Shown here: piece by piece, positions 1 through 37,616 of the stretch | Numbering within the stretch: the first letter of the stretch is position 1 | How the letters are laid out: each line of letters begins with the position of its first letter | DNA from: Candidatus Woesearchaeota archaeon | GTDB taxonomy: Archaea; Nanobdellota; Nanobdellia; Woesearchaeales; GCA-2687795 | Reading direction: 5' to 3' | DNA length: 37,616 nt | NCBI GenBank assembly: GCA_030753365.1 | Contig: JASMCJ010000050.1 | Coordinates: forward strand, 1-37,616 | Translations under genes and position numbers: made by a program | Notes under the pieces: model-generated | Told to the model about the DNA's origin: nothing | The model's database searches: none | The model's input: the letters and a program-made list of their open reading frames with translations, nothing else

Positions 1-168
1 ATATTTTTCCATAGGCTTACCGTTATATAATATTTCAAGTTTTTTAGAAGTAAGAGTCATTTCTATTCCTTTTAGGTCTATTTCATCAACCTTATCAAAA
101 TATTTCCTCATAGCCTTAGCTATCCATTTTGAGCTTACTGATCCAAGACTAATTAATGCTGCTTTCAT
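1..168 (-). CDS. RimK-like ATP-grasp ligase, N-terminal fragment
   Basis: Only the first 56 codons lie in the window; the rest is beyond position 1. The start (MKAALISLGSVSSKW) and the following segment ending GKPMEKY match from memory the N-terminal pre-ATP-grasp domain of RimK-type glutamate ligases, which add glutamate to ribosomal protein S6 or to coenzyme F420/tetrahydromethanopterin in archaea. The ATP-grasp core is not visible, so the substrate cannot be judged. It is the last visible gene of a minus-strand operon and starts 19 nt after the retropepsin-like protease gene. RimK and retropepsin-like proteases are often neighbours, which supports both calls. Confidence 0.7.
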   Translation of the reverse strand, partial: MKAALISLGSVSSKWIAKAMRKYFDKVDEIDLKGIEMTLTSKKLEILYNGKPMEKY

Positions 169-187
169 TTTAAAAATCATCAATATT

Positions 188-535
188 CTATTTTGAAGGG
201 TCTATTAAAAAGTTCTTTTTCAGCATATTCTGCCCCACCAACACTCTATACTTCATATGAGACCTGTCTGCAATTGTAAATTCAGAGTCAAAGGTATCAT
301 TAGCCAATTTTATCTTAGCCTTAACAACAGGCCTAATAGTGCTTCCATGGGCAGATTTAACTAACCGCTTTCCAACAATCTCACTAAGGTTTAATTCTTT
401 TACTAACGCTTTATCAATACTGCTCTTTGTTGCACCAGTATCTATTCTTGCTTTAACTAATTTCTTCTTATTATCACCAAAAATAGTTACTTCTTCAACC
501 AACCCTATTATAGCCTTATTTTTAAATTCACCCAT
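188..535 (-). CDS. retropepsin-like aspartic protease (RimB / putative ATP-dependent zinc protease family)
   Basis: A 115-residue protein with the retropepsin active-site signature DTGA at about residues 32-35 (ARIDTGATKSSID), followed by the family pattern RPVVKAKI and the C-terminal VLVGQNML. This fits the PF05618 family, usually annotated as putative ATP-dependent zinc protease, although the DTG motif indicates an aspartic protease fold that must dimerise. In bacteria such proteins accompany RimK and are proposed to trim or counteract glutamylation of ribosomal protein S6. Here the gene also lies directly upstream of a RimK-like gene. Its start overlaps the end of the zinc-ribbon gene by 8 nt, so the two are probably translationally coupled. 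It ends with TAG, showing amber is used as an ordinary stop here. Confidence 0.8.
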   Translation of the reverse strand: MGEFKNKAIIGLVEEVTIFGDNKKKLVKARIDTGATKSSIDKALVKELNLSEIVGKRLVKSAHGSTIRPVVKAKIKLANDTFDSEFTIADRSHMKYRVLVGQNMLKKNFLIDPSK

Positions 536-932
536 TTTTTTTCTTCAAACCACCTTCTTTTTTTAGTTTTTTAAAGCTCTGAATCAAATCAACCATATAT
601 TTTCCATCTTCCAGCTTGAACACTAAAGGTTCACCCTTAAACAAATGCAACAAATCAAGCTCATATTTACCTGACTTTATAACTTTTATAGCTTCTAAAT
701 CAAGAACAACAGGTGAATCATCATTATCTTCTCCAACCAGTTCCCTTACATCCTGTTCTATCTGTTTTTTATCTGTATCTGTTAACTCAGCTTCTTCTGT
801 TATCTTCTTTGCTTTATCAACATTAGACTTTTTAACATAAAAAAAGAACTTACCGCCACAAGGGCAGCCTTTAAGTATCTCTTCAGCTCCATCATCATAA
901 AAAGTGCTACAAACAACACATTGGTGTGGCAT
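528..932 (-). CDS. archaeal zinc-ribbon protein (COG3364, OapC/ArvC-like)
   Basis: A 134-residue protein opening with a zinc ribbon: CxxC at residues 5-8 (CVVC) and a second pair near residues 23-25 (CPC) in GCPCGGKFFFYVKK. The middle is acidic and helical, and the tail is rich in lysine. This organisation matches the archaeal family found beside an Era-like GTPase and a DUF2073 protein (database names OapC/ArvC, recalled not checked). The molecular role is not established. The three genes of that set are contiguous here on the minus strand, with 3 nt between this gene and DUF2073, so a shared complex or pathway is likely. Confidence 0.75.
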   Translation of the reverse strand: MPHQCVVCSTFYDDGAEEILKGCPCGGKFFFYVKKSNVDKAKKITEEAELTDTDKKQIEQDVRELVGEDNDDSPVVLDLEAIKVIKSGKYELDLLHLFKGEPLVFKLEDGKYMVDLIQSFKKLKKEGGLKKKNG

Positions 933-935
933 AAT

Positions 936-1328
936 TTACCTCTTCCTTGCTCTCTTCTTATTAGATTCTTTAGTAAGCAATTCTATTTTATTAGGATTTT
1001 TCTTGATTTCTTTCACTATGGATGCAGGCCCTATGATGGTCATTCCATTCCTGTTCCCTAATAACATTTTAACAAAATTCTTCTTAAGCTTATTGATAAA
1101 AACATCGTCGCCTTTTTCATTCTCAAAAACGCCAAGTTCTATCCCTTTGAATTTATTGCTAATTTGCTGCATAGTAGCTTGTATAAGGTTAGCTTCTTCT
1201 TCTCGACTCAGCCTTCCTTCAAGCAGAACTATTTTATTCTCCTTTACCACTTCTAAAATTCTTTTAATTCTATCATCCGAATTAAGGTGTTCAATTTCCG
1301 AATAAGCCATAAATTGTAGAGTAAGCAT
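936..1328 (-). CDS. DUF2073 family protein
   Basis: A 130-residue protein with no membrane segment or signal. The pattern IKRILEVVKENKIVLLEGRL followed by an acidic helix and a basic C-terminal end (NKKRARKR) is that of the archaeal DUF2073 family (also called OapB/ArvB). The family almost always sits between an Era-like GTPase and a zinc-ribbon protein, exactly as here. I keep the upstream ATG at 1328, because relatives I recall begin with a similar MLTLQF stretch; an ATG at 1310 is the alternative. Function is unknown; a GTPase partner or regulator is an inference from gene order. Confidence 0.75.
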   Translation of the reverse strand: MLTLQFMAYSEIEHLNSDDRIKRILEVVKENKIVLLEGRLSREEEANLIQATMQQISNKFKGIELGVFENEKGDDVFINKLKKNFVKMLLGNRNGMTIIGPASIVKEIKKNPNKIELLTKESNKKRARKR

Positions 1329-1369
1329 TTTTCAAGTTTATACCAATCAAACCTCCTTTTTTATGTCTA

Positions 1370-2002
1370 TTAGCTTGTTATTACAAACAATGCTTCATAA
1401 AACTTGTCAACATTTTTTCCGTATTTGGCTGAGATACCTATTACATCATACTGGGGAAATGCCGCTTCTATCTTCTTAATACTTGCCTTTTTTAAATCTA
1501 TCTTATTTGCAACTATCAGCACAGGTATGTTTCTTGCTTGAAGATTACCAACAATAGTTATATTTACCTGCGAATAAGGATCTTTTGTTCCATCAATAAC
1601 AATAATCACTGTATCCATATCATCCAACCATTTGATAGAGTCAATAACACCTTTAGTCGCTTCTTTAGCTCTTTTCTTCGCTTCACTCTGCTTTAAGCCA
1701 GCTTTGATAAAATCTTCATAATCAATTCTTGTGGCTATCCCTGGAGTATCAACAAGGTTAAATGACAGTTCTCTTCCTTTGTGCTTGATATTGATTTGCT
1801 CTTTTATCTGGATTTCTCTTGTTTCATGAGCAACATTAGACACGCTTCCCATGTCTTCTCCTAACCAATCCTGACATATTTTATTCGCAAGAGTGGTCTT
1901 TCCACTGTTAGGAGCTCCATATAATCCTAATTTAATATGCTTTTTATTCTTAAAAAGATTCTTAAGAATTTTATTGACAAACTGCTTTAAAAAACTTATC
2001 AT
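1370..2002 (-). CDS. Era-like small GTPase (archaeal OapA/ArvA-type)
   Basis: A 210-residue P-loop GTPase. G1 is GAPNSGKT near residue 30, G3 is DTPG, G4 is NKID and G5 is ISAK; there is no C-terminal KH domain, unlike bacterial Era. I choose the ATG at 2002, because a GGGGA Shine-Dalgarno-like run lies 6 nt upstream; the longer frame would need a TTG at 2014 that overlaps this run. The gene heads an operon with DUF2073, the zinc ribbon, the retropepsin-like protease and the RimK-like ligase. The promoter region contains a 9-bp inverted repeat (2024-2046). The family is conserved in archaea, with unsettled function. Confidence 0.85.
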   Translation of the reverse strand: MISFLKQFVNKILKNLFKNKKHIKLGLYGAPNSGKTTLANKICQDWLGEDMGSVSNVAHETREIQIKEQINIKHKGRELSFNLVDTPGIATRIDYEDFIKAGLKQSEAKKRAKEATKGVIDSIKWLDDMDTVIIVIDGTKDPYSQVNITIVGNLQARNIPVLIVANKIDLKKASIKKIEAAFPQYDVIGISAKYGKNVDKFYEALFVITS

Positions 2003-2023
2003 TCTTTTCCCCAAAAACAGTTT

Positions 2024-2046
2024 AAAGTATTTTGTTTAAATACTTT
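2024..2046 (-). promoter_or_regulatory. TATA-like promoter inside a 9-bp inverted repeat
   Basis: AAAGTATTT at 2024-2032 is repeated inverted as AAATACTTT at 2038-2046, with a 5-nt spacer. Read on the minus strand it contains TATTTAAAC, a plausible TATA box about 35 nt before the GTPase ATG at 2002. A perfect repeat overlapping the TATA box is what a repressor operator would look like, but AT-rich sequence can produce it by chance. Confidence 0.45.
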
Positions 2047-2080
2047 TCTATATTCCATAAGTATGTATTCAGGGAGATAT

Positions 2081-2304
2081 ATAGCAAACGCACTAAATAT
2101 TCGTACATCAAATATGCGTTTGCTATCATAGAAATTGTTATACAATTTCTAGGATCCTAAGAAAAACCAAAGGTTTTTCTGGGACACTGAGAAACTTCTT
2201 AGAGTTTCTGGTGTGCTCAGAAATGTTTTGCATTTCTGACAAACCAAAAAATATGCAAGACTGATTTTTCAGTTCACCAGAAATTCCTATAGAATTTCTG
2301 CGTG
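2081..2304. other. tandem hairpin array, candidate structured RNA
   Basis: Seven consecutive inverted repeats fill most of the 411-nt divergent gap between the GTPase and KH genes. A 12-bp repeat (2081-2092 with 2115-2126, 22-nt loop) is followed by short hairpins at 2129-2151, 2160-2180, 2184-2214, 2217-2239, 2259-2274 and 2275-2304. Five of the six short hairpins share arms beginning AGAAA and ending TTTCT, while their inner bases differ in a paired way: AGAAATTG/CAATTTCT, AGAAAAACC/GGTTTTTCT, AGAAACT/AGTTTCT, CAGAAATG/CATTTCTG and CAGAAATTC/GAATTTCTG. I see no open frame across it. It could be a non-coding RNA, a multi-site protein-binding array or a palindromic repeat cluster; direction is unknown. 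Confidence 0.6.
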
Positions 2305-2413
2305 TGTTAGAAGAATTAAAAAATATTATGTTCTTAGTTCTTCCGCTATATTTATATAAAAATTAATAAATAACTGGTATATATCTATTATAAAACATAT
2401 ATAACAAACTAGA

Positions 2414-2959
2414 ATGACAGAATACAAGTATGAACTAAAAATTCCTAAGGAAAGAATTGCTGTATTAATCGGCAAGGAAGGCACTATTAAGAAAAAAATA
2501 GAGACTGCTACTTCCACAAAGATAGATATAGATTCAAAAGAGGGTGATATTTTCATTTCTGGCACTGACAGCATTAAACTTTATACAACACAAGAGATTA
2601 TTAAGGCTATTGGAAGGGGATTCAACCCAGAAGTAGCTCTTCTGCTCCTTAAAAGCGATTATGCTTTCGAACTTGTAAATATTAATGATTACATCAAAAG
2701 TGAAAAAAGCCTTACAAGATTAAAAGGGAGAGCTATAGGCAAAGAAGGCAAAAGCAGGAGGATTATAGAAGATCTTACTGACACCCATATTTCAGTTTAT
2801 GGCAAGACAGTAGGTATTATTGGAGAAGTAGGAAATGTTATGATTTCCAAAAAGGCTGTTGAATCCTTATTGAATGGCTCTAAGCACAGCAATGTTTATA
2901 GCTGGCTGGAGAAGCAAAAGAAGAGTATGAAAGAACTTGTTGAAGAGGATTTTAAGTAA
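2414..2959 (+). CDS. KH-domain RNA-binding protein (Dim2/Pno1/Krr1 family)
   Basis: A 181-residue protein with two KH domains. The first has the loop IGKEGTIKKKIE near residues 19-30 and the second RAIGKEGKSRRIIED in the second half; both GxxG loops (GKEG) are intact. This is the archaeal counterpart of eukaryotic Dim2/Pno1, which acts in maturation of small-subunit rRNA 3' ends. In many archaea it lies with aIF1A and a Rio kinase and precedes topoisomerase VI genes. Here top6B follows, but the other two are absent from this window. TATA-like stretches lie at about 2379-2386. It ends 192 nt before top6B, with a hairpin cluster between. Confidence 0.88.
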   Translation: MTEYKYELKIPKERIAVLIGKEGTIKKKIETATSTKIDIDSKEGDIFISGTDSIKLYTTQEIIKAIGRGFNPEVALLLLKSDYAFELVNINDYIKSEKSLTRLKGRAIGKEGKSRRIIEDLTDTHISVYGKTVGIIGEVGNVMISKKAVESLLNGSKHSNVYSWLEKQKKSMKELVEEDFK

Positions 2960-2976
2960 GATAAAAACATCCAAAA

Positions 2977-3076
2977 CGAAAATCCTTATAGATTTTCGGT
3001 CATTACAACTTGGACAGAAAGCCGTAGAATATTAAGCCCAAGTTGTAATAAAACGAAAACCTTAAAAAGGGTTTTC
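2977..3076. other. cluster of three inverted repeats between KH gene and top6B
   Basis: An 8-bp hairpin (CGAAAATC 2977-2984 with GATTTTCG 2991-2998) is followed by a 12-bp stem (ATTACAACTTGG 3002-3013 with CCAAGTTGTAAT 3038-3049, 24-nt loop). A 7-bp hairpin then follows (GAAAACC 3055-3061 with GGTTTTC 3070-3076). The outer two share the lead-in AAAACGAAAA. The layout of short hairpins plus one 12-bp long-loop stem recalls the array at 2081-2304. Possible roles are a processing or attenuation element between co-directional genes, or an independent small RNA. Confidence 0.5.
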
Positions 3077-3151
3077 TACAATTCAATTTTTCTAAATAAG
3101 AAGAATAAACCTACGCATCAAAACTAACTACAAGATTAGAGACGATATAAC

Positions 3152-4930
3152 ATGGCAGAAGAACAAAATAAACTTAATCAACCAGACACCACAGAAGAGC
3201 CTATTGCTGTTGAACTTGCAAAAAAGCAGCGCGAAGTTTCTATCTCGCAGTTCTTTGAAAGGAACAGGCATCTATTAGGGTTTGATAACAAAAGAAAGGC
3301 CTTGATGACTACTATTAAGGAAGCTGTTGATAATAGCTTAGATGCTTGCGAAGAAGCAGATATCCTACCTGAGATATATGTAAATGTTGTTGATATGAAT
3401 AATGACAGGTTTAACATCACTATTGAAGATAACGGTCCAGGTATTGTAAAGAAACAAATACCTCACATTTTTGCAAGATTGCTTTATGGTTCTAAATTTT
3501 TTAAGCTTTCACAATCAAGAGGTCAGCAAGGTATAGGAATCTCAGCTTCTGTTATGTATGCGCAGTTGACTACAGGAAAGCCAGCTAAGATAACTTCTAA
3601 GATTGACAAGAAGCATCCAACGCATTATTATGAGCTTCACATAGACACCCAAAAGAATACTCCTGAGATTGTAAGAGAAGAGATAGTAGAAGAATGGAGT
3701 GACAAAGACCATGGAACTAAGATAGAGCTTGATTTAGAAGGCTCTTATCAAAAAGGCGACCAAAGTATTGACCAATATCTAAAGCAAACCGCTATTGCAA
3801 ATCCTCATATTACATTAATCTATCAACCTCCAAAAGGTGAACAGCTTATATTTGCTAGAGCAACTGACAAAATGCCTAGAAGACCTGTTGAAATTAAGCC
3901 TCATCCTTATGGGGTTGAACTTGGCAGATTATTCCAAATGGCTAAGCTTACAGAAGCAAAAACCTTGCAAAGTTTTCTTATGAAGGAGTTTTCAAGGGTT
4001 GGTTCAGGCACTGCAAAACAGATTTGCGAGAATGCAGCGCTTCTTCCTAAGACAAAGCCAAAAACAATGAGCAGAGAAATGGTTGAAAGCCTTATGAAAG
4101 GCATCAATGAGACTAGAATAATTTCTCCTCCTACTGATTGCATATCTCCTATAGGAAATGATTTGCTTGAAAAAAGCTTAAGGAAAGAAATAAATGCAGA
4201 GTTTTATACTGCTGCCGTAAGACCTCCTAGTGTATATAGAGGAAATCCCTTTATTGTAGAAGTTGCCTGCGCTTATGGCGGAGAACAGCCAGCTGATCAG
4301 TCCATGAAGATATACAGATTCGCAAACCGTGTACCTTTACTCTATCAACCTGGAGGCTGCGGAATAACAAAGAGTGTCATAGCAACTAACTGGCGCTCAT
4401 ATGGCTTGAGCCAAAGTTCTGGCGCTTTGCCTGTAGGACCTATTACTTTAGTTGTTCATTTAGCTTCTGTCTGGGTTCCTTATACCTCTGAGAGCAAGGA
4501 AGCTATTGCGCATTATCCTGAGATTATTAAAGAGATTAAGCTTGCCGTGCAGGAGTGCGGAAGAAAGCTTGCAATGTATATAAGGAAGAAGAGAAGAATT
4601 CAGGATGAGTCAAAGAAACGAGATTATATTCAGATTTATATTCCTCATATTGGAAGCGCTTTAAAAGAGATAATTGGATTGAAAGACAGCCAGGAAGAAA
4701 GAGTCAATAAGCTTTTGAAAAGCGTGCTTGAGAAGAAGAGAGGAGAACTTGAAGAGATTAAGGTTGACAATCCAGAATATGATGCAGAATGGGCAAAGAT
4801 AGGAAAGGAAAAGAAAGAAAGAGAGAAAGGAAAAGAGAAAAAAGAAGAAAAGGAAGGAAAAGACAAAAGTAATAAAGGAAAACAGGAAGGAAAAGAGAGA
4901 GAAAAGAAAGAAGATAAGAAAAAGAAATAA
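3152..4930 (+). CDS. top6B: DNA topoisomerase VI subunit B
   Basis: A 592-residue ATPase subunit of the type IIB topoisomerase that relaxes and decatenates DNA together with subunit A. The GHKL ATP site is complete: N-box EAVDNSLDACE (about 58-67), DNGPGI at 93-98 and the glycine lid GQQGIGIS at 125-132. The transducer region with the Lys-containing ATP-sensing segment follows (for example RVPLLYQPGGCGITKS). The last 45 or so residues are almost only Lys, Glu, Gly and Asp; this charged tail extends the usual length of about 530-560. No subunit A gene follows, although A and B are usually adjacent in archaea. The 5' gap (2960-3151) holds the hairpin cluster and no evident TATA box. Confidence 0.96.
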   Translation: MAEEQNKLNQPDTTEEPIAVELAKKQREVSISQFFERNRHLLGFDNKRKALMTTIKEAVDNSLDACEEADILPEIYVNVVDMNNDRFNITIEDNGPGIVKKQIPHIFARLLYGSKFFKLSQSRGQQGIGISASVMYAQLTTGKPAKITSKIDKKHPTHYYELHIDTQKNTPEIVREEIVEEWSDKDHGTKIELDLEGSYQKGDQSIDQYLKQTAIANPHITLIYQPPKGEQLIFARATDKMPRRPVEIKPHPYGVELGRLFQMAKLTEAKTLQSFLMKEFSRVGSGTAKQICENAALLPKTKPKTMSREMVESLMKGINETRIISPPTDCISPIGNDLLEKSLRKEINAEFYTAAVRPPSVYRGNPFIVEVACAYGGEQPADQSMKIYRFANRVPLLYQPGGCGITKSVIATNWRSYGLSQSSGALPVGPITLVVHLASVWVPYTSESKEAIAHYPEIIKEIKLAVQECGRKLAMYIRKKRRIQDESKKRDYIQIYIPHIGSALKEIIGLKDSQEERVNKLLKSVLEKKRGELEEIKVDNPEYDAEWAKIGKEKKEREKGKEKKEEKEGKDKSNKGKQEGKEREKKEDKKKK

Positions 4931-4948
4931 TTCTAATAGTTCACAAAA

Positions 4949-5140
4949 ATGGAATGCAGAAAAGAATCTAATCTAGAAAATTGCAATTGTTCTTATCCAG
5001 GCTGCCCCAGAAAGGGAATCTGCTGCGAGTGTGTTACTCATCACAGAGAAAGGAAAGAACTGCCTGCATGTTTCTTTAGTGATGATGTTGAGAAAGGTTA
5101 TGATAGAAGTATTGAGAAGTTTGTTGAGGTTAATAGTTAA
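4949..5140 (+). CDS. small cysteine-rich protein (DUF6485-like)
   Basis: A 63-residue protein with seven cysteines in the order [19 protein letters not shown], then an isolated Cys in ELPACFF. The pattern, including the ELPACFF end, matches the small DUF6485 family as I recall it; metal binding is likely but no function is known. It starts 18 nt after top6B on the same strand, so it is probably cotranscribed. Its last four bases overlap the end of the convergent methyltransferase gene. Confidence 0.75.
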
Positions 5141-6066
5141 ACCTTCTTTATTTTCACAACAAAAAATCCTTCTGTATCATTATCCTGTGGCCAGATTCTT
5201 AAACACTTCTTTACTTCAGGATTATAAGTATTACCATCAAACTCCATCACAGGCTCACCTCTCTTTATATCAATCTCAATCTCTTCCAACTTTGCATCCC
5301 CACACTTGCTCAGAAAATAATCAATCACAGCTTCATCTTCCTCAGGTTCAAGTGAGCATGTAGAATACACCATTGTTCCACCTTTCTTAAGGCAAGAAAA
5401 TGCCTGACATATAAGCTGTTTTTGAGTTCCAGCCAACCTTCTTATCATGTTAGGGTTCCACATTCTCAAGGTTTTCAGGCTTTTCCTGATTGTGCCAGTG
5501 CCTGAGCAAGGAGCATCTACAAGGATTCTGTCAAACTTAATATCCTTGAACCATCTCCCTTCCATCAGGGTAATTATATTGTTCGTTATGCCGCATCTTT
5601 GAAGGTTTAATGACAAAGGCTTCATCCTTAATGTTTTGTAATCATTAGCTACAAAAACCCCTTTATTTTTCATCATTGCTGCTATCTGGCTTGCCTTTGA
5701 ACCAGGGGATGCGCACATATCCAACACTATCTCACCAGGTTTAGCTCCAAGAACAATAGGAGGTATCATTGAAACTGCCTCCTGAATATAGAAATAACCT
5801 AAAGAATGTTCTGGCAGGTTGCCTATATCCCTTCTTCCAGTTTTTATATTTTTTATCCAGAACCCTTCTTTGCACCAGGGTATTGGCACCAATTCCCATT
5901 CTTCTTCAAGCCTTTTCTTTAGCTCTTCAACACTCATTTTTAAAGTGTTTACTCTTATAGAACGCCTTAGATACATAAGAGAATATTTCTTAAAGCTCTC
6001 CCAGTCTGTAAGAGAAGAATACCTTTCCTTGAATTTTGGCTTAATTTCTATTTTGTCTGCTTCCAT
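5137..6066 (-). CDS. RsmB/NOP2/Sun-family RNA m5C methyltransferase
   Basis: A 309-residue SAM-dependent cytosine-5 RNA methyltransferase of the NOL1/NOP2/Sun group. The SAM-binding motif I is [16 protein letters not shown], the motif IV cysteine is in DAPCSGTGT, and the catalytic cysteine is in the motif VI stretch [11 protein letters not shown]. The N-terminal segment [17 protein letters not shown] is the family's RNA-recognition lead-in. There is no PUA domain, which agrees with archaeal NSUN6-like or tRNA/rRNA enzymes; the target is unknown. A TATA box on the minus strand at 6089-6097 lies 27 nt before the ATG, suggesting a leaderless message. Confidence 0.92.
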
Positions 6067-6088
6067 TCAAAGAAAATGTATTTTAGGC

Positions 6089-6097
6089 TATATAAAC
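6089..6097 (-). promoter_or_regulatory. TATA box for the RNA methyltransferase gene
   Basis: GTTTATATA on the minus strand, centre 27 nt before the ATG at 6066. This spacing implies transcription starting at or next to the start codon. Confidence 0.6.
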
Positions 6098-6127
6098 TTA
6101 ATTATTGGATATAGGTTTAATAGTAGA

Positions 6128-6277
6128 TTGTCCAATTTGGCTATACGTATTTTTGATGATTCATATAATTTAGTTTCAAGGCAGGATTTTAAAGATTTTA
6201 AGGCAGATATTTCTCTTTATGCTCCAATAGATACAGGTTTGTCTTCAAGGATTGGCCTTAAGGATTTTTATGAGTAA
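6128..6277 (+). CDS. possible small protein or gene remnant
   Basis: A 49-codon frame from TTG at 6128 encodes LSNLAIRIFDDSYNLVSRQD and ends GLSSRIGLKDFYE. Composition and codon choice resemble real genes nearby (FKADISLYAPIDTGLSSRIG), but there is no ATG, no ribosome-binding site, and the frame continues open upstream into the methyltransferase gene on the other strand. It could be a short gene with a TTG start or the C-terminal scrap of a lost gene. I do not recognise the family. Confidence 0.3.
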   Translation: MSNLAIRIFDDSYNLVSRQDFKDFKADISLYAPIDTGLSSRIGLKDFYE

Positions 6278-6278
6278 G

Positions 6279-6401
6279 TTATTCTATCTTATGCCCGCAG
6301 TTCAGGCAGACATGAGTCTTAAGCTTTTCATTATATTTGGTTGTTATTCCATACTCTATTTTATTCTTACATTCTGGACACTTTAACTCTAAGTAATCCA
6401 T
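6279..6401 (-). CDS. 40-residue zinc-ribbon protein
   Basis: The minus strand encodes a complete mini-protein starting MDYLELKCPECKNKI, with CPEC at residues 8-11 and CLNC at 32-35 and ending GHKIE. Two CxxC knuckles 20 residues apart form a complete zinc-ribbon/rubredoxin-like knuckle. ATG is at 6401 and TAA at 6281-6279. It is convergent with the frame at 6128-6277. Stand-alone zinc ribbons of this size are common in archaea and often have no known role. Confidence 0.6.
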   Translation of the reverse strand: MDYLELKCPECKNKIEYGITTKYNEKLKTHVCLNCGHKIE

Positions 6402-6460
6402 CGAATTAAAGAAATTAATAGCCCCCATTACCCCTAATATTAACTTCCTAGATAACTAAG

Positions 6461-6469
6461 TTTATAAAT
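6461..6469 (+). promoter_or_regulatory. TATA box for amrS
   Basis: TTTATAAAT, centre 30 nt before the ATG at 6495. Confidence 0.6.
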
Positions 6470-6494
6470 TTATCTATGCTCTAATAGCTATCTA

Positions 6495-7505
6495 ATGAAA
6501 CTAGCCCTTTATTTTGAAAAACTGAAAAATAAGCTTGTGCAGTGCCAGCTCTGTCCAAGATTTTGTAAGCTTAAGCCAGAGGATATTGGAGATTGCAGGG
6601 CAAGAGGTAATATAGATGGTAAATTGTTTTCTCTTGTTTATGGCAAGGCTGTGTCCAATAGTATTGACCCTATTGAGAAGAAGCCATTGTTTCATTTTCT
6701 ACCAGGCACTACTGCTTATAGTATTGGCACAACTGGCTGCAATCTTCATTGTGCACATTGCCAGAACTGGGAGACATCTCAAGGAGAAGTTGGAGAGTAC
6801 CCAGTCAAGGAGCTGCCTCCTGAGAAGGTTGTTGAAGAAGCTATCAATAATGACTGTAAGTCAATTGCCTTTACTTATAACGAGCCAACTATTTTCTATG
6901 AATATGCACTCGATACTGCAAAGCTCGCAAAGAAGAAAGGCCTGAAGTCTATTATTGTCTCAAACGGTTTTATCAATAAAGAGCCTTTAGAAAAATGGAG
7001 TAAATATATTGATGCCGCTAACATTGACCTTAAGGCTTTTGATGATAAGTTTTATAGAAAGATTACAACCGCATGGCTTGAGCCTATATTAGAAAACCTT
7101 AAGATTTTAAAGAAGAATAAGGTTTGGCTTGAGATTACTTATCTTATCATTCCTAAATTGAATGATGATTTTAAGGATATAGAGAAGATGTGTGAATGGA
7201 TTAAGGACAATTTAGGAACAAACATCCCTTTGCATTTTAATGCTTTTTATCCATGCTATAATCTTAAAGATATTCAGCCTACTCCTATTGAAACTCTTAT
7301 TAAGGCAAGAGAGATTGCCATACAAACAGGCTTGAATTTTGTTTATATAGGAAACATCAATGAAGATAATTTTCTGAATACTTACTGCCCCAAGTGTAAG
7401 AGTTCATTAATAGAAAGGAGCGCAGGTTATGGGGCTGAGATTAGAAATATTGAAAAAGGAAAGTGCGGAGAATGTGGAGAGAAGGTTGAAGGTATTTGGG
7501 AATAA
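6495..7505 (+). CDS. amrS: AmmeMemoRadiSam system radical SAM enzyme
   Basis: A 336-residue radical SAM protein. The cluster motif CNLHCAHC (CxxxCxxC) lies near residue 80 within TTGCNLHCAHCQNWETSQ, the hallmark of the AmrS family related to pyruvate-formate-lyase activating enzymes. The N-terminus has extra cysteines (CQLCPRFC and GDC), and the C-terminus a zinc-ribbon-like pair (CPKC, CGEC). The family is defined by co-occurrence with a MEMO-like protein (AmrB) and an AMMECR1-like protein (AmrA); its reaction is unknown. An amrB gene begins at 37221 in this window, about 30 kb away, and no AMMECR1 protein is visible. Confidence 0.93.
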   Translation: MKLALYFEKLKNKLVQCQLCPRFCKLKPEDIGDCRARGNIDGKLFSLVYGKAVSNSIDPIEKKPLFHFLPGTTAYSIGTTGCNLHCAHCQNWETSQGEVGEYPVKELPPEKVVEEAINNDCKSIAFTYNEPTIFYEYALDTAKLAKKKGLKSIIVSNGFINKEPLEKWSKYIDAANIDLKAFDDKFYRKITTAWLEPILENLKILKKNKVWLEITYLIIPKLNDDFKDIEKMCEWIKDNLGTNIPLHFNAFYPCYNLKDIQPTPIETLIKAREIAIQTGLNFVYIGNINEDNFLNTYCPKCKSSLIERSAGYGAEIRNIEKGKCGECGEKVEGIWE

Positions 7506-7584
7506 ATTTAATAAATACTTGCGATAAGTTTTTAAAAAGATACATTCTACTTTATGATATTATTGTGATTAAAGGGGGTTGAAG

Positions 7585-8076
7585 ATGATTGGTCTTATAT
7601 CTGATACGCATGACAATGTGCCAAACATCATAAAAGCAGTGGAAATTTTCAAAGAAAAGGGTGTTGAATTTGTTCTGCACTTAGGAGATGTTGTCGCTCC
7701 TTCAAGCATTAGGTTCTTTAAAGGGCTTGATATGAGATTCATTAAGGGTAACTGTGACGGAGATGTAGAAACATTAAAAAAGAAAATTGATGAAATTAAT
7801 GGCAAGTTTTATAATGTGCTCAAAAAGTTGAAGCATAAAGATAAAGTTTTTATGCTGTTTCATGGCAAGCCTGAAGAAGAGCTTGACGAAATGATTAACA
7901 GGCAGGCTTACGATTATGTCATTCATGGGCATACTCATAGCAAAAGGGATGACAAGTTTGAAAACACAAGAGTTATCAATCCAGGTGCACACTACACTGC
8001 TCCTGACCAGAAAGAACACACAATAGCTATACTTGATGTTGAGAAAGACAAGCTGGAGTTTATTGAGATAACATGA
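7585..8076 (+). CDS. YfcE/MJ0936-type metallophosphoesterase
   Basis: A 163-residue calcineurin-like phosphoesterase. The metal ligands are in DTHDN (near residue 7), GDVV, GNCDGD and HGHTHS, the standard order of the YfcE/MJ0936 phosphodiesterase group. I use the ATG at 7585 because the run GGGGGT ends 5-6 nt upstream as a ribosome-binding site; a TTG at 7579 is less likely. The stop codon overlaps the next start (ATGA), so it is translationally coupled to the HAD hydrolase. Substrate unknown. Confidence 0.9.
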   Translation: MIGLISDTHDNVPNIIKAVEIFKEKGVEFVLHLGDVVAPSSIRFFKGLDMRFIKGNCDGDVETLKKKIDEINGKFYNVLKKLKHKDKVFMLFHGKPEEELDEMINRQAYDYVIHGHTHSKRDDKFENTRVINPGAHYTAPDQKEHTIAILDVEKDKLEFIEIT

Positions 8077-8711
8077 TAAAAGGAATAATATTTGACTTTT
8101 GGGGAACTTTAGTGGAGAACGGAGTTTTTCCTTCTCCTGTAAGGCAGGTTAGATTTATGCTTAACCTTAGGATACCCTTTTCAGAGTTTATAGTAAAGTT
8201 TGAAGAGTCTTTTATGATGAGCGAGCCTGAAAGCCTTACTGAAGCGTTTACTAATGTTTGCAAAGTATTTAACATTGAGCCTAAGAAAGAAATTATTGAG
8301 AATCTTGTTGGCATGTGGAACAAGAACATGCTTTTGGCAAAGCCATATCCAGAAACAATAGAAACATTAGAAAGATTGAAGAAGGATTATAAGATTGGGT
8401 TGATATCTAATACAGACAAGTTCTCACTTGAGCCTTTGCTCGAAAAGTTTGGGCTTGACAAATATTTTGATTATACTGCTTTGTCTTATAAGATGACTAT
8501 GCTTAAAACAAATCCTAAGATGTTCGAAGATGTTTTGTCTAATCTTGGCATTAGCAAGGAAGAAGCTATCATGGTTGGGGATAGTATGGAGACTGATATT
8601 AAGGGAGCTATCAACGCAGGAGTAAAGCCAATCTTAATTGACAGAAGAAATGTGAGAACATATGAAAATAAGATTAGAGACCTTAAGGAGATTGATAAGT
8701 TCCTAAAGTAA
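8073..8711 (+). CDS. HAD-superfamily hydrolase
   Basis: A 212-residue haloacid-dehalogenase-like phosphatase. Motif I is FDFWGTLV (nucleophile Asp at residue 8; the usual DxDGT has Trp in place of the second Asp), motif II is ISNTDK, motif III Lys is within LKTNPKMF, and motif IV is VGDSMETDIKGA. The tryptophan version of motif I is common in the DxFGT/DxWGT branch of 2-haloacid-dehalogenase-like and phosphoglycolate-phosphatase-like members. The start overlaps the phosphoesterase stop by 4 nt. Substrate not predictable. Confidence 0.88.
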   Translation: MIKGIIFDFWGTLVENGVFPSPVRQVRFMLNLRIPFSEFIVKFEESFMMSEPESLTEAFTNVCKVFNIEPKKEIIENLVGMWNKNMLLAKPYPETIETLERLKKDYKIGLISNTDKFSLEPLLEKFGLDKYFDYTALSYKMTMLKTNPKMFEDVLSNLGISKEEAIMVGDSMETDIKGAINAGVKPILIDRRNVRTYENKIRDLKEIDKFLK

Positions 8712-8737
8712 GACTTCTTATAAAATGAACAGATATC

Positions 8738-8746
8738 TTTATATAT
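8738..8746 (+). promoter_or_regulatory. TATA box for tpiA
   Basis: TTTATATAT, centre 29 nt before the ATG at 8771. Confidence 0.55.
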
Positions 8747-8770
8747 TTACAGTTTTATGAGCATTATTAT

Positions 8771-9487
8771 ATGGATCCTATCATAGCAGCTAACTGGAAG
8801 ATGAATAAGACAGTTAAGGAAGCTGTCTCTTTTATTAAAGATTTTAAGGAACTTGTTAAGGCTATAACTAATGTTAACATTATTATTTGCCCATCTTCCA
8901 CTTCACTTTATCCTATACATGAAGAATTAGGAGATTCTAATATAAACTTAGGAGCACAGAACATCTATTTTGAAAAGGAAGGCGCTTTTACTGGAGAGCT
9001 TTCTCCTTTGATGGCTAAAGAACTATGCAAGTATGTTATCATAGGCCATTCTGAAAGGCGTGGAATTTTTAATGAAGACAATTCTTTGATTAATAAGAAG
9101 CTCACTGCAGCTTTAGATAACAATCTTACACCAATCTTCTGCATTGGAGAAAGCCTTGAAGAGAAAGAAGCTGGCAAGAGCAAGGACGTTGTAAAGAAAC
9201 AGATCAAAGAAGGGCTTAAAGGCATTGACACAAAAAAGATAATCATAGCATACGAACCAATCTGGGCGATTGGCACTGGCAAGACTGCAACGCCTGATAT
9301 TGCTCAAGACATGCATTCTTTTATCAAAGAAATTGTTGGCAATGTTCCTGTGCTTTATGGCGGCTCTGTAAAGCCTGAAAACATCGTTGAACTCATCAAA
9401 GAGAAAGATATTGATGGCGCTTTGGTTGGTGGAGCTTCATTGGATGCGAAGAGTTTTAGTGAGATTGTGAAGGGTTCTATGAGTTAG
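8771..9487 (+). CDS. tpiA: triosephosphate isomerase, bacterial type
   Basis: A 238-residue TIM barrel that interconverts dihydroxyacetone phosphate and glyceraldehyde 3-phosphate. Catalytic residues are Lys10 (AANWKMN), His93 (IGHSERR) and Glu162 (AYEPIWAIGTGK); the phosphate loop is YGGSVKPEN. These motif versions are those of bacterial and eukaryotic enzymes; archaeal TIMs such as that of Pyrococcus have INFKTY, NHSE and VEPPELIGTG instead and are shorter. The gene therefore looks bacterial in origin. With enolase at 26841 it indicates at least the three-carbon part of glycolysis. Confidence 0.95.
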   Translation: MDPIIAANWKMNKTVKEAVSFIKDFKELVKAITNVNIIICPSSTSLYPIHEELGDSNINLGAQNIYFEKEGAFTGELSPLMAKELCKYVIIGHSERRGIFNEDNSLINKKLTAALDNNLTPIFCIGESLEEKEAGKSKDVVKKQIKEGLKGIDTKKIIIAYEPIWAIGTGKTATPDIAQDMHSFIKEIVGNVPVLYGGSVKPENIVELIKEKDIDGALVGGASLDAKSFSEIVKGSMS

Positions 9488-9523
9488 AAAATATTTCTGG
9501 TTTGTTTAAAAAGTGGCATTAAG

Positions 9524-9532
9524 TTTATAAAT
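9524..9532 (+). promoter_or_regulatory. TATA box for the 9554 gene
   Basis: TTTATAAAT, centre 26 nt before the ATG at 9554, consistent with a leaderless transcript. Confidence 0.6.
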
Positions 9533-9553
9533 ATGCCAAAACTCCACTGAATT

Positions 9554-10114
9554 ATGACAGATTCAAAGGTTGAAGAGCAGCAGATAACATCCAGATTGAT
9601 AGATCATCTAGATAGAGTAAAAGAAAAAATCAACTGGAGAAGGTCATATTGGAAAGATGGAAGAGATTATCAGGAAGATGATTTAAATGGAAAGCTAGAT
9701 TCTGATTTTTCATCTAGCAATTATTTTACGAGACTTCTGTCAGGAGAAATGAGCCTTGATTATCATATTAACTGGGATAATCAATCGTCCTATTTTAGTT
9801 TGAAATTTTCTAAATGGGTTCGAATAGGTCTTAAACCTAAACCAGAAGATATTGTTTTATTCTCTAATAATCCTTATTCTGAAGAAAAAGAAACAAAAGG
9901 TCATCTTCCAATATTTCAAGCAACATACCACACAATGTTTACCTTAGAATTTAAAGAAGCAAAAGTGGCAATGCAAGACTTTGTGGACAATGGAATAAGG
10001 TTTGAAGAATATTTTGTTAATATGCAAGATGAAGCAATGAAACAATATTTTGCACTTGTCAAAAGATTTCAAGAGTTCAGAGATGCTGAAGAAGTTGTTA
10101 GAGTAGGTTTCTGA
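9554..10114 (+). CDS. uncharacterised 186-residue protein
   Basis: I do not recognise a family. The protein is soluble-looking, with a charged N-terminal helix, a central aromatic beta-rich part (DYHINWDNQSSYFSLKFSKW) and a C-terminal helical part (EYFVNMQDEAMKQYFALVK). No cysteines, signal or membrane segments are seen. It has its own TATA box with leaderless spacing. It stands between tpiA and a toxin-antitoxin pair, at the left edge of an accessory-looking stretch. A weak hairpin (GCTCA with TGAGC near 10200-10220) followed by TTTTT could act as terminator, though it is about 90 nt downstream. Confidence 0.65.
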   Translation: MTDSKVEEQQITSRLIDHLDRVKEKINWRRSYWKDGRDYQEDDLNGKLDSDFSSSNYFTRLLSGEMSLDYHINWDNQSSYFSLKFSKWVRIGLKPKPEDIVLFSNNPYSEEKETKGHLPIFQATYHTMFTLEFKEAKVAMQDFVDNGIRFEEYFVNMQDEAMKQYFALVKRFQEFRDAEEVVRVGF

Positions 10115-10239
10115 ATAATGAATAAATATATTTTTTCTATTAAGGCAGCAACCTCTTTTAATAAATCCACACGACGATTGAATATAATTTTTTAAATGTG
10201 CTCACTAAAGATAATGAGCGGTTTTTGACAAATAGAAAG

Positions 10240-10276
10240 TTTTATATATGTGTATTCACACCTATCCACATAGGTG
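10240..10276 (+). promoter_or_regulatory. vapBC promoter with two inverted repeats
   Basis: A TATA-like TTTTATATATG (10240-10250) is followed by TGTG-TATT-CACA (10249-10260) and by a 7-bp repeat, CACCTAT (10259-10265) with ATAGGTG (10270-10276). Toxin-antitoxin operons are typically autorepressed by the antitoxin complex, so these are candidate operators. The right arm contains the AGGTG ribosome-binding site of vapB, so the repeat could also mask it if the transcript starts upstream of 10259. Confidence 0.5.
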
Positions 10277-10282
10277 ATAAAT

Positions 10283-10507
10283 ATGCCAAATTTAACATTA
10301 GCAATACCAAATGAATTGCATCATAAAATGAAACAACATACGGAAATTAGATGGAGTGATGTAGTTAGAAAGACTATCTCACAGAAAATAGAAGACTTAG
10401 ATATGATGGATAAACTAACAAGAAGGAGTAAGCTTACACAAAAGGATGTTGATGAGATAGCGCAGAGAATAGATAGTGATGTTGCTAAAAAATTAGGTTT
10501 TAAATGA
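10283..10507 (+). CDS. vapB: VapB-type antitoxin
   Basis: A 74-residue protein of the archaeal VapB-like type: a short beta strand (NLTLAIPNELHHKMKQH), the conserved segment IRWSDVVRKTISQKIEDL and a charged C-terminal tail that would wrap the toxin. The N-terminal strand-helix-helix is ribbon-helix-helix-like, suited to operator binding. I start at ATG 10283, 6 nt after AGGTG; a GTG at 10274 is inside that site. The stop overlaps the toxin start, and the toxin reading frame is interrupted (next entry). Confidence 0.85.
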   Translation: MPNLTLAIPNELHHKMKQHTEIRWSDVVRKTISQKIEDLDMMDKLTRRSKLTQKDVDEIAQRIDSDVAKKLGFK

Positions 10508-10929
10508 TATTTATCATTGACACTAATATACTTATTTCTGCCTTGATTAAAGATTCAACTACAAGAAAAATAATTGTTGAATTAGATTGGGATTTTTGTT
10601 ATCCAGAAAAAGCATTTCATGAAGTTCGTAAATATAAGAACCTTGTATTGGAAAAATAAGGAATGAATCAGAAGGAATATACAGAAATGCTCAATTACTT
10701 ACTAAAACACATTACATTAATTCCAGAGGAAGTTGTGCAGCAGAAACATGATGAGGCGTATGAGTCGCTTGGAAAAATTGATCCAAATGATGTTATCTTT
10801 TTGGCAACTGCGTTAAGTTTGGATAATTCTAAAATCTGGTCAGATGACGGTCACTTCGAGAAACAGGATAAAGTAAGAGTGTTTAAGACAAAACATATGG
10901 TTGGATTATTCTTCTTATCTGGTTCTTAA
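10504..10929 (+). pseudogene. vapC: VapC PIN-domain toxin interrupted by one in-frame TAA
   Basis: From ATG 10504 the frame gives MIFIIDTNILISALIKDSTT, with PIN aspartate D6 and second acidic residue E40, and stops at TAA 10657-10659 after KNLVLEK. The same frame resumes at once with GMNQKEYTEMLNYLLKH and runs to 10929, including the remaining acidic PIN motifs DPNDVIFLATAL and WSDDGHF. In relatives I recall, the site is Glu-Lys-Ser-Gly, so TCA to TAA is a one-base explanation. An ATG at 10663 could restart translation, but that product lacks the first catalytic acids. Either an inactivated toxin with its antitoxin retained, stop readthrough or a sequence error. Confidence 0.85.
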
Positions 10930-11022
10930 TGCCATAATATGATTATTGAGTAAAAAACGCCGAAAGTGATAATTACTAAATTCCCCATTACATTTATATA
11001 ATCTAATAGGAAATCAAACCAT

Positions 11023-11487
11023 ATGAAAGAAAGATATTCAATCAAAGATGGTAGAACTGAAGCTGTAATGTGGATATTGTATAAAGATAATAAGATTCTT
11101 ATAGAAGATAGGCCACAGGATGAACAAGGAGAATCAAGATGCATTCCTTGCGGACATATTGATCTGAATAGAGATAAAGAAGATAATTATATTGAATCTG
11201 CATTTCTAAGAGAGTGTCAAGAAGAGTTTGAATCAGGAAATTTTAAACCAATAAAATATGATTTTTTGACAACTGTTGATTTTGATGAGCCAAATAAACA
11301 AGGTGGAATTGACAGATTAAGATTACACTATTTTGTGATTACTGAATGGACTGGAGATATTCCAGAGTATACTGTTGAAGATAACAAGAAACATGCAGAC
11401 TTAGTTTGGCTCCCTATTTCTAAGTATAAGGAATTGCCTCAATCTTGTGACAGGCAAGCATTGGAAGAATTATTAAAGCGAGTTTAG
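11023..11487 (+). CDS. Nudix hydrolase
   Basis: A 154-residue Nudix-fold protein. The Nudix box is present in stretched form: GHIDLNRDKED, then AFLRECQEEFESG, giving the RExxEE core (RECQEE) that binds divalent metal. Substrate class is unclear; the insertion between the glycine and RExxEE is longer than in the standard 23-residue box (about 6 extra residues). A TATA box, ATTTATATAAT near 10990, lies about 30 nt before the ATG. It follows the broken toxin gene, within the accessory stretch. Confidence 0.85.
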   Translation: MKERYSIKDGRTEAVMWILYKDNKILIEDRPQDEQGESRCIPCGHIDLNRDKEDNYIESAFLRECQEEFESGNFKPIKYDFLTTVDFDEPNKQGGIDRLRLHYFVITEWTGDIPEYTVEDNKKHADLVWLPISKYKELPQSCDRQALEELLKRV

Positions 11488-11513
11488 CAATTAAAGATAA
11501 TCTTCTAAAAACC

Positions 11514-11522
11514 TTTATATAA
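11514..11522 (+). promoter_or_regulatory. TATA box for the 11544 gene
   Basis: TTTATATAA, centre 26 nt before the ATG at 11544; no ribosome-binding site is visible, so leaderless translation is likely. Confidence 0.6.
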
Positions 11523-11543
11523 CTAAACTAATAACCACATAGT

Positions 11544-12677
11544 ATGTTTTGCCCAAACTGCAATAAAGATATTGATGATGATGCCTTATTCTGTCCTGAC
11601 TGTGGAACTAATTTAAAGAAACCAGATGAAACTATAAGTCAGGACAAGCCTATTGAAGAGATTACACCTGAACCTGTTAAGAAAAAGTTCAGCTTCAAAG
11701 ACCATAAGGCAAAACTGTTTACTATTATTACATTATCTTTATTATTAGTTCTCATGATCCTTATGAAGCCAGGCAAAGTCATCCCTGTTGATGTTGACTT
11801 AGAATTTAGCATCTATCAAGATAATTATACTAAGATTGTTATGCCTATTCTATATCTTGACTCAAACATCAATCAATCAAGCTTAGAAGAACTGTTTGAA
11901 CTAAGCAATAGATATAACATTCCTTATACTGCATTCATTGCTGCTGATGCCTTAAGCGATGAAGAGTTCATGACGGAACTTACATTCATATCAAAGAAGT
12001 CTGGAGTAATTCTTAACATCGAGTCTGCTGGCTATAAACACACACAATATAAGCAGCTTGAATACGGCAGGCAGGAAATCCTTATCAAAAATTCAAAGAG
12101 ATTGTTTAAGGACAATGGCATAAAGATTACAGGCTTCTTCCCTATTAGCTTTTCCTATGATTACAATACTATTTTAGCTGCTGAGAATAATAATATCAAA
12201 TACATCACACTACCAGATAATAAAATAAGGCCTTACCATCCAATGTCTCCTTTGGATATGAAGATGAGCATATTAATTTTCCCATTATATCAGGATAATG
12301 ATTGGGTTACAAGAAACAATGGAACATTCTCAGTGCTTATGAATCCTAATGCTGACTTGAAAGAATATGAAAACCTGTTCAGAGGGCTTAAGAAGGATAA
12401 CATAATGCTTACAACAATGAATGACATGAATGAACATATCAGAACAATGGAAAAGATGGAAGCAGAGATTACAACTGATTATAAGAAGCTCAAGTCAAAT
12501 ATAAGATTCTTTAACACTATAAACAATACAAGGATAGATTTCAAGACAATGTTAAAGCCAAGGAATATTACACTTAATAATGCTTCAACTGACTGGCAGC
12601 CTTACGGAGAAGGATTTTATATCTTTTTGAATGAGAATGATAAAAGAGTATTAATAGAATGGCAGGAAATTAATTAG
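11544..12677 (+). CDS. membrane protein with N-terminal zinc ribbon and large extracytoplasmic domain (possibly polysaccharide-deacetylase-like)
   Basis: A 377-residue protein. Residues 3-20 form a zinc ribbon (CPNC, CPDC), followed by a charged linker and one membrane helix at about 58-74 (LFTIITLSLLLVLMILM). The rest would be outside the cell. It has an alternating strand/helix pattern with the phrases NIPYTAFIAADALSDEEF and KITGFFPISFSYDYNTILAA, which resemble NodB/polysaccharide-deacetylase barrels, but the metal triad (TFDDG, HxxxH) is not evident. If it is such a barrel it is probably inactive or repurposed. It is convergent with and overlaps the next gene by 4 nt. Fold assignment is weak. 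Confidence 0.6.
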   Translation: MFCPNCNKDIDDDALFCPDCGTNLKKPDETISQDKPIEEITPEPVKKKFSFKDHKAKLFTIITLSLLLVLMILMKPGKVIPVDVDLEFSIYQDNYTKIVMPILYLDSNINQSSLEELFELSNRYNIPYTAFIAADALSDEEFMTELTFISKKSGVILNIESAGYKHTQYKQLEYGRQEILIKNSKRLFKDNGIKITGFFPISFSYDYNTILAAENNNIKYITLPDNKIRPYHPMSPLDMKMSILIFPLYQDNDWVTRNNGTFSVLMNPNADLKEYENLFRGLKKDNIMLTTMNDMNEHIRTMEKMEAEITTDYKKLKSNIRFFNTINNTRIDFKTMLKPRNITLNNASTDWQPYGEGFYIFLNENDKRVLIEWQEIN

Positions 12678-13084
12678 GTTTTCTTTATATCAAGCGGCGG
12701 CTTCCTTAACTCCTGAAGCCACATAAGACCAACTCTTATCATTTCCTTGTTAAAACTGTCAGAAAGTTTGTATGTTTTCTTGTATAAATCATAATTAATA
12801 AGCCCCATGCTCTTCAAAGGTGTAAGAATCCTGTCATAGAATTGCCTTTTATTGTATGATATCTTAACCTTCTTTCCAAGGTAAGGCTCTTCATCAATGG
12901 TTGTTATAAGGTTTCCTTCATGAAGCCTGTTTGCAAAAAGGCTCATCTCTGTCTTTGTCACTTCATTATCTTTTTCTTTTAAATCAAGAATCAGCAACTT
13001 TGCAACTATTATTTGCTGTTTTGTAGCAAATATAACTTCATAAATGCTTTCAGGCATGTTGAATCTATCAAATAGTATTACCAT
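12674..13084 (-). CDS. putative winged-helix DNA-binding protein
   Basis: A 136-residue protein of unknown family. The arrangement helix-rich start, TKTEMSLFANRLHEGNLI, a strand-like stretch and YDRILTPLKSMGLINYDLYKKTYKLSDSF reads like a winged helix (recognition helix followed by a wing), suggesting a transcription regulator. I choose ATG 13084 because GGGGGA lies 7 nt upstream; the frame also allows a TTG at 13099. A minus-strand TATA-like element ATTTATATAC is at 13131-13140, giving a short leader. Confidence 0.55.
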   Translation of the reverse strand: MVILFDRFNMPESIYEVIFATKQQIIVAKLLILDLKEKDNEVTKTEMSLFANRLHEGNLITTIDEEPYLGKKVKISYNKRQFYDRILTPLKSMGLINYDLYKKTYKLSDSFNKEMIRVGLMWLQELRKPPLDIKKT

Positions 13085-13207
13085 ACTGAATTCCCCCAAA
13101 ATTAATTCTAGTTAGAAAATAGATACAATAGTATATAAATGTTGCTTTTTGGTATATTAGGGTAGAATATATTAGTTAAGGTACACTATTATCCCATTCT
13201 TTTTCTA

Positions 13208-14557
13208 CTAATTCTGTTTAGGGATTTTATCATAATGCTTAGCAACAGAAATAGGCACAAAAGCTGCTCCTTCTTCTTTATTTTTTACCAATCCCACATC
13301 CCTTCCATATTTATCAAAATCAAAGTACTGTTGAGGGTTCCCTGCCATTCCAGTAACTAATGTTTTAACTAAATCCTGATAAAACAGGGTTGCCCAGTTA
13401 TTCAAATATTGTTCCTCAGAATTAAACATATCAGGCTTTGTCACATGAGCACCATCCCCTCGTACATTTAAAGGGGTTTTAAGTGGCTGGTTTTTTATAA
13501 GATTTATATAAGGCTCTAACAAACCATTAAATTGTTCAGTCTTGTTTAAGAATTTTAATTTCTTTTCAAGTGATTCTCTATCACATTGTTTTCCACTTAT
13601 TGCATTATATAATTCACTAACAAGATATTCTGTAGCTATTGCCGCATACATGCATGAAGGCTGTTCTCCTTCTGTACCTCTCCTAAACGCGCTTCCAAGC
13701 TCACCAAAAGAGCCTATTATCTTATTCATATTCAACGGTCTTTGTAATTCTCCAAAATGAAACCATGGCGAATCAGAAACAAGTACAGACTTTAACTCCT
13801 TGATACTACCAATAACCTCACTTTCTTTCACTTTGTCAGAAGTATATTGTGGGAGAGGCAAAGCAAAACCTACAATTAAAGCATTTCTCTCAGGCACAAG
13901 ACCTTTCACACCCACTAATACTTTTGAGCCAGACAGGTCTGCAAATTCACCTAACAGATACAAAGAAGCTAAATGAGCAAAATACTTCTGAACTTCTCGA
14001 ATATTGTTTGTGATATCAGAAAAGCCTTGATTCAATTGTCTAAACTGATTATAATGCTGAGGATCCATAGTGGTAAGAGGATGGCTTCCATTTGATTTGC
14101 CATATCGTTCTGCAATCTCAAGTAAAACTTTCCCTTCATCATTAATAATACCATCTTCATCCTGCCTGATAATGTCCACCAGTTTTCTTGTTTCTTTTAC
14201 ATTAGGCGGAAGTATGAGAAAATCAGTAAAATTGCTGTCTCTATATGTCCAAATAGTATATGACTTAAAGCTCAATTCTTGTTTTCCATCTGGATTATGA
14301 GTTTCATAATTATAGAAAACTTTGAAGATTTCATCTTCAGGTAAAGGGATAACTAATGACCTTCCTAAACCAAAAATGGTATAATTCCTCATATTCAAAG
14401 AAGATAACGTCTGATTAATTTCATCAGAAAAACTGGTTTCATCAAAGCCAATGTCCCTAATCTCTTTGTCTTTTACAGCACAATCTATTAAGTTCTCTAT
14501 ACTAGATTTCTCACTTGGTTCATCCTTTTTATAAAAATGGATTCTATGTGGTAACAT
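13208..14557 (-). CDS. uncharacterised 449-residue protein
   Basis: No family recognised. The protein starts MLPHRIHFYKKDEPSEKSS at ATG 14557, chosen because a TATA box (14580-14588) sits 27 nt upstream; the 24 extra upstream codons would lie across that promoter. It appears soluble, without signal peptide or long hydrophobic segments. Recognisable local features are a beta-rich part (YNYETHNPDGKQELSFKSY), a helical middle (FSDITNNIREVQKYFAHLAS) and a C-terminal part with NQPLKTPLNVRGDGAHVTKP. A single gene flanked by regulator and lgt. Confidence 0.65.
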   Translation of the reverse strand: MLPHRIHFYKKDEPSEKSSIENLIDCAVKDKEIRDIGFDETSFSDEINQTLSSLNMRNYTIFGLGRSLVIPLPEDEIFKVFYNYETHNPDGKQELSFKSYTIWTYRDSNFTDFLILPPNVKETRKLVDIIRQDEDGIINDEGKVLLEIAERYGKSNGSHPLTTMDPQHYNQFRQLNQGFSDITNNIREVQKYFAHLASLYLLGEFADLSGSKVLVGVKGLVPERNALIVGFALPLPQYTSDKVKESEVIGSIKELKSVLVSDSPWFHFGELQRPLNMNKIIGSFGELGSAFRRGTEGEQPSCMYAAIATEYLVSELYNAISGKQCDRESLEKKLKFLNKTEQFNGLLEPYINLIKNQPLKTPLNVRGDGAHVTKPDMFNSEEQYLNNWATLFYQDLVKTLVTGMAGNPQQYFDFDKYGRDVGLVKNKEEGAAFVPISVAKHYDKIPKQN

Positions 14558-14579
14558 AACATAGAAGGAGCAGTTTATG

Positions 14580-14588
14580 ATATATAAA
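14580..14588 (-). promoter_or_regulatory. TATA box for the 449-residue orphan
   Basis: TTTATATAT on the minus strand, centre 27 nt before the ATG at 14557. Confidence 0.6.
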
Positions 14589-14630
14589 TGTCTCTGTCTT
14601 TTAGTCCTTAACAGTAACAAATAAAACAAT

Positions 14631-15407
14631 TTAAATTGTGTCTTTTTTTGGTTTTATCGCCTTCAACAAAACCAATCCGCCAATAAACATAATCACTGAT
14701 AACACCTGCCCCATTGATAAGCCAAAGATTATAAAGCCAAGCTGGGAATCAGGTACTCTTACAAATTCTACAAAGAATCTTAACGAAGAATACATGAGGA
14801 TAAAGATTGAAAATAAGTATCCTTTTGGCAGGTTTTTCTTATTTAATGTCCATAACACTGAGAATATGAATAGATTCTTAAGCGATTCATAGATTTGCGA
14901 TGGATGTCTAAAACCTTCTGCTCCTTTAAATTTAACAGCCCATGGAAGATTAGTTACTCTGCCATACAATTCTCCATTAAGGAAGTTGCCTATCCTTCCA
15001 AGAGCTAAAGCAATGCTAAGAGGTATTACTATGATATCACCTAATTCTAAAAAAGATACTTTCTTCTTTTTACAGAATATTAGGGTAGCTACAATAGAAC
15101 CTATAAAACCTCCATGGAAAGATAAGCCGCCATGCCATATTGCAAATATATCTAAAGGATGAGCTAAGAAATATTTTGGATTGTAAACAAGCACATAAAA
15201 CAACCTTGAACCTAAGATAACGCCAATCAATAGATAAAACAATAAGTCTGTGACATCATCCTTGGTTATATCCAGCCCTTTCTTTTTGATTATATAATTT
15301 ATTAAAAAATAAGCTATCACAAACCCAAGCACATAGATTATGCCATAGTACCTTATTTGGAATGGACCTAAACTAAACAATATAGGATTTATGTTATGAT
15401 AGAACAT
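14631..15407 (-). CDS. lgt: prolipoprotein diacylglyceryl transferase
   Basis: A 258-residue polytopic membrane enzyme that transfers diacylglyceryl from phospholipid to the lipobox cysteine of prolipoproteins. The diagnostic bacterial Lgt motifs are all present: HGGLSFHGG at 92-100, the signature GRIGNFLNGELYG at 137-149, RHPSQIYE at 167-174 and RFFVEFVRVPD at 210-220, with about seven hydrophobic segments. Lgt is a bacterial protein family, rarely seen in archaea, and archaeal lipids are ethers of opposite glycerol stereochemistry, so the lipid donor is an open question. It lies 38 nt after the pseudouridine synthase gene on the same strand. Two lipobox proteins (22012 and 35860) are encoded in this window. 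Confidence 0.95.
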   Translation of the reverse strand: MFYHNINPILFSLGPFQIRYYGIIYVLGFVIAYFLINYIIKKKGLDITKDDVTDLLFYLLIGVILGSRLFYVLVYNPKYFLAHPLDIFAIWHGGLSFHGGFIGSIVATLIFCKKKKVSFLELGDIIVIPLSIALALGRIGNFLNGELYGRVTNLPWAVKFKGAEGFRHPSQIYESLKNLFIFSVLWTLNKKNLPKGYLFSIFILMYSSLRFFVEFVRVPDSQLGFIIFGLSMGQVLSVIMFIGGLVLLKAIKPKKDTI

Positions 15408-15445
15408 TTTAATAGAATTATAATAGCTTTTACTAATAAAGGTTT

Positions 15446-16129
15446 CTATGATTCAAATACCCTTTCCTTATCCTTTTCTGTCAGATTCCTATATTCTTCT
15501 GGCTTTAAATTCCCAAGCTCAAGATTGCCTATTTTAATCCTTTTCAGAGAAATCACCTTAAATTCTAACTCTTCAAGTATTTTCCTTATAATTCTATTCT
15601 TGCCTTCATGGATGGTTATCTCAATCAATCTAAGACCATGCTTCTTAACCTGCGCAGGAGCAGTTTTCTCTCCTTCAAGCCTCATGCCTCGTTCAATTAG
15701 TTTAATCTTATTATAACTTATAGGATTATTTATTTCTGCCATATATGTTTTATTGACTTCATATCTTGGATGCATTACTTTGTTTGCAAAATCTCCATCA
15801 TTAGTAAGAAGCAATAAGCCTGAACTATTATAATCAAGCCTTCCTATAGGGAACACTCTTTCTTTAACATTAATAAAATCCATTACTGTTTTATATTGAG
15901 GATCTGTTAATGCTGTTACACATCCTAAAGGCTTATGAAACATAATATAGACCTTCTCCTGCTTTTTGACAAGCTTGCCATCAACAGAGATTTTATCTTC
16001 CTCAGAAGCTTTGTCTCCTATAGAGATTACTTTCCCGTTTACTTTAACCCTGCCTTCTTTTATGATTTCTTCAGCTTTCCTTCTGGATATATATCCATAG
16101 TTGCTTAATAGTTTTTGTACGCGGTCCAT
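15446..16129 (-). CDS. RsuA/RluB/RluE/RluF-family pseudouridine synthase
   Basis: A 227-residue rRNA pseudouridine synthase. An S4 RNA-binding domain (residues 1-60; RVQKLLSNYGYISRRKAEEI, then GRVKVNGKV) is followed by the catalytic domain with the signature GRLDYNSSGLLLLTNDG, the Asp of GRLD being the nucleophile. The C-terminal EGKNRIIRKI segment is also typical. This family is mainly bacterial. The start at ATG 16129 has a TATA box (16151-16159) 26 nt upstream; the frame extends further but would cross the promoter. The next gene downstream is lgt, also bacterial in type, so both may have come in together. Confidence 0.93.
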   Translation of the reverse strand: MDRVQKLLSNYGYISRRKAEEIIKEGRVKVNGKVISIGDKASEEDKISVDGKLVKKQEKVYIMFHKPLGCVTALTDPQYKTVMDFINVKERVFPIGRLDYNSSGLLLLTNDGDFANKVMHPRYEVNKTYMAEINNPISYNKIKLIERGMRLEGEKTAPAQVKKHGLRLIEITIHEGKNRIIRKILEELEFKVISLKRIKIGNLELGNLKPEEYRNLTEKDKERVFES

Positions 16130-16150
16130 AATAACCAAACTGCTGGCTAT

Positions 16151-16159
16151 AGATATAAA
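16151..16159 (-). promoter_or_regulatory. TATA box for the pseudouridine synthase-lgt pair
   Basis: TTTATATCT on the minus strand, centre 26 nt before the ATG at 16129. It is back to back with the promoter of the plus-strand GTPase gene. Confidence 0.55.
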
Positions 16160-16180
16160 TGTTACTGATTGAAACAAACC

Positions 16181-16189
16181 TTTTTAAAC
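16181..16189 (+). promoter_or_regulatory. TATA box for the permuted GTPase gene
   Basis: TTTTTAAAC, centre 26 nt before the ATG at 16211. Confidence 0.5.
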
Positions 16190-16210
16190 AACCAATGCAG
16201 ATAATACATT

Positions 16211-16963
16211 ATGAGGAAAGGATTTTGGACTGTTGCTAAGCAGATCATAAAGAAAGCTGATATTGTGCTTGAAGTGTTAGATGCAAGAATGCCAGAACTT
16301 ACAAGGAATAAACAGATGGAAAAAAATGCTGCAAAGTGCAGGAAACCTCTTATTCTCGTTATAAACAAAGGGGACCTTGTGTCATCCACTACAAAGACAT
16401 ATTTGAGGAAAAGGTATCAGAACCATCTTCTTATATCATCCAAGCTTTCAAAAGGCATAAACGAATTAGTAGAGATGATAAAAAGCAGAATAAATAGAAA
16501 AGAGATAAGGGTTGCAGTTATAGGCTATCCTAATACTGGCAAAAGCTCGCTTATTAACAGGCTGTCTAAAGGCGGCAAGGTAAGGACAAGCTCTGAGTCT
16601 GGGTTTACTAAAGGGCTCCAGTTGATTGCAGGCAAAGAAAACCTTAGGCTGTTTGACACGCCGGGAGTAGTGCCATTTGAGGAAAGGGATGATATCAGGC
16701 TTGGCCTTATGTCAGGCATAAGCCCTTCAAAATTGGAAGACCCTGAGATGGTTGCATGCGAGCTTATCAAAATATTCAAAGAGAACAATCCTAAAGCTCT
16801 TAAGAGAGCTTATGGAGTTGACCCAAAAGGTAAAATCCCCGATGACTTCTTAGTAGAATTTGGCAGGAAGAAGAACATGCTTAAGAAGAAGGGAGAAATA
16901 GATGAAAGAAGGGCTGCTATCCAACTTCTCATTGATTGGCATAAAGGTAAGATAAAGCTTTGA
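16211..16963 (+). CDS. circularly permuted GTPase (YlqF/RbgA/MTG1-like)
   Basis: A 250-residue GTPase whose motifs appear in permuted order: G4 NKGD near residue 54, G5-like SSK (residues 75-77), then G1 GYPNTGKSS, a threonine switch segment and G3 DTPG. This order defines the YlqF/YawG family of ribosome-assembly GTPases acting on the large subunit. The C-terminal helical domain is shorter than in bacterial RbgA. It is monocistronic-looking, with its own TATA box, and precedes the Ski2-like helicase by about 50 nt. Confidence 0.92.
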   Translation: MRKGFWTVAKQIIKKADIVLEVLDARMPELTRNKQMEKNAAKCRKPLILVINKGDLVSSTTKTYLRKRYQNHLLISSKLSKGINELVEMIKSRINRKEIRVAVIGYPNTGKSSLINRLSKGGKVRTSSESGFTKGLQLIAGKENLRLFDTPGVVPFEERDDIRLGLMSGISPSKLEDPEMVACELIKIFKENNPKALKRAYGVDPKGKIPDDFLVEFGRKKNMLKKKGEIDERRAAIQLLIDWHKGKIKL

Positions 16964-16984
16964 TTCCCTCTATAAAAGAACAAC

Positions 16985-16993
16985 TTTAATAAA
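16985..16993 (+). promoter_or_regulatory. TATA box for the helicase gene
   Basis: TTTAATAAA, centre 27 nt before the ATG at 17016. Confidence 0.5.
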
Positions 16994-17015
16994 CACTCTT
17001 GTTTCTCACTTATTT

Positions 17016-18938
17016 ATGGAATACAAAGGATTAGTTTTAGATAAATTCCAGGAAGATGCAATAAAAGCTATTGAAGACAACCATTCTGTTGTAGTCTCAG
17101 CTCCAACAGGTTCAGGAAAAACCTTAATTGGAGATTATATTATTAACAAAGATATTAAGAAAGGAATACGAGTTATTTACACTGCTCCTATCAAAGCGCT
17201 TTCCAATCAAAAGTATAAAGAGTTCTCAACAGATTATGGTGAAAAGAATGTTGGCCTTCTTACAGGCGACATTGTAAAGAATCCTGGCGCTCCCATTCTT
17301 ATTATGACCACTGAGATTTACAGGAACATGGCGCTTATCAATGATCCAATGCTTGACTCTGTGTCTTATGTTATTTTTGATGAAATACATTTCATTAACG
17401 ATATAGAAAGGGGTTATGTTTGGGAAGAGTCTATCATTTTCTCAAAGCTTAAAGTAAGATTTCTCTGCCTTTCTGCTACTATCCCAAACGCTGAAGAGTT
17501 CGCTGACTGGATAAGGTCTATCAAAAGGCATAAGGTTGATGTGATAAAGCACACAAAGAGAAGCGTTCCTTTGCATAGAAGGTTCTATGACTCTGAACTA
17601 GGCATTTCAACATTGGAAGAAATTAAAGATGTTAAAGATATCCCTGATTACAAGTATGTAAGAGGTAGGTCAAGGAGAAGACAGCCAAAGATTATACCTC
17701 CTTCGCATGTTGAGCTTATAAAAGAGATAAAAGATAAATTGCCAGGCTTCTTTTTCAACTTTTCAAGAAAGAAGTGTCAGGATAACGCTCTTGAGCTTGC
17801 AAAAGCAAATATATTTGATATTAACCATGAGATTAATTCTATCATTAGAAATAAACTTTCAGAAGCTTCTCCTGAGATTAATAATCTCCAGTCCACAAAG
17901 ATGTTAAGACAGACTTTGCCTTATGGCATTGGCTTCCATCATGCAGGATTAATTCCTATAATGAAGGAATTGGTTGAAGAACTTTTCTCTAAAGGGCTTA
18001 TCAAAGTGCTTTACACCACTGAAACTTTTGCAGTGGGAATAAATATGCCTGCAAAGACTGTCTGCTTTGAATCTCTTAGGAAATTTGACGGTGTAAATTT
18101 CAGGTTCCTTAACTCAAAGGAATATTTCCAGATTGCAGGCAGAGCAGGAAGAAGAGGTATTGACAAGGAAGGCTTTGTGTATTCAATGGTTGACAGGAGA
18201 GACTTTGATTATGGATTGATGAAAAGGATTACAGGCTCTGATATCGAGCCTATAAAGTCACAGTTCAGGCTTTCTGTAAACACTGTGCTTAACCTTATCA
18301 AGATGCATGAACAGAAAGAGATTGAAAGGATATTGAAAAGAAATTTCTATACTTTCCAGAAGTATGGAAGAAACTTTGACAAGTCAAAGAAAGGAGAAGT
18401 GTTTTACACTTTTAATAACATAAAGAAAAAATTGTCAAGAATGAATTATATACAACAGAACTTCCTCACAGAAAAGGGTGAGTTTGCTTCAAGGATTTAT
18501 GCTGACGAAATCCTATTAGGAGAAATCTTTGCAACCGACTTTTATAAAAAGCTTAACGAATATCAAATGCTTATGCTTATTGCCTGCGTTTGTTATGAAC
18601 CAAGGAAGAGGACAGAGTTTTACAAAGAATACCCATCAAAAGATACCAAAGACCTTTTCAACAAGTTAGGCAATGACAAATATTTCCGAAAGAACAGGAA
18701 GTTCAATCATATCAAAGAGCTTACTGCAATGGTTCATCCATGCTACCATGGAAAAGATATCTTTGAAATCATGGATAACACTAACTTTCTTGAAGGCGAT
18801 TTAATAAGGTTTTTCAGGCAGATCCTTGACAGGATGGGACAGATAAAGGCTGCCACTCATGATAATGTGCTGATTGACATGCTTAACAACTGTCAAAAGA
18901 TTATCAATGATTGTTTAAGAGATATTGATATTATATAG
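17016..18938 (+). CDS. Ski2/Mtr4-like DExH-box helicase
   Basis: A 640-residue superfamily 2 helicase. Motif I is APTGSGKT (29-36), motif II DEIH (122-125), motif III SAT (153-155) and motif VI QIAGRAGRRG; HHAG and TETFAVGINMPAKT are characteristic of the Ski2-like group. Compared with Hel308 it has only a short C-terminal region and no obvious ratchet or HhH domains, and it is closer to Mtr4/Ski2/DOB1 RNA helicases. RNA unwinding for an exosome-like or rRNA process is likely, but DNA substrates cannot be excluded. The next gene's true start lies after its stop. Confidence 0.9.
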   Translation: MEYKGLVLDKFQEDAIKAIEDNHSVVVSAPTGSGKTLIGDYIINKDIKKGIRVIYTAPIKALSNQKYKEFSTDYGEKNVGLLTGDIVKNPGAPILIMTTEIYRNMALINDPMLDSVSYVIFDEIHFINDIERGYVWEESIIFSKLKVRFLCLSATIPNAEEFADWIRSIKRHKVDVIKHTKRSVPLHRRFYDSELGISTLEEIKDVKDIPDYKYVRGRSRRRQPKIIPPSHVELIKEIKDKLPGFFFNFSRKKCQDNALELAKANIFDINHEINSIIRNKLSEASPEINNLQSTKMLRQTLPYGIGFHHAGLIPIMKELVEELFSKGLIKVLYTTETFAVGINMPAKTVCFESLRKFDGVNFRFLNSKEYFQIAGRAGRRGIDKEGFVYSMVDRRDFDYGLMKRITGSDIEPIKSQFRLSVNTVLNLIKMHEQKEIERILKRNFYTFQKYGRNFDKSKKGEVFYTFNNIKKKLSRMNYIQQNFLTEKGEFASRIYADEILLGEIFATDFYKKLNEYQMLMLIACVCYEPRKRTEFYKEYPSKDTKDLFNKLGNDKYFRKNRKFNHIKELTAMVHPCYHGKDIFEIMDNTNFLEGDLIRFFRQILDRMGQIKAATHDNVLIDMLNNCQKIINDCLRDIDII

Positions 18939-18969
18939 TTCATCTTTCTCAACGCTAAAAACAGCAATC

Positions 18970-18978
18970 TTTATTAAA
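18970..18978 (+). promoter_or_regulatory. TATA box for the RecB-like nuclease gene
   Basis: TTTATTAAA, centre 26 nt before the ATG at 19000. It supports starting that gene at 19000 rather than inside the helicase gene. Confidence 0.5.
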
Positions 18979-18999
18979 CAAACTGAATTATCTTTCTTT

Positions 19000-20151
19000 A
19001 TGACAAACTATTCGCATTCAAGGCTTAACACATTTGGGCAATGCAAATACAAGTATAAGCTTCAATATATTGACAAGGTTAAGGTTGATATTCCCACCAC
19101 TGTTGAAGCTTTCATGGGTAGTATTGTGCATAAGACACTAGAAAAACTTTACAATGACCTTAAGTATCAAAGAGTTAATGAGCTAAAAGATTTACTTGTA
19201 ATTTATAATGATAACTGGGATAAGGAATGGATTGATGACATTCTTATAGTAAAGAAAGAGTACACTGCTGACGATTATAAGAAATCAGGCGAGAAGTTTA
19301 TTACTGATTATTATAACCATTACAAACCATTTGACCAGTTGACTATCATAGGCCTTGAAACAGAGGATACTATGCTTCTTCCTGACGGAAACAGATACCA
19401 TATAAGGATTGATAAGCTTGCCTGCAAGGATGATATTTATTATGTTTGCGATTATAAGACAAACAGGTGGATGAAAGACCAGGCTGAAGCTGATGAAGAC
19501 AGCCAGTTGGCTATGTATTCCATTTGGGTTAAGAACAGGTTTAAGGATGCAAAGAAAGTTATCCTTTTATGGCACATGCTAGCCTTTGATAAGGAAGTTG
19601 TTTCTGAAAGAACTGACGAACAGCTTCAGAAACTCCAGGATGAAACTGTTGCAAAGATTAAAGAGGTTGAAGGATGCAAAGAGTTTCCTACTACTGTTAC
19701 AAAACTTTGCGATTACTGCATTTTTAAAGAATTATGCCCCGCCTTTAAGCACGAAGCAGAATTGGGAGAGAAAACAGTTGAAGAGTTCAAGGATGATGAC
19801 GGCGTTAAGATTATTGATGAATTTTCACAATTGCAGACACAGAAGAAAGAGGTTCAAACAAAGCTGGCTGATATTAAAACAAAACTAGTTAGCTTTGCCA
19901 AACAGAAAGAGCTTAGTATTGTGTATGGCTCTAACAAGAAAGCTTCTGTAAAGCAGTATTTTAAGGTTGTTTACCCTGAAGATAAGCAGGATTTTGTTAA
20001 TCTAATCAAAGAAAAAGGCTTATATGATGAGTTTTCAGGCTTGAACTATCTTAAATTAGGTCCAAGAATTATTAAGAACACAATAGATAAGGACGTTATA
20101 GGCTTAACTCACAAAGAAGAGGATTACAGGGTTTCTCTGTCCAATAGGTAA
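19000..20151 (+). CDS. PD-(D/E)XK nuclease with iron-sulfur-staple cysteines (RecB/Cas4/AddB-like)
   Basis: A 383-residue nuclease of the RecB-nuclease superfamily. GSIVHKTLE at 40-48 supplies the conserved His44, RIDKL at 136-140 the metal-binding Asp, CDYKT at 150-154 the catalytic Asp-x-Lys, and SQLAMY at 168-173 the QxxxY motif. Cysteines at 15, 237, 240 and 246 have the Cys...CxxCx5C arrangement of the 4Fe-4S staple seen in AddB and Cas4. No Cas genes are nearby, so a repair exonuclease is more likely than a CRISPR adaptation protein. The C-terminal third after residue 255 (with TQKKEVQTKLADIKTKL) is an extra helical region. Confidence 0.9.
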   Translation: MTNYSHSRLNTFGQCKYKYKLQYIDKVKVDIPTTVEAFMGSIVHKTLEKLYNDLKYQRVNELKDLLVIYNDNWDKEWIDDILIVKKEYTADDYKKSGEKFITDYYNHYKPFDQLTIIGLETEDTMLLPDGNRYHIRIDKLACKDDIYYVCDYKTNRWMKDQAEADEDSQLAMYSIWVKNRFKDAKKVILLWHMLAFDKEVVSERTDEQLQKLQDETVAKIKEVEGCKEFPTTVTKLCDYCIFKELCPAFKHEAELGEKTVEEFKDDDGVKIIDEFSQLQTQKKEVQTKLADIKTKLVSFAKQKELSIVYGSNKKASVKQYFKVVYPEDKQDFVNLIKEKGLYDEFSGLNYLKLGPRIIKNTIDKDVIGLTHKEEDYRVSLSNR

Positions 20152-20183
20152 TTTCTTCTATTTACTGCTAAAAAGGGACAAAA

Positions 20184-20331
20184 CCGAAAGATTTATAAAG
20201 GATGAACCCCACCTAGACTATAACAAGAGAAAAAGGGATCTAGTGGCTTTAGAATAACAAGTTTAGAAGAAGCCAATTATGGAAAATGAATTCCATAAGA
20301 ACTGATTTCTTTTTTTGAGGTAAATTAAAAT
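20184..20331 (+). promoter_or_regulatory. strong promoter and structured leader before the DHH gene
   Basis: CCGAAAGATTTATAAAGG (20184-20201) is a good BRE-TATA pair. A start about 26 nt after the TATA centre would be near 20221, leaving a leader of about 110 nt, long compared with the leaderless genes around it. The leader contains GGCTT...AAGCC, then a hairpin ATGGAA (20279-20284) with TTCCAT (20291-20296). A run of seven T follows, immediately before the GAGGT ribosome-binding site and the ATG at 20332. This could be an attenuator or a separate small RNA ending at the T run. Confidence 0.45.
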
Positions 20332-21852
20332 ATGAAAAACGAAAATAAAAATAGACCTAGTTATAATAAGGTCAAAAAGAATGTAGAATCAATAATCAAT
20401 CTTAAAGATAATGATTATTTTAAAGGTACTGTTAAGGTCCTTAGAAAGGCACAGCCAGGTCCAGTAATTCTTACTGTAAGCGATGGTTATGGTATTGTTG
20501 ATGCTGTTTCAAAGGAATGCAAGTTTGACGCAGAAGACGTTGTTGAACTTGAAGGCTATGTTAATGAAAGAGCTGGAAAGCTGCAGGTTGAAATAAAGTA
20601 TATTAAGAAGTCTGATAAAGATTTTAATGCTATAATTGACCAGAAAAGCAAGCCGGTTGAAAGAAAGTTAAGTGTTCAGTCTGATAACTTAACCATGTTG
20701 AAACCGCATTTTATAAGGATTGCTAAAAGAATAAGAAAAGCTGTTATTGAAAACCAGCCAATTATTATAAGACATCATGCTGATGCAGATGGTATCATAG
20801 CAGGGCTTTCTATTGAGAAAGCATGCAAATTATTTATGGAAGAGATTAAAGCTAATCCTGAATATAGTTTATTCAGAAGCCCTAGTAAAGCGCCTTTCTA
20901 TGAAAAGATGGACGTTTTAAGAGATATTTCTTTTACAAAGAAGCTTTTGGAAAGCCATGGGCAGAAAAAACCCTTAATTTTAGTGTTAGATAACGGTTCT
21001 ACACCAGAAGATGTGTTCGCTATGAAGACATTGAAGATATTAGGCTTTGATGTTATTGTTGTTGACCATCATAATCCAGTTGTTTTAGAGAATAATAAGA
21101 CTGCAGTATGCCCTTATGTTCTTGACCATCTTAATCCATATATGCATGGATTGGACGGCCAGTTCAGCGCAGGCATGCTTTGTTATGAAATTGGAAGACT
21201 TATTCATAAAAATTTTGAAGAGCCTTTGTTTCCAGCAGTTTCTGCTATAGGAGACAGATGCGAAATTTATGAAGCTAAAGAATACATAAAAAATTCTAAG
21301 TTAGAGTTAAGCAAGCTTCAAAAGATAGTTATTGCTATTGACTTCCTTGCATACCAGTTAAGGTTTGATAGCGGTAAAGGTATCTATAAGGATGTTTTTG
21401 ATAAGCAGGAGTTCACAGAACTTATTAATGAAGAAGTTAATAAGGGCGTTGAGACCCAGCTTCAGAGCACTCTGCCTTATCTAAGGACACAGGAAATCAA
21501 TGGAGTGATATATTCCAATATTGACATTGAGAAATATACTCTTAGGTTCACTTATCCTAATCCAGGAAAGGTTATTGGAATGATCCATGATAAAGTGGCT
21601 TTAGGCAAAGAGAATACTCCTGTGATTACCATTGGATATTTATCTGACATGGTTATCATAAGGGCTACAAAGCCAGTTCTACCTGTGGCTAAGATTATAA
21701 AGAAGCTGCAGAAGGACATTCCTCAGGCTAACCCTGATGGCGGTGGTCATGAGTGCGCTGGAAGCATTAAGTTTGTTTCTGCTCATTTAACAACCGTGCT
21801 TGAGAACATCAAGCAGCAGATAAAGGATTTGAACTTCATTGAGAAGGAATAA
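20332..21852 (+). CDS. OB-fold plus DHH/DHHA1 phosphoesterase (RecJ-like)
   Basis: A 506-residue protein. Residues about 28-95 look like an OB-fold (DYFKGTVKVLRKAQPGPVIL). The DHH domain follows with RHHADADG (147-154), VLDNGS (218-223) and VVDHHNP (243-249), and the C-terminal DHHA1 domain has GGGHECAGSI. This is an archaeal RecJ-like single-strand exonuclease/phosphodiesterase architecture; Cdc45/GINS-associated GAN nuclease is a related candidate, but the OB-DHH arrangement could also act on RNA or oligonucleotides. Metal-binding residues appear intact. Translation probably uses GAGGT 11 nt before the ATG. Confidence 0.88.
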   Translation: MKNENKNRPSYNKVKKNVESIINLKDNDYFKGTVKVLRKAQPGPVILTVSDGYGIVDAVSKECKFDAEDVVELEGYVNERAGKLQVEIKYIKKSDKDFNAIIDQKSKPVERKLSVQSDNLTMLKPHFIRIAKRIRKAVIENQPIIIRHHADADGIIAGLSIEKACKLFMEEIKANPEYSLFRSPSKAPFYEKMDVLRDISFTKKLLESHGQKKPLILVLDNGSTPEDVFAMKTLKILGFDVIVVDHHNPVVLENNKTAVCPYVLDHLNPYMHGLDGQFSAGMLCYEIGRLIHKNFEEPLFPAVSAIGDRCEIYEAKEYIKNSKLELSKLQKIVIAIDFLAYQLRFDSGKGIYKDVFDKQEFTELINEEVNKGVETQLQSTLPYLRTQEINGVIYSNIDIEKYTLRFTYPNPGKVIGMIHDKVALGKENTPVITIGYLSDMVIIRATKPVLPVAKIIKKLQKDIPQANPDGGGHECAGSIKFVSAHLTTVLENIKQQIKDLNFIEKE

Positions 21853-21870
21853 GAAGTTTAAAGCAATAAA

Positions 21871-21905
21871 AAATCCCAATCGCAGCAAGCTGCGGGGTAT
21901 TTTTA
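21871..21905 (+). terminator. GC-rich hairpin with T tract (terminator or REP-like element)
   Basis: CGCAGC (21881-21886) pairs with GCTGCG (21889-21894) around a minimal loop; CCC before it (21876-21878) can pair with GGG after it, then A-tract with ATTTTT. It lies 20 nt after the DHH gene. Its core GCAAGC and trailing GGGGTAT recur in the next hairpin, so it is also a repeat unit. Confidence 0.5.
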
Positions 21906-21906
21906 G

Positions 21907-21964
21907 TATTTAGTTTGCGTATTAAGCCGATGCAAGCATCGGGGTATAAAACCCAAACTAAATA
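21907..21964. repeat. nested inverted repeat related to the preceding hairpin
   Basis: An 11-bp outer stem, TATTTAGTTTG (21907-21917) with CAAACTAAATA (21954-21964), encloses CCGATGC (21927-21933) with GCATCGG (21936-21942) and then GGTAT. The inner hairpin has the same GCAAGC core and GGGGTAT trailer as the one at 21881-21900, with covarying bases between. It resembles REP-type palindromes. The downstream cyclophilin promoter begins just after. Confidence 0.55.
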
Positions 21965-21982
21965 ATCAAACTTCCGCAACCT

Positions 21983-21991
21983 TTTTATATT
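21983..21991 (+). promoter_or_regulatory. TATA box for the cyclophilin gene
   Basis: TTTTATATT-like box, centre 25 nt before the ATG at 22012, consistent with a leaderless message. Confidence 0.55.
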
Positions 21992-22011
21992 ATTTCTTTT
22001 CACAAAAGAGT

Positions 22012-22566
22012 ATGAAGAAAATATATCTTTATACTTTTGCTGTTTTACTTATTCTTATTACAGGATGTAGTAATAAAACTATGAACAAAGGTGATACTAT
22101 GACAAACAGGATTGCAGTTATTGAAACCAATTATGGTGATATGGAGATTGAATTGTTTGAGAAGAGAGCTCCCATTACAACAAAGAATTTCATTGACTTA
22201 ACAAACAAAGGATTCTATAATGGGCTTGTATTCCACAGAATCATTAAAGATTTTATGGTACAAGGCGGCGACCCTAAAGGAGATGGCACAGGCGGCCCAG
22301 GATATTCTATTAAGGATGAGTTCCATCCAGAGTTAAAGCATGAAAAGGCAGGCATCCTGTCAATGGCTAACTCAGGCCCTGACACTGGAGGCAGCCAGTT
22401 CTTTATTACTTTAGTACCTACACCTTGGCTTGATAACAAGCACGCTGTGTTCGGGCAAATCATTAAAGGTGAAGACGTTCTTGAAGAGATTGGCAATGTA
22501 GCAACTGGAGCTATGGACAAGCCAGTTGAACCGGTCACTGTAAAGAAAGTAACCATAAGATCATAA
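22012..22566 (+). CDS. cyclophilin-type peptidyl-prolyl isomerase, predicted lipoprotein
   Basis: A 184-residue protein. The first 20 residues are a signal sequence ending in a lipobox (ILITGC, Cys19), after which the cyclophilin domain begins ([20 protein letters not shown]). Catalytic and binding motifs are intact: [22 protein letters not shown] and [11 protein letters not shown]. It would be a membrane-anchored folding helper outside the cell. A promoter 25 nt before ATG 22012 supports the full-length start; an internal ATG at 22099 could make a cytoplasmic form. The lipobox fits the presence of lgt at 14631. Confidence 0.92.
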
Positions 22567-22570
22567 AAAT

Positions 22571-22655
22571 CTGCCGCAAGCATATTTTTAGGATGCCAGA
22601 GTCGGTGCTATATCCCAAGCCTTTAGGCTTGAGTTTTAGCATAGACTCTCTGCAG
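22571..22655. other. structured intergenic element, candidate small RNA
   Basis: AGAGTC (22598-22603) and TGCTA (22606-22610) pair with TAGCA (22637-22641) and GACTCT (22644-22649) across a 2x2 internal loop. Inside is CAAGCC (22616-22621) with GGCTTG (22626-22631) and a TTTA loop; CTGC (22571-22574) can close with GCAG (22652-22655). It lies between the cyclophilin and RNase H-like genes. It does not fold as a tRNA and contains no clear C/D boxes. A terminator or processed RNA are options. Confidence 0.45.
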
Positions 22656-22714
22656 AACAATAAAACTTTTAAACATCCTTCTTCTCTTTTTCTCCTAAAG
22701 AGAGGTGGGAATAT

Positions 22715-23473
22715 TTGTTAAAAAATACATTCTTACATATACCGGGCATAGGCGCTGATACAGAGTGTAATATATGGAAGAATGACATTCTCAGTTGGGA
22801 TGATTTCTTAGAGAACTATCGCAAGCTGCAATTATGTTCTTCAAAGAAAGAGCTTATCCATTCTCACATCAAACGCTCTATTAACGCTTATGATAACAAA
22901 GATTATGAATTCTTCCATAGAAACATGCCAGGCAGATTGCACTGGAGAGCATACAAAGAGCTTAAGGACAAATGCTGTTTTCTCGATATTGAAACTACGG
23001 GCCTTGACAAATATCATGATGATATTACTTTGATAGGATTATATGATGGTAAAGACAGCCAATTCTTTGTTAAAGACAAGAACATTGAAGAATTTAAAGA
23101 AGCAATCAAAGATTATTCTATGATAGTCACATTTAATGGAAAGTGCTTTGATATTCCTTTTATCAAGGCAAAACATCCGGATATAAATTTTGATAAGTTC
23201 CATGTGGACTTAAGGTTTGCAATGAGAGAACTAGGCTACTCTGGCGGTCTGAAAAGGATTGAAAAGCTTATGGGCATTAACAGGTCAGATGATTTGCAGG
23301 AAGTTGACGGGTTTGAAGCCGTCAGGTTATGGCATAAATACAAAAGAGGGGATAACAGCGCTTTAGAACTCTTGCTAAGATACAATCAGGCAGATATAGA
23401 GAATCTTAAGACCTTGATGGACTTTACTTTTGAAAAATTAAAGCAGAAAGAGTTTCTTTCAGTTATTCCATAA
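22715..23473 (+). CDS. RNase H-like 3'-5' exonuclease (YprB-type)
   Basis: A 252-residue protein with a DnaQ/RNase H-like exonuclease domain. DIETTG at 91-96 carries the first two acidic residues, VTFNGKCFDIPFI the third, and YNQADIENL the last Asp, the order of the RNase_H_2/YprB family. An N-terminal region of 90 residues precedes it. The start is TTG at 22715, preceded 4 nt upstream by a strong GAGGTGGGA ribosome-binding site; no ATG is suitably placed. The substrate is not predictable. Confidence 0.85.
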   Translation: MLKNTFLHIPGIGADTECNIWKNDILSWDDFLENYRKLQLCSSKKELIHSHIKRSINAYDNKDYEFFHRNMPGRLHWRAYKELKDKCCFLDIETTGLDKYHDDITLIGLYDGKDSQFFVKDKNIEEFKEAIKDYSMIVTFNGKCFDIPFIKAKHPDINFDKFHVDLRFAMRELGYSGGLKRIEKLMGINRSDDLQEVDGFEAVRLWHKYKRGDNSALELLLRYNQADIENLKTLMDFTFEKLKQKEFLSVIP

Positions 23474-23496
23474 GAAAAGAAAATAAGAAAGAAGCT

Positions 23497-23730
23497 TTAC
23501 ATATATCCTAAAGCTTTCTTTATTAAAGGCATAACTGCTTCTGCTTCTTCCTTTAACATTCTGCCAAGCTTTGCAAAGCTCCACTCACCATTCTGGTTCA
23601 TGTTTTCCCTTGAAAACTGAAGCTTCTTTTCTCCTTCATTATAGCTGTAAACTCCAACTTTAATTCTTGAAGTTTCAAAGCTAGCTGTCTCCGCAAATAT
23701 TTCCACGTCTAAGTTTTTATCAAATGCCAT
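23497..23730 (-). CDS. small conserved-looking protein of unknown function
   Basis: A 77-residue protein: beta-rich first half (VEIFAETASFETSRIKVGVY), then FSRENMNQNGEWSFAKLGRM and an amphipathic C-terminal helix (KEEAEAVMPLIKKALGYM). It resembles small proteins seen in DPANN and bacterial genomes with the phrase KLGRM-TKEEAE, but no function is known to me. A minus-strand TATA-like box lies about 30 nt before the ATG, at about 23756-23764. Convergent with the RNase H-like gene. Confidence 0.7.
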   Translation of the reverse strand: MAFDKNLDVEIFAETASFETSRIKVGVYSYNEGEKKLQFSRENMNQNGEWSFAKLGRMLKEEAEAVMPLIKKALGYM

Positions 23731-23774
23731 TGTAGAAGTAAAGAAACAGGGACGGTTTTTAAAGTTTTGCTTTA

Positions 23775-24533
23775 TTATTTCTTCTTATGAACTTTCCTTA
23801 CTTTTCCTGTAATCCTTGAAAGCTCGCTGACATTTTCTGTGAAAGTTGGCAGAATCTTCTGGAACACCTTTTCCATTGCTTTTATCTCTGTACCAACATT
23901 AAGAATGTTCTGATCATACTCATTCACTTTGCCTATAAGCGCTTTATGAAGATTTTCAAAGTCTGATTTTAAATCCTTAAACTGCTGCTCTAATTTCACT
24001 ATCTTTATTTCTGTTGAATCTTTCCATTCAATGATTTTGTTAATATTTTTAACCAATTCCTGCCATTTCTCATCAATAATTGATTCCGCTATCTCTTCAA
24101 TCGCTTCCTGGTCAACAGCTGGCGCAGGTTCTTGTTCAGGCGGCGGCATTGATGGGGACGGCATTGATGGGGGCGGCATTTCAGCTCCTGGCTGAGCTGG
24201 CGGTTGCGGAGGAAGACCTCCTGCATCAGGAGGTGGCATATCACCTGGCAGCCCTCCTGGTGGTGGCGCTCCTTGCGACGGCTGAGCTCCTCCTGGTGGA
24301 TTAACAGGACCAGCTGGTCCCATTGTATCTGCCTGATTCATTGCATCAAATATCTGAGAAGATGAAAACCCTGACTGCTGTAAAGTTTGTATTATCTGAT
24401 CATTAGGTGTTCCCTGCTGCCTCATACTCATAACTTGATCTACAGGAGAATTCGGACCTGCTGCAGGACTTGGAGCGCCTGGAGCAGCTGGAGCTTGTGC
24501 TCCTTTCTTCTTACCCTTACCAAATAATGCCAT
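23775..24533 (-). CDS. proline-rich and coiled-coil protein, DPANN type
   Basis: A 252-residue protein. A short basic start (MALFGKGKKKG) precedes a helical repeat (VDQVMSMRQQGTPNDQIIQ, then SGFSSSQIFDAMNQAD). Residues about 70-140 are a Pro/Gly-rich linker with many PPP and SMP elements. The C-terminal 110 residues are a coiled coil ending EKVFQKILPTFTENVSELSR. The C-terminal part recalls archaellum accessory proteins FlaC/FlaD, but no archaellum genes are here. It could be a cytoskeletal or scaffold protein. A GAGGTGA ribosome-binding site precedes the ATG. It lies downstream of aIF2-gamma on the same strand. Confidence 0.7.
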   Translation of the reverse strand: MALFGKGKKKGAQAPAAPGAPSPAAGPNSPVDQVMSMRQQGTPNDQIIQTLQQSGFSSSQIFDAMNQADTMGPAGPVNPPGGAQPSQGAPPPGGLPGDMPPPDAGGLPPQPPAQPGAEMPPPSMPSPSMPPPEQEPAPAVDQEAIEEIAESIIDEKWQELVKNINKIIEWKDSTEIKIVKLEQQFKDLKSDFENLHKALIGKVNEYDQNILNVGTEIKAMEKVFQKILPTFTENVSELSRITGKVRKVHKKK

Positions 24534-24629
24534 GATTCACCTCTTTTTAAATATTACAAACTAACTAATCAATAAATATTAAGATAAAGTATATTTAAAC
24601 CTTTCGTTTGATAATGTTTAAGGAAGAAG

Positions 24630-25868
24630 TCAATGAATTATCCCATAACCTATTAACCTAAACCTATTGCCTATCCTTCTTGAGATAGTAACTCTTGAGC
24701 CAACTTCAGTGCATACAGGTATTTTAAGCTTGCACTTGATTTTTTTCTTTACAAACTTGACAACCTGGCCTACTGTTGCAGTGCTGTTCACATTAAGCAT
24801 CAAAAGTTCTCCTAATTTAACTGGAGAAACTTTAAGTTCCTCTTTTGAACCTACTACTCTTTCCAATAAGTGAGGCTCTATCTCAAACTCATACCATACA
24901 TCAGGCAATTTTCCTTTTAAGCCAACAACAGAGCCTGTTAAATAATCTGATTTTACGATTGAAGGGTCTAAAGAAGTCAAGATACCTATTGTACCACCAG
25001 GTTTGACGTCTTTTACAGAAGCTCCTCCACTCTTTAATCCAGTAATCTTAGCTATGATTGGCTTATTAACAGTTTGATTCTTCTCTTCTGTGATTCTTCC
25101 AGGCTTGATTTCAATCTCCTGACCAACTTTTAACACGCCTCTCTTCAACGAACCTCCTAACACTCCCCCAGTTATATCTTTAGGCTTAATGCCTGGCTTG
25201 TTTATATCAAACGACCTTGCCACAACCATTAAAGGTGTTTCTTTAGAATCTCTTTTAGGAGTTTTAATTGTTTTTTCTATGACTTCTATTAAAGGTCTAA
25301 TGTTTACCTTATGAACTGCTGATATTGGAACGATAGGAGCATCTTTGTAGATTGTATTGCTGATAAAATTCTTTATTTCCTTATAATTCTTCTTTGCCTG
25401 CGCATCATCCACAAGGTCAACTTTATTCTGCACTATCACTATATTTTTTATACCTATGATTTCAAGCGCCATAATATGCTCTCTTGTTTGCGGCTGAGGA
25501 CAGTCTTCATTAGCTGCCACAAGCAGCAATGCTCCATCCATTAATGTAGCTCCGCTTAGCATTGTAGCCATTAAGCTTTCATGCCCAGGAGCATCTACAA
25601 AGCTTACTTTTCTTATAAACTTAGCCTTGCCTTTGCATTTCTCGCATTTATCTTTTGTAGTAAATATTTTGCATTTAGCGCACTTTCTGAAAACCGCATC
25701 CGCATAACCTAATCTAATAGTAATACCTTTCTTCAACTCTTCAGAATGAGTAGCAGCCCATTTCCCGCTCAATGCTTCAAGAAGCGTTGTTTTACCATGA
25801 TCAACATGTCCTATTAAGCCTATGTTTATCTCTGGCTGTATTTCTTCTTGTTTTTGTTTAACTGTCAT
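24630..25868 (-). CDS. translation initiation factor aIF2 subunit gamma
   Basis: A 412-residue GTPase subunit of archaeal IF2, which brings initiator Met-tRNA to the ribosome. G1 GHVDHGKT, G3 DAPGH, G4 NKVD and the zinc knuckle with CxxC pairs (CAKC, CEKC) near residues 58-79 are present, followed by the two beta-barrel domains. A TATA box at 25892-25900 (minus strand) is 28 nt before the ATG, so the message is probably leaderless. The alpha and beta subunits are not in the window. Confidence 0.97.
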   Translation of the reverse strand: MTVKQKQEEIQPEINIGLIGHVDHGKTTLLEALSGKWAATHSEELKKGITIRLGYADAVFRKCAKCKIFTTKDKCEKCKGKAKFIRKVSFVDAPGHESLMATMLSGATLMDGALLLVAANEDCPQPQTREHIMALEIIGIKNIVIVQNKVDLVDDAQAKKNYKEIKNFISNTIYKDAPIVPISAVHKVNIRPLIEVIEKTIKTPKRDSKETPLMVVARSFDINKPGIKPKDITGGVLGGSLKRGVLKVGQEIEIKPGRITEEKNQTVNKPIIAKITGLKSGGASVKDVKPGGTIGILTSLDPSIVKSDYLTGSVVGLKGKLPDVWYEFEIEPHLLERVVGSKEELKVSPVKLGELLMLNVNSTATVGQVVKFVKKKIKCKLKIPVCTEVGSRVTISRRIGNRFRLIGYGIIH

Positions 25869-25891
25869 CTAGAACATAAGAAAGCTGGATT

Positions 25892-25900
25892 GTTTATAAA
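25892..25900 (-). promoter_or_regulatory. TATA box for aIF2-gamma
   Basis: TTTATAAAC on the minus strand, centre 28 nt before the ATG at 25868. Confidence 0.6.
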
Positions 25901-25918
25901 TGTAACGACATATTCTGT

Positions 25919-26461
25919 TTATACAACTTTTTCTATTTCTTCGATTACTGTTTCAAGCTCTTTTTTACTATGCCTTTTCATTAGCTCAGCTCCAACTGCA
26001 ATACCAGTTAACATAACACATCCTATTACTGCTAAAGTTGAAGGTATTTTAGATGTTAAATATATTTGGTAAGCAGTCCATTCAGCAGAAAAATTTCTGA
26101 GTAATCCCCAAACAGGAGAATCGTTTTCAAGATGTATTATTGTATCTCTATTAGGATTATTATAATATTTAGCAACTACTGCAGAACCTGTTACAAGAGA
26201 ATCTAATCCTGGACCAAAGACACCACCAGCCATACCTCCATAAACTACATAATTTCTAGTATTTTGCATTGACTCATTAAAAATCAACCTATCAGAATCA
26301 CCTAAAGCAACACCAGCTGCACAAGAAGTAACTAATCTACCCTAATCAAATGCTAAATTACATAGTTTCAAATATGCTGTACCATAAGACTTTCTCCAGA
26401 AATTCATTATTTTATCTTCTTTGTATGCTGTATTAGAATCAGAAATTCTATGTTTGTGCAT
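25919..26461 (-). pseudogene. predicted membrane protein gene interrupted by one in-frame TAG
   Basis: From ATG 26461 the frame reads MHKHRISDSNTAYKEDKIMN to codon 39 (NLAFD). It meets TAG at 26344-26342 and continues without further stops as GRLVTSCAAGVALGDSDR to 25919. Total 180 codons plus stop. A minus-strand TATA box (26481-26489) 24 nt upstream supports this start. The second part has two hydrophobic segments (YVVYGGMAGGVFGPGLDSL; LAVIGCVMLTGIAVGAELM) and an acidic tail. Family not recognised. Either an inactivated gene, amber readthrough, or a shorter gene starting at TTG 26287 or ATG 26269 after an old 5' part. Confidence 0.65.
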
Positions 26462-26509
26462 ATAATTTGAGAAATCTATATAATATAAATAATTTTCTAC
26501 TCTTAAGTA

Positions 26510-26839
26510 CTATAATAATTTATTTTTATAAGGAAACCTCATGAACTTCTTGCATTTAAGGCAGTAATACACAACCTTTTCCTTTTGCAGCCTTACTCTG
26601 CAGTTCACACTTGGCTTTAGGTAAGAATAGCAGTGCTTGCAAAACCTTTTCTTAAGAGGAGAGGGTATTTTCACTTTATACTTCATTGCAATCTTCCTTG
26701 CAAGGCTTACATACCTGTTAGAAAGCTTCTTGTCTTCTTTGAAAGCTGAAGCTGCTTCTTTGAACAGTTTTCTAATCCTTTCCAAAGCTGTTTTTGTTTG
26801 ATAAGCAGGTTTTGGCTTGTACGCTCTCTTGTTTGCCAT
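26510..26839 (-). CDS. rnp4: ribonuclease P protein component 4 (Rpp21)
   Basis: A 109-residue protein of the Rpp21/Rnp4 family, a subunit of archaeal RNase P that trims tRNA 5' ends. It has a basic N-terminal helical part and the zinc ribbon CKHC ... CLKC in the second half. I start at ATG 26839, which directly follows the enolase stop (1-nt gap); the longer frame lies inside eno. It is thus translationally coupled to enolase. It ends with TAG. Confidence 0.93.
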   Translation of the reverse strand: MANKRAYKPKPAYQTKTALERIRKLFKEAASAFKEDKKLSNRYVSLARKIAMKYKVKIPSPLKKRFCKHCYSYLKPSVNCRVRLQKEKVVYYCLKCKKFMRFPYKNKLL

Positions 26840-26840
26840 A

Positions 26841-28079
26841 TTATCTCCCCAGCTCTTCTTCAATCCTCAAAAGCTGATTATACTTAGCCAATCTATCACT
26901 TCTACAAGGAGCTCCTGCCTTGATTTGTCCGCAGCTTATGCCTACTGCCAAGTCTGCTATAAAACTATCAGAGGTTTCACCTGAACGGTGGCTTACCATT
27001 ACGTTCCAGTTATTATCCATTGCAAGCTTTGCAGCATCCAATGCTTCTGTCAAAGTTCCGATTTGGTTTACTTTTAGAAGCAGAGCATTACAAGCCTTAG
27101 TCTCAACCGCTTTTTTAATCCTTTCCACATTTGTTACAAGAGAATCATCTCCAACAATCTGAACCTTTCTTCCTAAATTTTCTGTTATTGCAACAAAGCC
27201 TTCAGTATCATCCTGGCTGAAAGGGTCTTCTAATGAAATTATAGGAAACTCATCAACAAGCGATTCATATACTTTCAGCAGTTTGTTTTGTGAAAGATAC
27301 TTGTCGTCAACTAAATAACCTTTTCTTGAATAAAACTCTGAAGCTGCTGCATCAATTGCAATCTTTATCCTTTTTCCATAGCCTATTTCATCAATAGCCT
27401 TTGTTATAAGCTTCAAAGGTTCTCTTACTTTGTTTAGGTTAGGCGCAAAACCACCTTCATCTCCAACATTTGTTGAAGATTTGCCATATTTCTTGCCAAT
27501 AAGCTTTTTTAATGTATGATACGTCTCAGACCCTGCTCTCAATGATTCTCTAAATGTTTTGAACTTTGGAACTATCATAAACTCCTGGAATTGCAATCTA
27601 TTATCTGCATGCTTTCCGCCGTTTATGATGTTCATATACGGTGTTGGCAAAATGAACTTTTTATTTTGGAAGAGTGCACCAATGTATTTATAGAGAGGAG
27701 TTCTCTGGGTTTTTGAAGCTAATCTGCATGCTGCCAAGCTAACGCCAAGAATAGCATTTGCACCAAGCTTTTTCTTATTAGATGTTCCATCAAGTTTTAG
27801 CATTAATTCATCAATAAGCTTCTGATTTCCACAATTCTTGTTCCTTAATCTGGGAGCAATCTTTTTATTTACATTGTTAACAGCTTTTAGAACTCCTTTG
27901 CCAAGGTATCTTTTGGTTTTGTCCCTTAGCTCTAAAGCTTCATGGATTCCTGTGCTTGCTCCTGAGGGTACTTCTTCCCTTCCACGCTTATTTTTAGAAT
28001 AAACATCAACCTCAACTGTAGGGTTGCCTCTTGAGTCAAGGATTTCCCTTGCTTTGATTCTTGTAATCTTAGAATACAT
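26841..28079 (-). CDS. eno: enolase
   Basis: A 412-residue phosphopyruvate hydratase (2-phosphoglycerate to phosphoenolpyruvate). Recognisable stretches are EILDSRGNPTVEVDV at the start, PSGASTGIHEALELRD, the metal-binding SLEDPF, DEGGFAPN, the signature LLKVNQIGTLTEA and the catalytic-lysine-region VSHRSGETSD. A ribosome-binding AGGCG and a TATA box at 28118-28126, 43 nt before the ATG, imply a short leader. Cotranscribed with rnp4, an order seen in other archaeal genomes that also groups enolase with translation genes. Confidence 0.97.
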   Translation of the reverse strand: MYSKITRIKAREILDSRGNPTVEVDVYSKNKRGREEVPSGASTGIHEALELRDKTKRYLGKGVLKAVNNVNKKIAPRLRNKNCGNQKLIDELMLKLDGTSNKKKLGANAILGVSLAACRLASKTQRTPLYKYIGALFQNKKFILPTPYMNIINGGKHADNRLQFQEFMIVPKFKTFRESLRAGSETYHTLKKLIGKKYGKSSTNVGDEGGFAPNLNKVREPLKLITKAIDEIGYGKRIKIAIDAAASEFYSRKGYLVDDKYLSQNKLLKVYESLVDEFPIISLEDPFSQDDTEGFVAITENLGRKVQIVGDDSLVTNVERIKKAVETKACNALLLKVNQIGTLTEALDAAKLAMDNNWNVMVSHRSGETSDSFIADLAVGISCGQIKAGAPCRSDRLAKYNQLLRIEEELGR

Positions 28080-28142
28080 TAAGTTCGCCTCTTTTTATGT
28101 TATTCTAATTTAGTTAGTTTATATATTTTTCTGCAAAAAGAT

Positions 28143-30194
28143 TTATTTATCAACAAGCTCAGCCTTTTTTATAGCAAGCCTTGCAGTGTTTTCATCTTCT
28201 TTAACAACTTCTGAGCTAATAATTTTTATTTTCTTACTAAATAAAGGACAATCAAGAACAAGACTCTCAAACTCACCACCTTCTCCTGCAACATTAAGCC
28301 TTATTTTCTTATTCAGTTCTATTAGTTTGTTTAAATCTTTTTCTGTAATTTTCTTTCTTAACCAGTTTTCATCAAGCCCTTCAGCAGCAATACTACTGAA
28401 CACGATTTCAAATTTTTTTTCTAAAATCTCTTTCATTTCTGTTTCCTGATTAAGATGCCATAAGGGAGAGAATATCTTTAAACTTAACTTGTCTGCTACT
28501 CTTTCTATTCTTTCCCTTTGATAGTTTGAGAATAATGCGCCTGTTATAACCCCTTCAACATTATATTCTTTTTTTGCTTTCTTTAGCGCTTTTTCAAAGT
28601 CTTTTAGCTCCAGTTCTTTCTTTCCTTCTGTAGCTTGTTCAATTAGTGGGATATCCATTGCTTTTGATTGTAGTTTTACTATGTCAATATTAGGAGTATG
28701 GAACATATAAGAATCAGGGTTTTTACTTTTTATTGAAACTAAGCAACTTATGTCATAGTTCTGTCTCTTCATGACATAGGTTGCATAAATACTATCTTTC
28801 CCTCCTGAAACCAAAGCAGCTAGTCTTAAGTTATGTTCAGGATAGAATCTTCTTAGATATTCTGATTTATACTTTAATCCTGCTTTCTTTGTTAGTTTTG
28901 AAATGCCCCTGTCGAATTTGCTACCATATTGAGCAGCAATCTTTTTTCTCCATGCAAATTCTTTTTTTATTTTGAGTTTTTCAGCTAGCTCTCTTAGGAT
29001 TACTTTTTTATGAGAATCATTTATCTTATAAGACGCCGGGATTCTAAGTGAATATTCTATGAGTGATTTATCTAAGAATGGCACTCTAAGTTCAAGGTTG
29101 TTATGCATCGTGATCACATCATCCCTGTATGTGTCTCTTTCATACATTTTTAATAGGCCTGATACACATTCCTTGTTTATGTCAAGGGAATTCTTATGCC
29201 GTTCATAACCAGCAAAGATTTCCTCGCTTCCTAAGCCAGAGAAGATCACTTTACAGCCACCTTTCTTTGCTTGTTTACAGGCTGCATAGAATGTCAATGC
29301 AACGCCTGCTTTAACAACATTCGAATCTTCTATTAAAGGGATAATTGTTTTGAGATGTTTTTCTATGTCTTTAAGCTTAATTCTTATTATCTTAAGGTCT
29401 AAGCCTAGTTCCTTAGCTACTTTCTTTGATGATTGTAAATCTTTAGGTTCTTCCATGTTTGGATCATCTAAAGCTGCGGTATAACATGTGAATCTATGGC
29501 CTAGTTTCTTTAGTATGAATGCTATCAGTGTGCTGTCAATGCCGCCTGAGAATAAAAGACCGAATTTTCTTTTAGGAATCCTTTTCCTTATTGAGTCTGT
29601 TAATAATTTGTTTAATTGTTCTATTATCTTATCTTTATTATCTTTTATTTCATGTGTTATATCGAAGAAAGGCCTTTCAATGAATTCTATCTTGTTTTCT
29701 TTGATATTATAGATTAATATTTTTCTTGGATTTAATTCATTAATATCAAGGAAGCCAAGTTTCTCTAATACTTTCTTTTCTGATGCAAATGAAAAGCCAT
29801 TGTTATGAGAATACCATACTGGCTTTATCCCTATAATATCTCTGGCCAGATAAAGTTTGTTACCTTTTTTATATGCAAATGAGTATACGCCGTCAAGATC
29901 GTCTAATGCTTTGATTCCTTTCTCTTCTAATATCTTAAATAATAGTTCAGAATCGTTCTTTGCTTTGTATTTATTTAATGTTTCCCAGTTATAGATTTCA
30001 CAGTTAGAGACAAACTTTCCTTGTATTGGCTGTTTTACAGAACCAACAACTGAATGTAGAGTATGGCCTAAGGTAAACTTGTCTTCATTATGAAGATTGG
30101 TTCCATCCTTGCCTCGTTCCTTTAGGATTGTTAATCCTTTTTTTACTAATCCCAATGAATCCTCATTGTTGAAGATTCCTATTATGCCGCACAT
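28143..30194 (-). CDS. fusion: AsnB-like glutaminase/asparagine synthetase + Dph6-like diphthine-ammonia ligase
   Basis: A 683-residue two-enzyme fusion. Residues 1-180 are a class II glutamine amidotransferase domain (MCGIIGIF with Cys2, ARDIIGIKPVWY). Residues 190-430 are an asparagine-synthetase domain with PP-loop SGGIDS (216-221), SGLGSEEIFAGY and LELRVPFLD. Residues 455-683 are a diphthine-ammonia ligase (DUF71/Dph6) domain with its own PP-loop SGGKDS (463-468), SNYQRERIERV and AGEGGEFESLVLD. Dph6 makes the last step of diphthamide on elongation factor 2 and uses ammonia. The glutaminase is diverged: the usual NGEIYN is NCEIYN (64-69) and RGPD is RGKD, so its activity is uncertain. Its ammonia may feed either domain. 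No frameshift separates the halves. Confidence 0.93.
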   Translation of the reverse strand: MCGIIGIFNNEDSLGLVKKGLTILKERGKDGTNLHNEDKFTLGHTLHSVVGSVKQPIQGKFVSNCEIYNWETLNKYKAKNDSELLFKILEEKGIKALDDLDGVYSFAYKKGNKLYLARDIIGIKPVWYSHNNGFSFASEKKVLEKLGFLDINELNPRKILIYNIKENKIEFIERPFFDITHEIKDNKDKIIEQLNKLLTDSIRKRIPKRKFGLLFSGGIDSTLIAFILKKLGHRFTCYTAALDDPNMEEPKDLQSSKKVAKELGLDLKIIRIKLKDIEKHLKTIIPLIEDSNVVKAGVALTFYAACKQAKKGGCKVIFSGLGSEEIFAGYERHKNSLDINKECVSGLLKMYERDTYRDDVITMHNNLELRVPFLDKSLIEYSLRIPASYKINDSHKKVILRELAEKLKIKKEFAWRKKIAAQYGSKFDRGISKLTKKAGLKYKSEYLRRFYPEHNLRLAALVSGGKDSIYATYVMKRQNYDISCLVSIKSKNPDSYMFHTPNIDIVKLQSKAMDIPLIEQATEGKKELELKDFEKALKKAKKEYNVEGVITGALFSNYQRERIERVADKLSLKIFSPLWHLNQETEMKEILEKKFEIVFSSIAAEGLDENWLRKKITEKDLNKLIELNKKIRLNVAGEGGEFESLVLDCPLFSKKIKIISSEVVKEDENTARLAIKKAELVDK

Positions 30195-30283
30195 CTTGTA
30201 TAAGAAAGTATACTGTTTTAAAAACTTATTTCTTTCTCTCTATGAATATTAAGGATATAAAATCTCTCTCTAATTACCATAAC

Positions 30284-30292
30284 TTTATAAAT
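30284..30292 (+). promoter_or_regulatory. TATA box for the exporter gene
   Basis: TTTATAAAT, centre 26 nt before the ATG at 30314. Confidence 0.6.
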
Positions 30293-30313
30293 CAACATTA
30301 ATTTATTCAGCAT

Positions 30314-30820
30314 ATGATTTATCAAATATTAGTGTTAATACTTTTAACATTTGTACCCTTTATTGAGTTAAGGTTTAGCATACCTTTAGGTATCCTTAGC
30401 TCTAGAGTAGAACTACCTTTTGGCATAGTGTTCAACGGTTTTGGCATGAACTGGCTTTTGGTTTATGTTGTGTGTGTTGCAACTAATGCTTTGCTTGGAA
30501 TAATGATTTACTTCCTGTTGGACAAGTTTGTACATATTTTCACAAGAATAGGTTTTATAGGAAACTTGTATAACAAAATAATTGTTAAAACTCAGAACAA
30601 GATCCATCCTTATGTTGAAAAGTATGGTTTGATAGGTTTAGCATTGTTTATTGGTATGCCAATCCCAGGTTCCGGCTCTTATTCAGGTGCTTTAGGAGCC
30701 TATCTTTTAGGTGTTGGCTATAAGAAGTTTGCTTGGGTTAATTTTATTGGTGTTGTTATTGCAGGCACTTTGGTTACTATTATTACGCTTGCAGGTAAAG
30801 GCATTTTCGCTTTGTTTTGA
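30314..30820 (+). CDS. small multidrug export family membrane protein (PF06695-like)
   Basis: A 168-residue membrane protein with about four to five hydrophobic segments. The phrase VPFIELRFSIPLGI near the N-terminus and IGMPIPGSGSYSGALGAYLLG in the second half are those of the family annotated as putative small multidrug export protein, conserved in many archaea and bacteria. Export function is not demonstrated for the family as far as I know. It is monocistronic and convergent with the regulator gene 11 nt downstream. Confidence 0.85.
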   Translation: MIYQILVLILLTFVPFIELRFSIPLGILSSRVELPFGIVFNGFGMNWLLVYVVCVATNALLGIMIYFLLDKFVHIFTRIGFIGNLYNKIIVKTQNKIHPYVEKYGLIGLALFIGMPIPGSGSYSGALGAYLLGVGYKKFAWVNFIGVVIAGTLVTIITLAGKGIFALF

Positions 30821-30830
30821 GAGTTAGTTT

Positions 30831-31160
30831 CTAAATTCCAACTTTAATTACTTTCCTTTCAGCTCGTTTCTTTAAATCTTCTAACATTAAAGCATCATCT
30901 ATCTCAATGAGTTTTTTTATTTTAATGTTATCTTTGTTTAATTTGTATAATTTTGCTTTCCCAATTATTCTTGTAGGTAGTATAATATTGTTTTTTATCA
31001 AATTATCCCATATCCTATACAAAGTTGACCTTCCAATTCCAGCGTTCTTTGCCATGTCCGTTATTGAGAAATCTAAATCTCTCTCTGTCAATAGATAGTC
31101 TAGTACTCTGATTGTAGGAGAATCTCCCATAAATTCTATGAATAACGATTGTTCTTCCAT
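30831..31160 (-). CDS. winged-helix transcriptional regulator
   Basis: A 109-residue protein. MEEQSLFIEFMGDSPTIRVL followed by DFSITDMAKNAGIGRSTLYR is a helix-turn-helix (recognition helix GRSTLYRIWDNL) with a wing (KLYKLNKDN). A typical small archaeal regulator. It is divergent from the small winged-helix/NurA pair; a perfect 12-bp palindrome (31207-31218) lies between the two promoters. A minus-strand TATA box is at 31185-31193, 29 nt before the ATG. Confidence 0.8.
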   Translation of the reverse strand: MEEQSLFIEFMGDSPTIRVLDYLLTERDLDFSITDMAKNAGIGRSTLYRIWDNLIKNNIILPTRIIGKAKLYKLNKDNIKIKKLIEIDDALMLEDLKKRAERKVIKVGI

Positions 31161-31206
31161 TTTATGTTAGGGTATATTAGCTCATATTTAAAACTTCCTA
31201 TTCTGA

Positions 31207-31218
31207 TACAATATTGTA
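31207..31218. promoter_or_regulatory. 12-bp perfect palindrome between divergent genes, candidate operator
   Basis: TACAATATTGTA lies about 20 nt upstream of each of two divergent TATA boxes (31185-31193 minus, 31237-31245 plus). It is placed so that one bound regulator, perhaps the product of 30831-31160, could control both sides. Confidence 0.45.
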
Positions 31219-31236
31219 CCAGATAAGGTGCGATAG

Positions 31237-31245
31237 TTTATATAC
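31237..31245 (+). promoter_or_regulatory. TATA box for the winged-helix/nurA pair
   Basis: TTTATATAC, centre 27 nt before the ATG at 31268. Confidence 0.6.
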
Positions 31246-31267
31246 ACTTACTGTTAACCTTGGTGCA

Positions 31268-31537
31268 ATGGAATTTACTAAAGATGAAGTTAAGAAAAGA
31301 ATAATAATAAAATTAGTTAAATGGAGAAAATGGGGCGGTTCACATACTGAAAATATTCTTAAAGGCTTACCAACACATTTAATTGGCGCGAAAATTACAA
31401 AACAGGCATTGAAGGAATTGATTCAAGACCAATGGTTAATTCCTTCAATAAAAACAGGAGAAACTCATTACTCGCTTAATTCTGAGAAGACAGATGAAAT
31501 TCTACAGTTCTATGAAAAATATTGTAAAGAAGAATGA
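31268..31537 (+). CDS. small winged-helix-like protein coupled to nurA
   Basis: An 89-residue basic protein. WRKWGGSHTENILKGLPTHL, then KQALKELIQDQWLIPSIKTG and a strand (ETHYSLNSEK) look like a winged helix with a wing. I use ATG 31268 because the TATA box is 27 nt upstream; the frame upstream to 31214 would overlap that promoter. The stop overlaps the nurA start (ATGA), so it is coupled to nurA and is probably its partner or regulator. Family not recognised. Confidence 0.65.
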   Translation: MEFTKDEVKKRIIIKLVKWRKWGGSHTENILKGLPTHLIGAKITKQALKELIQDQWLIPSIKTGETHYSLNSEKTDEILQFYEKYCKEE

Positions 31538-32589
31538 ATCAAAATTTAATCAACCAAATAATCAACGAGTTTAAGTCAAAAGAAAATTATATAGGAGAAG
31601 ACTTGCCTAAATTCAGTGATAAGAACTATCAACCTATTAAAATAAGCAAAGATAATTTTCATTCTATTAAAGAAATCACTTCTAACAGAAACATAGCTTT
31701 CATTGATGGCGGCAATGCAGAATTGCTAAGAGCTTCAAACTTTTCATTGCATTTCATAAGGCTTTATGCTGTTATCTATAAAGACAATAAAAGAGTTAAA
31801 GCAGAGAAAAAAGAGTTTTATTGCTTGGTTAACAGCTTTGAAGATAAAGATGAGATTCATTACAAAGCTAAATTATTTAACAAGCCAGATTTCATTGATG
31901 AGAACGATTTAATTTTTAGTTCATTTGATAAGACTATTGTGAACGGCATTAACAGAGCAGAGGTTTCTAAGATTGGTTCTGTTGTAAGAAGATTTTCAGA
32001 GTTAGGATTTGCTAAAGAGATTATCATTAATTTGAATAAAGATGATGTTATTGTTTTGGATGGAAACTTACAATCAACTGTTACAAACGAGAACAAATAT
32101 CTTAACAATCTTTATGTTAAAGCTGAAGAGAAGAATGTTATTGTTTCAGCGTTCTGCAAGACTTCAACATTATTAACAGAAAAAGGTATGCCTATTCCTC
32201 CACTGTTGTCAAGGCTTAGCAACATTGATGAATCATGGTATTATCATCCTTTGGTTAATATCAATAGTTCTAATCATAAAGCAGAGATGTATTTTACAAA
32301 GCTAAACAAGAGCAGCAGTTATGTGTTTAGGTATGAACTGTATAAGAACAATGAGTATGATATTAACGAAATCCTTTCATTGTTAAAAGAGAACAGCAAA
32401 GATCCAATGTTCAGAGGCTATCCTTATGGGCTTATAGAAGCTGACAGATTTGCAAGGGTTAGCAATAATGAGAAAGAACAGTTAAAGCTAAGACTTATGA
32501 TTAGCCTTGGAAAAGAAAATAAGGAATTAATGAGTTATCTTAATACTACTAATGCGCATGATGTATTGGATGGTATGTGGAAGGGATAA
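31534..32589 (+). CDS. nurA: NurA-domain nuclease
   Basis: A 351-residue protein with the NurA domain. The metal-binding start IAFIDGGNAELLRASNFS is near residue 55, VIVLDGNLQS carries a further Asp, and GYPYGLIEADRFARV closes the domain. NurA is a 5'-3' nuclease that works with the HerA translocase, Mre11 and Rad50 in DNA end resection. None of these is in this window, unlike the frequent herA-nurA neighbourhood; the only partner is the small winged-helix protein upstream. Confidence 0.85.
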   Translation: MNQNLINQIINEFKSKENYIGEDLPKFSDKNYQPIKISKDNFHSIKEITSNRNIAFIDGGNAELLRASNFSLHFIRLYAVIYKDNKRVKAEKKEFYCLVNSFEDKDEIHYKAKLFNKPDFIDENDLIFSSFDKTIVNGINRAEVSKIGSVVRRFSELGFAKEIIINLNKDDVIVLDGNLQSTVTNENKYLNNLYVKAEEKNVIVSAFCKTSTLLTEKGMPIPPLLSRLSNIDESWYYHPLVNINSSNHKAEMYFTKLNKSSSYVFRYELYKNNEYDINEILSLLKENSKDPMFRGYPYGLIEADRFARVSNNEKEQLKLRLMISLGKENKELMSYLNTTNAHDVLDGMWKG

Positions 32590-32595
32590 TTAGAC

Positions 32596-33366
32596 TTATT
32601 TATTCAAAATAATAACATTCCCTCTTCCTTTCTTAATCCTTTTAACCAAACCTTTGTGTTCTAATTCTGTTATAACCAAGCTGATTTTTGCTTCTGATAA
32701 AGGAAACTGCTTCCTTATATCCTTCTGTGTTGTTCTACCATCATTCTCTTTTATGAAGTTTAATACTTTGTCTGCAAGGTCTTCAACTAATTCTTCTGTT
32801 GAAGCTTCTTTTTTAGCTTTAGGCTCTTCTTTTAGCTTTTCTTTTTCAACACTAACCTCTTCCTTCATTTCTCCTAACTCTTTACTCTCAAGTTCTTTTC
32901 TCCTATGCTTCCTTCTTCTAAAAACAATATAATACACAATAAAAGCTGCAACCACTAACACAACAACATAAAGCCAAATCAAACTTTTCTTTTCTGTTGG
33001 ATAGAGCTCTGGAATATCAATATCTTCATCCAACAAGCTTTCTTCCTCGCTTATGTCAGGGAACAATATGATATCAACAATATATTCTCCTTCACTTTCA
33101 ATCTTAATTTCTTCTATAGAAGTATATTTTCTGAAGTCTGATTCATATACTGCTTCAATACTATAATCTCCGTTAGGAATGTTAAAAGAATAAGAACCAT
33201 CCTTTGCAACATAGGTTTGCTCAGGAATTGTGTTCACTTTTACAATAGCATTCTCTGCTTTATTTAGCTCCATGTCATACACTGTGCCATGGATAGTGGC
33301 AGCTAAGCTATAAGGAACTGCTAATAATAGGAATATTAAGCAGATTAAAGGGAATTTGTCTGTCAT
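32596..33366 (-). CDS. membrane-anchored winged-helix regulator with extracellular beta domain
   Basis: A 256-residue single-span protein. A signal peptide or first membrane helix (residues 5-23), a carboxypeptidase-regulatory-like beta domain (about 24-105; GTVYDMELNKAENAIVKV, SYSFNIPNGDYSIEA) and an acidic linker precede a second membrane helix at 129-149. A Lys/Glu-rich coiled segment and a C-terminal winged helix (about 192-256; NDGRTTQKDIRKQFPLSEAK) follow. The outside domain could sense a ligand or contact and the inside domain bind DNA, as in predicted membrane-associated MarR-like regulators (COG2512). TATA-like TTTATATAC lies about 33-38 nt before the ATG. It is divergent from the Kazal protein gene, separated by 203 nt. 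Confidence 0.82.
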   Translation of the reverse strand: MTDKFPLICLIFLLLAVPYSLAATIHGTVYDMELNKAENAIVKVNTIPEQTYVAKDGSYSFNIPNGDYSIEAVYESDFRKYTSIEEIKIESEGEYIVDIILFPDISEEESLLDEDIDIPELYPTEKKSLIWLYVVVLVVAAFIVYYIVFRRRKHRRKELESKELGEMKEEVSVEKEKLKEEPKAKKEASTEELVEDLADKVLNFIKENDGRTTQKDIRKQFPLSEAKISLVITELEHKGLVKRIKKGRGNVIILNK

Positions 33367-33480
33367 ATTGATTGTTATTAAAATAGGAGTATATAAAAAT
33401 TGCTAATTTTGAGGGTATAAAGTTTCATAAAGTATTCTAACCCAAATAAAGTTTTAAGACTTTAAGCTTTAGAAAGTATG

Positions 33481-33489
33481 TTTATAAAC
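33481..33489 (+). promoter_or_regulatory. TATA box upstream of the Kazal-protein locus
   Basis: TTTATAAAC, centre 25 nt before the ATG of an 18-codon upstream ORF at 33510 and 85 nt before the main ATG at 33570. Confidence 0.6.
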
Positions 33490-33509
33490 AAAATGCTTAT
33501 TCTAGGAGT

Positions 33510-33566
33510 ATGTCAATTCAAAATATGTTGGCAAACATAATTAAAAGTCAAAATTTGGAGGATTAA
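33510..33566 (+). CDS. 18-codon upstream ORF / leader peptide candidate
   Basis: ATG 33510 to TAA 33564-33566 encodes MSIQNMLANIIKSQNLED. The spacing from the TATA box (25 nt) is that of leaderless genes here, so this ATG may be at or near the 5' end of the transcript. Its last codons overlap the GGAGG ribosome-binding site (33557-33561) of the main gene and it ends 3 nt before ATG 33570, so translation of the two could be coupled. It may also be an untranslated leader. Confidence 0.4.
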   Translation: MSIQNMLANIIKSQNLED

Positions 33567-33569
33567 AAA

Positions 33570-35387
33570 ATGAAAAAATTAATAGCAATATTGGTGATGT
33601 TTTTATTTGTGATGACAGGATTTGCACAGGGTGAGGCAGATCTGAGTACAAACTTAGGATCCAGTTTGGATTCATCTACAGGAGATGATACAGATAGCGA
33701 TGATTCTGATAGTAATGATAGGGGAGACATTGTATGTACAGCGCAGTATGATCCTGTTTGTGGTGCAGATGGAAAGACTTACTCTAACAGATGCATGGCA
33801 AATGCTGCTAGTGCTGAAATAAAATGCAGTTCAAAATGTCCTTGTGAAGATACTTCAGAAGATATCAGTGTAACTGACTTGTATACTGCTGCATCTGACA
33901 TATTTCCTAAAGATATTAGTGAGAGTGATAAGGTTTCTATTAATAAAAGGTGCATTAGTTGGTTAAAAGAAAAATATCCCAGAGCACGTGAAGCAAGAAT
34001 TGTCACTGCATGCGTAAAAATAATTACAAGGGGAGCTGTCCGAAGAGTTGAGACAACTGAAACAAAGACGGTAAGAACTGTGAAATCTGGGGATATAACT
34101 TCTGATCAGGCTGTTGCAAGGTTCAAGAACATCAACGAAGATCAAAGAACAAAACTTACGAAGTTTAAGGAAAACAGGCAAGAAAAGATTTCTAAGCTTA
34201 AAGATGCTCAAATTACAAAACTGGCTAATGTAAAGTCTGAAAGACTAAGAAAGATGACTAATCTTGATGAAGCTAAGCTTTCAAAGATAGCAGGTCTTGA
34301 TGAAAGACAATTAACTAAATTATCTGTTATGAACAGAGAAAAGGTCAAAGAGTTTGCTAAGCTTGATGAATCTCAAATCAAGGCAAAACTTACAAAATTA
34401 AAAGTAAAGAAAGTAAAGAAAGTTGACTTGTTCAGAAAAAGGGTTGTAGCTGAAACTAAGTTGAAGGCTGCTAATCAAAGGTATAATTCTGCTAAAGAAA
34501 AGTTCATCAATGCTGAAAAAGTTTACAAAGAAAGAAGAAAGAATTTCTTGGATGTTAAAGAGAAACTAAAGGCATGTAAAAGCATTGATAGTGAGGAATG
34601 CACCCAACTGAACGCAGATGCATTAGCTCATGCTAAAGAGCTTTCAATAAAAGCTGCTGAAATGGCTATAGAACATCTTAACAAAATCAAAGAAAGCATT
34701 GAAGCTAATGATGACCTTGAGAAAGAGGATGCTTCTAATATGATTGCAAGCATTGATAATGCAATTTCCGAACTGGAAGCTGCTAAAGCTAATGTTGAAG
34801 CCGCAGAAACAAAGGAAGAGGTTAAGAAAGCTGCTGCTGCTATTAACAAAGCCTGGAGAAAACATTCTGCTAAAGCAAAGAGGTATGCTGCAAGGGTTGT
34901 TCATGCAAAGGTTGGAGAGATTATAACAAGGAGCGAGCAACTTGAGAGAAAGCTTGACAGAATCCTTACAAAGATGGAAAAGGATGGCATTGAAGTTGAA
35001 GGTATCGATGTAAAAGTAGATGCTTTCAGCGCTAAAGTAGAAGAGGCTAAAGAGTTGTATAAACAAAGCAGAGAAAAGTTCATTGAAGCTAAGACTAGTG
35101 AAAGTGAAGCAACTGTTCAGGAAGCCAGAAGATTAGCTAATGCTGCACACAAATCCTTGGTTGAAGCCCATAAGATATTAATGGATATCTTCAAGAGCAT
35201 TAAACAGGCTGGCGGCAGTGTTGATGTTGAAGAAGAAGAAGATGAAGTAGAAGTTATAGAAGAACAGGAGGAAGTAGAAGAGGAAGAAGAGTTGATTGAG
35301 GAAGAACCAGAGGAAGTTGATGATGAAGATACAGATGATGTTGATGAAGAGGAAGAAGAAACAGATGAAGATGACACTGAAGAATAA
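33570..35387 (+). CDS. secreted Kazal-domain, hendecad-repeat coiled-coil protein (to first stop)
   Basis: A 605-residue predicted surface or secreted protein. A signal peptide (MKKLIAILVMFLFVMTGFAQ) is followed by an Asp/Ser-rich spacer and a Kazal domain (about 56-92: CTAQYDPVCGADGKTYSNRC). A conserved-looking cysteine region follows (ISWLKEKYPRAREARI, ACVKI). Residues 196-272 are seven exact 11-residue repeats, and then long coiled coils. The end (about 555-605) is a run of Glu and Asp. GGAGG lies 8 nt before the ATG. The frame meets TAA at 35385-35387, but continues in phase with a second Kazal domain (next entry). Kazal domains usually inhibit serine proteases. No membrane anchor is seen. 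Confidence 0.85.
   Translation: MKKLIAILVMFLFVMTGFAQGEADLSTNLGSSLDSSTGDDTDSDDSDSNDRGDIVCTAQYDPVCGADGKTYSNRCMANAASAEIKCSSKCPCEDTSEDISVTDLYTAASDIFPKDISESDKVSINKRCISWLKEKYPRAREARIVTACVKIITRGAVRRVETTETKTVRTVKSGDITSDQAVARFKNINEDQRTKLTKFKENRQEKISKLKDAQITKLANVKSERLRKMTNLDEAKLSKIAGLDERQLTKLSVMNREKVKEFAKLDESQIKAKLTKLKVKKVKKVDLFRKRVVAETKLKAANQRYNSAKEKFINAEKVYKERRKNFLDVKEKLKACKSIDSEECTQLNADALAHAKELSIKAAEMAIEHLNKIKESIEANDDLEKEDASNMIASIDNAISELEAAKANVEAAETKEEVKKAAAAINKAWRKHSAKAKRYAARVVHAKVGEIITRSEQLERKLDRILTKMEKDGIEVEGIDVKVDAFSAKVEEAKELYKQSREKFIEAKTSESEATVQEARRLANAAHKSLVEAHKILMDIFKSIKQAGGSVDVEEEEDEVEVIEEQEEVEEEEELIEEEPEEVDDEDTDDVDEEEEETDEDDTEE
34155..34385 (+). repeat. seven 11-residue (hendecad) coding repeats
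   Basis: Inside the Kazal protein, units such as LTKFKENRQEK, ISKLKDAQITK, LANVKSERLRK, MTNLDEAKLSK, IAGLDERQLTK, LSVMNREKVKE and FAKLDESQIKA follow without gaps. Hydrophobic residues fall at positions 1, 4 and 9, with Lys mostly at 11. This is the periodicity of a hendecad coiled coil, giving a long rod. Confidence 0.75.
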
Positions 35388-35786
35388 AGCACAGATTCCT
35401 CAAATGATGATATATTTTGTGCAACACTATTCGATCCTGTTTGCGGTTCAGATGGGAACACTTACTCAAACAGCTGCTTTGCAGGAAAGGAAGGAGTTAG
35501 TGTAGAATGCGAGAGTGAATGTCCTTGCGAGGAAGAACCTAAAAATAAAGCTCCTGTTTGTAAAGTTTCTTCACTAACGTCAGGTGCAACACTAACAGGA
35601 TGGTATGACGCAGTAACTGATGAATTAATCAAAGAAGCTGACTGCACAGGAAAAGTGGCTGTTTGCAGCGCATCTGGTACAAGGTCTGAAGGATGGTATG
35701 AATCTTCTTCAGTCTCGTCAGTAAGAGGAGTATTGATAAAATATGAGAATTGTGCCAGTGATGACTCTACAGATTCAACACAATAA
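35388..35786 (+). pseudogene. in-frame continuation of the Kazal protein after TAA (second Kazal + C-terminal domain)
   Basis: Directly after the TAA at 35385-35387, the same frame runs 132 codons to TAA 35784-35786. It contains FCATLFDPVCGSDGNTYSNS, a second Kazal domain closing in ECPCEEE. A C-terminal domain follows with a duplicated phrase (TGWYDAVTDELIKEADC; SEGWYESSSVSSVRGVLI) and a Ser/Asp tail. There is no start codon or ribosome-binding site for separate translation. Loss by one substitution (for example GAA or AAA to TAA), readthrough, or a sequence error are the options. Confidence 0.75.
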
Positions 35787-35826
35787 AGCCTTTTTGGTTT
35801 TATTTTTCTTTAAACTAAAACAAAGG

Positions 35827-35835
35827 TTTATATAG
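35827..35835 (+). promoter_or_regulatory. TATA box for the small lipoprotein gene
   Basis: TTTATATAG, centre 29 nt before the ATG at 35860. Confidence 0.55.
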
Positions 35836-35859
35836 ATCAAAACAAAAGAGAAACTAAGA

Positions 35860-36120
35860 ATGACAAAACAATTAATTAAACTATTCGTAATCCTGATGTT
35901 AGCATTATATATTGGAGGTTGCGCATCAAAGACAGAAAAGATTACACCAGAAGCTACACAGCCAACAGAAACGCCTCAGCAGGATACTACAACACCTACA
36001 GAAGAATCACCTGCTGATCTTCCTGCAGAAGATATCACAGAGATTGACACCATTGATAATGAGCTTGATGATTCTGAAGTTGACAGTATAACAGGAGAGC
36101 TTGATGACTTGGATTGGTAA
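35860..36120 (+). CDS. small acidic lipoprotein
   Basis: An 86-residue protein. A short signal sequence ends in a lipobox (LYIGGC, Cys21). After lipid attachment at that cysteine, the mature part is a Thr/Pro/Glu-rich tether (TPEATQPTETPQQDTTTPTE) and an acidic end with repeated Asp-Leu/Glu-Leu-Asp motifs (ELDDSEVDSITGELDDLDW). Similar acidic lipoproteins occur in other DPANN genomes in my recollection. Function unknown. It follows the Kazal locus with its own promoter, so the two may belong to the same cell-surface set. Confidence 0.78.
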   Translation: MTKQLIKLFVILMLALYIGGCASKTEKITPEATQPTETPQQDTTTPTEESPADLPAEDITEIDTIDNELDDSEVDSITGELDDLDW

Positions 36121-36123
36121 ATC

Positions 36124-36132
36124 TTTTATATT
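36124..36132 (+). promoter_or_regulatory. TATA box for thpR
   Basis: TTTTATATT, centre 26 nt before the ATG at 36154. Confidence 0.55.
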
Positions 36133-36153
36133 CTAACATTCTTATAGCTTAAT

Positions 36154-36684
36154 ATGAGGCTCTTTATAGCAGTAACATTGCCTGATGACATAAAGGAATA
36201 CATAAAAGATATACAGAAGCAGATTCCATTGGATAATAATAAGATTAAGCTTATTCCTGCTGAGCAGCTTCATCTTACGCTAAAATTCTTAGGAGAGGTT
36301 TCTGAGGAGAAAGTTGACAAGATTAAATCTTCTTTAAGCATTGTAAAAGTTAAACACTTTAAGGCTGCGCTTGATGGAACAGGAGCTTTCCCTTCAGAGA
36401 ATTATATAAGAGTTGTCTGGGTTGGCTTAAAGCCAAAGAATGGGTTTATTGAGCTGCAGCAGAATATTGATAAATCTTTATTGGAATTGTTTAGGCCTGA
36501 TAAGAGATTCCATCCACATGTTACTATTGCAAGAGTTAGGTTTGTTGAGGATAAAAAGAACTTTTTTGAGAAAGTAAAGAAGATTAAGGTTGAAGAGAAA
36601 GAGTTTACAGTTAAGAGCTTTAAGCTGGTTAAGAGCACTTTGACAGGTGAAGGACCGGTTTATGAAGAGATAGGAAGCTTTTAA
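36154..36684 (+). CDS. thpR: RNA 2',3'-cyclic phosphodiesterase (2'-5' RNA ligase family)
   Basis: A 176-residue member of the 2H phosphoesterase family. The two catalytic HxT motifs are HLTLKFLG (about 43) and HPHVTIAR (about 124), at normal spacing. The family opens 2',3'-cyclic phosphates and was named for ligation of tRNA half-molecules in vitro. A TATA box with leaderless spacing precedes the ATG. The gene overlaps the end of the convergent orphan by 4 nt. Confidence 0.93.
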   Translation: MRLFIAVTLPDDIKEYIKDIQKQIPLDNNKIKLIPAEQLHLTLKFLGEVSEEKVDKIKSSLSIVKVKHFKAALDGTGAFPSENYIRVVWVGLKPKNGFIELQQNIDKSLLELFRPDKRFHPHVTIARVRFVEDKKNFFEKVKKIKVEEKEFTVKSFKLVKSTLTGEGPVYEEIGSF

Positions 36685-37136
36685 TAGAGAGATTCCTTTT
36701 TTCTGCTATTAAATATTATCCCTTCTGCTTCAATATAACCATCAATACTTGAATATCTCTCTAAACTAGTAATACATGCTTTTACAAGATTAGTATAAGA
36801 GATTTTACCTTCATGAGTTAGAATAAATGTTAAATAATAATCGGAATTCTTAACTAATGTAGATACTCCCGGTAAAATATATGGCTTAATCTCTCCTTCT
36901 GATTTAAAATAAATTATTTCAAACGGAAAACTTTCAGCAGCAATTAGCTCAAAACGATTGTTCCTAATGAATAATGGTATCTCTCTATGTTCTTTATTTA
37001 TAATACTTCCTTCAGACTTTTCAATAGAATATTTTGAAGATATTTCATATTCAGCTGTGCCATAAGGTACCACAATTTCAGGAATTGCAAACAATGAATA
37101 CAGCCAAAAAGCCATTGATATTAATTTTTTTTCCAT
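36681..37136 (-). CDS. uncharacterised protein with N-terminal signal sequence
   Basis: A 151-residue protein. The first 20 residues (MEKKLISMAFWLYSLFAIPE) form a signal peptide or membrane anchor; the rest is a beta-rich domain (FELIAAESFPFEIIYFKSEG; ILPGVSTLVKNSDYYLTFIL). No cysteine lipobox is present. Family not recognised. It overlaps thpR convergently at its end, and its start region is close to the divergent amrB promoter. Confidence 0.6.
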   Translation of the reverse strand: MEKKLISMAFWLYSLFAIPEIVVPYGTAEYEISSKYSIEKSEGSIINKEHREIPLFIRNNRFELIAAESFPFEIIYFKSEGEIKPYILPGVSTLVKNSDYYLTFILTHEGKISYTNLVKACITSLERYSSIDGYIEAEGIIFNSRKKESLY

Positions 37137-37188
37137 ATATTTTAAAATTCTAAGTTGATTTATAATAATTTCCCATAAATCTTCGAAA

Positions 37189-37198
37189 TTTATATATA
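37189..37198 (+). promoter_or_regulatory. TATA box for amrB
   Basis: TTTATATATA, centre 27-28 nt before the ATG at 37221. An out-of-frame ATG lies at 37211. Confidence 0.55.
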
Positions 37199-37220
37199 CA
37201 TATTAATTTTATGCACATTA

Positions 37221-37616
37221 ATGATAAGAGAACCAATTGTCTCAGGTCAGTTTTATCCTAATTCTTTTGATGGGCTTGATAAGCAGATTAAAGAGAGCTT
37301 TACTTCAAAGTTTGGGCCTGGCGAGCTGCCTGTTGAGGGGAGAACAAAGAATGTTGTTGGGATTGTTTCACCGCATGCTGGTTATACTTTTTCAGGAGCT
37401 GGCGCTGCATGGGGGTTTAAGGAGATTGCTGAAAGCAAATTTCCTGAGCTGTTTGTTATTCTTGGATTGAGCCACACAGGTTTTAATTCTTGCGTTACTT
37501 CACAGGATTTCAAAACGCCTTTTGGCTTGGTTAAGACTGATAAGGAGTTTATAGTGTCTCTTACAGAGAATTCAGAGCTGGAAGAGGATGATGAGGCTCA
37601 TAATCAAGAGCATTCT
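37221..37616 (+). CDS. amrB: MEMO1-like AmmeMemoRadiSam system protein B, N-terminal part
   Basis: The first 132 codons of a MEMO-family protein; the rest lies beyond the window. Signature stretches are IREPIVSGQFYPNSFDGLDK, VGIVSPHAGYTFSGAGAAWG and ILGLSHTGFN, and it runs to the DDEAHNQEHS metal-site-like segment. MEMO proteins resemble extradiol dioxygenases and in archaea pair with the radical SAM protein AmrS and with AMMECR1-like AmrA. amrS is at 6495-7505. ATG 37221 is preceded by a TATA box at leaderless spacing. Confidence 0.92.
   Translation, partial: MIREPIVSGQFYPNSFDGLDKQIKESFTSKFGPGELPVEGRTKNVVGIVSPHAGYTFSGAGAAWGFKEIAESKFPELFVILGLSHTGFNSCVTSQDFKTPFGLVKTDKEFIVSLTENSELEEDDEAHNQEHS

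Follow-up and report, generated by a model that had tools for sequence, protein, structure and literature searches.

The 37,616-nucleotide stretch of DNA analysed here (the window; Candidatus Woesearchaeota archaeon, contig JASMCJ010000050.1) encodes a fusion protein in which a class-II glutamine amidotransferase domain (GAT), an AsnB-type PP-loop domain (PP1) and a Dph6 domain (PP2) follow one another (Table 1). Dph6 is the diphthine-ammonia ligase that completes the diphthamide modification on the translation factor EF2, and the fusion bears on the unsettled nitrogen source of this last step. The reading we favour, to which we give an even chance, is that of a dedicated diphthamide-supporting fusion, in which PP2 would act as Dph6, GAT would feed PP1, and PP1 would be a live, re-specialised synthetase.

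Table 1. Position in the window of the fusion gene and of its domains, with their supporting motifs
Feature	Position	Strand	Evidence
Whole fusion gene, 683 aa	28143..30194	(-)	Single ORF; Pfam/NCBIfam domains
Class-II glutamine amidotransferase domain (GAT), aa 1-160	29715..30194	(-)	Cys2, H44-x-L46-H47, N64-C65-E66, D81
AsnB-type PP-loop domain (PP1), aa 189-437	28884..29630	(-)	SGGIDS 216-221, L321, D358, E368-L369-R370, K418, AAQYGS 420-425
Dph6 (diphthine-ammonia ligase) domain (PP2), aa 457-683	28146..28826	(-)	SGGKDS 463-468, YQR 558-560, GEGGEFE 637-643

The open reading frame begins with ATG and contains no internal stop. Its product matched the Pfam domains GATase_7 (5.6e-14), Asn_synthase (1.2e-47) and Diphthami_syn_2 (1.5e-62), and an earlier note, made from the sequence alone, had rightly described one uninterrupted frame with a GAT and two PP-loops, motif positions included. 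Among NCBIfam models, the protein scored above the cut-off of Dph6_archaeal (TIGR03679; 274.2 vs 197.3 bits) and below that of asn_synth_AEB (TIGR01536; 254.8 vs 267.1 bits), the latter cut-off being passed by a stand-alone relative (L053; 271.1 bits). Automatic labels such as “asparagine synthetase” or plain “Dph6” are incomplete for such a protein. The whole chain was modelled with AlphaFold on an alignment of 48 sequences (pLDDT 93.2, pTM 0.88). Using Foldseek, the AsnB part was matched to E. coli AsnB (1ct9; TM 0.79) and human ASNS, and the Dph6 part to the Dph6 proteins PF0828 (3rk1; TM 0.93-0.95) and PH1257 (2d13). These two archaeal Dph6 are stand-alone proteins, unlike the fusion, but share with its C-terminal domain 36-40% identity (structure alignment) and all catalytic and EF2-facing residues; the PP-loop and the SYM, YQR and GEGGE motifs are all kept in PP2. 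With AsnB (1ct9) and ASNS (6gq3), the fusion shares the GAT and synthetase fold, Cys1, the PP-loop and K466, but it differs by the changes of Arg48 to Leu, Gly75 to Cys, Glu364 to Leu and Ala404 to Asp, by its AAQYGS motif and by a shorter C-terminus.

This architecture is already known. The order GAT-II, Asn_synthase, DUF71 (COG0367-COG2102 fusion) was first reported in 2012 by de Crecy-Lagard et al. (PMC3541065) in two Methanosarcinaceae (Methanohalophilus mahii and Methanosalsum zhilinae) and in the nanohaloarchaeon Ca. Nanosalinarum, with a domain order identical to that of the window fusion. The fusion is accordingly not undescribed; the earlier note knew of no characterised example. In the proposal of these authors, both PP-loop domains receive their NH3 from GAT, and the reviewer Aravind raised in the same paper the question of the reaction catalysed by the AsnB-like PP-loop. 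A search of open-access literature retrieved no experimental answer to it after 2012. The main text of the 2012 paper dealt with few examples and left the residues of the AsnB half unanalysed; what is new here is the commonness of the fusion across DPANN, its fixed signature residues and the existence of GAT-less and split forms. Added domains were also proposed as the ammonia source of yeast Dph6 (PMC3585130), but these RidA/YjgF domains are unrelated to those of the fusion and are C-terminal instead of N-terminal.

The genome that carries the fusion (897 kb, 94.5% complete) has a single PF01902 match, the fusion itself, and a profile search of this genome found no other Asn_synthase match, i.e. 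neither of the separate asnB and dph6 genes that the earlier note suggested looking for, the second of which it had named as a finding that would refute its reading. Its EF2 bears the diphthamide histidine motif DAIHRG and its Dph5 is full-length. Only the N-terminal half of Dph2 was found (L133, G000:C23:5380-5577, just upstream of DNA polymerase B). As the majority of genomes in the phylum split Dph2 into two genes (N-part of ~90 aa, C-part of ~220-280 aa) and Dph2 was detected in 58/58 phylum genomes tested, the absence of its C-half is probably due to an assembly gap; a split Dph2 is on record for one nanoarchaeon (PMC3655853). Glutamine synthetase was not found in this genome at the same level of completeness, and glutamine must therefore have another origin.

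Dph6 was present in 224 of the 236 phylum genomes sampled. Full fusions (i.e. open frames of at least 590 aa) occurred in about 77 of the 236, whereas 13 had a form of ~470-640 aa without a complete GAT and 129 a stand-alone Dph6, five being ambiguous. Relatives were retrieved from 23 other assemblies, with the same domain order in nearly all of them, and extended beyond the phylum to Nanohaloarchaeota, Diapherotrites, Micrarchaeota, Altiarchaeota and Methanosarcinaceae, which answers the earlier note's call for a survey of this order across archaea. The fusion family is old and common. It provides the sole PF01902 match in 73 of the 77 fused genomes (one of the four second matches being a weak fragment) and the only Dph6 in 7/7 tested genomes outside the phylum, including one of the Methanosarcinaceae. 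Canonical AsnB, whose relatives may have other roles, was about as frequent in genomes with the fusion (36%) as in those with a stand-alone Dph6 (29%; Fisher p=0.35), and the fusion as a stand-in for a missing AsnB was not supported.

Residues were checked one by one in 53 fusions from the window's phylum and related groups, with the numbering of human ASNS unless stated otherwise and residue roles taken from PMC6748925 and PMC11615228. In GAT, Cys1, Asn74, Glu76 and Asp96 were invariant (53/53). Arg48, which touches the glutamine substrate in human ASNS, was replaced by Leu in all 53 fusions and in 6/6 split forms (59/59; Leu46 in the window fusion); canonical AsnB from the same phylum retain Arg at this position (11/11). 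Gly75 was replaced by Cys in 51 of the 53 fusions. The motifs GHTLHSVV (43-50) and NCEIYN (64-69) of the window fusion, judged unusual in the earlier note, are accordingly near-invariant signatures of the family. That note allowed for a glutaminase that is inactive or changed in substrate: the fixation of the new residues favours a changed enzyme, and the four invariant residues speak against a dead one. The odd residues of both GAT and PP1 are fixed family signatures, not decay, and being so fixed they point to a changed specificity; since the glutamine-contacting Arg is lost, glutamine use by GAT is not assured.

As for PP1, it keeps the PP-loop (SGGxDS), Asp400, Arg403 and Lys466 (K418 in the fusion), together with D367 (E/D) and E368. 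At position 364, Glu has given way to Leu, Ile, Val or Thr (Leu321 in the window fusion), and none of the 71 aligned fused-type proteins is acidic there, unlike canonical AsnB, which have Asp or Glu in 11/11; in human ASNS, the E364A and E364Q variants are inactive in Asn synthesis (PMC6748925). Asparagine synthesis by PP1 is only weakened by this loss, because Asp358 (fusion numbering) might stand in for Glu364. The tunnel residue Ala404 was changed to Asp in 50/53 fusions, 12/12 GAT-less proteins and 6/6 split forms. In the PP1 tree, the fused-type clade stood apart from canonical AsnB with 100% support.

Twelve of the 13 GAT-incomplete proteins were examined, the remaining one (G035) being uncertain as it begins at a contig end. 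In eleven, PP1-PP2 has a start of its own and the upstream DNA contains no GAT; the twelfth (L065:120-2027) retains the C-terminal part of GAT, without the Cys and with YIYNW for NCEIYNW, and represents a GAT loss part-way. These proteins were scattered over at least about three places in the PP1 tree; GAT was lost in about three or more lineages, in which PP1-PP2 was kept with an intact ATP site. In most GAT-less genomes, no matching GAT was found elsewhere, the matches there being canonical AsnB or weak, and relocation of GAT was rejected for most of them; G007, G203 and G170 correspond to contig breaks, and the apparent GAT-less case of G010 to an overlapping split reading frame. At L033, GAT (1949-2425) and PP1-PP2 (532-1968) lie in different, overlapping frames without linker, which is either a real split or a frameshift.

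Among the full fusions, 46 PP1 positions reach a conservation of 90% or more. In the GAT-less proteins, 36 of these remain conserved, Lys418, Asp358 (fusion numbering) and the entire PP-loop among them. The ten that relax include Glu368-Leu369-Arg370 of the fusion (human 414-416): Arg370 fell from 52/53 full fusions to 0/12 GAT-less proteins and Glu368 from 52/53 to 5/12, the compared proteins being related, so that p-values overstate. In the human enzyme, Glu414 is adjacent to the site of the glutaminase, and Leu415 forms part of the tunnel wall (PMC6748925, PMC11615228). This conservation pattern suggests that GAT and PP1 are functionally coupled wherever both are present and that, where GAT is missing, PP1 retains an ATP-consuming function of its own, and it argues against PP1 as a mere conduit or scaffold. 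The direct channelling of ammonia from GAT to Dph6 put forward in the earlier note is not supported, as the co-conserved interface runs from GAT to PP1 and natural GAT-less forms keep the PP1 PP-loop intact. The model of a GAT-less protein reached a pTM of 0.65, its PP1-PP2 arrangement being unsure.

Six genomes (G122, G067, G229, G221, G045 and G005) encode a separate GAT-PP1 protein (465-548 aa, with signature residues as in fusions) and a separate dph6. The split forms were nested among fused ones in the PP1 tree, their dph6 lying beside stand-alone dph6 in the Dph6 tree; as the split parts grouped together in both trees, one dph6 excepted, co-inheritance and a functional link between them are suggested. 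A few stand-alone Dph6 genes were nested among fused ones in the Dph6 tree; the whole GAT-PP1 module is therefore losable and the need of Dph6 for it is not strict.

Under the favoured reading of a dedicated fusion, PP2 would adenylate and then amidate diphthine on EF2, as in established Dph6 chemistry. GAT would hydrolyse an amide donor, most likely glutamine held in an altered manner, and the ammonia would enter the PP1 site via the usual AsnB-type interface. PP1 would be a live ATP-using synthetase, no ordinary asparagine synthetase given the presumed move of the acidic residue of its acceptor pocket, and would support the last diphthamide step either by ATP-dependent ammonia release or relay to PP2 or by amidation of a partner substrate. 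Against this reading, the residues kept in PP1 (D367(E/D), E368, D400, R403 and K466) may still accommodate aspartate, L053 exceeds the asparagine-synthase cut-off, GAT-PP1 was dropped from some nested Dph6 genes and GAT lost its glutamine-contacting Arg. The proposal that PP1 performs a non-asparagine ATP-dependent amidation tied to EF2 diphthamide, with an acceptor pocket re-built by the loss of Glu364 and the gain of Asp358 and with free ammonia where GAT is lost, seems to us rather unlikely; if true, two distinct PP-loop ligases would serve one modification from one chain.

Close to the 2012 proposal, GAT-PP1 could be a working asparagine synthetase to which Dph6 is merely attached, perhaps with ammonia in common. 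The AsnB fold, the retention of most Asp- and ATP-binding residues, the lack of another Asn_synthase-family gene found in the fusion's genome and the score of the stand-alone L053 make this possible, albeit on the unlikely side, for the non-acidic residue at position 364 (71/71) is a change that kills human ASNS, Arg48 is lost throughout (59/59), canonical AsnB is as frequent with the fusion as without it, and fusion, fission and co-inheritance all bind the GAT-PP1 module to Dph6. An AsnB half devoid of catalysis, serving Dph6 only as a structural or EF2-docking part, would agree with the loss of Arg48 and Glu364, the repeated loss of GAT and the broken PP1 loop of L060, but we hold it for improbable: decay would not fix new residues, nor does it fit with Cys1, N74, E76 and D96 in 53/53 fusions or with SGGxDS, D358, K418 and AAQY being almost invariant, GAT-less forms included. 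An accidental joining of ordinary AsnB and dph6 genes in assembly, for which nothing speaks except that both families are common, is refuted by the occurrence of the fusion in dozens of independent genomes and by their common, fully supported PP1 clade. With the residue swaps and the GAT-less and split versions, targeted and inexpensive mutants as well as naturally occurring controls are available for the PP1 question.

Some minor observations were also made. In the window (24630-30194, minus strand), the fusion is closely followed, on the same strand, by the genes of enolase, a putative RNase P protein and aIF2-gamma; this order was seen in none of the relatives' loci, and there was no conserved neighbourhood, a single compared locus (L041) having a flanking gene in common (aIF2-gamma). 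One protein (L060:770-2635) combines an intact GAT signature with a PP1 loop shortened to SGNDS. Finally, the PP2 loop ends in KDG or KDC instead of KDS in four fused copies (L048, L066, L072 and L089), and two of the corresponding genomes (G106 and G114) carry a second Dph6 match.
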